Assembly (NCBI GenBank): GCA_025362495.1
Contig: JANYGI010000088.1
Coordinates: forward strand, 1 to 45,540
Source of the DNA: Byssovorax sp.
GTDB taxonomy: Bacteria > Myxococcota_A > Polyangia > Polyangiales > Polyangiaceae
DNA: 45,540 bases
Direction of reading: 5' to 3'
In this document: in pieces, positions 1-45,540 of the stretch
Position numbering within the stretch: position 1 is the stretch's first letter
How the letters are laid out: every line of letters begins with the position of its first letter
The notes under the pieces: model-generated
What the model was told of the DNA's origin: nothing
Database searches by the model: none
The model's input: the letters and a program-made list of their open reading frames with translations, nothing else
Translations under genes and position numbers: made by a program

Positions 1-651
1 GCGGTTCATCACGTAGCGCGTGCGCAGGAGCGGCATGTCGAAGGCCTTGCCGTTGTACGTGACGATCATCGAGGCCTGGGCGAGGCGCTCGGTGAGCAGC
101 TCGAGGATCGGCGCCTCCTCGCCGAGGCGACGGAGCAGCACCTGCTCGAGCACGAAGAGGTTGGTCTCGGGATCGAGCCAAGCGAGGCCGAGCAGGAAGG
201 GGACCGTGCCCGTGCCGCCCGCGAGCCCGGTGGTCTCGGTGTCGAGGTAAAGCGCGCGGCGCGGATCGCACCCCGCGAGCACCGGATCGAGCGCGAGGAG
301 CGCGAGCATCGCCGGATCGGCGTGGAGCGCGGCGCAGAGCGGAGCGCGGCCCACACGCGCGCCGAGAGCCGATCGCGCGCGGTGCAGGTAGAGCGGCCCG
401 CTCTTCGTCTGCTGCACGACGAAGGGCAGCTCGCCGCGCGTGGGATCGGCGCGCGGCGGCGGCGGCACGTCGCGCGCGACGATGCGGGCGATGCGCTCGC
501 GCAGATCGTCGAGCGACGGCCGCCCCGACGACGACGGGATCGCCGCGGGCGCGATCGCTGCGTCGGGCAGCGAAGCCGCGGGCAGCGGTGCCAGAGGCGC
601 GCCGCTGATCGACGCCGGGAGGCGCGCGAGCTTCGTGAGAAATGACGTCAT
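1..651 (-). CDS. RNase H-like exonuclease-type protein (YprB-like), C-terminus cut by window edge
   Basis: This gene runs off the left edge, so only its N-terminal 217 codons are visible. It starts at the ATG at 651-649 and begins MTSFLTKLARLP. After an Ala/Pro-rich leader of about 60 residues, the frame reads 'LYLDTETTGLAGGTGT', then 'PFLLGLAWLD', then 'MIVTYNGKAFDMPLLRTRY'. DxETTG followed by a TYNGKxFDxPLLRTR block is the signature of the YprB-type RNase H-like (DEDD exonuclease-related) domain. The first Asp and Glu would be metal ligands; the last acidic ligand lies outside the window. The preceding gene on this strand ends only 19 bases upstream, so the two are probably co-transcribed. 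Biological substrate unknown. The domain call is secure; the function is inference from the family. Confidence 0.8.
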   Translation of the reverse strand, partial: MTSFLTKLARLPASISGAPLAPLPAASLPDAAIAPAAIPSSSGRPSLDDLRERIARIVARDVPPPPRADPTRGELPFVVQQTKSGPLYLHRARSALGARVGRAPLCAALHADPAMLALLALDPVLAGCDPRRALYLDTETTGLAGGTGTVPFLLGLAWLDPETNLFVLEQVLLRRLGEEAPILELLTERLAQASMIVTYNGKAFDMPLLRTRYVMNR

Positions 652-670
652 GCTGAGCGTCGGTACAGTG

Positions 671-1441
671 TCACGGGAGGCGCTCTCTCGGCAAGCCGAG
701 GTCGAGCACGAGCCCCGCCGCCGCGGCCACGCGCGCCGAGGAAGCGCCCGCGCGCAGGCGTCGCAGCGCGAGCCGCGGCAGCGTCGCGAGCAGCGGGAGC
801 ACGACGCCGGCGGGCGTGAACGGGTTCGCCGCGAGGGCCTCGCGCACCTCGGCGTGGAGCATCCACCGCGGGCTCGCGCACACCTCGCGGAGGATGGCCT
901 CGGTCGTGGGGCGGCGCGCCGCGATGGCGACGACGTCGCGGCACCGGATCCAGCGCTGCATGACGAGGCGACGGATCATCCGTGGATCGTGGTGCGCGAG
1001 GAGGCGCGACCGACGATGGAGCTGCCGCTGCGGTTGCCACGGCGCGCGCGGCTCGATCCCGAGCGGCCCCTCGACGGCTATCCCGATCTCGGCGAGGCGC
1101 CCGCGCGCGGCGATCGCGCAGCGCCCCGGGCCCGTGCCGAGGATCGCCGCGACGGCGTGGCGCTCGTCAGCCGATGCCGCGTCGCGGATCGCGGTGAGGG
1201 TCGTGGAGGCCGCGGGCTCCGCGAGGATCCACAGCGCGAGCGCCACCGCGGCGTCGCGCGATGACGCGTCGCCGGAGATCGCGCCGCGAAGGATGCTGTC
1301 GATCAAGCCCGCTGCGGCAGCGGGGCTGTGCTGCGCGAGGCGCTCGCCGAGCACCGTTTGCCGCTGCGCGGCCTCGGGCAATCCATGCATCGCTCGCAGC
1401 GTCGATGCGTCCCCTGCCCCGTTCGCCGCGTCGCGCGCCAT
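671..1441 (-). CDS. alpha-helical repeat protein of unknown function
   Basis: A 256-residue protein with no signal peptide or membrane segment. It is Ala/Arg/Leu-rich and looks all-helical. The C-terminal half has short helical units such as 'RDVVAIAARRPTTEAILREVC', 'PRWMLHAEVREALAANPFTP' and 'VVLPLLATLPRLALRRL'. The 'ALAANPFTP' turn followed by a helix resembles leucine-rich-repeat-variant or HEAT-like units. The ATG at 1441 begins MARDAANGAGD. It ends 19 bases before the YprB-like gene, which suggests one transcript and perhaps a shared role. I do not recognise a specific family. A protein-interaction role is a guess from the repeat-like architecture. Confidence 0.6.
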   Translation of the reverse strand: MARDAANGAGDASTLRAMHGLPEAAQRQTVLGERLAQHSPAAAAGLIDSILRGAISGDASSRDAAVALALWILAEPAASTTLTAIRDAASADERHAVAAILGTGPGRCAIAARGRLAEIGIAVEGPLGIEPRAPWQPQRQLHRRSRLLAHHDPRMIRRLVMQRWIRCRDVVAIAARRPTTEAILREVCASPRWMLHAEVREALAANPFTPAGVVLPLLATLPRLALRRLRAGASSARVAAAAGLVLDLGLPRERLP

Positions 1442-1549
1442 GGTCGATCGGGGAGCGTGGACTCGACCCGCGGCATTGTCAAAGCGCGACGCTCACGCCG
1501 CGAGCAGGACGGTTTTCAGGCGGCGGCGCGTCCCCTCTCCTGCGGGGCC

Positions 1550-2653
1550 TCAGTTGATCCTCACGCCGCTCGCCGCGAACGTGCCTTGAAAGCGCAGCGC
1601 ATCGTGGCATTGCGCCGTCGCGGCCTGCCCCTCGGCCGCGCACCAGTCGCCGTTGAACACGATGTGACCGCCGCCGTCGCGCTTGCAGTGGGCGGTGGGC
1701 TGTGCGCCGTCGCCGAAGACCGCCGCGTCGCCGGAGAGCACGACGCAGAGGGTCTGCCCGATCGCGGCGATCACCGCGCTATCGGCCTCTTCGAGCGAGA
1801 GATACGCGGAGACCTGGCCCGCGTGGAGGAAGCCGGGGTGAAGGGAATCAGGGACGCAGCCGCTCGCCGGATCGAGCGCGGCGGCGTTGTACTCGCCGAT
1901 GCAGCTGTGATCGCCGGAGAGCGTTTCGATGGTGAAGCTCGTCTGGCGCAAGGGCAGGAGGAACGACGCAGCGCCCTGGAGATCGAGGAAGACAGGCAGG
2001 TTGAGGTCCGCCGCCGACGTGGTGATCGCGCACGTCGCGTCGAGCGCCCCGCTGAGCGTGACGGGCTGGGCATGAAAGCTCGCGCCCTGGCCCTGCGGGA
2101 AGACCTCGTCGTCGAAGGCGTAACCGTCGCTGGGATTGCTCTCGGGGCGCGCGCCGCCGGTGCGCAGCGTCCCCGCCACCGTGTCGAGCTGCAGCAACCA
2201 CGACAGCGTGCCTCCACCGTTGAGGTTGCACTGCGCGTCGTTGAGCGTGACGCCGTTCTCGATCACGCTCTTGATGAGGCCCTTCGTCAGGGCCGACGGC
2301 GCTGTGATCGAGAGGTCTGCCATGCGCAGGCCGAACGGGGACGCGCCGGCGTTGTCGACGAGCGCGAGGCAGACCGACGCGCTGGCCTTGCACGCGGCCG
2401 AAGTCGGCGTGCAAGGCGCGTTCGGCAGGCCTCCGCCGGGCCCGTTGCACGGCCCGCCGCCCGACGTCGTCGTGGGGCCGCCCGATCCGGTCGTGACGCC
2501 GGGCCCGGACGGTCCGTTCGATGCGCTCGAGGTCGGCGTCGATCCGCCGGCTCCGCCGTCGACGACGACGCTGCCGCCGCAGTGCGTGGAGGCGAGCGCG
2601 AGGCCCACCAGGGTGGAAGAAACGAGGAGAGCATAAGCAGAATGAAGGTGCAT
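1550..2653 (-). CDS. secreted or lipid-anchored hypothetical protein
   Basis: A 367-residue protein with an N-terminal hydrophobic segment (about residues 6-22) ending 'LALASTHCGGS', then a Gly/Ser/Thr/Pro-rich linker to about residue 70. The Cys after STH could be a lipid-anchor Cys, but His at -1 is not a normal lipobox residue, so plain secretion is equally possible. The globular part from about residue 70 has several cysteines and alternating beta-like segments, consistent with an exported disulfide-containing domain. I recognise no family. The ATG at 2653 directly follows an AT-rich stretch with TATC/GATA-like elements. It lies upstream of the helical-repeat gene on the same strand, with a gap of about 110 bases. 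Confidence 0.6.
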   Translation of the reverse strand: MHLHSAYALLVSSTLVGLALASTHCGGSVVVDGGAGGSTPTSSASNGPSGPGVTTGSGGPTTTSGGGPCNGPGGGLPNAPCTPTSAACKASASVCLALVDNAGASPFGLRMADLSITAPSALTKGLIKSVIENGVTLNDAQCNLNGGGTLSWLLQLDTVAGTLRTGGARPESNPSDGYAFDDEVFPQGQGASFHAQPVTLSGALDATCAITTSAADLNLPVFLDLQGAASFLLPLRQTSFTIETLSGDHSCIGEYNAAALDPASGCVPDSLHPGFLHAGQVSAYLSLEEADSAVIAAIGQTLCVVLSGDAAVFGDGAQPTAHCKRDGGGHIVFNGDWCAAEGQAATAQCHDALRFQGTFAASGVRIN

Positions 2654-2758
2654 CCTATCAGGCTATCTCCGGCGCGGGGCCGATGGCTGAACCTCCGGAG
2701 CGCGCCGGCTTTCTCCCGGGCCCGGGCTCGATCCGAGCGGGATCGGGAGCCGGTCGGC

Positions 2759-3580
2759 CTACGGCCCGCCGGGCAGGTCCCCGCAGCAGCGGAAGCCCGT
2801 CTCGTAGAACAGGAATCCATCGGCGTGCGCCGGGTTCGTCGACTGGCACGTTGGCTTGTTACCGCCAAAGCACCCTGCCCAGTAGCAGCCCTTCAGCACG
2901 TGTGGATAGCTGTTGACGTGGGGCTTCGTGCGGACCACCCACTCCTCCACGTTGCCGGTCATGTCGTACACGCCGTAGCCGCTCACGCAGCCCGGATCGG
3001 CGCCGCTGAGATCGCCTTGCCAGAGCTTCTCGACCTCGTTCTGGGCGGCCGGCGCCGGCCAGGTGTTCAAGGCGGCCTCGTCGACGACCTTCCAGGTCTT
3101 GTCGTCGTTGCACTGCCCGTCGACGTGGGTGTCGCCGTAAGGATACGTCGATTGATTGGGCCCCTCACAGGCGGTGTCCCATTCGTCCTCGGTGCAGAGG
3201 CGCTTGCCCTTCTCCTTGCACCACTGCTCGGCCAGGACGGCGCTTTCCATCACGAGCGGCCGCTCGCCGGCGAGGTTCGGCGCCTCGTAGCGATCGATGC
3301 AGAAGCCGCTGGCGAGGGCCATGTCGACAGGGCACGTCGGGCCGCCGGAGCTGGAGCTGCCGCTCGCACCGCCGGAGCCAGCGGAGCCCCCCTTGCCGCC
3401 GGTGCTGCCGTTGCCGCCGGAGCCGCCGGAGCCCCCCACGCCGGCCGAGGTCGCGCCGCCGCCCGCGCCCGTCGACGACGCCGCGCCCGTCGACGACGAT
3501 GCGCCGTCGCCGCAGCCGAGGGCCAAGAGGGCGGCCGATCCGAGGCCGATCCACGCATTCACGAGCGAGATTCGCGTCAT
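2759..3580 (-). CDS. SUMF1/FGE-sulfatase-fold lipoprotein
   Basis: A 273-residue lipoprotein. The signal peptide ends with a good lipobox, LLALGC, followed by a Ser/Gly/Ala linker to about residue 78. The remainder shows the SUMF1 (formylglycine-generating-enzyme-like) pattern: 'FCIDRYEAPN', 'AEQWCKEKGKRLCTEDEW', 'YPYGDT', 'VYDMTGNVEEWV' and a final 'ETGFRCC'. These blocks (Glu-Ala substrate-groove motif, RLCTEDEWE, DMxGNVxEW, GFRC) are standard for the fold. The canonical FGE active-site Cys pair near the C-terminus is not in its usual sequence context, so this is probably a binding or structural member, not a true formylglycine synthase. A purine-rich GAGGAGG lies about 8 bases before the ATG and fixes the start. 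Confidence 0.85.
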   Translation of the reverse strand: MTRISLVNAWIGLGSAALLALGCGDGASSSTGAASSTGAGGGATSAGVGGSGGSGGNGSTGGKGGSAGSGGASGSSSSGGPTCPVDMALASGFCIDRYEAPNLAGERPLVMESAVLAEQWCKEKGKRLCTEDEWDTACEGPNQSTYPYGDTHVDGQCNDDKTWKVVDEAALNTWPAPAAQNEVEKLWQGDLSGADPGCVSGYGVYDMTGNVEEWVVRTKPHVNSYPHVLKGCYWAGCFGGNKPTCQSTNPAHADGFLFYETGFRCCGDLPGGP

Positions 3581-3660
3581 CGTCGAGGCCTCCTCGGCGC
3601 AAGAAAACCGGGGTGATCCGGCCGGAGATGCGCCGCGGCGTCAACCCGGCCGCGGCGCGC

Positions 3661-4227
3661 TCAGGACCACGTGATGCGGAAGTGGCAGCGAGGCAAGTCG
3701 CCGCCACCGTCGACGATCGCGACGCCGGTGCGCTTCACGCCCGTCAGCTCGATCACCCCGAAGATGCTGCCGCGCAGGTAGTGATAGAAGGCCGACGACG
3801 CGAACGGACGATCCTCGATCAGCACCTCGATGCGCCCCGGCTGCTCGATGAGGACCCGCATCGTCCCGCACTCGCGCGCGTACATCTTGTAGATGTCCGC
3901 GGTCCGCGCCGTGACGAACTCGGGCGACGCGATCCGGAGGAACATCCGGTAGATGCCGGTCATGTCGGCGCGGAGCTGGAGGCGTCCGAGCTCGAACATC
4001 CGGGCGGGATCGCGCTGGAAGAGCCGCTCGAAGGTGCGGCTGAACACCGGCTCGACGTCCGCGAGCGGCACCCACGAGATCGCGAGCGGCGGCTGCCGGA
4101 TCAGGGCGGCGCAGGGCTTCGGGAGCCCATCGACGAAGACCTCGAAGTCGCGCGGCGGGACCATCTCGCGCAGGACCCCCACGAGCGAGTTGAAGCCTGC
4201 CGCTTTGAGCTCGGGGACGGCCATCAT
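3661..4227 (-). CDS. small cytoplasmic protein, possibly DUF2378/TIGR02265-like
   Basis: A 188-residue protein without signal or membrane segments. It opens 'MMAVPELKAAGFNSLVGVLREM' and ends 'LPRCHFRITWS', with a central 'FQRDPARMFELGRLQLRADMTGIYRMFLRI' block and many aromatic residues. The length, the N-terminal helix-rich half and the C-terminal alternating 'GVIELTGVKRTGVAIVDGGG' strands recall the myxobacterial TIGR02265/DUF2378 group and V4R/HNOB-like folds. I cannot confirm which. Two start codons are adjacent (4227 and 4224). A TATGTT at 4238-4233 on the minus strand lies only 5 bases upstream, so the transcript may be nearly leaderless. It is separated from coaE by about 80 bases. Confidence 0.6.
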   Translation of the reverse strand: MMAVPELKAAGFNSLVGVLREMVPPRDFEVFVDGLPKPCAALIRQPPLAISWVPLADVEPVFSRTFERLFQRDPARMFELGRLQLRADMTGIYRMFLRIASPEFVTARTADIYKMYARECGTMRVLIEQPGRIEVLIEDRPFASSAFYHYLRGSIFGVIELTGVKRTGVAIVDGGGDLPRCHFRITWS

Positions 4228-4311
4228 CGACGAACATAGCCCGGGCGTCGCGCCCTGGCTCGCGACGAGTGGTGCCGGGGGTGATTGCGGCCACAGCGAC
4301 CTTGCGGTCGA

Positions 4312-4929
4312 TCAGCGCCGCGGGGAGGCGCCCGCGCGGATCGCCGCGAGCACCTCGTCGGCGCGGCGCTCCGTCGTGGCCTTCTCGCCCGCGTTGTCGA
4401 TGACGTGATCGGCCGCGGCGATCTTCGTCGCGAGCGGGAGCTGCGCGGCGATGCGCGCGCGGGCCTGCTCTTCGGTCGACTCGTCGCGGGCCATGGCGCG
4501 CGCGAGCTGGACGTCGAGCGGGACGGCGACGACGACCAGGGGGCGGAAGGCGTCGCCGAGGTTGTTCTCGACGAGGAGCGCGGCCTCGTAGCACGCGAGC
4601 GGCTCGCCGGCGGCGTCGAGCGCGGCGATGCGCTGGGCGCTGCGAGCGGCGATGCGCGGGTGGAGGATGGCGTTGAGGGCGCGGCGCTTGTCGGCGGCGG
4701 CGAAGACCAGATCGCCGAGGCGGGCGCGATCGAGCGATCCGTCGGGCGCGATGACGCCGTCGCCGAAGGCCGCGACGATCGCCGCGAGCCCTTCGCTGCC
4801 CGGCTCGACGACCTCGCGCGCGATCTGATCGGCGTCGATCACCGGCACGCCGCGGGCGCGAAAGCGGGCCGCCACGGTGCTCTTTCCCGAGGCGAGGCCG
4901 CCGGTGAGGCCGAAGACGAGGATGCTCAT
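4312..4929 (-). CDS. coaE: dephospho-CoA kinase
   Basis: Last step of coenzyme A synthesis: ATP-dependent 3'-phosphorylation of dephospho-CoA in the cytoplasm. The 205-residue protein begins MSILVFGLTGGLASGKST. GLTGGxASGKST is the CoaE P-loop signature. It is followed by 'VPVIDADQIAREVV' (the DAD substrate motif), 'LNAILHPRI' and 'ATKIAAADHVIDNAG', all typical of the family, and the length is normal. An upstream in-frame start at 5043 would overlap the preceding Nudix gene by 110 bases, so I place the start at the ATG at 4929. It is the last gene of the pncB-pncA-Nudix-coaE run, only 4 bases after the Nudix stop. Confidence 0.93.
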   Translation of the reverse strand: MSILVFGLTGGLASGKSTVAARFRARGVPVIDADQIAREVVEPGSEGLAAIVAAFGDGVIAPDGSLDRARLGDLVFAAADKRRALNAILHPRIAARSAQRIAALDAAGEPLACYEAALLVENNLGDAFRPLVVVAVPLDVQLARAMARDESTEEQARARIAAQLPLATKIAAADHVIDNAGEKATTERRADEVLAAIRAGASPRR

Positions 4930-4933
4930 CGCG

Positions 4934-5662
4934 CTACCTCGACGCCTCGGCGAAGGGCCAGCGCTGCTCGATCCGCGGCGCGACGGCGTGGTAGCGCGGC
5001 GCGCCCGGCGTGGCCTCGGACGCCTCGCGCAGGAGGGCGTCACGCGCGATCTCGGCGCGAAATGCCGTGGAATCGAGCGCGCCGCCGAGGATCAGCTCGA
5101 AGGCGCGCTGGGCCTCGGCGAGCGTGAACGACGCCGGGAGCAGCGCGAACGCGAGCTCGGCGACGCGCTCGCGCAGGCGGCGCACCGCGAGGGCGATCAC
5201 CGCGTGATGGTCGAACGCCAGCGCCGTGACCGCGGCGCCCGCGTGCTCGAGGCGGTAGCCGCCGTCGCTCGCGAGCGTGAGCCCGAGCCACGCCGCCTCG
5301 GCCGCGTCGTCGGAGCCCACGGCCTCGCCCGCGCGCGACGCCGGCAGGAACCCGAGGTGCGCGACGGTCACGACCCAGCCGCGCGGATCGCGCCCCGGCG
5401 TCGAGAAGCACCCGAGCTCTTCGAGGCGCACGTCGCGCACGCCGGTCTCTTCCGTGAGCTCGCGCGCCGCTGCCTGCGCCACGGTCTCGCCCGGCTCGAC
5501 GAAGCCGCCGGGCAGCGCCCACGAGCCCTTGAACGGCTCGTTTCCACGGCGAATGAAGAGGACGCGCAGGCCGCTCTCGTCGAGCAGGAGCGCGACGACG
5601 TCGGCCGTGAGCGACGGGCGCGGGTACTCTTTTTTCTCGGACGTCTTGGCAGTCGTGCTCAT
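4934..5662 (-). CDS. Nudix hydrolase with C-terminal winged-helix-like region (NrtR-like)
   Basis: A 242-residue protein. The Nudix domain (about residues 15-150) has an intact Nudix box from Gly53 to Val75: Gly53, Glu59, Arg67-Glu68, Glu71-Glu72, Gly74, matching GX5EX7REUXEEXGU. The C-terminal 85 residues ('FELILGGALDSTAFRAEIAR' and following) look like the winged-helix found in NrtR-type regulators of NAD metabolism. The ATG overlaps the pncA stop by four bases (ATGA). The position between nicotinamidase and coaE supports an NAD-related role: either ADP-ribose-sensing repressor, ADP-ribose pyrophosphatase, or both. Many NrtR proteins have a decayed Nudix box; here it is complete, so catalytic activity is plausible. 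A regulatory role is inferred from context. Confidence 0.82.
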   Translation of the reverse strand: MSTTAKTSEKKEYPRPSLTADVVALLLDESGLRVLFIRRGNEPFKGSWALPGGFVEPGETVAQAAARELTEETGVRDVRLEELGCFSTPGRDPRGWVVTVAHLGFLPASRAGEAVGSDDAAEAAWLGLTLASDGGYRLEHAGAAVTALAFDHHAVIALAVRRLRERVAELAFALLPASFTLAEAQRAFELILGGALDSTAFRAEIARDALLREASEATPGAPRYHAVAPRIEQRWPFAEASR

Positions 5663-6324
5663 GCGTGGGCTCCGGTGAGGGCTGCGGACGAGATCATCCC
5701 CACGCCGGCGTCGGCCATCTCGCGGAGCGCGGCCTCGGTGCCTTCCTTGGTGATCCCGGCGACGGCGTCGGTGACGAGCGTGGTGGTGTAGCCGCGCGCG
5801 CGCAGGCCGAGCGCCGCGGCCTTGACGCAGTAGTCGGTGGCGACGCCGTAGACGAAGAGCTCGGGCGGCTCCGGGAACGTGGCGAAGAGCGCCGCGAGGA
5901 AGCGCTCGGCCAGCGGGTTCGCGAAGAGGCTGTAGACCTCTTTCTCGAAGTACACGCCCTGCGTCTCGCCGCTCGCGACCTCGTACACCACGCTGTCAAC
6001 AGGCGCGTCCGGCACGTTGGGCAGGAAGCGAAAGCGCGGCGGGAGCGTGCCGTCGAGCTTGAGCCAGCCCGGCGTCCCCTTCACGCAATGGTCGGGGAAA
6101 TTGGGCTTTTCGCCGATTGGCGCCGGGCTCGCGCTGGAGGCGAACTCCCACGCGTCCCAGGCGTGCGAGTCGACCGATCCGAGGATCGGGATCCGGTTCG
6201 CGACGGCGTGGCGCGTGAGCTCGCGGAAGCCGGCGTTGGGCGAGCCGGGGACGAAGAGCGCCCCCGTCGGCTCGCAGAAGTCACGCTGCACGTCGACGTC
6301 GATGAATACCCTGCGAGCGGCCAT
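5659..6324 (-). CDS. pncA: nicotinamidase (isochorismatase-fold cysteine hydrolase)
   Basis: Hydrolyses nicotinamide to nicotinate and ammonia, feeding the Preiss-Handler NAD salvage path. The 221-residue protein starts [17 protein letters not shown]. Asp11 is the expected catalytic Asp, Lys128 ('YFEKEVYSLF') the likely Lys, and Cys166 in 'YGVATDYCVKAA' the nucleophile. 'FPDHCVKGTPG' matches the conserved HCxxGT block. The open frame extends far upstream into pncB, but the ATG at 6324 is the sensible start: it shares one base with the pncB stop (TGATG), typical of translational coupling. Its own stop overlaps the next start by four bases. The directly upstream pncB uses the product. An alternative is a related isochorismatase-like amidase, but the context makes nicotinamidase most likely. 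Confidence 0.88.
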   Translation of the reverse strand: MAARRVFIDVDVQRDFCEPTGALFVPGSPNAGFRELTRHAVANRIPILGSVDSHAWDAWEFASSASPAPIGEKPNFPDHCVKGTPGWLKLDGTLPPRFRFLPNVPDAPVDSVVYEVASGETQGVYFEKEVYSLFANPLAERFLAALFATFPEPPELFVYGVATDYCVKAAALGLRARGYTTTLVTDAVAGITKEGTEAALREMADAGVGMISSAALTGAHA

Positions 6325-7706
6325 CACGAGGCCTCCTTCTGCGGGACGGCATAGGCCGCGCGGACCTCGGCGACCAGCGCGGAAAGGCGCGGCGAGGGCT
6401 GCGGCGCGAGGCCCACCCACGACGGCGTCGGCTCGTCGAGGAGGTGCAGATCCGCGGGCAACGAGGCGCGCGACGCCGCGGCCCGGGCGCGGATCGCCGC
6501 GAGCGGCTCGGCGGGCGCGAGCCGCTTTCCGCCGCGCATCACCGGGATCAAGAGCGGCGTCGGATCCCTGCCCCACGCCGGATCGGCCGCCTCGTCGTCG
6601 AGCGTGACGACGTCGCGGGTGATCTTCCCCGCCGCGTCGTGGAAGCGGAGCACCTGGTGGGCGCCGGGAAATGTGCCTTTCCCCTCGGAGAATTTGGCGA
6701 TCGGCCGCGTCTTCCCGCCCACCGTCAGCTCGACCAGCTTGTAGACGCCGCCGAGCGCGGGCGCGTCGAGCGACGTGACGAGATCGGTGCCGACGCCGTA
6801 GGTGTCGATGGGCGCGCCGGCCGCGCGCAGCTCGGCGATGCGGATCTCGTTGAGGTCGCCCGACGCGACGATCTTCGCTGTTCTGCAGCCGTTCTCGTCG
6901 AGGATCACCCGCACCGCGCGGCTCTGCTCGAGCAGATCACCCGAGTCGAGGCGCACGCCCTTGAGCTTGTCGCCGGCGATCTTCGCCGCGCGCTCGGCGC
7001 CTCGAAGCGTGTCGTAGGTGTCGATGAGCAGGATCGACGCGCTCGGAAATACCGCGGTATACGCCGCGAAAGCGGCCTCTTCCGAGTCGTGCGCCATCGT
7101 CCACATGTGGGCCGCGGTGCCGGTCACCGGGACGCCGAAGCGCCGCCCGGCCTCCACGTTCGACGTGGCCGCGAAGCCGACGGCGTAGGCCGCGCGCGCC
7201 GCGTCGACGGCCGCGTCCGGGTGGGTGCGCCGCGTCCCGAACTCGATCACCGCGGCGTCGCCCGCCGATTCGACGACGCGCGCGGCCTTCGAGGCGATCA
7301 TCGTCGCGTGGTTGACCGCCGAGAGCAGGAACGTCTCGACGAGCTGCGCCTCGACGATCGGCCCGCGCACGCGGAGGAGCGGCTCGTTGGCGAAGGCCGC
7401 GGTGCCCTCCGGCATGGCGTCGACGTCGCCCGTGAAGCGCAGCCCGCGGAGGTAGTCGGCGAAGGCCGGCGTCATCGCGTCGCGGAGCCCGGGGATGGTC
7501 GCGAGGTAGGCGATCTCGTCCTCGGTGAAGCGGAGATTTTCCAGGTAGCTCAGCACCCGCTCGAGCCCCATCGCGATGAGGTAGCGACGACGTCGTGGGA
7601 GCCTGCGGACGAACATTTCGCAGGTGGCGACGGCGTCGGTCATGCCCCGGTGGAAATACCCGGCGGCCATCGTGAGCTGGTAGAGATCGGTAGCGAGTGC
7701 GTCCAC
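6324..7706 (-). CDS. pncB: nicotinate phosphoribosyltransferase
   Basis: Converts nicotinate and PRPP to nicotinate mononucleotide, the committed step of Preiss-Handler NAD salvage. The 460-residue protein begins [18 protein letters not shown], a near-diagnostic NAPRTase start (TDLYQLTMA), followed by '[16 protein letters not shown]', '[20 protein letters not shown]', '[12 protein letters not shown]', '[13 protein letters not shown]', '[14 protein letters not shown]', '[12 protein letters not shown]' and 'VYKLVEL'. The length is normal. The start codon is GTG at 7706. A GATAGT element at 7720-7715 on the minus strand leaves only about 8 bases before the GTG, suggesting a very short leader. 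It is the first gene of the NAD-salvage run and divergent from folD. Confidence 0.93.
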
Positions 7707-7731
7707 GCTCCCGGACTATCACCGCTCGGGC

Positions 7732-7746
7732 GATCTTGGCTAGATC
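7732..7746. promoter_or_regulatory. short inverted repeat between pncB and folD, possible operator
   Basis: GATCT (7732-7736) and AGATC (7742-7746) form a perfect 5-bp inverted repeat around a 5-bp spacer in the 92-base divergent gap. It lies just upstream of the suggested pncB -10. An NrtR-like protein is encoded in the same operon, so this is the natural place for its operator. GATC is very common in this DNA, so the repeat may be chance. Confidence 0.22.
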
Positions 7747-7781
7747 AGCGCCCTTCGCGGGTGTCGACGCGGGGGTGGTTT

Positions 7782-7790
7782 TGCTAAGCT
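7782..7790 (+). promoter_or_regulatory. extended -10 element (TGCTAAGCT) of folD
   Basis: TGnTAnnnT-type extended -10 placed 8 bases before the folD ATG at 7799. Transcription would start about at the ATG, giving a leaderless or nearly leaderless mRNA. I see no convincing -35 box at the usual distance. Similar elements precede other starts in this window. Confidence 0.4.
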
Positions 7791-7798
7791 CCGCCGCC

Positions 7799-8656
7799 AT
7801 GACGGCCCAGCTCCTCGACGGTAAGGCGATTGCGCAGAAGGTTCGCGACGAAGTCCGGCTCGACGTCGCGCGGTTCGTCGCCCAGCACGGGCGCGCGCCC
7901 GGGCTCGACGTGGTGCTCGTCGGAGAGGATCCGGCGAGCCAGGTCTACACGCGCAACAAGGAGAAAGCCTCGATCGAGGTCGGGATGCGCGGGCGCCTCC
8001 ACCGGCTCCCCGCCGACGCGACCGAGGAGGCCGTGCTCGATCTGGTCAATGGCCTCGCCGACGACGACGAGGTCGATGGCATCCTGGTGCAGCTGCCTTT
8101 ACCGAAAGGCATCAACGAGCAACGCGTGCTCGACGCCGTGCCCGCTTCCAAGGACGTCGACGGCTTTCATCCGCTCAACGCCGGGCTGCTCTCGGCGGGG
8201 CGCCCGGGCCTGGTGCCGTGCACGCCGCGCGGCTGCATGCGCCTCCTGGCCGAGGCCGGGACCAAGCTCCAGGGCGCGCGCGCGGTCGTCGTGGGACGGA
8301 GCAACATCGTGGGCAAGCCCATCGCGCAGCTCCTCCTCGCCCAGCACGCGACGGTGACGATCGCCCACTCGCGCACCCGGGATCTGGCGGCGGTCTGCCG
8401 CGAGGCCGACGTGCTGATCGCCGCCGTGGGCAAGGCGAAGATGATCCAGGGCGACTGGGTCAAGGAGGGCGCGACGGTGATCGACGTCGGCATCAACCGC
8501 ACGCCCGAGGGCAAGCTCTGCGGCGACGTGGACACGGCAGCAGCGATGGACCGGGCCGCGTGGATCACGCCGGTGCCGGGCGGGGTCGGGCCGATGACGA
8601 TTGCCTGTCTGCTCGAGAATACGCTGCTCGCAGCGCGGGCGCGACTCGGCAACTGA
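7799..8656 (+). CDS. folD: bifunctional methylenetetrahydrofolate dehydrogenase/cyclohydrolase
   Basis: Interconverts 5,10-methylene-THF, 5,10-methenyl-THF and 10-formyl-THF using NADP, supplying one-carbon units for purine and fMet-tRNA synthesis. The 285-residue protein has all FolD blocks: '[19 protein letters not shown]' with the catalytic Tyr/Lys region, '[13 protein letters not shown]', '[11 protein letters not shown]', 'PCTPRGC', the nucleotide-binding '[11 protein letters not shown]' and '[20 protein letters not shown]'. I start at the ATG at 7799 because the protein then begins [12 protein letters not shown], as FolD proteins do; a longer in-frame start at 7697 adds 34 unrelated residues and overlaps the pncB start. 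It is a single-gene unit, convergent with the next lipoprotein gene. Confidence 0.96.
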
Positions 8657-8663
8657 GCCTGGC

Positions 8664-9194
8664 CTACTCGACGGTGGCAGTCCCGGACCCCATGACGAGC
8701 TCCACCGTTCCATCTCCCTTGATGACGAGGCGGAGCAAGGTCGAGAGATCCCTGAAGGTGCTGGCGTACTTCATGTCGACGAAGCAGCTCAGCACCATGG
8801 CTTCGGGCGAGGTCATCACGCCTTTGCCGTCGACCGGGCCCGTCTGGTAGTCCGGGCCCCTGTCGCACTTGCCGTTGATCGTCCAGTCGTCGTTGGCGTC
8901 GATCGTCGCGCGAATTTCCACCGGCGTCGTGTGACGCGACGTGCGGCTCTCCACGAGCTCGATCGGAGCCGTCACGATGTGGAGCTGCAACGTCACCGGC
9001 CCCTTCAAGTCGGGGTGAACGACGACCTTTCGATCCGTGGTCGCGCGCTCGCCCAGCTCTTTCGCGCCGGGCACGGACTCGCGCGTCGCCATGCTCTTGT
9101 CCCAGCGCACCACGTCGGTGCCGGGCGGGGTGGTCGTGGTGCTCTTGCAAGCCGGTGAGAGCACGATCAGCGCGAGGACGAGCAAGCGACGCAT
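8664..9194 (-). CDS. small hypothetical lipoprotein
   Basis: A 176-residue exported protein. The signal peptide MRRLLVLALIVLSPAC ends in a plausible lipobox (SPAC, with Pro at -2 being slightly unusual), followed by a short Lys/Ser/Thr linker. The mature part is beta-rich and charged, with 'HPDLKGPVTLQLHIVTAPIE', 'RATIDANDDWTINGKCD' and 'LLRLVIKGDGTVELVMGSGT' strands. I recognise no family. It ends 7 bases from the folD stop in convergent orientation, with no clear terminator between them. Probably periplasmic or outer-membrane anchored; lipoprotein maturation genes lie 1-3 kb away. Confidence 0.68.
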   Translation of the reverse strand: MRRLLVLALIVLSPACKSTTTTPPGTDVVRWDKSMATRESVPGAKELGERATTDRKVVVHPDLKGPVTLQLHIVTAPIELVESRTSRHTTPVEIRATIDANDDWTINGKCDRGPDYQTGPVDGKGVMTSPEAMVLSCFVDMKYASTFRDLSTLLRLVIKGDGTVELVMGSGTATVE

Positions 9195-9266
9195 CCCGCG
9201 AACGTAGAGCGAGAGCGCCCGGATACCAAGCAGATCGAGCCTGCGCGTGCCCGTCGCTGCGCGCGG

Positions 9267-10064
9267 CTAGAGCTCCAGCGCCAGCAGGGTCGCCGTCCCG
9301 GCGTCGGGCCGCACGACGGGGTGATACGTGGTCATCGTCGCGGTATCGGTCAGCGTGATCGGCGTCGCCGACTGGTTGAGCAGCACGATCACGCCGCGAT
9401 CGCCGGTGACCTTGCCCTGGATGCTGTAGGCCTCGGGTCCGAAGTCGTAGACGATCAGGCCGGCTCCCGGGCTGGTGGCGGAGACGCCTTTGAGCGGCTT
9501 GCCGCCGCGCGCGACCAGGATCACGATCTGGGCCTCCAGGGTCGAGAGGGCGAGCCCGGAGTCGAGGCCAATCGTCGTCAGCACTTGGGTATCGATCAGC
9601 GGGAGCACCAGCTTCGCGGTGTCGACGACCTGGAGCGAGTAGGTGGGGAACACCGTGTCGGTGGTGTCCTTCGGCGCGACGAGGAACCAGCTCTCGCCCT
9701 TCGTGACGCCGTCGATGGTGAACTTCACGCCGTTGTACGGCTGGCTTATCTGCTGGCCCGACGCGCCGGACGCGAACGCGGAGATGGTCGCGGGCTTGGC
9801 GTACGCGACGGCGCTGTCGAACGCGAGGCTGTCGACCCGCACCGCGTCGCCCGTCACGGTGACGGTCTCGCCCCCGCCCTGCCCGCCTGCACCGCTGCCC
9901 GTGCTACCGCCGGCGCCGCTGCTCGTCGAAGGATCGACCATCACCGCGCCGGCCGACATGCACGCCGGGCACGGCGGCGGCGGCCCCGGGTTCGTCTTGG
10001 GGGAGCTGCACGCGACGAGGAGCGACGCGCCCAGCGCGAACGGGAGCCAGGGAGAGAGGGCCAT
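9267..10064 (-). CDS. hypothetical beta-rich lipoprotein
   Basis: A 265-residue lipoprotein starting at the ATG at 10064 (MALSPWLPFALGASLLVACSS; lipobox LVAC). A 40-residue Pro then Gly/Ser/Ala-rich linker follows, including 'CPACMSAG'. The mature domain is almost all short beta strands rich in Thr/Val/Ile/Gly, and I recognise no specific family. The open frame extends far upstream but those residues are the wrong-frame image of lgt, so the signal peptide decides the start. It is on the same strand as lspA-lgt and 59 bases downstream of lgt, so it may share their transcript. Confidence 0.68.
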   Translation of the reverse strand: MALSPWLPFALGASLLVACSSPKTNPGPPPPCPACMSAGAVMVDPSTSSGAGGSTGSGAGGQGGGETVTVTGDAVRVDSLAFDSAVAYAKPATISAFASGASGQQISQPYNGVKFTIDGVTKGESWFLVAPKDTTDTVFPTYSLQVVDTAKLVLPLIDTQVLTTIGLDSGLALSTLEAQIVILVARGGKPLKGVSATSPGAGLIVYDFGPEAYSIQGKVTGDRGVIVLLNQSATPITLTDTATMTTYHPVVRPDAGTATLLALEL

Positions 10065-10123
10065 TCGGCGAGGATAGGAGCATCCCCGCGCCACCGCCAA
10101 ACCTGGTGCGGAATTCGACGCGG

Positions 10124-11074
10124 TCAGGCCGCGAGCGGAGCCGAGGGCGGAGCCGGGCGAACCCCGACGCGTCCGAGGCGCACGTGGAGCGCGACGGCGA
10201 CAGCGACCATGGCCACGCCGATGAGCTGCGACGTGGAGAGCGCGAGCAGGCCGCCGCGATCGTCGGCTCGCAGGAACTCGACGAGGAAGCGCGCCGCCGC
10301 GTAGAGGCCGAGGAAGGCCACGAAGACCTGGCCGTCGTAGCGCTTGCGGCCGTGCACGTAGAGCAGGCAAAACGCGGCGATCGCGATCGAGAACGCCGAC
10401 TCGTAGATCTGCGTGGGGTGCACCGGGTGCGACCACTCGTTCATCGTGGGGAACTCGTGCAGCTTGAACTGCGACTCGGTCGCGGGGCTGTGCGGGGGGA
10501 ACGCCATCCCGAAGCCGCTCGAGGTCTCGTTGCCGAAGCAGCAGCCCGCGAGGAGACAGCCCATGCGGCCGAAGCCGAGGCCGAGCGGAACCGCGAAGCC
10601 GGCCATGTCCGCGGCTTTCCAGAACGGGAAGCGATCGCGCCGGAGCAGGTAGACCGCGGCGGCCGAAGCGCCGATGAAGCCACCGTAGTACGTGAGGCCG
10701 CCGGCCCAGAACTTCGCCCAGGCAAAGCAGTCTTGCGCGACGGGGTGACAGACGCCCTTCACGGCGTCCCACTCGCCCTTGTAGCGCTCGGTGGTGCACA
10801 GGGCCTGTTCGACCTTCCAGTCGACGAGCTTGGGATCGGTGCAGAGGTGCACGTAGTCCCAGAAATAACCGTCGGCGAAGACGTGGAGCAGCCGGCCGCC
10901 GACCACGCCCATGAGCAGGCAGGCGAGGCCGAGATCGACGATGACGTCCGGATCCTTGCCGATGCGTCGGGCCCAGACGGCGCCCGACGCCGTGGCGAAG
11001 AGGAACCCGCTCAAAAGCAGGAGGAAGTAAGCTGGAAACGCGATCTCGAAGACGCGAAACAGCTCAGGGCGCAC
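10124..11074 (-). CDS. lgt: prolipoprotein diacylglyceryl transferase with Cys-rich periplasmic insertion
   Basis: Transfers diacylglycerol from phosphatidylglycerol to the lipobox Cys of prelipoproteins in the inner membrane. The 316-residue multi-span protein has the Lgt core: 'GGLTYYGGFIGA' (125-136), 'GFGRMGCLLAGCCFG' (168-181; Arg170 is the conserved Lgt Arg), 'HPTQIYES', and 'RFLVEFLR' near the C-terminus. The His of E. coli GGMSFHGG is Tyr130 here, a variant also seen in other phyla. Residues 68-122, between the first membrane pair and the GGLTYYGG block, form an extra soluble segment with Cys78, Cys93, Cys109 and Cys116, longer than in E. coli Lgt. The start overlaps the lspA end by 11 bases, so the two maturation enzymes are coupled. 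Confidence 0.9.
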   Translation of the reverse strand: MRPELFRVFEIAFPAYFLLLLSGFLFATASGAVWARRIGKDPDVIVDLGLACLLMGVVGGRLLHVFADGYFWDYVHLCTDPKLVDWKVEQALCTTERYKGEWDAVKGVCHPVAQDCFAWAKFWAGGLTYYGGFIGASAAAVYLLRRDRFPFWKAADMAGFAVPLGLGFGRMGCLLAGCCFGNETSSGFGMAFPPHSPATESQFKLHEFPTMNEWSHPVHPTQIYESAFSIAIAAFCLLYVHGRKRYDGQVFVAFLGLYAAARFLVEFLRADDRGGLLALSTSQLIGVAMVAVAVALHVRLGRVGVRPAPPSAPLAA

Positions 11075-11843
11075 GGTGCGCCTCTTCAGCGCTGGCGGCC
11101 GGCGCGACGACCTTGGGCTTGCGCGAGGTGAACATGTCGATCGCCATCAGCCCGACGCCGACGACGATGGCCACGTCGGCGATGTTGAACGTGGGCCAGT
11201 GGTGGTTCTCGCCGCCCCACTTCGCGTAGACGTCGATGAAGTCGACCACGAAGTTGTACTGGATGCGGTTGACGAGGTTGCCGAGCGCCCCGCCGAGCAC
11301 GAGCGGGAGGCCCCACCGGAGCGCCGTCTGCTCGGGCGTGAGCTTGCGGTAGAGCGAGACGATGAAGATCACCGCGAGCAGCGAGATGCTGAAGAAGAAG
11401 GGCCGGCGCACCGACTCCGACTCTTCCTGAAGCAGGCCCCAGGCTCCGCCCTTGTTGCGGGCGAACGTGAGCGACACGAAGTTCGGGATGACCTCGACGT
11501 GCCGGTCCACGAAGGACTTCGCGTCTTCCAGGTGCCCCTTCGCCCAGACCTTCGTTCCGAGGTCGACGCCCAGGGTGACAATGGCGACCACCCCGAGGAA
11601 GACGTAGTTCGGCCGCAGCTTGAACGGCGGGAGGACCCCCACTCGGCCAGCTTTCACCGCAGCGTCGACCTTCGGCTCGGAGGTGGCAAGGGCCGTATCG
11701 GCCTTCAGCTCGGCCGTCGCGACCGGGTCCGGCGCGAGGTCGGACGTCGGCGCGGCGGAGCCCGGCGCTCCCGGCTCCGACGTCCCGGACGAGGTCGGGT
11801 CGGCTTCGGTGGAGGAGTCGGGAGAGTGGGCTTCGTCGCTCAT
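11064..11843 (-). CDS. lspA: lipoprotein signal peptidase II with long N-terminal extension
   Basis: Aspartic protease that removes the signal peptide after Lgt has modified the lipobox Cys. The 259-residue protein carries the LspA core from about residue 75: four membrane segments with 'VDLGTKVWA', 'FVSLTFARNKGGAWGLL', 'GGALGNLVNRIQYNFVVDFID' and 'PTFNIADVAIVVGVGLM'. The catalytic Asp residues are those in VVDFID and NIAD. Ordinary LspA is about 160-170 residues; this one has an extra acidic Ser/Pro/Ala-rich N-terminus of about 75 residues that is probably cytoplasmic and disordered. No internal start is clearly better, but an ATG/GTG closer to the first membrane segment cannot be excluded. 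It is the first gene of the lspA-lgt pair. Confidence 0.9.
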   Translation of the reverse strand: MSDEAHSPDSSTEADPTSSGTSEPGAPGSAAPTSDLAPDPVATAELKADTALATSEPKVDAAVKAGRVGVLPPFKLRPNYVFLGVVAIVTLGVDLGTKVWAKGHLEDAKSFVDRHVEVIPNFVSLTFARNKGGAWGLLQEESESVRRPFFFSISLLAVIFIVSLYRKLTPEQTALRWGLPLVLGGALGNLVNRIQYNFVVDFIDVYAKWGGENHHWPTFNIADVAIVVGVGLMAIDMFTSRKPKVVAPAASAEEAHRAP

Positions 11844-11956
11844 GAGATCGAGCCCGATCTACGCCAAACCACCCGGCATCGCAAACGCCATCGCTCGCGA
11901 TTCTTCGCCGGGCGGCTGGTGTCGATCGTCTGACGCTGGGTCGGATGACGCCACGG

Positions 11957-13390
11957 TCAGACGATGATGCCCTTGATGTCGATGTTGCCCGAGAACGGCG
12001 TCACGAGCTTCATGTCACCCTTGGCGACGGCGTACGCGACGGCCGCGCCGGCCGCGGTCGAGGTCTCGTTCGAGGACTTGCCCGGCACGGCCATGCCCGT
12101 CGCGGGATCGAACCCGTCGACGTTGCCGTCGGTGTGAACCCCGCCGAACCAGCCGGTGCGCAGGTGACCGCCGCCCATTACGTACATCCAGTTGGAGTTC
12201 TTCGGCGTCGCGTCGGGCCAGGCCGAGGCCTGGAGCGGCGTGTGGGGCGTGTCGCCGTGGACGGTGAGGATCGTCGACTGCGAGAGCTTGCCCGTCGAGC
12301 ACGACGGATCGACCTTGGTGTCGAGGTCGTTGTAGAAGCCGTCGAGGATCGCGCCGAGCGCCTTCACGGTGGACTTGAGCGAGCTCATGTCGTCGAAGAC
12401 CACGTGCGGATCGACGAACGTCTGCTCGCTGGTCGCGCCGGGCGACAGGCCGAGGATCACGCTGTTGGTGAGGCCCATCTTGAACGATTTTGCCGTGGTG
12501 ATCAGCGCGCGCCCGAAGTTGGTGAGCCGCTGCTTGGCCGATGCGCCGGCCGTCGAGGCGTTGAGCGCCGTGATGCCGTACGCGTCGAGGTCGGCCTGCG
12601 TCGGCGTGAGCAGCGTCGAGAGGTTGCGACCGAGGAGGTTCGTCGCCGTCTTCGCCGTGTCGAGGTGACGCGTCCAGGTCGGGCGCCCGGCCGCGTAGCG
12701 CAGGCTGACGATGGCCTTGTAGTATGTCTCGTAGAGGTTCTTGTCCTCCTGCGCGAGCAGCGTGAGCTGCGACGCGGCGCTGTTGAACAGCTCGATCATG
12801 CCCTGCGCGCTCGGCACCGTGGCGATCGAGGGCGCGCCGAGGGCGTTGCCGAAGCTCACCGGCTCGATGCCGATGACGGGCAAAAGGCAGGGGTTCTCGC
12901 GCTGGATCGAGGCGACGGCGGCGAGCATCGTCGCGTTGTTGGAGACGATGGCCGGCGTCGTCGGCGTCTGGGTATGCGTCTCGTTGGCGCCGGACATGAA
13001 GGCCGTCACCGGGCGCGTGGGCGTGCCGTTGGTGACCCAGGGAGCCTCGGGCGCGTAGTAGAACGGCTTGTCGGCGCCGCCCGGGTTGTAGGGCAAGCCC
13101 GGCACGTCGAACGAGTGGTACGCGACCGTCGGGTCCATCGACGTGGCGACGTCGAGGTGGGGCCAGAGGAGCTGGAACCAGGCGAAGCTCCCGTTGCCGC
13201 CGATGATGTGCACCGAGCGGTTGGTGAGCGCGCAGCTCGCGGGCCCGGCGAGGGCGTCGCCGCCCTGATCGAAGAGCCAGTTGAGGGCGCGGGTGCGGTC
13301 GATCGCGTACGCCGCCGCGGCCACGCCGAAGAGGCGGAGGAACGTGCGGCGGGAGTCGCCGCGGAGATCTTTCAAGCGGGGGTTGCTCAT
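11957..13390 (-). CDS. DUF1501-like exported protein with RR signal (last gene of exported heme module)
   Basis: A 477-residue protein beginning with a twin-arginine type signal: 'RRTFLRLFG' followed by a hydrophobic 'VAAAAYAIDRTRALNWLF'. The body has 'HIIGGNGSFAWFQLLWP', 'GMIELFNSAASQLTLL', 'GLTNSVILGLSPGA', 'STILTVHGDTPHTPL' and 'MYVMGGGHLRTGWFGG'. This late 'TVHGDTPHTP...GGGHLRTG' arrangement resembles DUF1501 proteins (sulfatase/phosphatase-like fold), in which a late 'SEFGRTP...DHG' region holds metal ligands. The match is partial, so I call it DUF1501-like. GAGGAAG lies about 8 bases before the ATG. It is the fourth gene of a four-gene run (gaps 12, 3 and 16 bases) and would be exported folded, fitting a metal- or cofactor-bearing subunit. 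Confidence 0.75.
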   Translation of the reverse strand: MSNPRLKDLRGDSRRTFLRLFGVAAAAYAIDRTRALNWLFDQGGDALAGPASCALTNRSVHIIGGNGSFAWFQLLWPHLDVATSMDPTVAYHSFDVPGLPYNPGGADKPFYYAPEAPWVTNGTPTRPVTAFMSGANETHTQTPTTPAIVSNNATMLAAVASIQRENPCLLPVIGIEPVSFGNALGAPSIATVPSAQGMIELFNSAASQLTLLAQEDKNLYETYYKAIVSLRYAAGRPTWTRHLDTAKTATNLLGRNLSTLLTPTQADLDAYGITALNASTAGASAKQRLTNFGRALITTAKSFKMGLTNSVILGLSPGATSEQTFVDPHVVFDDMSSLKSTVKALGAILDGFYNDLDTKVDPSCSTGKLSQSTILTVHGDTPHTPLQASAWPDATPKNSNWMYVMGGGHLRTGWFGGVHTDGNVDGFDPATGMAVPGKSSNETSTAAGAAVAYAVAKGDMKLVTPFSGNIDIKGIIV

Positions 13391-13406
13391 GGTCGTTCTT
13401 CCTCGA

Positions 13407-14252
13407 TCACTCGCAGGTGTTCGCCGCGCTCAGGAACGCAGCGACGGTGATGTTCCGCTTGATGGTGAGATCGTTCGCGTCGCCCTTTGCGGCCTGGGCC
13501 AGCATCAGATTGCAGAGCGTCAGGTCGTCGTCCGTGGCGGGGCGGCCCATGATGCAGGAGAGCGACTCGTAAACGCAGGCGCCGGTGGTGGCGTCGAACA
13601 TCGGCTTCGCCGTGCCGTTGATCTTGCAGGCGTCGACGTTCTGGATGCTGGCGATGATCTCCGGAGCGGCCTGGACGAAGATGTCGAAGAGCTTCGTGGC
13701 GCCGGCCGTGGTGTGGAAATACGTCTCGCCTTCGCGGGCGTCGAAGCGGGCCACGCCGAGGGCGTCGGTGCCCGATTTGTAGAGCTCGCCGGCCGTTTTC
13801 GGCGCGCTGCCGCTCGACGTCGCGCCGAGGTTCACGCCGCGCGACGTGAGAAAGTCGCCGAGCGACGCGTAGGGGATCTTGGTGCACGAGTGCAGCCGCG
13901 TGCGGACCTCGGGCGGGCCCTCTTCGGCGCGCTCCTTCAGGATCTCGAAGGGATCCTTCGTGCCGCTCGCGCCGGGATCGTTGAAATGATCAAAGGTGTT
14001 GCCGTCCTTGCCGGTGGTCAGGCCGCCGGGCGTCACCGCCTCGGTCATGCCGGTGCCGGTGCTCGCGCTCGACGACGCGGCGCTGCTGGAGGCCGTCGTC
14101 GTCGCCGACGGGGAGCCTCCGCTGCCGCCGCTCGTCGCGGTGGAGCAGTCGCCGGTGGCGCTCGGATGGACGGGATCAGCGCACGCCGACAGAGCCAGCG
14201 CGGTAGCTACGACCAGGGTGGGCGTCGCCCAATTCATGATGCTGAGCTTCAT
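13407..14252 (-). CDS. lipoprotein, third gene of exported heme module
   Basis: A 281-residue lipoprotein: 'VVATALALSACADP' gives a canonical LSAC lipobox. A Ser/Thr/Gly/Ala-rich linker runs to about residue 70. The mature domain includes 'DPFEILKERAEEGPPEVRTRL', 'CTKIPYASLGDFLTSRGVNL', 'FDIFVQAAPEIIASI', and several Cys (for example 'ATGACVYESLSCIMG'), but no CxxCH motif, so no covalent c-type heme is predicted. No family recognised; similar lipoproteins accompany DUF1501-type genes in some myxobacterial neighbourhoods, to my recollection. The start lies 3 bases after the previous stop, so translation is likely coupled. An in-frame ATG at codon 6 is an alternative start. Confidence 0.68.
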   Translation of the reverse strand: MKLSIMNWATPTLVVATALALSACADPVHPSATGDCSTATSGGSGGSPSATTTASSSAASSSASTGTGMTEAVTPGGLTTGKDGNTFDHFNDPGASGTKDPFEILKERAEEGPPEVRTRLHSCTKIPYASLGDFLTSRGVNLGATSSGSAPKTAGELYKSGTDALGVARFDAREGETYFHTTAGATKLFDIFVQAAPEIIASIQNVDACKINGTAKPMFDATTGACVYESLSCIMGRPATDDDLTLCNLMLAQAAKGDANDLTIKRNITVAAFLSAANTCE

Positions 14253-14255
14253 GGC

Positions 14256-15545
14256 CTAGAACCTCACGAAGTCTTCGTGGACGAACGCTGCGCGAATGAC
14301 AGAGCGGAGGTTGTACCCGTTCTGCTTGAAGTCTTTGAAGAGAGGCGTGATCACCTCGGGCGCCACGGTCGCGGCGTCGATCACGATGTCGCCCTTCGAC
14401 ATGGCGTAGTTCCACACGCGGGACACCGCGCAGGTCATGACCTCGTCGTCGGCGGCCATCGCCGCGCCGAGCTCGGTGAGATCCTTCGTCGGCACACCGA
14501 ACTTCCAGGCCGGGCCTTCGGGCGGCGATCCGGTCTGCGGGAGCCAGTCGGTCATCATGGCCGGCGGCAGCGTCGCCACGGGCACCTGGACCTGGATCGT
14601 CGGCTGGTAGGCGCCCGCTTCGTCGAAGTTCGCGAAGAGCGGAGCGCGATGATTCGACGACGTGTGGCAGTTGGCGCAGATGGCCGACGAGACGTCGTGG
14701 AAGTCAATCCGGCCGCCGTTGTCGGTGCCGGCGATCGAGTTGAAGTCCCACGGCGACGTGTAGCTCTGGCCGCTCGTGCCGATGGGCTTGGGCATCGTCG
14801 AGAGCTCGGCCGGCTGCTTGCGGCAGGCGAACGTCTCCTGGAAGAAGCGCACGCGGCGGAACGCGAGGTTGCCGAAGTACTGCGATTGCAGGCCTGGATC
14901 GGCGAGGATGCCCGCGGTGATCGGCCCGTTGACGCAGTCGCCGTCGATGAACTTGGTGCCATCGAACGTCGGGCAGGTGTTCGACGTCGCGGTGAAGAGG
15001 TTGCCGAGCGAGGTGCCCTCGACGGTGAGCCGCGCGGCGAACGTCGGCGCGGTGTCGCGGCTCGGCTTGCCGCCGCCGGCCGACCCGCCGAGGCGCATCG
15101 TGTTCTGCCAGAAGGCGATCATCCGCTTCGAGAAGCGCGCGTCGGCCATCATGGCGTCGATTTGCGCTTCGTAGGCCGTCTTCTGGTCGGCCGCGCTCTT
15201 CAGATCCTCGATTTGCTGGAGCGTCGGGGCGTTGCCGACGAGCTTGAAGCTCGCCGTGCGCAGGGCCTCCGTGTAGCTCTTCTTGCGCTGATCGAGGACC
15301 GTCCCCGTGAGGCCGCCGCCGGCGCCGCTGCCGGCGCTCGCCGAGGCCGCGGTGCTCGCGCTGCCGCCCGCGCCCGTCGTGGCCGCGCCCGTCGTGGCCG
15401 CGCTCATGCCGCCTGCGCCGCTCGGGCAATCACCGCTCGACGTCCCGGCTCCGAGCAGCTCGCTCGGATCGTTCTTCTTGCAGCCTGCCGTCGCGACCAC
15501 CGCGACGAAAAGCGCCCCGATCAGGGGATGAGCCAGGTGCCTCAT
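14256..15545 (-). CDS. mono-heme c-type lipoprotein, DUF1549/DUF1592-like
   Basis: A 429-residue lipoprotein: 'VVATAGCKKND' (TAGC lipobox), then an Ala/Gly/Ser/Thr linker to about residue 80. The N-terminal mature part, 'SFKLVGNAPTLQQIEDLKS' and 'IDAMMADARFSKRMIAFWQN', resembles the helical start of DUF1549/DUF1592-type proteins of planctomycetes and myxobacteria. A single c-type heme site, Cys290-Ala-Asn-Cys293-His294, sits mid-protein, followed by 'HRAPLFANFDEAGAY'. The C-terminus 'VITPLFKDFKQNGYNLRSVI' and 'AAFVHEDFVRF' resembles the terminal helix block of such proteins. It is the second gene of the module, 12 bases from gene 1 and 3 bases from gene 3. Electron transfer or redox catalysis at the cell surface is inference. 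Confidence 0.75.
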   Translation of the reverse strand: MRHLAHPLIGALFVAVVATAGCKKNDPSELLGAGTSSGDCPSGAGGMSAATTGAATTGAGGSASTAASASAGSGAGGGLTGTVLDQRKKSYTEALRTASFKLVGNAPTLQQIEDLKSAADQKTAYEAQIDAMMADARFSKRMIAFWQNTMRLGGSAGGGKPSRDTAPTFAARLTVEGTSLGNLFTATSNTCPTFDGTKFIDGDCVNGPITAGILADPGLQSQYFGNLAFRRVRFFQETFACRKQPAELSTMPKPIGTSGQSYTSPWDFNSIAGTDNGGRIDFHDVSSAICANCHTSSNHRAPLFANFDEAGAYQPTIQVQVPVATLPPAMMTDWLPQTGSPPEGPAWKFGVPTKDLTELGAAMAADDEVMTCAVSRVWNYAMSKGDIVIDAATVAPEVITPLFKDFKQNGYNLRSVIRAAFVHEDFVRF

Positions 15546-15558
15546 TGGAAAGTGCCTC

Positions 15559-16761
15559 TCATTTTTCCGCGTTGATCCACGGCGATACCGCCGCTTTGAA
15601 GGCGCTGTACTTGCTCTTGTTGCCAGCGAATTTGTAGCCGTGCGCGACCTGCTTGCTCGGGTCGGTGACGATCAGGATGTCGCTCGTCGCGGGGTCGCCG
15701 GGGTGGATGCGGGCCCGCACCTGCGCGCAGGCCGCGTCGACCGGCATCATCATCAGCTGCGAGAGGTTCATCGCCGCCGTGGGCTTGTCCATCATCCCGC
15801 TGTGGCAGGTGGCCGCGCAGTACTGGAGCTCGGGGATCACATCCTTGGTGAACTGGGCCTTGGTCGCGTCGCTCTTGCAGCCGTCGAGCGGCGTGCCCAG
15901 GCCCGACACCTCGGCGGCCTCGAACGCGAGGCCGATGCGGCCACCCTTCTGCCAGTTGGTGAGGATCACCGTGCCGGTGCCGAGCGTCCCGTCGCCGTTG
16001 AGGTCGAACGCGTGATCGACGCTGGAGAAGCTGTCGATCGGATCCGGCTCCTCGCCGCCGCCGTCGGGGTACACGGAGAAGATCGGGTGGACGAGGTGAA
16101 TCGTCGTGTCGGCGACGGGGTGAACCTCGATGTGCGTGAGCAGCAGCATCGACGGCGGGCTCCCGAGCTCGACCGCGTTGAACGAGATCGACGAGCTCTC
16201 GAGCGTCTTGCCGAGCGGGTCGAGGTACACGGTGTTGAACGCGCCCAGCAGCGGCTTGAACGGCGTGATGTACGGCTTCGTCGACTCTGTCGGCTTGGGG
16301 ATCTCGGTCGCCTCTTTCTGGAGCCACGCGAGCACCTTGGCGCGCAGCGGCTTCGACATGTCGGGCGCCATCCCGGCGCCGTGCGACGACAGGCCGGGAT
16401 GCGTGAGCAGGATGCTCGACGTCGGCGTGAGGGTGATGATCCCCGGCCACGCCGCGATGCTGGAGTACACGTCGGGGAGCGCGAGGAAGGGCGCGTCCGC
16501 GACGCCGCCGAGCTTGTGACAGGCGCCGCACTCGCCGAGGATGTCGGCCTGGAGCGCGAGGAAAACGTCTTTCCCGGTGGCGCCCGTCGGTGCTCCGCCG
16601 CCCGCGCCGGCGCCGCCGCCCGCGCCCGTTCCCGTAGTCGCGTCACCGCTCGTCGTGCCCGTCGCCGTGCCGGCGCCGGAGATCACCGTGCAGCTCACCA
16701 GCGCCGCGAGGAGCAGCGGTGCAGCGAGCACCAGTGACGAGTCCGAGGTGGAAAATTTCAT
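15559..16761 (-). CDS. lipoprotein with CxxCH and CxxxCH heme motifs, first gene of module
   Basis: A 400-residue lipoprotein: lipobox LVSC at residues 21-24, then a Gly/Thr/Ala linker to about residue 62. The first heme motif, Cys78-Gly-Ala-Cys81-His82 ('LGECGACHKLGG'), is standard and is followed by a short cytochrome-like domain with 'LRAKVLAWLQKEA'. A second motif, Cys315-Ala-Ala-Thr-Cys319-His320, has three residues between the cysteines, a rare CX3CH spacing. Between them lies a beta-rich domain with a His cluster (His210, His214, His222, His225), which could bind metal or face the heme. A GGAG ribosome-binding site sits 5 bases before the ATG. A perfect inverted repeat lies 54 bases upstream of the start. 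Confidence 0.78.
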   Translation of the reverse strand: MKFSTSDSSLVLAAPLLLAALVSCTVISGAGTATGTTSGDATTGTGAGGGAGAGGGAPTGATGKDVFLALQADILGECGACHKLGGVADAPFLALPDVYSSIAAWPGIITLTPTSSILLTHPGLSSHGAGMAPDMSKPLRAKVLAWLQKEATEIPKPTESTKPYITPFKPLLGAFNTVYLDPLGKTLESSSISFNAVELGSPPSMLLLTHIEVHPVADTTIHLVHPIFSVYPDGGGEEPDPIDSFSSVDHAFDLNGDGTLGTGTVILTNWQKGGRIGLAFEAAEVSGLGTPLDGCKSDATKAQFTKDVIPELQYCAATCHSGMMDKPTAAMNLSQLMMMPVDAACAQVRARIHPGDPATSDILIVTDPSKQVAHGYKFAGNKSKYSAFKAAVSPWINAEK

Positions 16762-16814
16762 TGCCGCTCCAATCTCACTGCACCTTCTGGACCACGGTTC
16801 GCCGCGAGGAAATC

Positions 16815-16843
16815 CCGCGGAATCCTTGGAAAATTCCGCGGGC
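16815..16843. repeat. perfect 10-bp inverted repeat upstream of the heme-module operon
   Basis: CCCGCGGAAT at 16815-16824 and ATTCCGCGGG at 16834-16843 are exact reverse complements around a 9-base loop. The element lies 54 bases upstream of the operon's first ATG on the minus strand. It could be an operator bound by a dimeric regulator or a hairpin in the 5' leader. It is not followed by a T run on the minus strand, so an ordinary terminator is unlikely. Confidence 0.6.
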
Positions 16844-16992
16844 GAAGCGGGATCATCGTCGATCCACTGAGCAATCCGTCATCCATCTGCGAGGCCCCAC
16901 CCCACCCGGGCGCGTCCCCCGCGCGGGCTCCATGTCGAGCGACGACAGCGACGCGACAGGGACCGAGAGCGGGCATGAGACAAGGCATCATT

Positions 16993-17014
16993 GGCGATTA
17001 TCGCCGGCTTTTTT
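16993..17014 (+). terminator. short stem plus T run, possible terminator of an unseen transcript
   Basis: GGCGA-TTA-TCGCC (16993-17005) followed within two bases by a run of six T (17009-17014) has the outline of a weak intrinsic terminator on the plus strand. No plus-strand gene ends nearby, so it would have to end a small untranslated transcript, or be a chance match or an operator. The stem is only 5 bp. Confidence 0.2.
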
Positions 17015-17081
17015 GCGGCTCGAAAGTGATTTCGCACGGCGCAAGCGATGCGCGCTGCACCCTCGCTCGGCGCACACCACG

Positions 17082-17110
17082 TTGAACGTTGCCGCGGATC
17101 CGTGTAGCCG
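17082..17110 (+). promoter_or_regulatory. sigma-70-like promoter of the kelch lipoprotein gene
   Basis: TTGAAC at 17082-17087, a 17-base spacer, and TAGCCG at 17105-17110. The ATG at 17117 is only 6 bases after the -10, so transcription is expected to begin at or beside the start codon. No Shine-Dalgarno sequence precedes the ATG, consistent with a leaderless message. Confidence 0.45.
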
Positions 17111-17116
17111 TTCGGG

Positions 17117-18595
17117 ATGCGCCGCAGCGTGATGATCGTCGCCGGCGCCACCGCGCCTTTCGTGGCTCTCGCCCTTGGTTTGTCGGTCGCGGGGTGCCCT
17201 CTCGTCGCCTTCCCCGACGCCGTCGTGGAGCCGGTGGACGACGCCGGGATCGACGTGGCGATCGACGCGCCGGAGCCCGACTGCGTCGAGGCCATCGACT
17301 GCGACGATCACAACCCGTGCACCACGGACAGCTGCACGGGCGGCGTCTGTGCTTCGACGCTCGCGCCCGCGGGGACCGGGTGCGCCGACGCCGATCTCTG
17401 CAACGGGGCCGAGGCGTGCAACGCGCTTGGCCAGTGCGTGAGCGGGCCGCCGGTGATCCTCGACGACGGCGATCCGTGCACCACCGACACGTGCGACGCG
17501 GCGACCGGCATGGCCACGCACACCAAGCAGATGGCCTGCGCGTGGTCCTCGACATCGACGGCAGGCGCGCCCGCGCCGCGGCAGCGTCACACCGCGGTGT
17601 GGACCGGCTCGAAGATGATCGTGTGGGGCGGCTCCGTCGCCGGCTCACCGAGCGTCACCGCGACGGGCGGGCTCTACGATCCGACCACCGACACGTGGAC
17701 GCCGATGTCGTCGATCAACGCCCCGCCGCCGCGTCATTCGCACCGCGCGGTCTGGACCGGATCGAAGATGATCGTCTGGGGTGGCTTCGGCGCGACGACC
17801 TACGAGAGCACCGGCGGCATCTACGATCCGACGACCGATACCTGGGCGACGATGAGCACCGTCGGCGCGCCCGCCGGTCGCAACGAGCACGCGATGGTGT
17901 GGACCGACAAGCTGCTCGTGGTGTCGGGCGGCTTCAACGGCGCCGCGCTCGCCAGCGGCGCCTCGTACGATCCGGCGACCGACACGTGGGCGGCGCTCCC
18001 GAGCGCGGGCGCCGCCGGTCCGCGGCTCAGCCACACCGCGATCTGGACAGGATCGCGCGCGATCTTCTGGGGCGGCAGCGATCTCGGCGACTGGCACAAG
18101 GACGGCCTCGAGCTCACTCCCGGCGCGCCCGGCGTGTGGACCGCGAGCACCGATCTCGTCGGCGCACCCGGCCCGCGCGAGGGCCACACCGCGCTGTGGA
18201 CCGGCAGCCAGATGCTGATCTGGGGCGGCTGGAACGGCGGCCCGTACCTCGACGACGGCGGCGCGTTCGATCCCGCGGCCGACGCCGACGGCACGTGGTC
18301 GTCGATCACCACCACCGGCGCGCCCTCGCCGCGCACCGAGCACACGGCCGTGTGGACGAGCAGCGCGATGATGGTCTGGGGCGGCTGCGGCGGCGACGCG
18401 TGCGTGAACGTCCTCGGGGACGGCGGCGTGTGGACGCCGGGCGCGAGCGGCGGCGCCTGGAAGCCGGTAGCGGCTGTCGCGGCGCTCACCGCGCGCCAGC
18501 GTCACACCGCGGTGTGGACGGGCGCCGAGGTGATCCTCTGGGGCGGCAAGGCGAAGAGCGGCATCACCGACACCGGCGCGCGCTTCGCCCCGTGA
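17117..18595 (+). CDS. Cys-rich kelch-repeat lipoprotein (seven-bladed propeller)
   Basis: A 492-residue lipoprotein: signal ending 'LSVAGCPLV' (lipobox VAGC). Residues about 45-135 carry a Cys-rich module with paired 'DDHNPCTTDSC' and 'DGDPCTTDTC' motifs around 'CNGAEACNALGQCV', a pattern common in secreted myxobacterial proteins. The rest contains seven kelch units, each built on a core like 'PRQRHTAVWTGSKMIVWGG'; the seven cores begin PRQRH, PRHSH, GRNEH, PRLSH, PREGH, PRTEH and ARQRH. Seven blades would close one propeller. The third repeat diverges (VSGG in place of WGG). A surface-exposed binding role is likely; the ligand is unknown. It is convergent with the SPOR gene, sharing a palindrome over both stop codons. 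Confidence 0.85.
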   Translation: MRRSVMIVAGATAPFVALALGLSVAGCPLVAFPDAVVEPVDDAGIDVAIDAPEPDCVEAIDCDDHNPCTTDSCTGGVCASTLAPAGTGCADADLCNGAEACNALGQCVSGPPVILDDGDPCTTDTCDAATGMATHTKQMACAWSSTSTAGAPAPRQRHTAVWTGSKMIVWGGSVAGSPSVTATGGLYDPTTDTWTPMSSINAPPPRHSHRAVWTGSKMIVWGGFGATTYESTGGIYDPTTDTWATMSTVGAPAGRNEHAMVWTDKLLVVSGGFNGAALASGASYDPATDTWAALPSAGAAGPRLSHTAIWTGSRAIFWGGSDLGDWHKDGLELTPGAPGVWTASTDLVGAPGPREGHTALWTGSQMLIWGGWNGGPYLDDGGAFDPAADADGTWSSITTTGAPSPRTEHTAVWTSSAMMVWGGCGGDACVNVLGDGGVWTPGASGGAWKPVAAVAALTARQRHTAVWTGAEVILWGGKAKSGITDTGARFAP

Positions 18596-18608
18596 TCGCG
18601 GCGATCAC
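18592..18608. terminator. 17-bp palindrome covering both convergent stop codons
   Basis: GTGATCGC-G-GCGATCAC is a perfect palindrome with 8-bp arms. It contains the TGA of the kelch gene (18593-18595) and, on the other strand, the TGA of the SPOR gene (18607-18605). It could act as a bidirectional hairpin (7-bp stem, 3-base loop), though no T run follows on either side. Confidence 0.4.
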
Positions 18609-19450
18609 AGCTCGTCGTCGTCAGCCGTCTTGCCCTTCGGCGCGAGCTTCGGAGGATCGACGATGAACGTCACCATGCGCTCCTTGCTCTCGAAATCCTG
18701 GCGGTACACGCCGGCCGAGTGGCGGAACTTGAACGGCCCGATCCGCACGCGATACCAGAGGCCGCGCCCCTTCACGTTGGCCGGCTCGACGTAGGCTTTG
18801 TGGCCGCGGCGACGGAGCGCCGCGGCGAACGCGTCGGCCTCGGGCTGGGTCTTGAACGAGCTCACCTGGAGCTGGTAGCCGCCCGCCGTGCCCATCGGCG
18901 CGGTCTCGGCGCCGTCGTCGCGCGAGACGTGGCGCGCCATCGCGGAGAGCGTGTCGCCGGGGGCGTCCTCGGTCGGCCCGATCTGGAGCATGTGCTGCGC
19001 GGGCAGCGGCACGATCGGCAGGCGATCCGCAGCGGAGGGCGGCGTCGTCGGCGCGCCGGGCGCGAGCACGAACGGGAGCGCGGCCGCGGCCGATGACGAC
19101 GGCGCCGCGCCCTTGAGATCGCGCACGGCCTCGAGCGCGGTGGTCGGTCGCTTGGCGTCCGACAGCGTCCCCGGGAAGGTCACGTCCTCGCCCACCTCGA
19201 CGGGCGCCGCGGGCGCGGAGCTCGCGGGGCGCGCCTGCGCGACCAGGGCGCCGAGCGGATCGGTGCTCACGACCTTGGCGCGCGGCGGCGAGCGCATCAG
19301 CGCGACCGCGGCGAAGACGATCACCGCGCCGCCGAGCGAGGCCAGCACCAGCGCGCCGGCCCGCGACGGGCGCGCGCTCGGATCGTCTTCCTGGATGTCA
19401 TCGAGGTTTCGCACCGCGGCCGTCTCCAACCTGTCTTCCACGCCTCTCAT
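18605..19450 (-). CDS. SPOR-domain single-pass membrane protein
   Basis: A 281-residue protein: a short acidic cytoplasmic N-terminus, one membrane segment at about residues 31-52 ('GALVLASLGGAVIVFAAVAL'), a long Pro/Ala-rich periplasmic linker, and a C-terminal SPOR domain at about residues 190-270 ('GGYQLQVSSFKTQPEADAFA', 'RGHKAYVEPANVKGRGLWYR', 'VRIGPF'). SPOR domains bind glycan strands stripped of stem peptides and target proteins to the division site, as in FtsN and DedD. The ATG overlaps the argS stop by four bases (ATGA), so the two are translationally coupled. It may be the FtsN-like division factor of this organism, but SPOR proteins are diverse. Confidence 0.85.
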   Translation of the reverse strand: MRGVEDRLETAAVRNLDDIQEDDPSARPSRAGALVLASLGGAVIVFAAVALMRSPPRAKVVSTDPLGALVAQARPASSAPAAPVEVGEDVTFPGTLSDAKRPTTALEAVRDLKGAAPSSSAAAALPFVLAPGAPTTPPSAADRLPIVPLPAQHMLQIGPTEDAPGDTLSAMARHVSRDDGAETAPMGTAGGYQLQVSSFKTQPEADAFAAALRRRGHKAYVEPANVKGRGLWYRVRIGPFKFRHSAGVYRQDFESKERMVTFIVDPPKLAPKGKTADDDEL

Positions 19451-21270
19451 GTGCCGGCCTCCTCGTCGTCTTCCGTTGCCTTCGCCGCGCCGTCGCGGCC
19501 CGCGTCATCGAGCCGCACCATCCGCGGCAGCGCGGTGATCCCCAGCAGCCGCAGCGCCGCCCCGTACGCTGAGCGGATCGCCTCGATCCACAGCAGGCGC
19601 GCGCGGGTCTTGTCCCAGTCCCAGCGGGCCTCCCAGCCGGGCTCCCGGGTGTGCTTCTCCTGCGGGAGGACGGGGTCGTCCTTTCGCCGGGTGAAATAGC
19701 TCTGAAACGCCTGCGAGAGCTCCTGCGCGTAGAACACGATCCGGTGCGGCTCGCGCAGCGCGGCGGCCTCGGCGAGCAGCGCGGGGAACCGCCCCAGCGT
19801 CGCCACGATCGCGAGCTCGTCGTCCTGATCGAGGCGCGCCGCGAGCGCCGGCGTGAGCCGCAGCGCCGCCGTCCCGACGTGGAACACCTCGTCGGCCCGC
19901 GCCAGCATCGAGCAGGCGCGCGCGTACCCGTATTGCAGGTAAAACACCGGGTTATCGAGCGACGTCTTCTTCGCGACCTCGAGGTCGAGATCGATGGTCG
20001 TGTCGCTCCGCCGCGACAGATAGAAGTAGCGGAGCGCGTCGGCGCCGGCGCCCACGCGCCGCGCGGCCTCGTCGATCTCGTCGACCACCTCTTCGATGGT
20101 GATCAGGTTCCCGAGGCGCTTGCCCATCTTGTACGGCTTCCCGTCGCGGAGCAGGTTGACGAGCTGGTAGAGCAGCACCTCGAGCTTCTCGTCCTTCGAT
20201 CCAAGGGCTCTCAGCGCGCCGCGGACCCGGGCCTGGTAGCCGTGGTGGTCGGCGCCGAGCACGTCGATGAGCCGGTCGTAGCCGCGCGCGATCTTGTCGG
20301 CGTGGTAGGCGATGTCGCTCGCGAAGTAGGTGTAGAGGCCGTCGCTCTTGCGCACGACGCGATCCTTGTCGTCGCCTTCGCTCTCGCTCTTGAAGAACAG
20401 CGCGCCCTCGCGCTCCTCGAGGTAGCCGCGCTGCGAGAGCTCGATCAGCGCGGCCGAGACGCGGCCCCAGCGGTGCAAGCTCTCCTCGGAGAACCACGCG
20501 TCGTGGCGCACGCCGAGGCTCGCGAGGGTGGTCTTGATCCCCGGGAGCACCGTCGATCCGGGCACGCCGTCGAGCATCCGGGTCACGGCGGCGCGGGCCA
20601 GCGCCATGGGATCGGGATCGGCGACGGCCTCCTTCGCGTTCGCGCCGAGCCACGCCGCGAGCTCGCGCACGTAGTCCGCGCCGTAGCCGCCCGCGGGCGC
20701 AGGGCGCCCCTCGAGCATCGCCCGCACCGACTCGCCGAGCAGCCGGACCTGGTTACCGAAATCGTTGACGTAGTATTCGCGTGTTACCCGGTGGCCAACG
20801 GCCTCCAACAGTGTCCCCACCGCGTCGCCGAGGATCGCGCCGCGGCCGTGCGAGATCAGCAGCGGCCCGGTCGGGTTGGCGCTGACGAACTCGAGGAGGA
20901 TGCGCTCGCCCGTCGCCGCGGGGGCGCGGCCGTAGGCGACGCCGGCCGCGAGCACGTCGCCGAGGACCGCGTGGAACACGGCGGGCGTGACGCGGACGTT
21001 GAGGAAACCGGCTCCGGCGACGGCGACCTCGCGCACGCCCTCGGCCCCGCGGAGGCGCTCGGCGAGCAGCTCGGCGACGGCGCGCGGCGGCATCTGCGCG
21101 AGCTTCTGGAGCGCGAGCGGCGCGTTGGTCGCGACGTCACCGAGCTCGGCGCGCTTCGGACGATCGACGCTGAACGTCGCGCCGAGCGCGGCGGACGGGA
21201 GCGCGCCGTCCCTCGCCAGATCGGCGAGGGCGCCCTCGATCAGCCGCCGCACGTGCTCTTCGATACCCAT
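19447..21270 (-). CDS. argS: arginyl-tRNA synthetase with altered HIGH motif
   Basis: Charges tRNA-Arg. The 607-residue class I synthetase shows 'AELGDVATNAPLALQKLA' in the N-terminal Arg-specific domain, 'EFVSANPTGPLLISHGRGAI' for the first signature, 'REYYVNDFGNQVRLLGES', 'SDIAYHADKI', 'VLGADHHGYQARV', and 'KMGKRLGNLITIEEVVDEI' for the KMSKS region, then a DALR anticodon-binding C-terminus. The HIGH tetrapeptide, normally H-V/I-G-H, reads Leu138-Ile139-Ser140-His141. KMSKS reads KMGKR. The start at ATG 21270 gives a normal length. The SPOR gene is coupled downstream. The family assignment is very safe; the changed HIGH box is reported separately. Confidence 0.95.
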   Translation of the reverse strand: MGIEEHVRRLIEGALADLARDGALPSAALGATFSVDRPKRAELGDVATNAPLALQKLAQMPPRAVAELLAERLRGAEGVREVAVAGAGFLNVRVTPAVFHAVLGDVLAAGVAYGRAPAATGERILLEFVSANPTGPLLISHGRGAILGDAVGTLLEAVGHRVTREYYVNDFGNQVRLLGESVRAMLEGRPAPAGGYGADYVRELAAWLGANAKEAVADPDPMALARAAVTRMLDGVPGSTVLPGIKTTLASLGVRHDAWFSEESLHRWGRVSAALIELSQRGYLEEREGALFFKSESEGDDKDRVVRKSDGLYTYFASDIAYHADKIARGYDRLIDVLGADHHGYQARVRGALRALGSKDEKLEVLLYQLVNLLRDGKPYKMGKRLGNLITIEEVVDEIDEAARRVGAGADALRYFYLSRRSDTTIDLDLEVAKKTSLDNPVFYLQYGYARACSMLARADEVFHVGTAALRLTPALAARLDQDDELAIVATLGRFPALLAEAAALREPHRIVFYAQELSQAFQSYFTRRKDDPVLPQEKHTREPGWEARWDWDKTRARLLWIEAIRSAYGAALRLLGITALPRMVRLDDAGRDGAAKATEDDEEAGT

Positions 21271-21384
21271 GGTCGACCTCCGCAGTACCGGAGGGCGACG
21301 AGGACTGACAACTTTTCGTCAACACAATATCCTACATCTCGCACCATGCCAGTCGGGCCGGCGATGGACTCGCGGCCACGCGGA

Positions 21385-22089
21385 TCAGCGGAGGGCGCCC
21401 TCGCTCTCTGTCAGGGCGCTCGCCGCGGCGAAATCCAGGCTGCGATCGACGTCGAGGATCTGGGGGACGAGCGTCGAGGTCACGTCGAGCCCGAGGCGGA
21501 CCATCAGCCGCAGCAGCGCGCGGACGCCGTCGCGCCCTCGGCCCGCGAGATCGTCGGCGAGGATCCGGGCCTCGTCTCCGAAGCCGTGGACCCCGCCGAT
21601 CACGCACACTGGATCGATCGGGACGTCGGAGATGCGCTCGATCCGACCGCGCGCGCCCCGCTCGACGTAGAGCGCGTCGGCGCTCGCTCCGCACGGCGTG
21701 ACGGCGAGCACCGCGTCGGCGCCGCCTGCGAGATCGACGGCCGCGACGGCGAAGACGCGATGCCAGTCGTCGGCGCGCATCATCGCGCCGACGCCCACGC
21801 AGAACACCGGCCCGGGTGGCAGCGCCGCGAACCCGGATGCGAGCAGCTCGAGCGACGATGGCCCCGCGCTCGCGAGGATCCGCGCGCGCCCGTCGACCAG
21901 CGCGGCGGCCGCGGCGGCGTGCTCGTCGCGCACGACGCAGGTCAGCGTGGAGACGCCGAGATCGTCGAGGATCGCCACCGCGCGCGAGAGCATCGGGCAG
22001 CCGCCGACCTCGACGAACGCGGTCGGCGTGGGCCACCGAGAGGGCGCGAGCTGCGATCGCCCTTCGCCGGCGAGGATGAGGCCGTGCAT
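21385..22089 (-). CDS. nucleotidyltransferase-like protein with eroded active-site motifs
   Basis: A 234-residue protein with the Rossmann-like start of sugar-nucleotide transferases: 'MHGLILAGEGRSQLAPSRWP'. In active enzymes this region is LAGGxGxRLxPLT; here the third Gly is Glu and the Arg is Gln13. The downstream PKxL Lys is Thr23 ('PTPTAFVEVGG'), and the metal-binding Asp expected after 'PVFCVGVGA' is absent. The fold is probably kept but NTP activation and metal binding look impaired. It starts one base after the HAD gene stop, so the two are coupled. Pairing of a HAD phosphatase with a nucleotidyltransferase is typical of activated-heptose or sugar pathways, but the loss of key residues makes a non-catalytic or changed role likely. 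Confidence 0.6.
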   Translation of the reverse strand: MHGLILAGEGRSQLAPSRWPTPTAFVEVGGCPMLSRAVAILDDLGVSTLTCVVRDEHAAAAAALVDGRARILASAGPSSLELLASGFAALPPGPVFCVGVGAMMRADDWHRVFAVAAVDLAGGADAVLAVTPCGASADALYVERGARGRIERISDVPIDPVCVIGGVHGFGDEARILADDLAGRGRDGVRALLRLMVRLGLDVTSTLVPQILDVDRSLDFAAASALTESEGALR

Positions 22090-22090
22090 G

Positions 22091-22852
22091 TCAACCTCCG
22101 AACCTTTCGAGATCCGCGAGCCGCCCGAGCCTCAACGTCGGCACGACGCCGCCGGGAGGCTCACGATCCGGTGGCGCGATCCAGCACGTCTTCATGCCCA
22201 GGGACGCGGCGGGGCGGATGTCGGCGTCGAGATCGTCGCCGACCATCCAGGCGGCGTCGGCCGTGACGCCGAGCGCCGCGAGCGCCGTCGCGAGCAGGCG
22301 GACGTCGGGCCGCTCGAAGCCGAGCTCGGCGGCGTCGATCACCGCGGCGAACACCTCGAGGATCCCGAGATCGGCGAGGCACGACCGCAGGCTCCCCGGC
22401 GCGGCCGCGACGACGGCGAGGCGGAGCGTCGCCGCGAGGCGCTCGAGCACCGGGCGAATCCGGGCGACGACCGCGGTGGCCTCGTCGTGAAACCGCGCGG
22501 CCATCGTCGCGCGATCGACCCGAGCCGCGTCGGGGACGCCCTCGTGGATCAACGCGGCTTGCGCCGACACCGCCTCTCGGAAGCCGGCCGCGCGGATCCC
22601 CGGGACCTCGGCGAGGCGCCGCTCGGAGACCCGATAGAGCGGCGCGAAGGTGCCTTGGGGCAGCGATCCGCCCGCGGCGCGATAGGCCCTGTGAAAGCGG
22701 ATTGCGGCGGGGACGCCGTCCGCGTCGATCGTGCCTCCGAAGTCGAAGAACACAGCCGAGGAGAGCAATCTCGATTCCCGCTCTCCCCCCGAGACATCGT
22801 TGACGCGCATCGCCGCTGACTCTGGACCAGCAGATAGCGACTCGCCAGGCAT
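22091..22852 (-). CDS. HAD-superfamily hydrolase-like protein with atypical motifs
   Basis: A 253-residue protein in the annotated frame. HAD motif I is 'VFFDFGGTIDADG' (Asp37, with Gly39 in place of the usual acid/base Asp). Motif II, normally with Ser/Thr, is 'LAVVAAAPGS' with Ala. Motif III, normally Lys, is Arg181 in 'GFERPDV'. Motif IV, 'AWMVGDDLDADIRPAASLGM', keeps its Asp pair. DxGGT is known in some HAD members, but the combination of three substitutions is unusual. The start is unclear: ATG 22852 gives a 30-residue leader before motif I, and ATG 22810 is an alternative. It is coupled to the nucleotidyltransferase-like gene. Substrate unknown. Confidence 0.7.
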   Translation of the reverse strand: MPGESLSAGPESAAMRVNDVSGGERESRLLSSAVFFDFGGTIDADGVPAAIRFHRAYRAAGGSLPQGTFAPLYRVSERRLAEVPGIRAAGFREAVSAQAALIHEGVPDAARVDRATMAARFHDEATAVVARIRPVLERLAATLRLAVVAAAPGSLRSCLADLGILEVFAAVIDAAELGFERPDVRLLATALAALGVTADAAWMVGDDLDADIRPAASLGMKTCWIAPPDREPPGGVVPTLRLGRLADLERFGG

Positions 22853-22930
22853 TGAAGCGATATCGCCCCGGGTGAGCCCGGGACGGCGCGCCGCGCGCCC
22901 GGCGTATGAGGAGGCCTGGAGCGGCCGAGC

Positions 22931-24952
22931 TCAGCGCGGGAGGACGAGCCGCATCGTGAAGATGTAATCGACGGACACGGGCTTTCCCTGGAGCGTGGCC
23001 GGAGCGTACTTGCTCGCCGCGAGGGCGTTCAAGACGGCCTGTTCCATGTGGGGAACACCCTTGACGATCCGACAGCCCGTGAGCGCGCCAGAGGTGGTGA
23101 CGACGCACTTGGCGATCACCGTGCCTTCGACCTTCGCCTCCAGGGCCTCTCGCGTGTAGGCCGGGGCCACGGCCGAGATCGGCGTCGGACGGGCCATCCC
23201 CTCTTCGAATCGCATCACCGCAGGAGGCGCCGCCGCGACGGGAGCCGCGGTGGGGACGACGGCCGCGACGGTGGGCGCGACCGTCGGCGGGGCGACGGCG
23301 ACGGGCGTGGCAGCCGGGCCGGTGTCGACCGAGGCGGCCGCCGTGGTGACGGCGGTGCCGGTGGCGATCGTCGGTGAAGCGTCGCCGTTCGCGGGCTCGA
23401 GCCGCAGCGTCGCCTTCTCGTCGTCGGGCGCCACGATGATGATCCCGGGCTTGAACCCGGCGCGCGTCGCGAGGAGCTTGTGCTCGAGCGTGGCGCCGGC
23501 GCCCTTCCAGACGAGCTCGCACGGGGTCGACAGGCAGACCTCGGTGCCGCGATCCGAGACGCGCGCGCCCGGCGGATCGGTCTCGATCCGCACGAGGCGC
23601 AGCCCCGCGGCGGGGTTCGACGCCGTGACGGCGAGCGCCGCGGCCGGCACCGCGACGGGCACGTACACCGACTCGATGATCCGCGGCTGGCTCGCGGCCT
23701 CCGGCGGCCGCCGCGCCAGCACGAGGGCCGCGCCGCCGCCGCCGATGAGCGCGGCCGCGAGCGCGACGGCGTAGACGCGGTACGCCGGGGCGGCCGGCGC
23801 TCGCCCGATCCCGGTGATCGTCGACGGTGCCTGCGGCGGAGCGAGCGAGTCGCCGCCGACGGAGGCCTGGGTCACCGACTGCGGGCCGCGCGACGAGGTG
23901 GGCCCGGAGCTCATCAACCCGGTGGGGCCGCCGTCGGGGCCCGAGCCCGTCGCCGCGCGCGGCCCCGACACCGACCGGGGCCCCGACTCGCCGGCCCGGA
24001 GCGCGGCGGCCTCGAAGTCGACCTTGGCGCGCGGCAGGCTCTCGAACGTGTCGGTGATGTCGCCGCCCGAGGCGCGCTTCAGCGCCTTGATCAGATCGCG
24101 CATCGACGCGTAGCGCTTGTCGGGGCTCTTCTCGAGGCAGCACATCACCACGGCCTCGATGCCGGGCGAGATCGACGCGCCCGGGTTGCGCGCGGCGAGC
24201 GGCGGGGGCGCGTCGTTCACGTGGGCGACGAGGGTGCTCATGCTCTGCCGCTTCTCGAACGGAGGCTTTCCGCAGAGCATTTCGTAGAGGATGATCCCCA
24301 CCGCGTAGACGTCGGTGCGCGCCGAGATCTCGCCGCTGGTGACCTGCTCGGGCGCCATGTACTTGGGCGAGCCCATGAAGACGCCGGTCTGGGTGAGATC
24401 CTGGCCCTTGCCGGTGACGTCTTTCACGAGGCCGAAATCGAGCACTTTGACGAAGTCCGTCTCCTCGCCGCGCTCGCACAGGAGCACGTTGCCGGGCTTC
24501 AGATCGCGGTGGACGACGCCGAGCGCGTGGGCCTCGTGGACGGAGCGGCAGATCTGCTGGGCGATGTGGCTGGCGCGGGCCTCGGGGATCGACCCTTCCT
24601 CGTGGATCGCACGGTGCAGCGTGCGCCCGTCGAGGTACTCCATCGCGATGTAATAGACGTCCTTCGCCTCGTCCTTGCCGTAGTCGAAGATGGTGACGGT
24701 GTTGGGGTGACTGAGCCGCGCGGCCGTCGAAGCTTCGAGCGAGAAGCGCTTGTGGAACTCGGGATCGCGGTTGCCCTCGTAGTTCGGGCTCAGCACCTTG
24801 AGCGCGCAGACCCGCCCGAGCGCCGATTGCTCGGCCTTGTAGACCTTGCCCATCCCTCCGCGCGCGATGAGCGAGACGATCGTGTACCGACCGTTGATCG
24901 TCATGCCGAGGAGCGGATCGGGCTCGTCCGCGCTGCCCTTGGTCTCGCTCAT
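22931..24952 (-). CDS. Ser/Thr protein kinase fused to PEGA-like and TonB C-terminal domains
   Basis: A 673-residue single-pass protein. The kinase domain (about 22-292) is intact: Gly-rich 'IARGGMGKVYKAEQ', Lys52, His148-Arg149-Asp150, Asp172-Phe-Gly and Ala200-Pro-Glu. A disordered Gly/Ser/Pro stretch leads to one membrane segment (about 393-413). Outside it are a PEGA-like beta module (about 451-518; 'RIETDPPGARVSDRGTEVCL'), an Ala/Pro/Thr linker and a TonB_C-type domain (about 585-672; 'ISAVAPAYTREALEAKVEGT', 'NALAASKYAPATLQGKPVS'). The topology puts the kinase in the cytoplasm and the TonB-like domain in the periplasm. I start at ATG 24952; longer frames run into ftsB. An active kinase linked to a TonB-like domain suggests sensing or control of an envelope partner. 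Confidence 0.88.
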   Translation of the reverse strand: MSETKGSADEPDPLLGMTINGRYTIVSLIARGGMGKVYKAEQSALGRVCALKVLSPNYEGNRDPEFHKRFSLEASTAARLSHPNTVTIFDYGKDEAKDVYYIAMEYLDGRTLHRAIHEEGSIPEARASHIAQQICRSVHEAHALGVVHRDLKPGNVLLCERGEETDFVKVLDFGLVKDVTGKGQDLTQTGVFMGSPKYMAPEQVTSGEISARTDVYAVGIILYEMLCGKPPFEKRQSMSTLVAHVNDAPPPLAARNPGASISPGIEAVVMCCLEKSPDKRYASMRDLIKALKRASGGDITDTFESLPRAKVDFEAAALRAGESGPRSVSGPRAATGSGPDGGPTGLMSSGPTSSRGPQSVTQASVGGDSLAPPQAPSTITGIGRAPAAPAYRVYAVALAAALIGGGGAALVLARRPPEAASQPRIIESVYVPVAVPAAALAVTASNPAAGLRLVRIETDPPGARVSDRGTEVCLSTPCELVWKGAGATLEHKLLATRAGFKPGIIIVAPDDEKATLRLEPANGDASPTIATGTAVTTAAASVDTGPAATPVAVAPPTVAPTVAAVVPTAAPVAAAPPAVMRFEEGMARPTPISAVAPAYTREALEAKVEGTVIAKCVVTTSGALTGCRIVKGVPHMEQAVLNALAASKYAPATLQGKPVSVDYIFTMRLVLPR

Positions 24953-25053
24953 CACCCCGTTGACGGCGGAGTATAGACGCGATGCGGCGCGGACTGCCAC
25001 CTCGGCGAGGGCTCCACTCGTGCTCGGCGCCGCGAGCGTCTCGTCGGGATCGG

Positions 25054-25353
25054 TCAGCGGCGCGTCTGGAACTGGAAGACGACCTCGGTCTGACGCACCA
25101 GGCCGAGGTTGTCGCGGGCGATGCGCTCGACGGCGCCGGGGTCGTCGCGGAGGCGGCCGACGCGGCCCTTGAGGGAGTCGATTTCGCGGCGCAGCGCGGC
25201 GTTCTCGTCGTCGACGTCGCCGAGCTCCTTCTCCAGGCCGCGCAGGCGCGGGAGGCCCTGGGGCGCGAAGATCATCACCGGGGCGCCGACCACGGCGACG
25301 ACCAGCATCGCCACGGGGAGGATGCGCTCGAGGAGCCGCGTCGTAGGCGTCAC
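25054..25353 (-). CDS. ftsB: FtsB/DivIC-type septum protein
   Basis: A small bitopic division protein that forms the FtsQ-FtsB-FtsL complex and helps activate septal peptidoglycan synthesis. From the GTG at 25353 it has 99 residues: a short N-terminus, one membrane segment ('ILPVAMLVVAVVGAPVMIF'), a coiled coil ('LEKELGDVDDENAALRREID' onward) and the conserved ending 'DPGAVERIARDNLGLVRQTE', matching the FtsB 'xExIEExARExLGLVKPGE' pattern. A longer TTG start at 25389 is possible, but that TTGACC sits where a -35 box for the GTG start would be. It lies 101 bases upstream of the kinase-TonB gene on the same strand and may be co-transcribed with it. Confidence 0.85.
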   Translation of the reverse strand: MTPTTRLLERILPVAMLVVAVVGAPVMIFAPQGLPRLRGLEKELGDVDDENAALRREIDSLKGRVGRLRDDPGAVERIARDNLGLVRQTEVVFQFQTRR

Positions 25354-25555
25354 CGTGTTCGCATCGCACGACCCGCGGCGCCCGGTCAACCTTTCGTCGC
25401 CGCTCCGTCGGTTGTGCTTCGCGACGGAGCAGAAGCTTGGCTAACATCCGCCCGCGCCGCGTCCTCGGGTCCTGGAATTGTGTCGCCACGGCGGCGACGT
25501 TCAGCAGGGTGGCACCCGGAAGGCGCGCGATCGGTACCGGCTCCGAGGAGACTCA

Positions 25556-28500
25556 ATGACGATCGATATCGTGCGAGGCGAGCTCGAGCGCCTCTTCTCG
25601 CTGGATGAAATGATGGCCCTGTCGCAGGACCTCCTCGGCTTCACGCCGGAGGAGATCGGCGGAGCCGCGTCGAAGGCGTCGTTCGCCCGCGCGCTCACGG
25701 ACCGCGCCCTCGAGGTCGACGCGATCGAGGCTCTGCTCGACGCGGTGCTGGCGTCGCGCACCGAGGTCGATCCCCGGATCCGCGAGCTCGGGCAGAAGGG
25801 CCTCGTCCTCCCCGAGGAGATCAAGGTCGGCGAGACGTTCGGCGCGTTCACGATCACCAGGAAGCTCGGCGAGGGCCCGCGCGCGTTCGTCTACGGCGCC
25901 ACGAAAGACGGCGCCGATCGCACGCTCAAGGTGTACCGGCGCGAGGCGACGCGCGACGCGCGGGCGGCGCGGCGGTTCCTCACCCGCGTGCGCCTCGCCG
26001 CGAAGGTCCGCCACGAGAACCTGCCCAGCGATCTCGAGGTCGGCATGGAAGGCGGCCGCGTCTGGGTGTCGTACGCGCCGATCGAAGGGCAGCCGCTCTC
26101 GGTGCGCATCGGGCGCACCGGCCCGCTCCACATCAACGAGGCGCGCAACCTCCTCCGCGGCGTGATCGGCGCGCTCGGCGCGCTCCACGACAAGCAGCTC
26201 GTCCACGGGGCGATCAAGCTCGACAACGTGATCGTGGCGCGCGGCGAGGGCGGGACGTCGCGGCCGGTCCTCGTCGACGTCGGCGGCGATCACCTGCTCG
26301 GCGGCGCGTGGTCGTCGGCGGCGCTCGCGAAGACGGCGAGCCCCGAGCAGCTCCGCGGCAAGACGGCCGACGCGTCGAGCGATCTCTACTCGTTCGGCGC
26401 CCTGATGTTCGAGGTCCTGACGGGCAAGCCCGTGTTCCCGGGCGACACCGGCGCCGACGTGGCGATCGGCCACCTGACGAAGGACGCGCCCGCGCCGAGC
26501 GTGACGGCGCCCCGCGGCTGGGTCGGCAAAGAGCTCGACGACCTCGCGCAGAAGCTCCTCCAGAAGACGGCGACGGCCCGCCCGAAGAACGTCGCGGCGG
26601 TGCTCGAAGCCCTCGAGCCGGCGGCGAAAGCAGCCGGGAAAGAGGCCAAGAAGGGCATCAGCGACGACGAGCTCAACGAGCGCGTCGATCTGCTCCTCGC
26701 CGATCCGGGCGACGGCCAGGCGGCCCTCGCCGTCGAGAGCGCGATCGAGCTCGGCGCCGACGCGCACAAGGTCGCCGACGCGTTCAGCATCGCCGCCGAC
26801 TCGATCGAGGAAGGCGACGACGAGATCTCCAAGATCAAGAACGTCGAGTTCAAGAAGTCGCTGCTGTTCCGCGCCGCGCGCATCTACGAGTCGACCCTCA
26901 AGGATCAGGCGAAGGCCGAGAGCGTCTACGCCTCGCTGCTCGAGCTCGATCCCGAGGACGACATCACGTTCACGGCCCTCGAAGAGATCCGGAAGCACCT
27001 CGGCAAGCACGAGGAGCTCGTCGAGATGCTCCTCAACCGCAGCGAGACGTCGACGAGCCACTCCGAGCGCGCCCGCGCCCTCAACGAGATCGGGCACCTC
27101 TACCAGCGCGATCTCGACGACAAGGAGCAGGCGGCCTTCGCCTTCGCCAAGGCCCTCGGGCAGGACACGCAGAACGACGGCTATGCCATCGATCTCGAGC
27201 GCGCCGCCGGCAGCGACATGAAGCTCTGGGCCGAGGCCCTGCAAGAGCTGAGCACCGCGTCGACCAACACCGAGATGCCGCCCGAGGCGAAGATCGCCCT
27301 CTTCACGCGGCTCGGGCGCTGGTACTCCGAGAAGGTCGCGCGGCCGGATCTCGGCCTCCCGTGCTTCCAGGCGGTGCTCTCGGTCGATCCCGCGCACGAC
27401 GGCGCGCTCGAAGGCACGGCGCAGGTCTACCGCCGCGCCCAGCAGTGGCAGGAGCTCGGGCAGGTGCTGATCGCCCGCGCCGATCGCGCGCCGACGCCCG
27501 CGCAGGCTCGCGACATCCGCGCCGAGGCCGCCGACATCCTCGAGACGCGCCTCAACGAGGCCGGCCACGCGCGCGATCTCTTCGAGCAGATCTTCGCCGA
27601 GGATCCCGGCCACCAGAAGGCGACGGACGCCCTCGCGCGCATCTACCAGCGCGCCGAGGACCACGCCGGCTTCGCCAAGATCCTCGAGCGCCGCGCCGAG
27701 GCCCTCCGCGGCGAGGCCAAGGTCGAGACGATCTGCAAGCTGGCCGAGCTCTACGAGGACCAGCTCAACAACCTCCCCGAGGCCACGCGCCGCTACGAGG
27801 CCGCGCTCGAGCTCGATCCCCAGGCGCTGACGGCGCTGCGCGGGCTCGACCGCATCTACAACCGCACCGGGAAGTACAAGGAGCTGCTCCACAACCTCGA
27901 GCGGCAGGTGTCGATCAGCGCGACGCCGCGGCAGAAGATCAAGCTCTTCGAGCGCATCGCCGGCATCCACGACGAGGAGTTCCTCGATCACATCAAGGCC
28001 GCCGAGGCCTACGAGGCGATCCTCCAGATCGACGGCGCGCACGAGGGCTCCCTCACCGCGCTGGTGCGCCACTACCGCGCGCTCGATCGCTGGGAAGACT
28101 GCGTCAGCCTCTACGAGAAGAACCTCCGCATCGCGACGGAGGACAAGCGCCGCATCGAGCTCCACCTGGCGATGGGCCGCGTGCTCGTCGATCAGGTCGG
28201 CTCGCCCGAGCGCGCGCGCCACGCCTTCGAGAAGGTGCTGGAGCTCGATCCCGATCACGCCGGCGCGCTCGAGTCGCTCGCCAGCGTGCGCGCCGCGACC
28301 GGCGACGCGATGGCCGCCCTCTCGGCGATCGAGTCGCTCGCCGCGCGCGCGACCTCGCCCGAGAGCAAGGCCGATCTCTGGATCCGCGCCGCCAAGATGC
28401 TCGAGGAGAAGGGCGATCGCGACGGCGCGATCGAGCGCTACAAGAAGGCCCTCGACGCCCAGAAGAACAACCTCGCCGCCGCCGCGGCGCTGCGCGCGGC

Positions 28501-30862
28501 CTACCTCCACCGGGGCGACGCGACGAGCGCGGTCGAGCTGATCGGCCGCGAGATCGAGTCAGCCGAGGGCAACCTCGCCAAGGCGCGCCTCTACGGCGAC
28601 ATGGCCGAGCTGCTCCGCGAGAAGCTCAAGGACAACGATCGCGCGAAGGAGGCGGCCACCAAGGCCGTCGATCTCGATCCGACCAGCATCCTCGGGCTGA
28701 TGATCACCGGCGACATCGCTTTCGACGCCGGTCGCTTCATCGAGGCCTCGAAGAGCTACGAGTCGATCGTCAACCGGGTCGACGCGCTCCCGAAGGCGCG
28801 CGGGATCCAGGTGCTGATGCAGTACGTCGACGCCCTCGGCAAGAGCGGAGGGACCGAGAAGACGGCCGCCGCCGCGAAGACGCTGCTGACGATGGCTCCC
28901 GACGATCCGGGCGCGATTCGCCGCGCGGCGAAGGCCAGCCTCGACACCGGCAAGGCCAAGGAGAGCGCCGCGCTCTACCAGGATCTCGTCGAGCGCTTCG
29001 GCGACACCCTCGAGACCGACGAGAAGGCCGAGACGATGCTCCGCTTCGGTGAGGCGCGTCTCAAGGCCGGCGATCCCGACGGCGCGATCTCCCCGCTCAA
29101 CGAGGCCTCGGACCTCGCGCCCGACTCGCCCGAGCCGATCCTCCTGCTCTGCAAGGTCTACGAGGCGAAGAAGGATTACGAAGAGGTGGTGCGCCTCAAG
29201 ACGCGGCGCCTCGACGTCGTCGGCGGCGACGAGCGCAGCGCGCTGCTCCTTGAGATCGGCGAGATCCTCGCGAGCCAGCTCAACGATCGCACCCGCGCCG
29301 CGAAGAGCTACGTCGCCGCGCTCGACGAGCGCCCCGACGATCGGAAGATCCTCACCAAGCTGATGCAGCTCTACAGCGAGGAAAAAGACTGGGGCAAGCT
29401 GGTCGAGGTCGTCGTCAAGCTCGCGAGCAAGGTCGACGACAAGAAGCAGAAGGCGAAGTACCTGCACACCGCCGCCATCGTGACCGCGCGCCAGATCGGC
29501 GATCTCGACAAGGCCGTGCAGCTCTACGACCAGGTCCTCGACCTCGATCCGTCGCTCGACAAGGCCCTCGCCGAGGCCATCGACATCCACGGCGACAAGA
29601 ACGATCACGAGGGCGTCGAGCGCCTGCTCAAGGTCGAGCTCGAGCGCGCGACCGATCGCGGCGACAACGCCATGATGCTCGCCACGTTCGAGAAGCTCGG
29701 CGTGCTCTACAAGGACAAGCTCGGCTGGACGGGCGAGGCCATCGACGCCTACGAGGCCGCGCAGACGCTCGAGCCGGACAACGACGTTCGCAACGAGCTG
29801 CTCGCGACGCTCTACGCGAGCGATCCGGCGCAGTACCTCGACAAGGCCGTCGCGGCGCAGACGCCGATCCTGCGGCGCCACCCCTACAAGCCCGACGCCT
29901 ACCGCCTGCTGCGCAAGCTCTACACGGAGTCGAAGCGCGCCGACGCGGCGTTCTGCCTCTGCCAGGCGCTGTTCTGCATGAACTTCGCCGAGCCCGACGA
30001 GGAGCGCTTCTTCCGTCGCATGCGCTCCGAGACGGCGGCCGCCGCGCAGGATCGCTTCAGCGACGAGGACTGGTCGGCGAGCGTGATGCACACCGACGCC
30101 GATCCGCTGCTCACGGCGATCTTCACGATCATCGAGCCCGCGGTGCTCAAGAAGAACGGGCAGGCGCTCGAGGCGCTCGGCTACCAGCAGGCCTACGCGC
30201 TCGATCTCTCGCGGCACCCGTACCCGATGTCGCAGACGCTGTTCTACGCGGCCGGCGTGCTCGGGATGGAGCCGCCGCTCACGTTCCAGAACCCCAACGA
30301 CGGGAGCGGCGTCTCGTTCCTCCACGCGCACACGCCGGCGATCGTCCTCGGCGCCGCGGCGCTGGCGACGGAGCTGCCGACGCAGGCCGCGGCCTTCATC
30401 GCCGCGCGCCACCTCACGTACTACCGCCCCGGCCTCTACCTGCGGCACCTCGTGCCGACGGGCACCGGCCTCCGCGCGTGGCTCTTCGCCGCGATCAAGC
30501 TGATCACGCCCGCGTTCCCCGTCGCCAAGGAGCTCGAGGGCCAGGTGAAGGAGAACATGGCGGTGATCGAGCCGATGATAGTTGGCCCGATGCGCGATCA
30601 GCTCGCGAGCGTGGTGACCAAGCTGCTCCAGTCGGGAGCGATCGATCTCAAGAAGTGGGTCGCCGCCGTCGACCTCTCCGCCGATCGCGTCGGCTTCATC
30701 ATCGCCAACGATCTCGAGCTCGCGAACGAGATGATCAAGGCCGCGGACGAGGCCTCGTCGGCCGTGCAGCAGAAGGAGCGGCTCAAGGAGCTGCTGCTGT
30801 TCGCCGTGAGCGAGGAGTACTTCGCGCTGCGGCAGAAGCTCGTGATCAACATCGACGCGTGA
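25556..30862 (+). CDS. giant pseudokinase-TPR scaffold protein (1768 residues)
   Basis: The start is the ATG at 25556 with GAGGAG 5 bases upstream; a longer frame upstream lacks such a site. Residues 1-75 are a compact helical domain. Residues about 97-355 have a kinase fold: Gly-rich 'KLGEGPRAFVYGA', Lys125, 'SDLYSFGALMFEVLTGKPVF'. The catalytic loop reads His217-Gly218-Ala219-Ile-Lys221 in place of HRDLK, so the catalytic Asp is lost; DFG is Asp241-Val-Gly and APE is SPE. From about 385 to 1500 is a very long array of TPR-like helical pairs ('AESVYASLLELDPEDDITFT', 'AEAYEAILQIDGAHEGSLTA', 'ARHAFEKVLELDPDHAGALE'). The last 250 residues form a conserved-looking non-TPR helical domain. No signal or membrane segment. 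A cytoplasmic scaffold role is inferred. Confidence 0.88.
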   Translation: MTIDIVRGELERLFSLDEMMALSQDLLGFTPEEIGGAASKASFARALTDRALEVDAIEALLDAVLASRTEVDPRIRELGQKGLVLPEEIKVGETFGAFTITRKLGEGPRAFVYGATKDGADRTLKVYRREATRDARAARRFLTRVRLAAKVRHENLPSDLEVGMEGGRVWVSYAPIEGQPLSVRIGRTGPLHINEARNLLRGVIGALGALHDKQLVHGAIKLDNVIVARGEGGTSRPVLVDVGGDHLLGGAWSSAALAKTASPEQLRGKTADASSDLYSFGALMFEVLTGKPVFPGDTGADVAIGHLTKDAPAPSVTAPRGWVGKELDDLAQKLLQKTATARPKNVAAVLEALEPAAKAAGKEAKKGISDDELNERVDLLLADPGDGQAALAVESAIELGADAHKVADAFSIAADSIEEGDDEISKIKNVEFKKSLLFRAARIYESTLKDQAKAESVYASLLELDPEDDITFTALEEIRKHLGKHEELVEMLLNRSETSTSHSERARALNEIGHLYQRDLDDKEQAAFAFAKALGQDTQNDGYAIDLERAAGSDMKLWAEALQELSTASTNTEMPPEAKIALFTRLGRWYSEKVARPDLGLPCFQAVLSVDPAHDGALEGTAQVYRRAQQWQELGQVLIARADRAPTPAQARDIRAEAADILETRLNEAGHARDLFEQIFAEDPGHQKATDALARIYQRAEDHAGFAKILERRAEALRGEAKVETICKLAELYEDQLNNLPEATRRYEAALELDPQALTALRGLDRIYNRTGKYKELLHNLERQVSISATPRQKIKLFERIAGIHDEEFLDHIKAAEAYEAILQIDGAHEGSLTALVRHYRALDRWEDCVSLYEKNLRIATEDKRRIELHLAMGRVLVDQVGSPERARHAFEKVLELDPDHAGALESLASVRAATGDAMAALSAIESLAARATSPESKADLWIRAAKMLEEKGDRDGAIERYKKALDAQKNNLAAAAALRAAYLHRGDATSAVELIGREIESAEGNLAKARLYGDMAELLREKLKDNDRAKEAATKAVDLDPTSILGLMITGDIAFDAGRFIEASKSYESIVNRVDALPKARGIQVLMQYVDALGKSGGTEKTAAAAKTLLTMAPDDPGAIRRAAKASLDTGKAKESAALYQDLVERFGDTLETDEKAETMLRFGEARLKAGDPDGAISPLNEASDLAPDSPEPILLLCKVYEAKKDYEEVVRLKTRRLDVVGGDERSALLLEIGEILASQLNDRTRAAKSYVAALDERPDDRKILTKLMQLYSEEKDWGKLVEVVVKLASKVDDKKQKAKYLHTAAIVTARQIGDLDKAVQLYDQVLDLDPSLDKALAEAIDIHGDKNDHEGVERLLKVELERATDRGDNAMMLATFEKLGVLYKDKLGWTGEAIDAYEAAQTLEPDNDVRNELLATLYASDPAQYLDKAVAAQTPILRRHPYKPDAYRLLRKLYTESKRADAAFCLCQALFCMNFAEPDEERFFRRMRSETAAAAQDRFSDEDWSASVMHTDADPLLTAIFTIIEPAVLKKNGQALEALGYQQAYALDLSRHPYPMSQTLFYAAGVLGMEPPLTFQNPNDGSGVSFLHAHTPAIVLGAAALATELPTQAAAFIAARHLTYYRPGLYLRHLVPTGTGLRAWLFAAIKLITPAFPVAKELEGQVKENMAVIEPMIVGPMRDQLASVVTKLLQSGAIDLKKWVAAVDLSADRVGFIIANDLELANEMIKAADEASSAVQQKERLKELLLFAVSEEYFALRQKLVINIDA

Positions 30863-30901
30863 CGCGCCGAGCGTAGCCCTCCGGGGCCTCGAACCTCTCC
30901 C

Positions 30902-30925
30902 GGGGCGGCGCGGATGCGCGGCCCC
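30902..30925 (+). terminator. GC-rich hairpin after the giant gene
   Basis: GGGGC(G)GCGC-GGAT-GCGC(G)GCCCC is a symmetric hairpin with one G-G mismatch, 39 bases after the stop of the 1768-residue protein. It is followed by A6, not T6, so termination would be of a non-classical or Rho-assisted type. The rest of the 294-base gap up to 31156 holds nothing I can identify. Confidence 0.35.
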
Positions 30926-31156
30926 AGGGAAAAAATCTCGCCTCCAACACTTCCTCCATCGGTGGCAACCGGCGCCAGAACAGGTCGTCGTCGGTGGCCG
31001 TGCGCGGGCTCGGCGCCAATCCACTTCCGCGTGATTGCCGCCCCATCTTCCGCACGGTAGTTCTCGCCTCCCGATGGCGACCACCGACTCCACGCTTCGA
31101 TCTGCGCCGCGCGCCGCGGCTCTCGCGCCGCCCTCGCGACGCGCAGGGAGCGGCTC

Positions 31157-31867
31157 GTGAGCGCAAAGGCCGAGGCCGGCCCCTCGCCGTTCGCGCTGCT
31201 CTTCGCGCCCGATCGCGGCATGGATCGCCAGGCGCGCGTGGGGCGCGTGGGGCGGCTTTTCGTCTTCGCGTGGCTCTGCGCCCTGCTGCTCGGCGCCGCG
31301 CTCGCGTACCGCGTCGACGCGAGGAGCGTGACGCTGCAGAAGCTCGAGATGAGCGGCCAGCTCCAGACGATGAGCGATCGTCAGGTCGCCGACGAGACCC
31401 ATAACGCCGAGCGCGTCTCCGAGGTCGTGAGCATCGCCAGGGGCGTCACTTCGGTGCCGCTCCAGCTCGTCACCACGAGCCTCGCGGTCGTCGCGCTGGT
31501 GTGGTTCCTCCGTGGCCGCATCAAGGGCAGCGCCGTCGTGCCGGTCGCAGCGGCGACGCTCCTGCCCGGCGCGATCGCCAACCTCCTCGACGCGGCCATC
31601 GCGTTTCGCCACGAGGCGCTGCCGCCCGACGGCGTCGCGCTCGCGCCGCGATCGCTCGGCGCGATCCTCCCGCTCGTCGGCCACCCGCTCGTGGGCCCGT
31701 GGCTCAAGCTCGGCGGCGCGCTCGATTTCTTCTCGCTGTGGGCCGCGCTGATGCTGGCCTTCGGCGTCGCCGCGGTCGGACAGATACCGCGCCGCAACGC
31801 GCTCACGGGCACGCTGGTCGCGTGGGCTTGCTATCAGCTCCTCACGCACGTCGCGATGAAAGGGTGA
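31157..31867 (+). CDS. multi-span membrane protein of unknown function
   Basis: A 236-residue protein starting with GTG 31157, preceded by GGGAG. It has a soluble N-terminus of about 30 residues, a first membrane helix ('LFVFAWLCALLLGAALAY'), a charged loop of about 45 residues containing 'ETHNAERVSEVVSIARGV', and three or more further helices ('LQLVTTSLAVVALVWFL', 'VVPVAAATLLPGAIANLLDA', 'FSLWAALMLAFGVAAVG'). This layout resembles YIP1-domain (DUF1282-like) membrane proteins. It is 51 bases upstream of the MacA-like gene and co-directional with the exporter, so it may be an accessory subunit, although the link is only positional. Confidence 0.72.
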   Translation: MSAKAEAGPSPFALLFAPDRGMDRQARVGRVGRLFVFAWLCALLLGAALAYRVDARSVTLQKLEMSGQLQTMSDRQVADETHNAERVSEVVSIARGVTSVPLQLVTTSLAVVALVWFLRGRIKGSAVVPVAAATLLPGAIANLLDAAIAFRHEALPPDGVALAPRSLGAILPLVGHPLVGPWLKLGGALDFFSLWAALMLAFGVAAVGQIPRRNALTGTLVAWACYQLLTHVAMKG

Positions 31868-31918
31868 CGCGACGATCTGCCGGGGTTCGCCCCGCGGCAG
31901 GCTCGCTGGAAGAACGAC

Positions 31919-33208
31919 ATGACGAAAGGACGCTGGATACTCGCGGTGCTCATCCTCGTGGCCGTGGGGCTGGCCACGGCGCAGGGCTTGAAGCCGCACC
32001 CGCCGCCGCCGGTCGACGTCAGCACCGCGCCCGTGAAGCGGCAAGACGTCACGCGCACCGTCAACGCCGCGGGGCACCTCCAGGCGCGCGAGACGGTCAA
32101 GGTCAGCTCCAACGTCACGGGTGATCTCCTCTCTTTGTCGGTGAAAGAAGGCGATCGCGTCACGCGCGGGCAGGTGCTCGGCCAGATCGACAAGCGCCTC
32201 GAAGAGTCGCAGGTCGCTCAGTTTCGCGGCGCGGTGGCCTCCGCCGTCGCGCAGACGGCGCAGGTCGAGGCCACGATCATCCAGGACCAGCGCGACCTCG
32301 CGCGGCGCAAGCAGATGGTCGCCGAGAACCTCGCGGCGACGTCCGATCTCGAGAAGGCCGAGACCCAGCTCAAGCTCGATCAGAGCCGGCGCACCTCGCA
32401 GAACCAGCTCGTCGCCCAGAACCAGGGCCAGCTCGAGACCGCGCTCTACAACCTCTCGCGCGCCACGCTGAAAGCGCCGATCGACGGCACGATCCTCGAG
32501 CTCAACCACAAGGTCGGCGAGCGCATTCGCGGCTCCGATTTCAGCGAAGACGTCGTGCTGCTGATGGGCGGCCTCTCCGACATGGAGGTCAAGGCCGAGG
32601 TCGGCGAGCACGAGGTCGTCGGCATCCACGAGGGCGACGAGGCCAGCGTCGAGATCGACGCCATGCCCGACAAGCAGCTCAAGGGGCGCGTCGTCGCCGT
32701 CGGGAAGAACGCGCAGATCAAGAACCCGGGCACCGACGCCGAGGTCACCACGTTCTTCGTCCGCGTCGGGCTCGACACGCCGCCCGAGGGCGCGCTCCCG
32801 GGCCTCTCCGCGTCGGTCGCGATCTCCACCGCGACGCACCCGAAGGTCCTCACGGTACCGATCCAGGCGGTGACCTCGCGCGAGCCGAAGAAGAGCGACG
32901 CGCCGGCCGCGGGCAGCGCTGCGCCGGCCGCGAGCGCCACGGTGGCCGCCGTCTCTGGCAAGCCCAAGCCGTCGAAGGTGGTGTTCGTCGTCGCGGCCGA
33001 CGGCACCGCGCAGATGCGCCCCGTCCACACCGGGATCGCCAGCCGCGCCGACGTGGAGATCCTCGACGGCATCAACGAGGGCGACACCATCGTCGACGGC
33101 CCGTACCGCACGCTCGCGCGCGAGCTCGAGGACGGCCAGTCCGTCAAGGTCCTCTCGAAGGACGGCCCCGGCGCGAGCGGAAACGGCCCTCCCGGCGGCA
33201 AGAGCTGA
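31919..33208 (+). CDS. MacA-like periplasmic adaptor (membrane fusion protein)
   Basis: A 429-residue adaptor of a tripartite or MacAB-type exporter. N-terminal membrane anchor (about 7-22), then 'KVSSNVTGDLLSLSVKEGDR' and 'VTRGQVLGQIDKR' for the first half of the lipoyl-like domain, a long helical hairpin (about 90-180) with many Gln/Ala/Glu, 'RATLKAPIDGTILELNHKVG' for the second half, then beta-barrel and membrane-proximal domains. 'VLTVPIQAVTSRE' is a family hallmark. An unusual Ala/Pro/Ser insert of about 40 residues follows it before 'VVFVVAADGTAQMRPV'. GGAAG lies 6 bases before the ATG. The ATPase gene starts 9 bases after its stop. No outer-membrane TolC gene is visible in the window. 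Confidence 0.9.
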   Translation: MTKGRWILAVLILVAVGLATAQGLKPHPPPPVDVSTAPVKRQDVTRTVNAAGHLQARETVKVSSNVTGDLLSLSVKEGDRVTRGQVLGQIDKRLEESQVAQFRGAVASAVAQTAQVEATIIQDQRDLARRKQMVAENLAATSDLEKAETQLKLDQSRRTSQNQLVAQNQGQLETALYNLSRATLKAPIDGTILELNHKVGERIRGSDFSEDVVLLMGGLSDMEVKAEVGEHEVVGIHEGDEASVEIDAMPDKQLKGRVVAVGKNAQIKNPGTDAEVTTFFVRVGLDTPPEGALPGLSASVAISTATHPKVLTVPIQAVTSREPKKSDAPAAGSAAPAASATVAAVSGKPKPSKVVFVVAADGTAQMRPVHTGIASRADVEILDGINEGDTIVDGPYRTLARELEDGQSVKVLSKDGPGASGNGPPGGKS

Positions 33209-33217
33209 GCGACGACC

Positions 33218-34003
33218 ATGGCCCTGATCGAGCTCGACCACATCGGCAAGACGTACGACCTCGGCCTCACCCAGGTCGCGGCGCTGCGCGACATCCATTT
33301 CGGGATCGAGCCGGGCGAGTTCGTGGCGATCATCGGGCAGTCGGGCTCGGGCAAGTCGACGCTGATGAACATCCTCGGCTGCCTCGACGTGCCCACCGCG
33401 GGGCGCTACCGGCTGGCGGGGCGCGACGTGAGCGAGCTCTCGGACGACGAGCTCGCCGATGTCCGCAACCTCGAAATAGGCTTCATTTTCCAGTCGTTTC
33501 AGCTCTTGCCGCGCGCGAGCGCGCTCGAGAACGTCGAGCTGCCGCTGATCTACCGCGGCATCTCGAAGAAGGAGCGGCGCGAGCGCGCGGTCGAGGCGCT
33601 CGAGCGCGTGCAGCTCGCCGATCGGATGACGCACAAGCCGACCGAGCTCTCCGGCGGCCAGCGGCAGCGCGTGGCGATCGCGCGCGCCCTCGTCACGCAG
33701 CCCTCGCTCCTGCTCGCCGACGAGCCCACCGGCAACCTCGACAGCCGCACCGGCGAGGAGATCGTCAACCTGTTCCTCGAGCTCCATCGCAAGGGCAACA
33801 CCATCGTCCTCGTCACGCACGAGCCCAAGCTGGCGGCGCGCTGCCCGCGCGCGGTGCGCATCGTCGACGGCCTGGTCATCGCCGACGGCCCCGGCCGCGA
33901 GGTCGCGATGGCCAACGCCGAGGCCATGGGCGCCGAGGTCGTGGCCCAGGTGCTCGCGGCGCAGGCCGCCGCCGAAGCCCACGCCAGGAACGTCGCGCCA
34001 TGA
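33218..34003 (+). CDS. MacB/LolD-type ABC transporter ATPase
   Basis: A 261-residue ATPase of the FtsE/LolD/MacB group: Walker A 'GQSGSGKST', Q-loop in '[20 protein letters not shown]', signature '[15 protein letters not shown]', Walker B '[16 protein letters not shown]', and switch His in '[10 protein letters not shown]'. It couples ATP hydrolysis to a mechanical stroke in the partner FtsX-type permeases. In classical MacB the ATPase and permease are fused; here they are separate, and the ATPase has an extra Ala-rich helical tail of about 35 residues. It overlaps the next gene by four bases. Confidence 0.94.
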
Positions 34004-35295
34004 CGGCCTCCGCGCTCCCCCCGCTGCGCGGCAAGCCGAAGCAGCTCGGCTTCTTCCGCGGCCTCGTGCGCTTCTTCGCCGAGCTGCGCGACGCGATCGT
34101 GCAGGCCGTCCGCTCGCTCCTCGCGCACAAGCTCCGCGCGGCGCTCACCATCGCCGGCGTCTCCGTCGGCATCATGGCGGTGATCATCATCTTCATGGTC
34201 GAAGCGGGCATGCAGGCGAGCTTCGCCAAGCAGCTCAACTCGCTCGGCCCCAACACGCTCTACGTGCACAAGTGGGCCTGGGGCGTGGGCGGCAGCGACT
34301 GGTGGAAGCTCCGCAATCGCCCCGCCGTCGGCCAGATGGACTACCGCGCGCTCGTCGCCAACACCGCGTTGCCCGTGGCCATCGCCCCGGTCGCGGAGAC
34401 CCAGGCCGTGGTGGTGCACGGCGACAAAGAGATCAAGAACGTCGACATTCAGGGCACCACCGAGGCGTTCCTCGACGCCGGCGGCTGGCAGCTCCGGCGC
34501 GGCCGGTTCATCAGCGATCTCGATCACGAGCTCGGCGGCGACGCCTGCGTGATCGGCGCCGACGTGGAAGACGCGCTCTTCAAGAATCAGGATCCGGTCG
34601 GGCAACGCCTCAAGGTGGGCCCCGCCGCGCGCTGCACCGTGGTCGGCTCGCTCGTGCGCAAAGGGAGCGCTTTTGGCCAATCGCAGGACGGGACCGTCGT
34701 GCTGCCGCTGAGCTCGTTCCTGCGCTCCTTCGGCGCCAAGCGCGGGCTCGTCATCGCGGTCGTCGCGCCCGCCGGCAAGGTCATGGAAACGGAGGACGAG
34801 GTCATCTCCGTCATGCGCTCGGCGCGTCGCCTGGGGCCGGATCAGGACGACAACTTCTCCGTCAACCGGCAGGACAAGATCCTCCAGGGCTTCAACCAGA
34901 CGATGATGACGGTCAACGTCGTCGGGATCCTCGTCGGCATCATCACCGCGGCCGTGGCGGGGATCGGGATCATGAACATCCTCCTGGTCTCGGTGAAGGA
35001 GCGCACGCGCGAGATCGGGATCCGCCGCGCCCTCGGCGCGCGGCGCGCCAGCATCCTCATGCAGTTCCTCTGCGAGGCCGTGATGGTGGCGCTCCTCGGC
35101 GGTGCGCTGGGGGTCGCGCTCGGCGTCGGAGCTGCGGCGCTGATCGACATCTTGAGCCCCATGCCCACCAGCATCGATCCCCGGGTCGTCGCCGGCGGCG
35201 TCATCGGCTCGTGCATCCTCGGCGCGGTGTTCGGCCTCTGGCCGGCGCTCTCGGCCGCCTTCCTGCACCCGATCGAAGCGCTGCGCCATGAGTGA
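34000..35295 (+). CDS. FtsX/MacB-type ABC permease, first of two
   Basis: A 431-residue permease. It has a cytoplasmic start with '[20 protein letters not shown]', a first membrane helix ('[20 protein letters not shown]'), a large periplasmic domain (about 70-300) of MacB-core type, and three C-terminal helices ending with '[20 protein letters not shown]', the coupling-helix motif of the FtsX superfamily. The periplasmic domain includes '[20 protein letters not shown]' and 'VGQRLKVG', typical of MacB_PCD. It overlaps the ATPase by four bases and the second permease by eight. It probably forms a heterodimer with the neighbour. Confidence 0.92.
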
Positions 35296-36574
35296 CGCCG
35301 CTCGCCGCGTCGCGCCCGCGCTCTCGCGGAGGGCCGCGCTCTCGGCCGCCCTCGGCGCTCGCCTCGACGATCTGCGCCTCGCCTGGAGCGCGCTCAGCGG
35401 CCACCGGCTCCGGTCCGGCCTCACCCTGCTCGGCATCGTCATCGGCGTCTTCACGGTCGTCGCGATGATGTCGCTGCTCAACGGCCTGCAGTCGTCAATT
35501 GACAAGAACATGGGCGGCCTCGGCGCCGACGTGTTCCAGATCCAGAAGACGCCCAACTTCAATTTCGGTGCGCCGTCGCCCGAGGTCCAGCGCCGCAAGA
35601 AGCTGACGCTTTCGCAGGTCCTGCAGCTCCGCGCTGCGCTGCCCCTCGCGAAGCAAGTGGGCGGCGAGGTCTGGGAAGGCGGCAAGGAAATGCGCGCCGG
35701 CAGCACCCTCGATCCCGGCGTCCAGATCGCCGGCGGCACGCCCGAGTTCTTCACCAACAACAACCTGCCGATCGGCGCGGGGCGCGGCTACACCGAGGCC
35801 GAAGCGATGGGCGCGTCGCGGGTGGTGGTGCTCGGCGCCACGGTGGCCGACGTGCTCTTCCCGGGCAGCGGCGCCGTCGGCCAGCACGTGCGCCTCGGCC
35901 GCCTCGAGCTCGAGGTGATCGGCACCCTCGAACGGCAGGGCGGCAGCCCGTTCGGCGGCAACCCCGACAACGTGGCCTCGATCCCGATCGCCCTGTTCCT
36001 CGAGCTCTACGGCACGGGGCGCTCGCTCAACATCACCGTCATGGCGAAGTCGCACGGCGACATGGCCCGCCTCCAGGACCTCGCGATCGGCTCGTTTCGC
36101 ACGGTCCGCGGCCTCGACGCCAATGCCGACAACGACTTCGACATCTTCTCCAACGACTCGGCCCGGTCGACCTTCGACGAGCTCGCCGGCACCGTGACGG
36201 CGGCCGGCCTCGTGATGTGTGCCTTCACGCTGATCGTCGGCGGCATCGGCGTGATGAACATCATGCTGGTGGCCGTGACGGAGCGGACGCGCGAGATCGG
36301 GCTGCGCAAGGCCCTCGGGGCGCGCCGAGCCCGGGTGCTCATGCAGTTCGTGATCGAGGCGGTGCTCCTCGCCTTCTTCGGCGGCGTGATCGGCGTGGCC
36401 CTGGCGTTCCTGGCCACCCTGCTCGCCCGCTTCCTCCAGTTCCCGGCCGAGGTCCCGATGTGGGCCGTCGCCCTCGGGCTCGGGGTCTCCAGCAGCATCG
36501 GCCTCCTGGCCGGCATCTACCCCGCGTGGCGAGCGTCCCGGCTGGTCGCTGCGGTAGCCCTGCGCGTGGAGTGA
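35288..36574 (+). CDS. FtsX/MacB-type ABC permease, second of two
   Basis: A 428-residue permease with the same plan as its upstream neighbour: '[20 protein letters not shown]', first helix '[20 protein letters not shown]', a periplasmic MacB_PCD domain containing '[20 protein letters not shown]', and '[20 protein letters not shown]' before the last helices. The periplasmic region differs clearly from that of the first permease, so the pair is not a recent duplication. It is the last gene of the exporter operon; a hairpin-plus-T terminator follows at 36635. Substrate unknown; MacAB-like systems export peptides, lipids or macrolides. Confidence 0.92.
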
Positions 36575-36634
36575 ACGACTTCATTTTGATTGCGGGCGTT
36601 TGCAGATCTGAAATTCGAGGGGGAGTGCTAGGGT

Positions 36635-36661
36635 CCCCGCGGCTTCGGGACGGGGCTTTTT
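36635..36661 (+). terminator. intrinsic terminator after the exporter operon
   Basis: CCCCG (36635-36639) and CGGGG (36651-36655) form a GC stem around an 11-base loop containing GCTTCGGG, followed by CTTTTT (36656-36661). Position 60 bases after the last permease stop fits operon termination. Confidence 0.65.
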
Positions 36662-36692
36662 GAACTTTCTCGGGCAGGGGCGATCGACTTGG

Positions 36693-36722
36693 TTGACGAA
36701 CAAAAAGCCCAATTGCTACCCT
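36693..36722 (+). promoter_or_regulatory. sigma-70-like promoter of the Fic-like/nth/uvrA operon
   Basis: TTGACG at 36693-36698, an 18-base spacer, and TACCCT at 36717-36722, the last preceded by TGC (extended -10, TGCTACCCT). It would give a leader of about 115 bases before the ATG at 36843. A second perfect -35 (TTGACA, 36756-36761) has no clear -10 partner. This gap is AT-richer than its surroundings. Confidence 0.45.
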
Positions 36723-36842
36723 CACGCGGTAGAACGTACTGACTCGTTGTACAGGTTGACAGGCGCGTAGTTTTGTAGTGCGCGCCCTTCATCAGGGGAT
36801 CCCCGGTGATCCCAAACCCCGACGGCAGATGGACCTCGGCCC

Positions 36843-38351
36843 ATGGCGGCAAAGAAAACCCGAAAACTGAGCAAGAAGTCCGGCAAGAAGGTGCAGAAGG
36901 CCGCCCGCCGTTCCGGCGGCTCGCGCGCCTCGGCCAAGAAGTCGGCTCCCGCTCGCGCGAAAATCCAGGCGCGCAAGGTCGCGGCCAGGAGCGCCGCGCG
37001 GAAGAAACCGGCGGCGAAGAAGGCGCCCGCTCGGCGCGCCGCGCCGGCCAAGCTGAAGAAGAAAAAGGTCGCTCCGGCCCGCGCCGCGAAGAAGGCGGCC
37101 CCCGCGAAGGCCAAGCTCAAGGTCAAGGTCAAGGCGAAGCTCAAGGCCAAGAAGAAGGCCGCGCCCGCCCGCGCCGCGAAGAAGTCCACGCCCTCGAAGG
37201 CCAAGCCCGCGAAGCCCGCGAAGCCCGCGAAGAAGGCGGCCCCCGCCAAGGTCGCCAAGGTCGCGAAGCCCGCCAAGGTCGCGAAGAAGGTCGCTCCGGT
37301 CAAGGCCGCTCCGGCCAGGGTCGTCGCGCCCGCGAAGAAGAGCGCCCCGTCGGTCAAGGCGCTGCGTGAGTTGGAGCCGGCGCCCCGCAGCGGTCCGCCG
37401 TCGCGCGGCGGTCGCGAGCGGCCCAGCGCGCCGGCCCCGTCGCACGCAGGCAAGCGCGGCTCCGAGCCGCCGATGGGCAAGGCGGGCAAGGGCGGCAAGG
37501 CCAGCAAGCCGGGCCGCGAGCGCCTCGTGCGCGAGCCCCCGTCGCGCCTGATCACCATGCCGCTGCCGATGATCCAGCCGCCGAAGCGGCTGACGGTCGA
37601 GGAGCGATCGGTGACGATCGACACCCGCCTCGCCGCCCAGACGGAGGACTTTCGCCGCCGTTACATCGACAGCTTCGACATGTCGTGGATTTATCACGAC
37701 AGCGCGCTCGAGGGCGTCGTCTACACCTTCGACGAGCTCCGCACGGCCCTCGCCGGCCAGACGGCCCCCGTCGCCGATTCGAGCCTCCAGCCGACGTACG
37801 ACGACATCCGCCGCCACAAGGAGGCCATCGAGTACGTCCGCGACTTCGCGATGAAGAAGAAGCTGCCGGTCACGCTCGACGTGATCAAGAAGATCTATTT
37901 GATCCTCCACCCGGCCGAGGGCGACATCAAGACGGTCAAGTACCGGAAGGACATCCCCCAGCACCGCCTCTACTTCCACGAGTACGCCGCGCCCGACAAG
38001 ATCGCCTACAAAGTCCGGCAAATCGTCGACTGGCTCAACGATCCGGAGACGCGCAAGACGCGCAACGGCGTCCGGATCGCGGCGCGCGCTCACTACGATC
38101 TGCTGCGCGTTTACCCCTTCCCCGTCGACAGCGGGAAGGCGGCGCGGCTGTTCATGAACCTGCTGCTGATGCGCTCGGGCCTGCCGCCGGCGATCCTCCA
38201 CTCGACGGAGCGGCAGCGCTACTACGAGGCCCTGAAGGGCTCGGCGACGACGGTGCTGCAGATGGTGCAGGAGGCCGTGGAGAACGCGCTCTCGAGCGTC
38301 GAGAAGCTCCTCGATGAGCACGAAACGAAGAAGCGCGGCTTCGTCTCCTGA
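36843..38351 (+). CDS. histone-H1-like tail fused to a degenerate Fic-domain protein
   Basis: A 502-residue two-part protein. Residues 1-175 are almost only Lys, Ala, Pro, Arg, Val and Ser ('AKPAKPAKPAKKAAPAK'), like eukaryotic histone H1 tails or AlgP, so nonspecific DNA binding is likely. Residues about 250-490 resemble Fic proteins: 'IYHDSALEGVVYTFDELR' fits the helix carrying the inhibitory Glu (Glu290-Gly291), 'RRHKEAIEYV' and 'TLDVIKKIYLILHP' follow in the family order, and the core is 'VYPFPVDSGKAARLFMNLLL' then 'SGLPPAIL'. Canonical HxFx(D/E)GNGRxxR here is Y424-P-F-P-V-D-S-G-K-A-A-R435: His is Tyr, Asp is Val, Asn is Ser, first Arg is Lys. Fic AMP-transfer chemistry is therefore unlikely. 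nth overlaps its end and uvrA follows. Confidence 0.82.
   Translation: MAAKKTRKLSKKSGKKVQKAARRSGGSRASAKKSAPARAKIQARKVAARSAARKKPAAKKAPARRAAPAKLKKKKVAPARAAKKAAPAKAKLKVKVKAKLKAKKKAAPARAAKKSTPSKAKPAKPAKPAKKAAPAKVAKVAKPAKVAKKVAPVKAAPARVVAPAKKSAPSVKALRELEPAPRSGPPSRGGRERPSAPAPSHAGKRGSEPPMGKAGKGGKASKPGRERLVREPPSRLITMPLPMIQPPKRLTVEERSVTIDTRLAAQTEDFRRRYIDSFDMSWIYHDSALEGVVYTFDELRTALAGQTAPVADSSLQPTYDDIRRHKEAIEYVRDFAMKKKLPVTLDVIKKIYLILHPAEGDIKTVKYRKDIPQHRLYFHEYAAPDKIAYKVRQIVDWLNDPETRKTRNGVRIAARAHYDLLRVYPFPVDSGKAARLFMNLLLMRSGLPPAILHSTERQRYYEALKGSATTVLQMVQEAVENALSSVEKLLDEHETKKRGFVS
36846..37350 (+). repeat. low-complexity Lys/Ala/Pro coding region
   Basis: Irregular tandem copies of AAG/GCC/CCC-type codons, including three direct copies of AAGCCCGCG near 37200-37230, encode the basic tail of the Fic-like protein. 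A shorter region of the same style (38362-38520) encodes the tail of endonuclease III. Such DNA can expand or contract by slippage. Confidence 0.6.
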
Positions 38352-39201
38352 GAGGCGTCCGTTGAGCGCCGTGAAGAAGGCCGCTGCGGTGAAGAAGACC
38401 GCAGCGGCCCCGCTCGCGAAGCGGGCGACGAAGAAGGTCGCCTCGAAGAAGGCGCCGGCGGCCAAGGGCGCCGCGAAGAAGCCGGTCGCGAAGAAGGCCG
38501 ACGCTGCGTCACCGAGCCGCAAATCGAAGGCGATTTCGCTCGCGCGCGACACCTACGCGCGGCTGCGCCTGGCGCACCCCGAGGCGCACTGCGAGCTCGA
38601 TCATCGCGACCCGTTCACGCTGCTCGTCGCCACGGTGCTCAGCGCCCAGACGACGGACGTGCTCGTCAACAAGGTCACCCCGCACCTCTTCGCCGCGTAC
38701 CCCGACGCGCGATCGCTCGGCGCCGCCGACGCGGCCGACGTCGCCCGCTTGCTCATGGAGCGCGGGATGGGGATGTACAACCAGAAGGCGAAGAACATCG
38801 TCGGCCTCGCGCGCCTGCTGGTGGACAGGCACGGGGCCGAGGTGCCGCGCACGCTCGCCGAGCTGATCGAGCTGCCCGGCGTGGGGCGCAAGACGGCCAA
38901 CGTCGTCCTCGGCGTCGCGTTCGGGGTGCCCGAGGGCGTCGTCGTCGACACCCACGTGATGCGCCTCTCGCAGCGCCTCGGGTGGACGAGGCACAGCGAG
39001 CCCGGGCCGATCGAGCTCGATCTCTGCAAGATCTTCCCGCGCGAAGACTGGGACATGCTGTCTCACACGCTGATTTTTCACGGGCGCCGGGCCTGCTCCG
39101 CGCGCAAACCTGCGTGCGCCGGGTGCGTCGTGAACGACGTCTGCCCGAGCGCATTCAACGCCGAGAACGTGGGCCGAAAGGCGCCGCGCCGCCGAACCTG
39201 A
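38314..39201 (+). CDS. nth: endonuclease III with basic Lys/Ala-rich N-terminal tail
   Basis: Base-excision repair DNA glycosylase/AP lyase for oxidised pyrimidines. The catalytic part starts at about residue 72: 'DPFTLLVATVLSAQTTDVLV', helix-hairpin-helix 'ELPGVGRKTANVVLG' with catalytic Lys193, 'VVVDTHVMRLSQRLG' with catalytic Asp212, and a [4Fe-4S] ligand set Cys261-X6-Cys268-X2-Cys271-X5-Cys277, exactly the family spacing. Ordinary Nth is about 210 residues; here about 70 extra residues rich in Lys/Ala/Pro precede it. ATG 38314 overlaps the Fic-like gene by 38 bases. A TTG at 38362 with GAGAGG upstream is an equally good start and still keeps most of the tail. uvrA starts 3 bases after the stop. 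Confidence 0.95.
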   Translation: MSTKRRSAASSPERRPLSAVKKAAAVKKTAAAPLAKRATKKVASKKAPAAKGAAKKPVAKKADAASPSRKSKAISLARDTYARLRLAHPEAHCELDHRDPFTLLVATVLSAQTTDVLVNKVTPHLFAAYPDARSLGAADAADVARLLMERGMGMYNQKAKNIVGLARLLVDRHGAEVPRTLAELIELPGVGRKTANVVLGVAFGVPEGVVVDTHVMRLSQRLGWTRHSEPGPIELDLCKIFPREDWDMLSHTLIFHGRRACSARKPACAGCVVNDVCPSAFNAENVGRKAPRRRT

Positions 39202-39204
39202 CCG

Positions 39205-42200
39205 ATGTCCAAGAAGACCGCGCCCGCTCCCGCCGCTGAAACCAAGGCTGCTTCGAGCGCGAAGGCGCGCGCGGACGCCGCGCTCGCCGCGCAGGAGCGG
39301 ACCGCGCGCGACGCCGGCCACGCCGTCGCCGTGCCGGCGCGCGAGCCGGACTTCATCGAGATCATCGGCTCGACCGAGCACAACCTCGACATCGATCGCC
39401 TCGAGATCCCCAAGCGCCAGCTCGTGGTCTTCACCGGCGTCAGCGGCTCGGGCAAATCCAGCCTCGCCTTCGACACGCTCTACGCCGAGGGGCAGCGCCG
39501 CTACGTCGAGACGCTCAGCGCCTACGCGCGGCAGTTCCTCGGGCAGCTCGATCGGCCGCACGTCGAGCACCTCCGCGGCCTCTCGCCGACGATCGCCATC
39601 GAGCAGAAGAGCGCCTCGGGCAACCCGCGCTCGACCGTCGGGACAATCACTGAAATCTACGATTATTTGAGGGTTCTGTACGCGCGCGTCGGCGACCAGT
39701 TCTGTCACATCTGCGGCGAGCGGGTCACAGCGCAGAGCGCGGATCAGATCGTCCGCGAGATCCTGGCGCAGCCCGCGGGGACCAAGCTGCTCTTCCTCTC
39801 GCCGCTCGTCGATCATCGCAAGGGCGAGTTCCGCGAGCTCTTCGAGGAGCTGCGCTCGCGCGGCTTCTCGCGCGTGGAGATCGACGGCAAGCTCGTCACG
39901 CTCGACGCCGACGATCTGCCGAAGCTCGACAAGAAGCTCAAGCACACCGTTCGCCTCGTCGCCGATCGCGTCACCGTCGACGGCGCCGACCGCGGGCGCA
40001 TCGCCGAGAGCGTCGAGGTCGCGCTGAAGGAGGGCAAGGGCGAGATGCTCGTGGCCTTCGCCGATGGGAAAAAAGAGCCGATCGCCTGCAGCGAGCTCCG
40101 CACCCACTGCGGCCACAGCTTCCCTGCCCTCACGCCGGCGAGCTTCTCGTTCAACGGCCCGCTCGGCATGTGCAGCGCGTGCAACGGCCTCGGCACGCGG
40201 CTCGAGGTCGATCCCGAGCTGGTCGTCCCCGACGCGGCGCTCTCGATCCGCGGCGGCGCGATCGCCCCGTGGGCGACGGCGATGGCGCGCGGCGAAGGGT
40301 GGACGTTCCGCATCGCCGACGCCGTCGCCAAGGCCTGCAAAGTCAACCTCGACACGCCCTGGAACAAGCTCGGCAAGGCCAAGCAAGACGCCGTGCTCAC
40401 GGGCCTCGACGGCCAGAAGATCGCTGTTTCCTGGGGCAAAGAGGGCAGCGAGAGCCACGGCACCTTCGGCATGAAGTTCGAGGGCGTGATCCCCGGGCTG
40501 ATGCGGCGCTACCAGCAGGCCACGTCGGATCAAGCGCGCGAGCACTTCCGCGTGTTCATGAGCGAGCGCGGCTGCGACGTGTGCAACGGGCTGCGCTTGC
40601 GGCCCGAGTCGCTGGCGGTGCGCATCGGCGGCGTGAGCATCACCGACGTGACGAGCATGACGGTGCGGCGCGCCGCGCAGTACTTCGGTGGCCTCGATCT
40701 GCCGGGCAACCAGCGCACGATCGCCGCCGGCGTGCTCCGCGAGATCGACGCGCGCCTTTCCTTCTTGCTCAACGTCGGCCTCGATTACCTCACGCTCAGC
40801 CGCGCCGTGCCCAGCCTCAGCGGCGGCGAGGCCCAGCGCATCCGGCTCGCCAGCCAGCTCGGGAGCGAGCTCAGCGGCGTGATGTACGTGCTCGACGAGC
40901 CCAGCATCGGCCTCCACCAGCGCGACAACCAGCGCCTGATTGCCACTCTCCGACGCCTCCGCGATCTCGGCAACAGCGTCGTGGTCGTCGAGCACGACGA
41001 GGAGACGATCCGCGCGGCCGATCACGTCGTCGACTTCGGCCCGGGCGCGGGGCACCTCGGCGGCAAGGTGCTCTTCAGCGGCTCTCCCGCCGATCTGGAG
41101 CACGAGCCCGCGAGCCTCACCGGCGCGTACATGTCCGGGAGAAAGCGCATCGAGAAGCCCACGAGGCGCCGCGCCCCGAAGGGCGAGATTGCCATTCTCG
41201 GAGCGCAGGAGCACAACCTGCAAAACATCGACGTGCGGTTCCCCCTCGGCGTGCTCACCGCGGTGACGGGCGTGAGCGGCGCCGGCAAGAGCTCGCTCAT
41301 CAATGGCATCCTCCTCCCGGCGCTGAGCCGCGCGCTCTATCGCTCCACCGAGAAGATCGGCGCCCACCGCTCCATCGAGGGGATCAAGCAGATCGACAAG
41401 GCCATCGCCATCGATCAGAAGCCGATCGGCCGGACGCCGCGCTCCAACCCCGGCACGTACACCAAGGCCTTCGACCTCATCCGCGAGATCTTCGCCGATC
41501 TGCCCGACTCCCGCGCTCGCGGCTACACCGGTGGTCGCTTCAGCTTCAACGTCAAAGGGGGCCGCTGCGAGGCCTGCCACGGCGACGGCGTGGTGAAGGT
41601 CGAGATGCATTTCCTCGCCGACGTCTACGTGCCTTGCGAGGTCTGCGAGGGCAAGCGCTACAACGCCCAGACTCTGGCCGTGCGCTGGAAGGGCAAGAGC
41701 ATCGCCGACGTGCTGGGCAGCAGCGTGGAAGACTGCCTGGAGCTGTTCTCGAGCTTCCCGGCCCTCAAGCGCGTATTGCAAACCCTGATCGACGTGGGCC
41801 TCGGCTACATGAAGATCGGCCAGAGCGCGACGACGATGAGCGGCGGTGAGGCCCAGCGCGTCAAGCTCTCGCGCGAGCTCGGCAAATCGCAGACCGGCAA
41901 AACGTTCTACGTGCTCGACGAGCCCACGACGGGCCTGCATTTCGAGGACATTGCCAAGCTCCTCGTGGTCCTGCAAAGGCTCGTCGACGCCGGGAATACC
42001 GTGCTGGTGATCGAGCACAACCTCGACGTGATCAAGTGCGCTGACTGGGTCATCGATCTCGGCCCCGAGGGCGGCGCGGGCGGCGGAAAGGTTATCGCCG
42101 AGGGCACGCCGGAGGCCGTGGCGAAGATCAAGACCTCGTTCACGGGCGAGTTCCTGGCACCTTTGCTGGCGCGCGAGCCCGCCGTCCTGACCGAGGCCAC

Positions 42201-42264
42201 GCCCGACGCGCCACCCGCCAAGAAGCGGCCTCCGCGCGAGCGAAGGAGCACGGCCGAGGCCTGA
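39205..42264 (+). CDS. uvrA: UvrABC excinuclease subunit A
   Basis: Damage-recognition ATPase of nucleotide excision repair, loading UvrB onto bulky lesions. The 1019-residue protein has both ABC modules: Walker A '[20 protein letters not shown]' and '[15 protein letters not shown]', signatures '[16 protein letters not shown]' and '[16 protein letters not shown]', Walker B '[13 protein letters not shown]' and '[13 protein letters not shown]'. The C-terminal zinc finger is normal (CEAC ... CEVC). The first zinc module has Cys295-X6-Cys302 ... Cys323-X2-Cys326, where the usual first pair is CX2C. An Ala/Lys-rich N-terminus of about 45 residues precedes the core, longer than in E. coli UvrA. It follows nth by 3 bases, so the Fic-like gene, nth and uvrA form one operon. 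Confidence 0.97.
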   Translation: [1019 protein letters not shown]

Positions 42265-42319
42265 TCGCGTTCGCCGTCCCTCGCCACATCAGGAGGAAGC
42301 GAAGATTCCACTCGCTCCC

Positions 42320-42328
42320 TGCTAGTGT
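42320..42328 (+). promoter_or_regulatory. extended -10 (TGCTAGTGT) before the kinase remnant
   Basis: TGCTAGTGT lies 9 bases before the ATG at 42338, the same arrangement as at folD, so transcription would start close to the start codon. It suggests the dead kinase gene may still be transcribed. No clear -35 seen. Confidence 0.35.
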
Positions 42329-42337
42329 GAGAGTCGG

Positions 42338-42691
42338 ATGACCGAGCCCACCCGCGTCGGAGACATCATCGACGGGAAATACCGGGTCGAGCGCGTGCTC
42401 GGCCGGGGCGGGATGGGGATCGTGGTCGCCGCGCGCCACCTGCGCCTCGGGCAAGATGTGGCGATCAAGTTCCCCGTCGCGCGCCTCAGCCTTCGTTCCG
42501 ACGTGGTGGCGCGGCTGGTGCGCGAGGGGCGCGCCGCGATGGCGATCCGCAGCGAGCACGTGGCGCGGGTCCACGACGTCGGGACGCTCGACGGCGGCGA
42601 GCCGTACCTGGTGATGGAATACCTGGTCGGCCACGATCTCGGGGCGATCCTCGCCGGATCCGGGCCGCTCGCGATCGGGCGCTCGCCGTGA
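42338..42691 (+). pseudogene. truncated Ser/Thr kinase, N-lobe only
   Basis: The frame encodes 117 residues: 'GKYRVERVLGRGGMGIVVAA' (Gly-rich loop), 'DVAIKFPVARL' (Lys of VAIK), 'AIRSEHVARVHDVG' and 'PYLVMEYLVGHDL', the N-lobe and hinge of a Hanks kinase. It stops directly after 'GPLAIGRSP'. The whole C-lobe (HRD, DFG, APE and beyond, about 170 residues) is missing. The next 340 bases, in another frame, look like the distal tail of the same kinase. A deletion joining hinge to membrane region with a frame change explains this best. It has no enzymatic potential. Confidence 0.85.
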
Positions 42692-43026
42692 TTGCGCTGC
42701 TCGCGGCGCGGGGCCTGCGCCAAACCACCCAACCGACGCCGCCCTCGGCGTCGTTCGCGGCGATCTCGCCGGCTCGGGCGAGCGCGGCTCTGCCGATCGA
42801 CACGGCGACTGCGATGAGGCCTTCTTCCTCGGCAGCGGCAGGGATCGCGGTCCCGACGGGCAAGCTCGAGGCGCCCAAAGTTCCTCTACGGACCTCGATC
42901 CTCCGTGTAGCGTCGCCCTCGGGTCGCTCTTCTGCTTCGAACACTCTCGGCGCTTCGCGGCCACCCTCTGCGGCAACGGAACCACCTCGTGCGCCCCCGC
43001 CCGATCCTCTCGCCGATCCTGACTGA
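42688..43026 (+). pseudogene. remnant of the kinase C-terminal region
   Basis: 112 codons in a different frame from the N-lobe remnant. It begins 'VIALLAARGLR', which with the preceding in-frame 'RALA' resembles the end of a membrane helix. It continues with a Pro/Ala/Ser/Thr-rich linker and ends 'PPPDPLADPD', a style of ending I associate with Polyangia Ser/Thr kinases. Together with the N-lobe it fits one kinase gene that lost its middle. The GTG at 42688 is only a formal start. The tail overlaps the next ORF by 38 bases. Confidence 0.55.
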
Positions 43027-43864
43027 GGGCGACTGGCGCTCTTCGCGCGTGGTCGGGTGGGTGACTGCCACTCTCCTCGTGACGAGCGCCGGATCGGCCC
43101 TCGGGCAACCGACGGTGTCCGACAACCTCTTTCAGGACGGCAAAGCCCTCATGGAGCAGGGCCGGGTCCCCGAGGCCTGCCAGAAATTCGCGGTGAGCCT
43201 CGCGCTCGCGCGGCGCGGCGGGACGCTGCTCAACCTCGCGCTGTGCCGGGCCAAAGAGGGCAAGAACGCCACGGCGATGCGGCTCCTCGCCGAGGCCCGC
43301 GACGTCGCCACCCGCGATGGGCGCGCCGACCGCGCCCTGCTCGCCGCCGAGAGCCTGGAGGCGGTGCGCGCGCGCCTGTCATGGCTGACGCTCAGGCCCG
43401 CGGCCGGCGCGGAGACACCCGGGCTCACCCTCTTTTGCGACGGCGAGACGCTCTCGCCGGGAGCCTGGGGGACGGTACGCGCGCTGAGCGAGCCGGAGGG
43501 CTCGAACACCACGACGAGGCGATCGGTCTACGGCGTCGCCGCAGCCCCCGACGGCGACGTCGTCCTCGTGGGTGACGGTGGGTACGCGGTGAGCCTCGTC
43601 GTCTTCGATCCCGCTCATCCGACCACCAGCGCCCGGGCCGGCGTCGGCACCACCGATTTCATGATCGCCAGGTACTCCGGATCAGGAGAGCTGGTATGGG
43701 CGAGCCTCTTCGGCGATTCGGCCCACGGCAACTCGGTCGCGATCGCTCCCACCGGCGCGATCTGGGCGACCGGCTACTTCGATGGGAATCTCGATCTCGG
43801 CGTCCCGCCCATCCAGGTGAGCCACGGGGGCAACGACATCTTCCTCGCCCGATTCGCCCCCTGA
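42989..43864 (+). CDS. chimeric ORF: TPR-type secreted protein joined to a beta-propeller end
   Basis: 291 residues made of two unrelated parts. Residues about 20-40 are a signal peptide (ending near 'SALGQ'). Residues 45-163 form a TPR-like helical domain ('FQDGKALMEQGRVPEACQKF', 'GTLLNLALCRAKEGKNATAM', 'RLSWLTLRP') of the kind often encoded right after Ser/Thr kinase genes in myxobacteria; it stops inside its PEGA-like sequel ('LSPGAWGTV'). From about residue 165 the protein switches to propeller-type sequence: 'VYGVAAAPDGDVVLVG', 'GTTDFMIARYSGSGELVWAS', 'APTGAIWATGYFDGNLDLG', 'GGNDIFLARFAP'. The junction is near 43475-43505. It may still be expressed, but it looks like a deletion fusion, not a functional design. 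Confidence 0.6.
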   Translation: MRPRPILSPILTEGDWRSSRVVGWVTATLLVTSAGSALGQPTVSDNLFQDGKALMEQGRVPEACQKFAVSLALARRGGTLLNLALCRAKEGKNATAMRLLAEARDVATRDGRADRALLAAESLEAVRARLSWLTLRPAAGAETPGLTLFCDGETLSPGAWGTVRALSEPEGSNTTTRRSVYGVAAAPDGDVVLVGDGGYAVSLVVFDPAHPTTSARAGVGTTDFMIARYSGSGELVWASLFGDSAHGNSVAIAPTGAIWATGYFDGNLDLGVPPIQVSHGGNDIFLARFAP

Positions 43865-43906
43865 AACGGCGGTTCCCTTCGGGCGGTGGTCGCGGTAAAC
43901 GCGGCC

Positions 43907-45540
43907 GTGATCTCCACCAGGAAACGAATCCATGGCCTCTTCGCCGCACTCCTCCTCGGCGCGTCTTTCACCGCCTGCGCCCCTGCGGCCGACGGGCCGC
44001 CTGTGAGCCCCGGGGATGCGGGCGCGAAGCCTGCCGCCTCGACGGCGGCTTCCCTGCCCTCGGCGTCGGCCGCGGCCGGCCCGGTCTCGACGGACGATCA
44101 GGCGCTCACGGCCTTCTCGGCGCGGTTCCTCGCGGCGTACCTCGAGCGCGATCCCGTCCAGGCCACGGCCTCGGGCGAGCACCGCCACGACGGGCGCTAT
44201 GCCGACGTATCGGTCGAGGGCGAGGCCGAGACTCATCGCTTCGTCGAAGGGGCGTTGAAGGAGCTCCTGGCCATCCCGGTGGCCCGCCTCTCCCTCCAGA
44301 GCCGCGTCGATCACGCCATCCTGGAGAATCAGCTCCGATCCTGGCTCTTCGATCTCGACGAGCTCCACGAGCGGGCCTGGAACCCGATGACCTATACCTC
44401 GATGATCGGGGAAGGCATCGATCCCTTGATCACCCGCAGCTTCGCCCCGATCGAGGTGCGCATGAAGAGCCTGCGCGGCCGCCTCGACGGCATCCCGGCC
44501 ATCGTCGCGGTCGCGAAGAAGCGCCTCGCCGGCTCGCCCGAGATCAACACCAGGACGGCCATTCAGCAGAACGCGGGGCTCATCGATCTCTGCGACAAGG
44601 GCCTCGCCGAGCACATCGCCAAGGTGCCCGCGCAGAAGGCGGATCTCGAGGCCTCGGCGAAGCGCGCCGCGGTCGCTCTCAAGGACTTTCAAACGTTCCT
44701 CGAGAAAGACCTGCTCCCCCGCAGCAAGGGTGATTTCCGGCTCGGCCGGGCCCGCTTCGAGAAGAAGCTCCGCTTCACGCTCGACGATCCCACCCTGGTG
44801 GTCGACGGCCTGGTCACGGCGGCCCGCGCGCGGCTCGCGAAGACCCAGGACGACATGCTGGCCACCTCGAAAGAGCTCTGGCCGGCGGTGATGAAGGGCG
44901 CGGCCCTCCCGCCCGACGGGACGCCGGAGCAGAAGAAGGCCCTGATTCGCAAGGTGCTCGACGCCCTCGCCGAGGACCACTCGACCAACGCCACCATCGT
45001 CGGTGACGCCAAGCAGATCCTCACCGAGGCGACGGCGTTCGTGAAGCAACACGATCTCGTGCGCGTGCCCGACGATCCGTGCGGCGTCGTTGAAATGCCC
45101 GAGTACCGGCGTGGCGTGGCCGTGGCGTACTGCGATGCTTCCGGCCCGCTCGAGGCCAAGCCCGAGACGGTGTTCGCCATCTCGCCGACGCCGGCCGACT
45201 GGCCGAAGAAGCGCGCCGACTCGTTCTACCGCGAATACAACAAGAGCATGCTGGCCGAGCTCACCGTGCACGAGGCCATGCCGGGGCACTTCCTCCAGCT
45301 CATGCACAACAACCAGTTCCCGTCCCAGCTCCGCGCCGTGCTCTCGAGCGGGGCCTTCGTCGAGGGCTGGGCCGTCTACGCCGAGTGGGTGATGGCCCAC
45401 GCGGGCTTCGGCGGAGCCAAGGTGCGCTTGATGGAGCAGAAGATGATGCTCCGACTCTGCGTCAACGCCATCCTCGACAACGAGGTCCACGCCGGCACCC
45501 TCGACGAGAAGGGCGCCTTGGCGCTGATGATGAACGAGGC
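43907..45540 (+). CDS. DUF885 metallopeptidase-like lipoprotein, C-terminus cut by window edge
   Basis: At least 544 residues are visible and the gene runs off the right edge. From the GTG at 43907 the start reads (M)ISTRKRIHGLFAALLLGAS then FTAC, a good signal peptide with lipobox; a Pro/Ala/Ser linker follows. The mature protein has the DUF885 hallmarks 'FLAAYLERDPVQATASGEHR', 'QSRVDHAILENQLRSWLFDL', 'ELTVHEAMPGHFLQLMHNN' (zinc motif with His455-Glu456 and His460) and 'EGWAVYAEWVM' (likely third ligand Glu). The family contains putative zinc-dependent peptidases of the cell envelope. A TAAACG at 43896-43901 is 5 bases before the GTG, suggesting another nearly leaderless mRNA. It lies 42 bases after the chimeric ORF. 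Confidence 0.88.
   Translation, partial: MISTRKRIHGLFAALLLGASFTACAPAADGPPVSPGDAGAKPAASTAASLPSASAAAGPVSTDDQALTAFSARFLAAYLERDPVQATASGEHRHDGRYADVSVEGEAETHRFVEGALKELLAIPVARLSLQSRVDHAILENQLRSWLFDLDELHERAWNPMTYTSMIGEGIDPLITRSFAPIEVRMKSLRGRLDGIPAIVAVAKKRLAGSPEINTRTAIQQNAGLIDLCDKGLAEHIAKVPAQKADLEASAKRAAVALKDFQTFLEKDLLPRSKGDFRLGRARFEKKLRFTLDDPTLVVDGLVTAARARLAKTQDDMLATSKELWPAVMKGAALPPDGTPEQKKALIRKVLDALAEDHSTNATIVGDAKQILTEATAFVKQHDLVRVPDDPCGVVEMPEYRRGVAVAYCDASGPLEAKPETVFAISPTPADWPKKRADSFYREYNKSMLAELTVHEAMPGHFLQLMHNNQFPSQLRAVLSSGAFVEGWAVYAEWVMAHAGFGGAKVRLMEQKMMLRLCVNAILDNEVHAGTLDEKGALALMMNE

Follow-up and report, generated by a model that had tools for sequence, protein, structure and literature searches.

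The 1,768-aa protein encoded at positions 25556–30862 (+ strand) of the window, which is the whole 45,540-nt stretch of Byssovorax sp. contig JANYGI010000088.1, is a member of a conserved family. In the reading that we favor on balance, it is a giant noncatalytic scaffold of the cytoplasm, a paralog of GltI (AgmK) whose arm docks onto a cell-envelope machine and whose head combines an EAD7-like domain with a degenerating kinase domain. The coding sequence is real, as an earlier note on this DNA had held: the frame reads through without an internal stop, and chance is excluded by full-length matches of near-equal length (33–78% identity) in many genomes. Of 60 same-family genomes, that of the window among them, 49 have a match to the N-terminal part at E ≤ 1e-100, and named orthologs occur in Sorangium and Minicystis. 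The description of the protein as cytoplasmic is reasonable on hydropathy, because no 19-residue stretch has a Kyte-Doolittle mean above 1.47 and none is membrane-like. The claim that it is well expressed by codon choice is not supported: its GC3 is 0.95 versus 0.86–0.94 in a comparison set made up of four neighbors only, not of highly expressed genes. Three features were absent from the earlier note, namely the EAD7-like head, the collinearity with GltI/AgmK, and an M48-like domain that has lost its zinc motif.

The proposed arm begins with a TPR solenoid (residues ~370–1440; 26663–29875, + strand). Pfam TPR models match stretches between about residues 437 and 1360, which bears out the long TPR region proposed previously, and from residue ~440 onward the protein is collinear with GltI-type proteins. 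Residues 440–1768 align collinearly, at about 30% identity, with a 3,849-aa frame in the same genome (G000:C129), whose gene follows an FHA gene and three TPR-like genes, two of them under the Pfam cut-offs. We take the 3,849-aa protein to be GltI because of this gene order, which is like that described for gltI in M. xanthus cluster G1 (PMC3169522). GltI has been presented as a large scaffold between AglQ and MreB (PMC13104615). The sources disagree on its membrane association: Table 1 of PMC3169522 gives it no transmembrane part, whereas PMC9120999 calls it "a transmembrane protein."

The TPR and C-terminal parts of the window protein are a paralog of a GltI/AgmK-type gliding scaffold. The likeness to M. 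xanthus GltI/AgmK (MXAN_4863) consists of the TPR solenoid and a shared C-terminal domain of ~330 aa, as judged against GltI-type proteins placed by gene order (here the 3,849-aa protein that this genome encodes) and not against the M. xanthus sequence. The protein differs in that it is shorter (the GltI-size frames examined have 3,353–4,677 residues, and GltI has no kinase), carries an EAD7-like and kinase head, and lies outside any gltD-E-F-G-H-I-J type cluster, which the C129 paralog fits. It occurs in addition to the GltI-type protein and does not replace it. The statement that it is not covered by a standard family therefore stands insofar as no library names the whole, but it fails for the TPR and C-terminal parts, given their kinship with the gliding scaffold.

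The C-terminal domain (residues 1440–1768; 29873–30859, + strand) is common to GltI-type proteins across Myxococcota. Its conservation, which had been suspected, is borne out by matches at E ≤ 1e-5 in 56 of the 112 Myxococcota genomes sampled, and its size is about 330 residues, not 250; L139 gave no frame that contains it. The domain is M48-metallopeptidase-like over residues 1543–1768 (30182–30859, + strand), a likeness initially suspected by eye. Alignment with hhalign against 26 rows of one M48 subfamily, that of G000:C179 and L165, gave a probability of 98.2%, and 30 shuffles gave at most 0.9%. Against a mixed set of 27 M48 sequences (3 of 30 candidates were removed as false frames), the values were 96.3% in one test, 94.2% in another, and 91.2% with the sides swapped. 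When the L165-like subfamily, which is the nearest, was left out, the probability was 8.1%; the M48 link depends on one M48 subfamily.

The profile homology to M48 metallopeptidases (PF01435) extends over the core and takes in both the HExxH helix and the third-ligand helix, but the combination of HExxH with the third acidic ligand is absent. HExxH is missing in 116 of 116 domains, both at its expected place (RHLTY in the window protein, residues 1618–1622; 30407–30421, + strand) and anywhere within them. In the third-ligand helix (VDLSADRVG, residues 1705–1713; 30668–30694, + strand), the glutamate is replaced by aspartate (Asp in 86 and Glu in 24 of the 116). A further difference from M48 enzymes is the fusion to TPRs near the end of the protein. 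Library searches named no family for the domain: Pfam on 52 members, NCBIfam on the window protein's copy, and a PDB profile search returned nothing beyond chance-level matches and TPR-like ones where the domain starts, and the Pfam M48 model matched 0 of 52. An AlphaFold model of the domain from nine sequences was useless (mean pLDDT 42), and for this reason the M48 link rests on sequence profiles.

The proposed head includes a degenerate Hanks-type kinase domain (residues 93–365; 25832–26650, + strand). Pfam Pkinase matches residues 99–344 (E = 1.2e-18), the PDB sequence match is StkP (E = 3.3e-23), and Foldseek returns Stk1 (1e-13; the C-lobe of the model is poor), so that both profile and fold are those of a Ser/Thr kinase over the domain. 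The ATP-site Lys125 (25928–25930), the metal-site Asn224 (26225–26227), Asp241 of the DFG position (here DVG; 26276–26278), and the catalytic-loop motif HGAIK (residues 217–221; 26204–26218), all on the + strand, lie where the earlier note placed them. The defects exceed those it listed: besides Ala219 for the catalytic Asp, the protein has Gly218 for the HRD Arg and Arg144 (25985–25987, + strand) at the alpha-C glutamate site. The residue set of an active Hanks kinase is incomplete in the window protein through the changes at 144 and 219.

We compared these positions across 58 of the 61 rows of a family alignment, to which some genomes contribute more than one row. The rows left out were a C-terminal fragment (L028b), a protein whose N-terminus is cut by a contig end and which reads HGA (L049), and one in which most of the kinase region is absent and which reads HGG (L071). 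Columns 142–146 are without Glu in all 58 rows, and position 218 is Gly in 57 and Ala in 1, so that no row has either the alpha-C Glu or the HRD Arg. Four ordinary kinases from the same genome, placed in the same alignment as controls, retained the Glu, the catalytic Asp, and DFG in 4/4 cases and the HRD Arg in 3/4, the fourth reading HQD. Structural kinase residues are retained in the family (Pro263 in 58 rows, Glu264 in 57, Asp276 in 58, and Arg342 in 58). Because these residues stay while that Glu and that Arg have been lost, we conclude that the kinase fold is kept and the catalytic set is not.

The catalytic Asp itself is still changing. Position 219 is Ala in 23 rows, Asp in 21, Asn in 13, and Thr in 1, and on a tree made without the kinase columns, Asp must have been gained or lost at least 7 times (the trees are quick builds, supported by SH-aLRT only). 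In the window's clade of 17 rows, the residue is Ala in 14, Asn in 3, and Asp in none, whereas another clade, of 10 rows, keeps both HGD and DFG. That clade tree rules out the suggestion that HGA is a local error or private mutation, as most rows of the window's clade share the Ala. HGA is nevertheless not universal in the family, given the rows that keep Asp; the picture of a pseudokinase joined to a TPR array fits, and HGA as its family-defining mark does not.

An alternative is that the protein is still an enzyme, with a kinase domain that uses Lys125, Asn224, and Asp241 to bind ATP and slowly transfers phosphate or AMP to partners on the TPR arm. Kinase folds without the usual residues can show other activities, SelO being the precedent that favors this possibility. 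Lys is kept at position 125 in 42 of the 58 rows, Asn224 in 51, and Asp241 in 55, and the window protein itself could still bind ATP through these residues. Because the catalytic Asp is kept in 21 rows and K, D, N, and D are kept together in 13, some members may still be able to bind ATP or even use it, and catalysis might be possible in such relatives, among them the clade with HGD and DFG. Against this, every row lacks the alpha-C Glu and the HRD Arg, Lys125 is replaced by Arg in 14 rows, Leu in 1, and Gln in 1, and the window's own clade never has Asp at 219. We regard an enzymatic role as unlikely.

Residues 1–70 (25556–25765, + strand) resemble Effector-associated domain 7 (EAD7, PF19960), an all-helical adaptor domain. 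Helices are predicted at residues 3–13, 16–25, 31–34, 40–53, and 57–67, in a block with pLDDT 77–90. When we scanned 51 of the 58 N-termini (the window protein and 50 of 57 references), 41 matched EAD7 at E ≤ 1, over equal length and in the same register, with a best E value of 4.9e-8. The window protein's own match is weak (E = 0.089; 13.0 bits, against a curated cut-off of 32 bits). Of ten members viewed in full, nine matched at E ≤ 0.12 in a single register, all of them under the cut-off (top score 29.2 bits), and one had no match; the best member of the whole scan may exceed it.

This similarity raises the possibility of a role in an NTP-dependent conflict (immunity or cell-death) network, in which the EAD7-like domain would couple homotypically to effector proteins and the pseudokinase would occupy an inert effector position. 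According to the account in PMC7159879, EADs extend conflict systems through homotypic interaction, and most kinase domains in these systems have disrupted catalytic residues. In the same account most EADs have a counterpart on a second component, but the genome yielded no convincing second copy: a search with the family's own profile, in which 150 of 463 candidates were scored, recovered the window protein and one weak place (E = 0.067). A search of the genome with the Pfam EAD7 model found nothing and is no evidence of absence, because the window protein was also missed. The gene, moreover, is full length and present in most genomes of the family, and among 18 window proteins scanned we found neither vWA nor MoxR, the sole STAND-type match being within UvrA. 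A conflict function seems to us quite improbable.

In the window, the neighbors are kinase-TonB, HAD, ArgS, MacB-type transporter, and Fic genes, and the gene is neither part of a glt-type cluster nor adjacent to genes for type II secretion. The Fic protein (36843–38351, + strand; Pfam Fic 1.6e-7, FICD in the PDB 3.2e-19) is FICD-like, and its gene lies downstream of the ortholog in 10 of 44 loci, in the window's clade. Its catalytic His is replaced in 10/10 cases (Tyr in nine, Phe in one), and we therefore set aside AMPylation as a partner activity. We also put aside the MacB-type transporter as a partner: HlyD and FtsX genes were not found beside other orthologs in the flanks examined, where ABC genes occurred in three cases, on the opposite strand.

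Other loci suggest a link to type II secretion, and the protein might be a dedicated assembly factor or regulator of that system, with its arm on the inner-membrane platform (GspL/GspM) and its head exerting control. Genes of GspN, GspM, or GspL type adjoin the gene in 10 of 44 related loci, from 10 genomes, eight of these loci belonging to a single deep branch and the other two to a different branch. One of them gave Pfam matches to T2SSM (4.3e-6, slightly under the cut-off), PilM_2 (9e-12), and T2SSK (2.8e-7), and a gene with an MshEN domain is oriented divergently to the gene in 14 of 44 loci (Pfam applied to two). A pseudokinase has also been described in a different secretion system, namely EssB. 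However, 34 of the 44 loci, including the window, have no such neighbor in the flank examined, some flanks being very short. A DivIC gene is retained in the region as well, along with methylmalonyl-CoA mutase and MeaB genes recognized by eye, and the gene order may for that reason reflect old synteny only. A role dedicated to type II secretion is also unlikely in our judgment.

Described systems offer partial parallels. The bacterial Ser/Thr pseudokinases ActPs1-3, GLW, CP1, DYD, and DLHK share a Hanks fold with lost catalytic residues, but as described in PMC12599244 they differ in the motifs lost, and the text of that review contains none of the terms Myxococc, TPR, and tetratricopeptide. 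EcpK of M. xanthus is likewise a pseudokinase proposed as a scaffold in a myxobacterium, but it is presented as a protein of the bacterial tyrosine-kinase type that acts in exopolysaccharide synthesis (PMC12004946). SgmX is likewise a large protein of the cytoplasm with TPRs, and the target of its action is an envelope machine; its description in PMC7519303 gives 1,060 aa, TPRs at both ends, and no kinase, and on this different layout we set it aside as the nearest relative.

In the scaffold reading that we favor, the protein would act in the cytoplasm by binding and not by chemistry. The TPR solenoid and the dead M48-like domain would form an arm that docks on a cell-envelope machine, with the M48-like fold as the docking surface, and the fused EAD7-like adaptor and degenerating kinase domain would make up a head for recruiting or sensing a partner, perhaps as a switch responsive to a nucleotide or to that partner. 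As a relative of a gliding-motility scaffold, the protein probably holds such a machine together. By the neighborhood of some relatives, the envelope complex in question may be that of type II secretion.

A wider proposal, which we put forward tentatively, is that Myxococcota built giant scaffolds from retired enzymes. A dead M48-like domain near the C-terminus of GltI and its many paralogs would be the common envelope docking module of the phylum, and one paralog in Polyangiales, which has a conserved, dead-looking Fic neighbor, would have acquired an EAD adaptor together with a kinase whose chemistry is being lost in one lineage after another. Together they would make a binding hub that can be switched, perhaps located at the platform of type II secretion, with enzyme and signaling folds serving only as surfaces.

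GltI ranks with the gliding machine's largest components, and the accounts cited here give it a scaffold role and no mechanism for its C-terminus. If the C-terminal domain is a dead M48-like protease, GltI and its paralogs would gain a fold and a testable surface. The family also provides a natural series of kinase decay: the architecture is constant, all members have lost the alpha-C Glu and the HRD Arg, and the catalytic Asp is still changing. Heads that look intact can thus be set beside broken ones on an otherwise equal scaffold.

The scaffold gene (25556-30862, plus strand) is a single open frame encoding 1,768 amino acids, on a window that constitutes one entire contig (C178) of the 10.84-Mb genome. 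Its product carries a protein kinase domain at residues 99-344 (Pfam, E 1.2e-18) and numerous TPR matches reaching residue ~1360 (Pfam), and the kinase-site residues cited in the earlier note stand at the positions given there. We surveyed 60 same-family genomes, sampled evenly from a larger group, with eight candidates scored per genome. A match at E <= 1e-100 was found in 58 of the 60, a tally that mixes in a second protein; by manual count, 49 of the 60, including the source genome, have a row that extends into the N-terminal region (query start no later than residue 105). Three genomes (G036, G043, and G053) have later parts only, two of them at contig edges, and no N-terminal-bearing copy was present among the scored candidates of G001, G003, G011, G017, G019, G023, G049, and G058, of which G019 and G058 are single-contig genomes of one genus. 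The scaffold protein is a member of a conserved family, with orthologues in Sorangium cellulosum So ce26, So0157-2, and So0008-312 and in Minicystis rosea; untruncated rows are 1,753-1,818 aa long, counted from the start of the alignment. The orthologue in G055 is divided between two overlapping frames (1,514 and 595 aa), reflecting a frameshift or a sequencing error.

We aligned the kinase domains of 61 rows and used 58. The alpha-C Glu is missing in all 58 (no Glu at 142-146), as is the Arg of the HRD motif, which is replaced by Gly in 57 rows and Ala in one. In the same alignment, four ordinary kinases of the source genome retained the alpha-C Glu (4/4), the catalytic Asp (4/4), DFG (4/4), and mostly the HRD Arg (3/4). 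Residues that hold the fold are retained by the family (Pro263, Asp276, and Arg342 in 58 of 58 rows, Glu264 in 57), and the ATP-site columns read as follows: Lys125, K 42, R 14, L 1, Q 1; Asn224, N 51/58; Asp241, D 55/58. The catalytic Asp position is variable (A 23, D 21, N 13, T 1). On a quick tree built from residues 1100-1768, and thus without the kinase columns, this position requires at least seven changes between Asp and non-Asp, and the Phe of DFG requires one; HGD and DFG are both kept in one 10-row clade. The earlier note had singled out HGA, with Ala219 in place of the catalytic Asp. These counts indicate that HGA is not a private mutation, as Ala is found in 14 of the 17 rows of the window's clade (Asn 3, Asp 0), but neither is it a mark of the family; what marks the family is the loss of the alpha-C Glu and of the HRD Arg. 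The Lys, catalytic Asp, Asn, and DFG Asp are all kept in 13 of the 58 rows, which speaks against a fully dead family. We consider residual enzyme activity of the scaffold protein unlikely.

The first residues resemble Effector-associated domain 7 (EAD7, PF19960). Four positions (E9, L10, E11, and L27) do not vary across 51 rows. Scanned singly, 41 of the 51 members matched EAD7 at E <= 1, with 4.9e-8 as the lowest E-value; the window protein's own match is weak (E 0.089). Of ten members viewed in detail, nine match at E <= 0.12 and share one register, the tenth does not match, and no score attains the 32-bit cut-off. A structure model places five helices in residues 1-70 (block pLDDT 77-90). 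A plain Pfam EAD7 search of the source genome overlooked even the window protein; a family-profile search recovered that protein and, apart from it, a single weak place (E 0.067; 150 of 463 candidates scored). EADs are described as small adaptors in bacterial conflict systems, working via homotypic contact, and the kinase domains of such systems as mostly disrupted in their catalytic residues (PMC7159879). This likeness would fit a role in a conflict system, a reading that we consider very improbable.

The second-best match in the source genome is a 3,849-aa frame on contig C129, with 30% identity over residues 440-1768. By manual count, 34 of the 60 same-family genomes have a comparable row whose frame spans 3,360-4,017 aa; additional rows of this type sit in shorter frames, many of which lie at the ends of contigs. 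The C129 frame is preceded upstream by genes encoding TPR-matching proteins of 690, 1,286, and 502 aa (the matches of the first two fall below Pfam cut-offs) and by one for a 685-aa FHA protein. In Myxococcus xanthus cluster G1, gltI (4,132 aa, TPR) follows gltD (1,191 aa, TPR), gltE (471 aa, TPR), gltF, gltG (640 aa, FHA), and gltH (PMC3169522, Table 1). Because the gene order resembles that of cluster G1, we take the C129 protein as a putative GltI (also called AgmK); no GltJ-like gene was seen behind the frame. The scaffold protein shares its TPR and C-terminal parts with GltI-type proteins, as placed by gene order.

Pfam and PDB profiles gave no family name for the C-terminal domain (residues 1440-1768). 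A likeness to M48 peptidases was first suspected by eye. A 52-member profile matched 27 Myxococcota M48 sequences with a probability of 96.3% (also 94.2%, or 91.2% with the sides swapped), and the controls, which comprised the kinase and head profiles, a reversed profile, and 30 shuffles of the columns, did not exceed 0.7%; the probability dropped to 8.1% when three rows of one M48 subfamily were left out. Against 26 rows of that subfamily, gathered starting from a source-genome protein (L165), the profile reached 98.2% (score 101.8, E 3e-14, E-values referring to single comparisons). The first ten alignment rows (the window family) gave 97.1% and the other 42 rows 97.9%, and 30 shuffles gave at most 0.9% (score <= 19.8). 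In an alignment of 116 domains to three M48 proteins, the first His of HExxH was in place in three domains, the Glu in one, and the last His in none; the third-ligand place held Asp in 86 and Glu in 24, and HExxH occurred nowhere in the 116 domains. We conclude that the C-terminal domain is a predicted M48-like metallopeptidase without an active site.

The domain was matched in 56 of 112 phylum genomes (E <= 1e-5), and in the frames listed no more than about 30 residues follow it. Among the longer frames read that bear it, only L123 and L124, of the same order, have a kinase profile; the profile is absent from 17 frames of 1,362-1,799 aa (L125-L142 less L139), five of 3,384-4,677 aa, and 15 of 494-1,150 aa, two of these truncated by contig starts. 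On a quick tree of 119 C-terminal domains, the kinase-bearing rows require three changes, compared with 40 on average after shuffling, and two of the three are L028, a fragmentary frame belonging to the family, and L143, one short protein. The source genome has two further frames that match the domain, L003 on C171 (666 aa, with no kinase profile) and L005 on C139 (1,054 aa), and in G020 a 754-aa frame with the same domain (L069, 2650-3672, minus strand) lies near a kinase-bearing copy.

On one side, the scaffold gene is flanked by a divergent gene (22931-25489) for a Ser/Thr kinase that carries TonB as its C-terminal domain; this kinase looks active because HRD and DFG are kept. Downstream lie Yip1-like, HlyD, ABC, and two MacB/FtsX-type genes (31157-36574), followed by Fic (36843-38351, plus strand), endonuclease III, and UvrA genes. 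The 31157-36574 genes look like an insertion, because in the nine other Fic-bearing loci Fic follows the scaffold gene within about 1.2 kb. A 117-aa frame at 42338-42691 contains the N-lobe of a kinase domain only. Within the window's clade, the Fic gene accompanies the scaffold gene, and the Fic product has a FICD-like domain (PDB match, E 3.2e-19). In 10 of 10 orthologues, the catalytic His is replaced by Tyr (nine) or Phe (one) and DSG stands in place of GNG; the reference Fic motif is seen too in the FICD alignment. The window's Fic protein has a long, Lys/Ala-rich, histone-H1-like tail, with Lys and Arg making up 37% of the first 170 residues.

Across 44 loci from 38 genomes, neighborhood counts are lower bounds, because flanks differ widely in length. 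Fic was near the scaffold gene in at least 10 of the 44 loci, endonuclease III in at least 8, and a divergent MshEN-domain gene in at least 14 (14 genomes). Two of these MshEN proteins (L077:3636-4790 and L038:7821-9386, both minus strand) had no ATPase domain in Pfam. GspN-, GspM-, and GspL-type genes occurred in at least nine loci each, and one or more of the three in at least 10 loci from 10 genomes. In Pfam, one such locus matched T2SSM (4.3e-6; 27.5 bits, cut-off 27.8), PilM_2 (9e-12), and T2SSK (2.8e-7); "GspN" is our own reading of a gene whose Pfam match is weak and YdbH-like only. This linkage would suit a dedicated type II secretion factor, but the stretch also retains a DivIC gene and genes that look by eye like those for methylmalonyl-CoA mutase and MeaB. 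The linkage may therefore be no more than ancient synteny, and we regard such a factor as rather unlikely.

The literature surveyed, with most subscription papers outside the scope, covered myxobacterial pseudokinases, Sorangium cellulosum kinases, pseudokinases, and TPR proteins, GltI/AgmK, pseudokinases with TPR and M48, and EssB pseudokinases, and gave no pointer to the scaffold protein or to an M48-like domain in GltI; among the papers listed on M48 with Myxococcus, gliding, and GltI, none contained both GltI and M48. One review presents GltI as a large scaffold linking AglQ to MreB (PMC13104615), another regards threading of GltG and GltI through peptidoglycan as untested (PMC12288465), and a third describes AgmK as transmembrane, with a length of 3,812 aa (PMC9120999). 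Beyond the architecture, the homologies, and the loss of active-site residues, all of which the analysis shows, we give a little better than an even chance to a non-catalytic scaffold, in which the GltI-like arm would dock onto an envelope machine and the EAD7-pseudokinase head would recruit or sense a partner.
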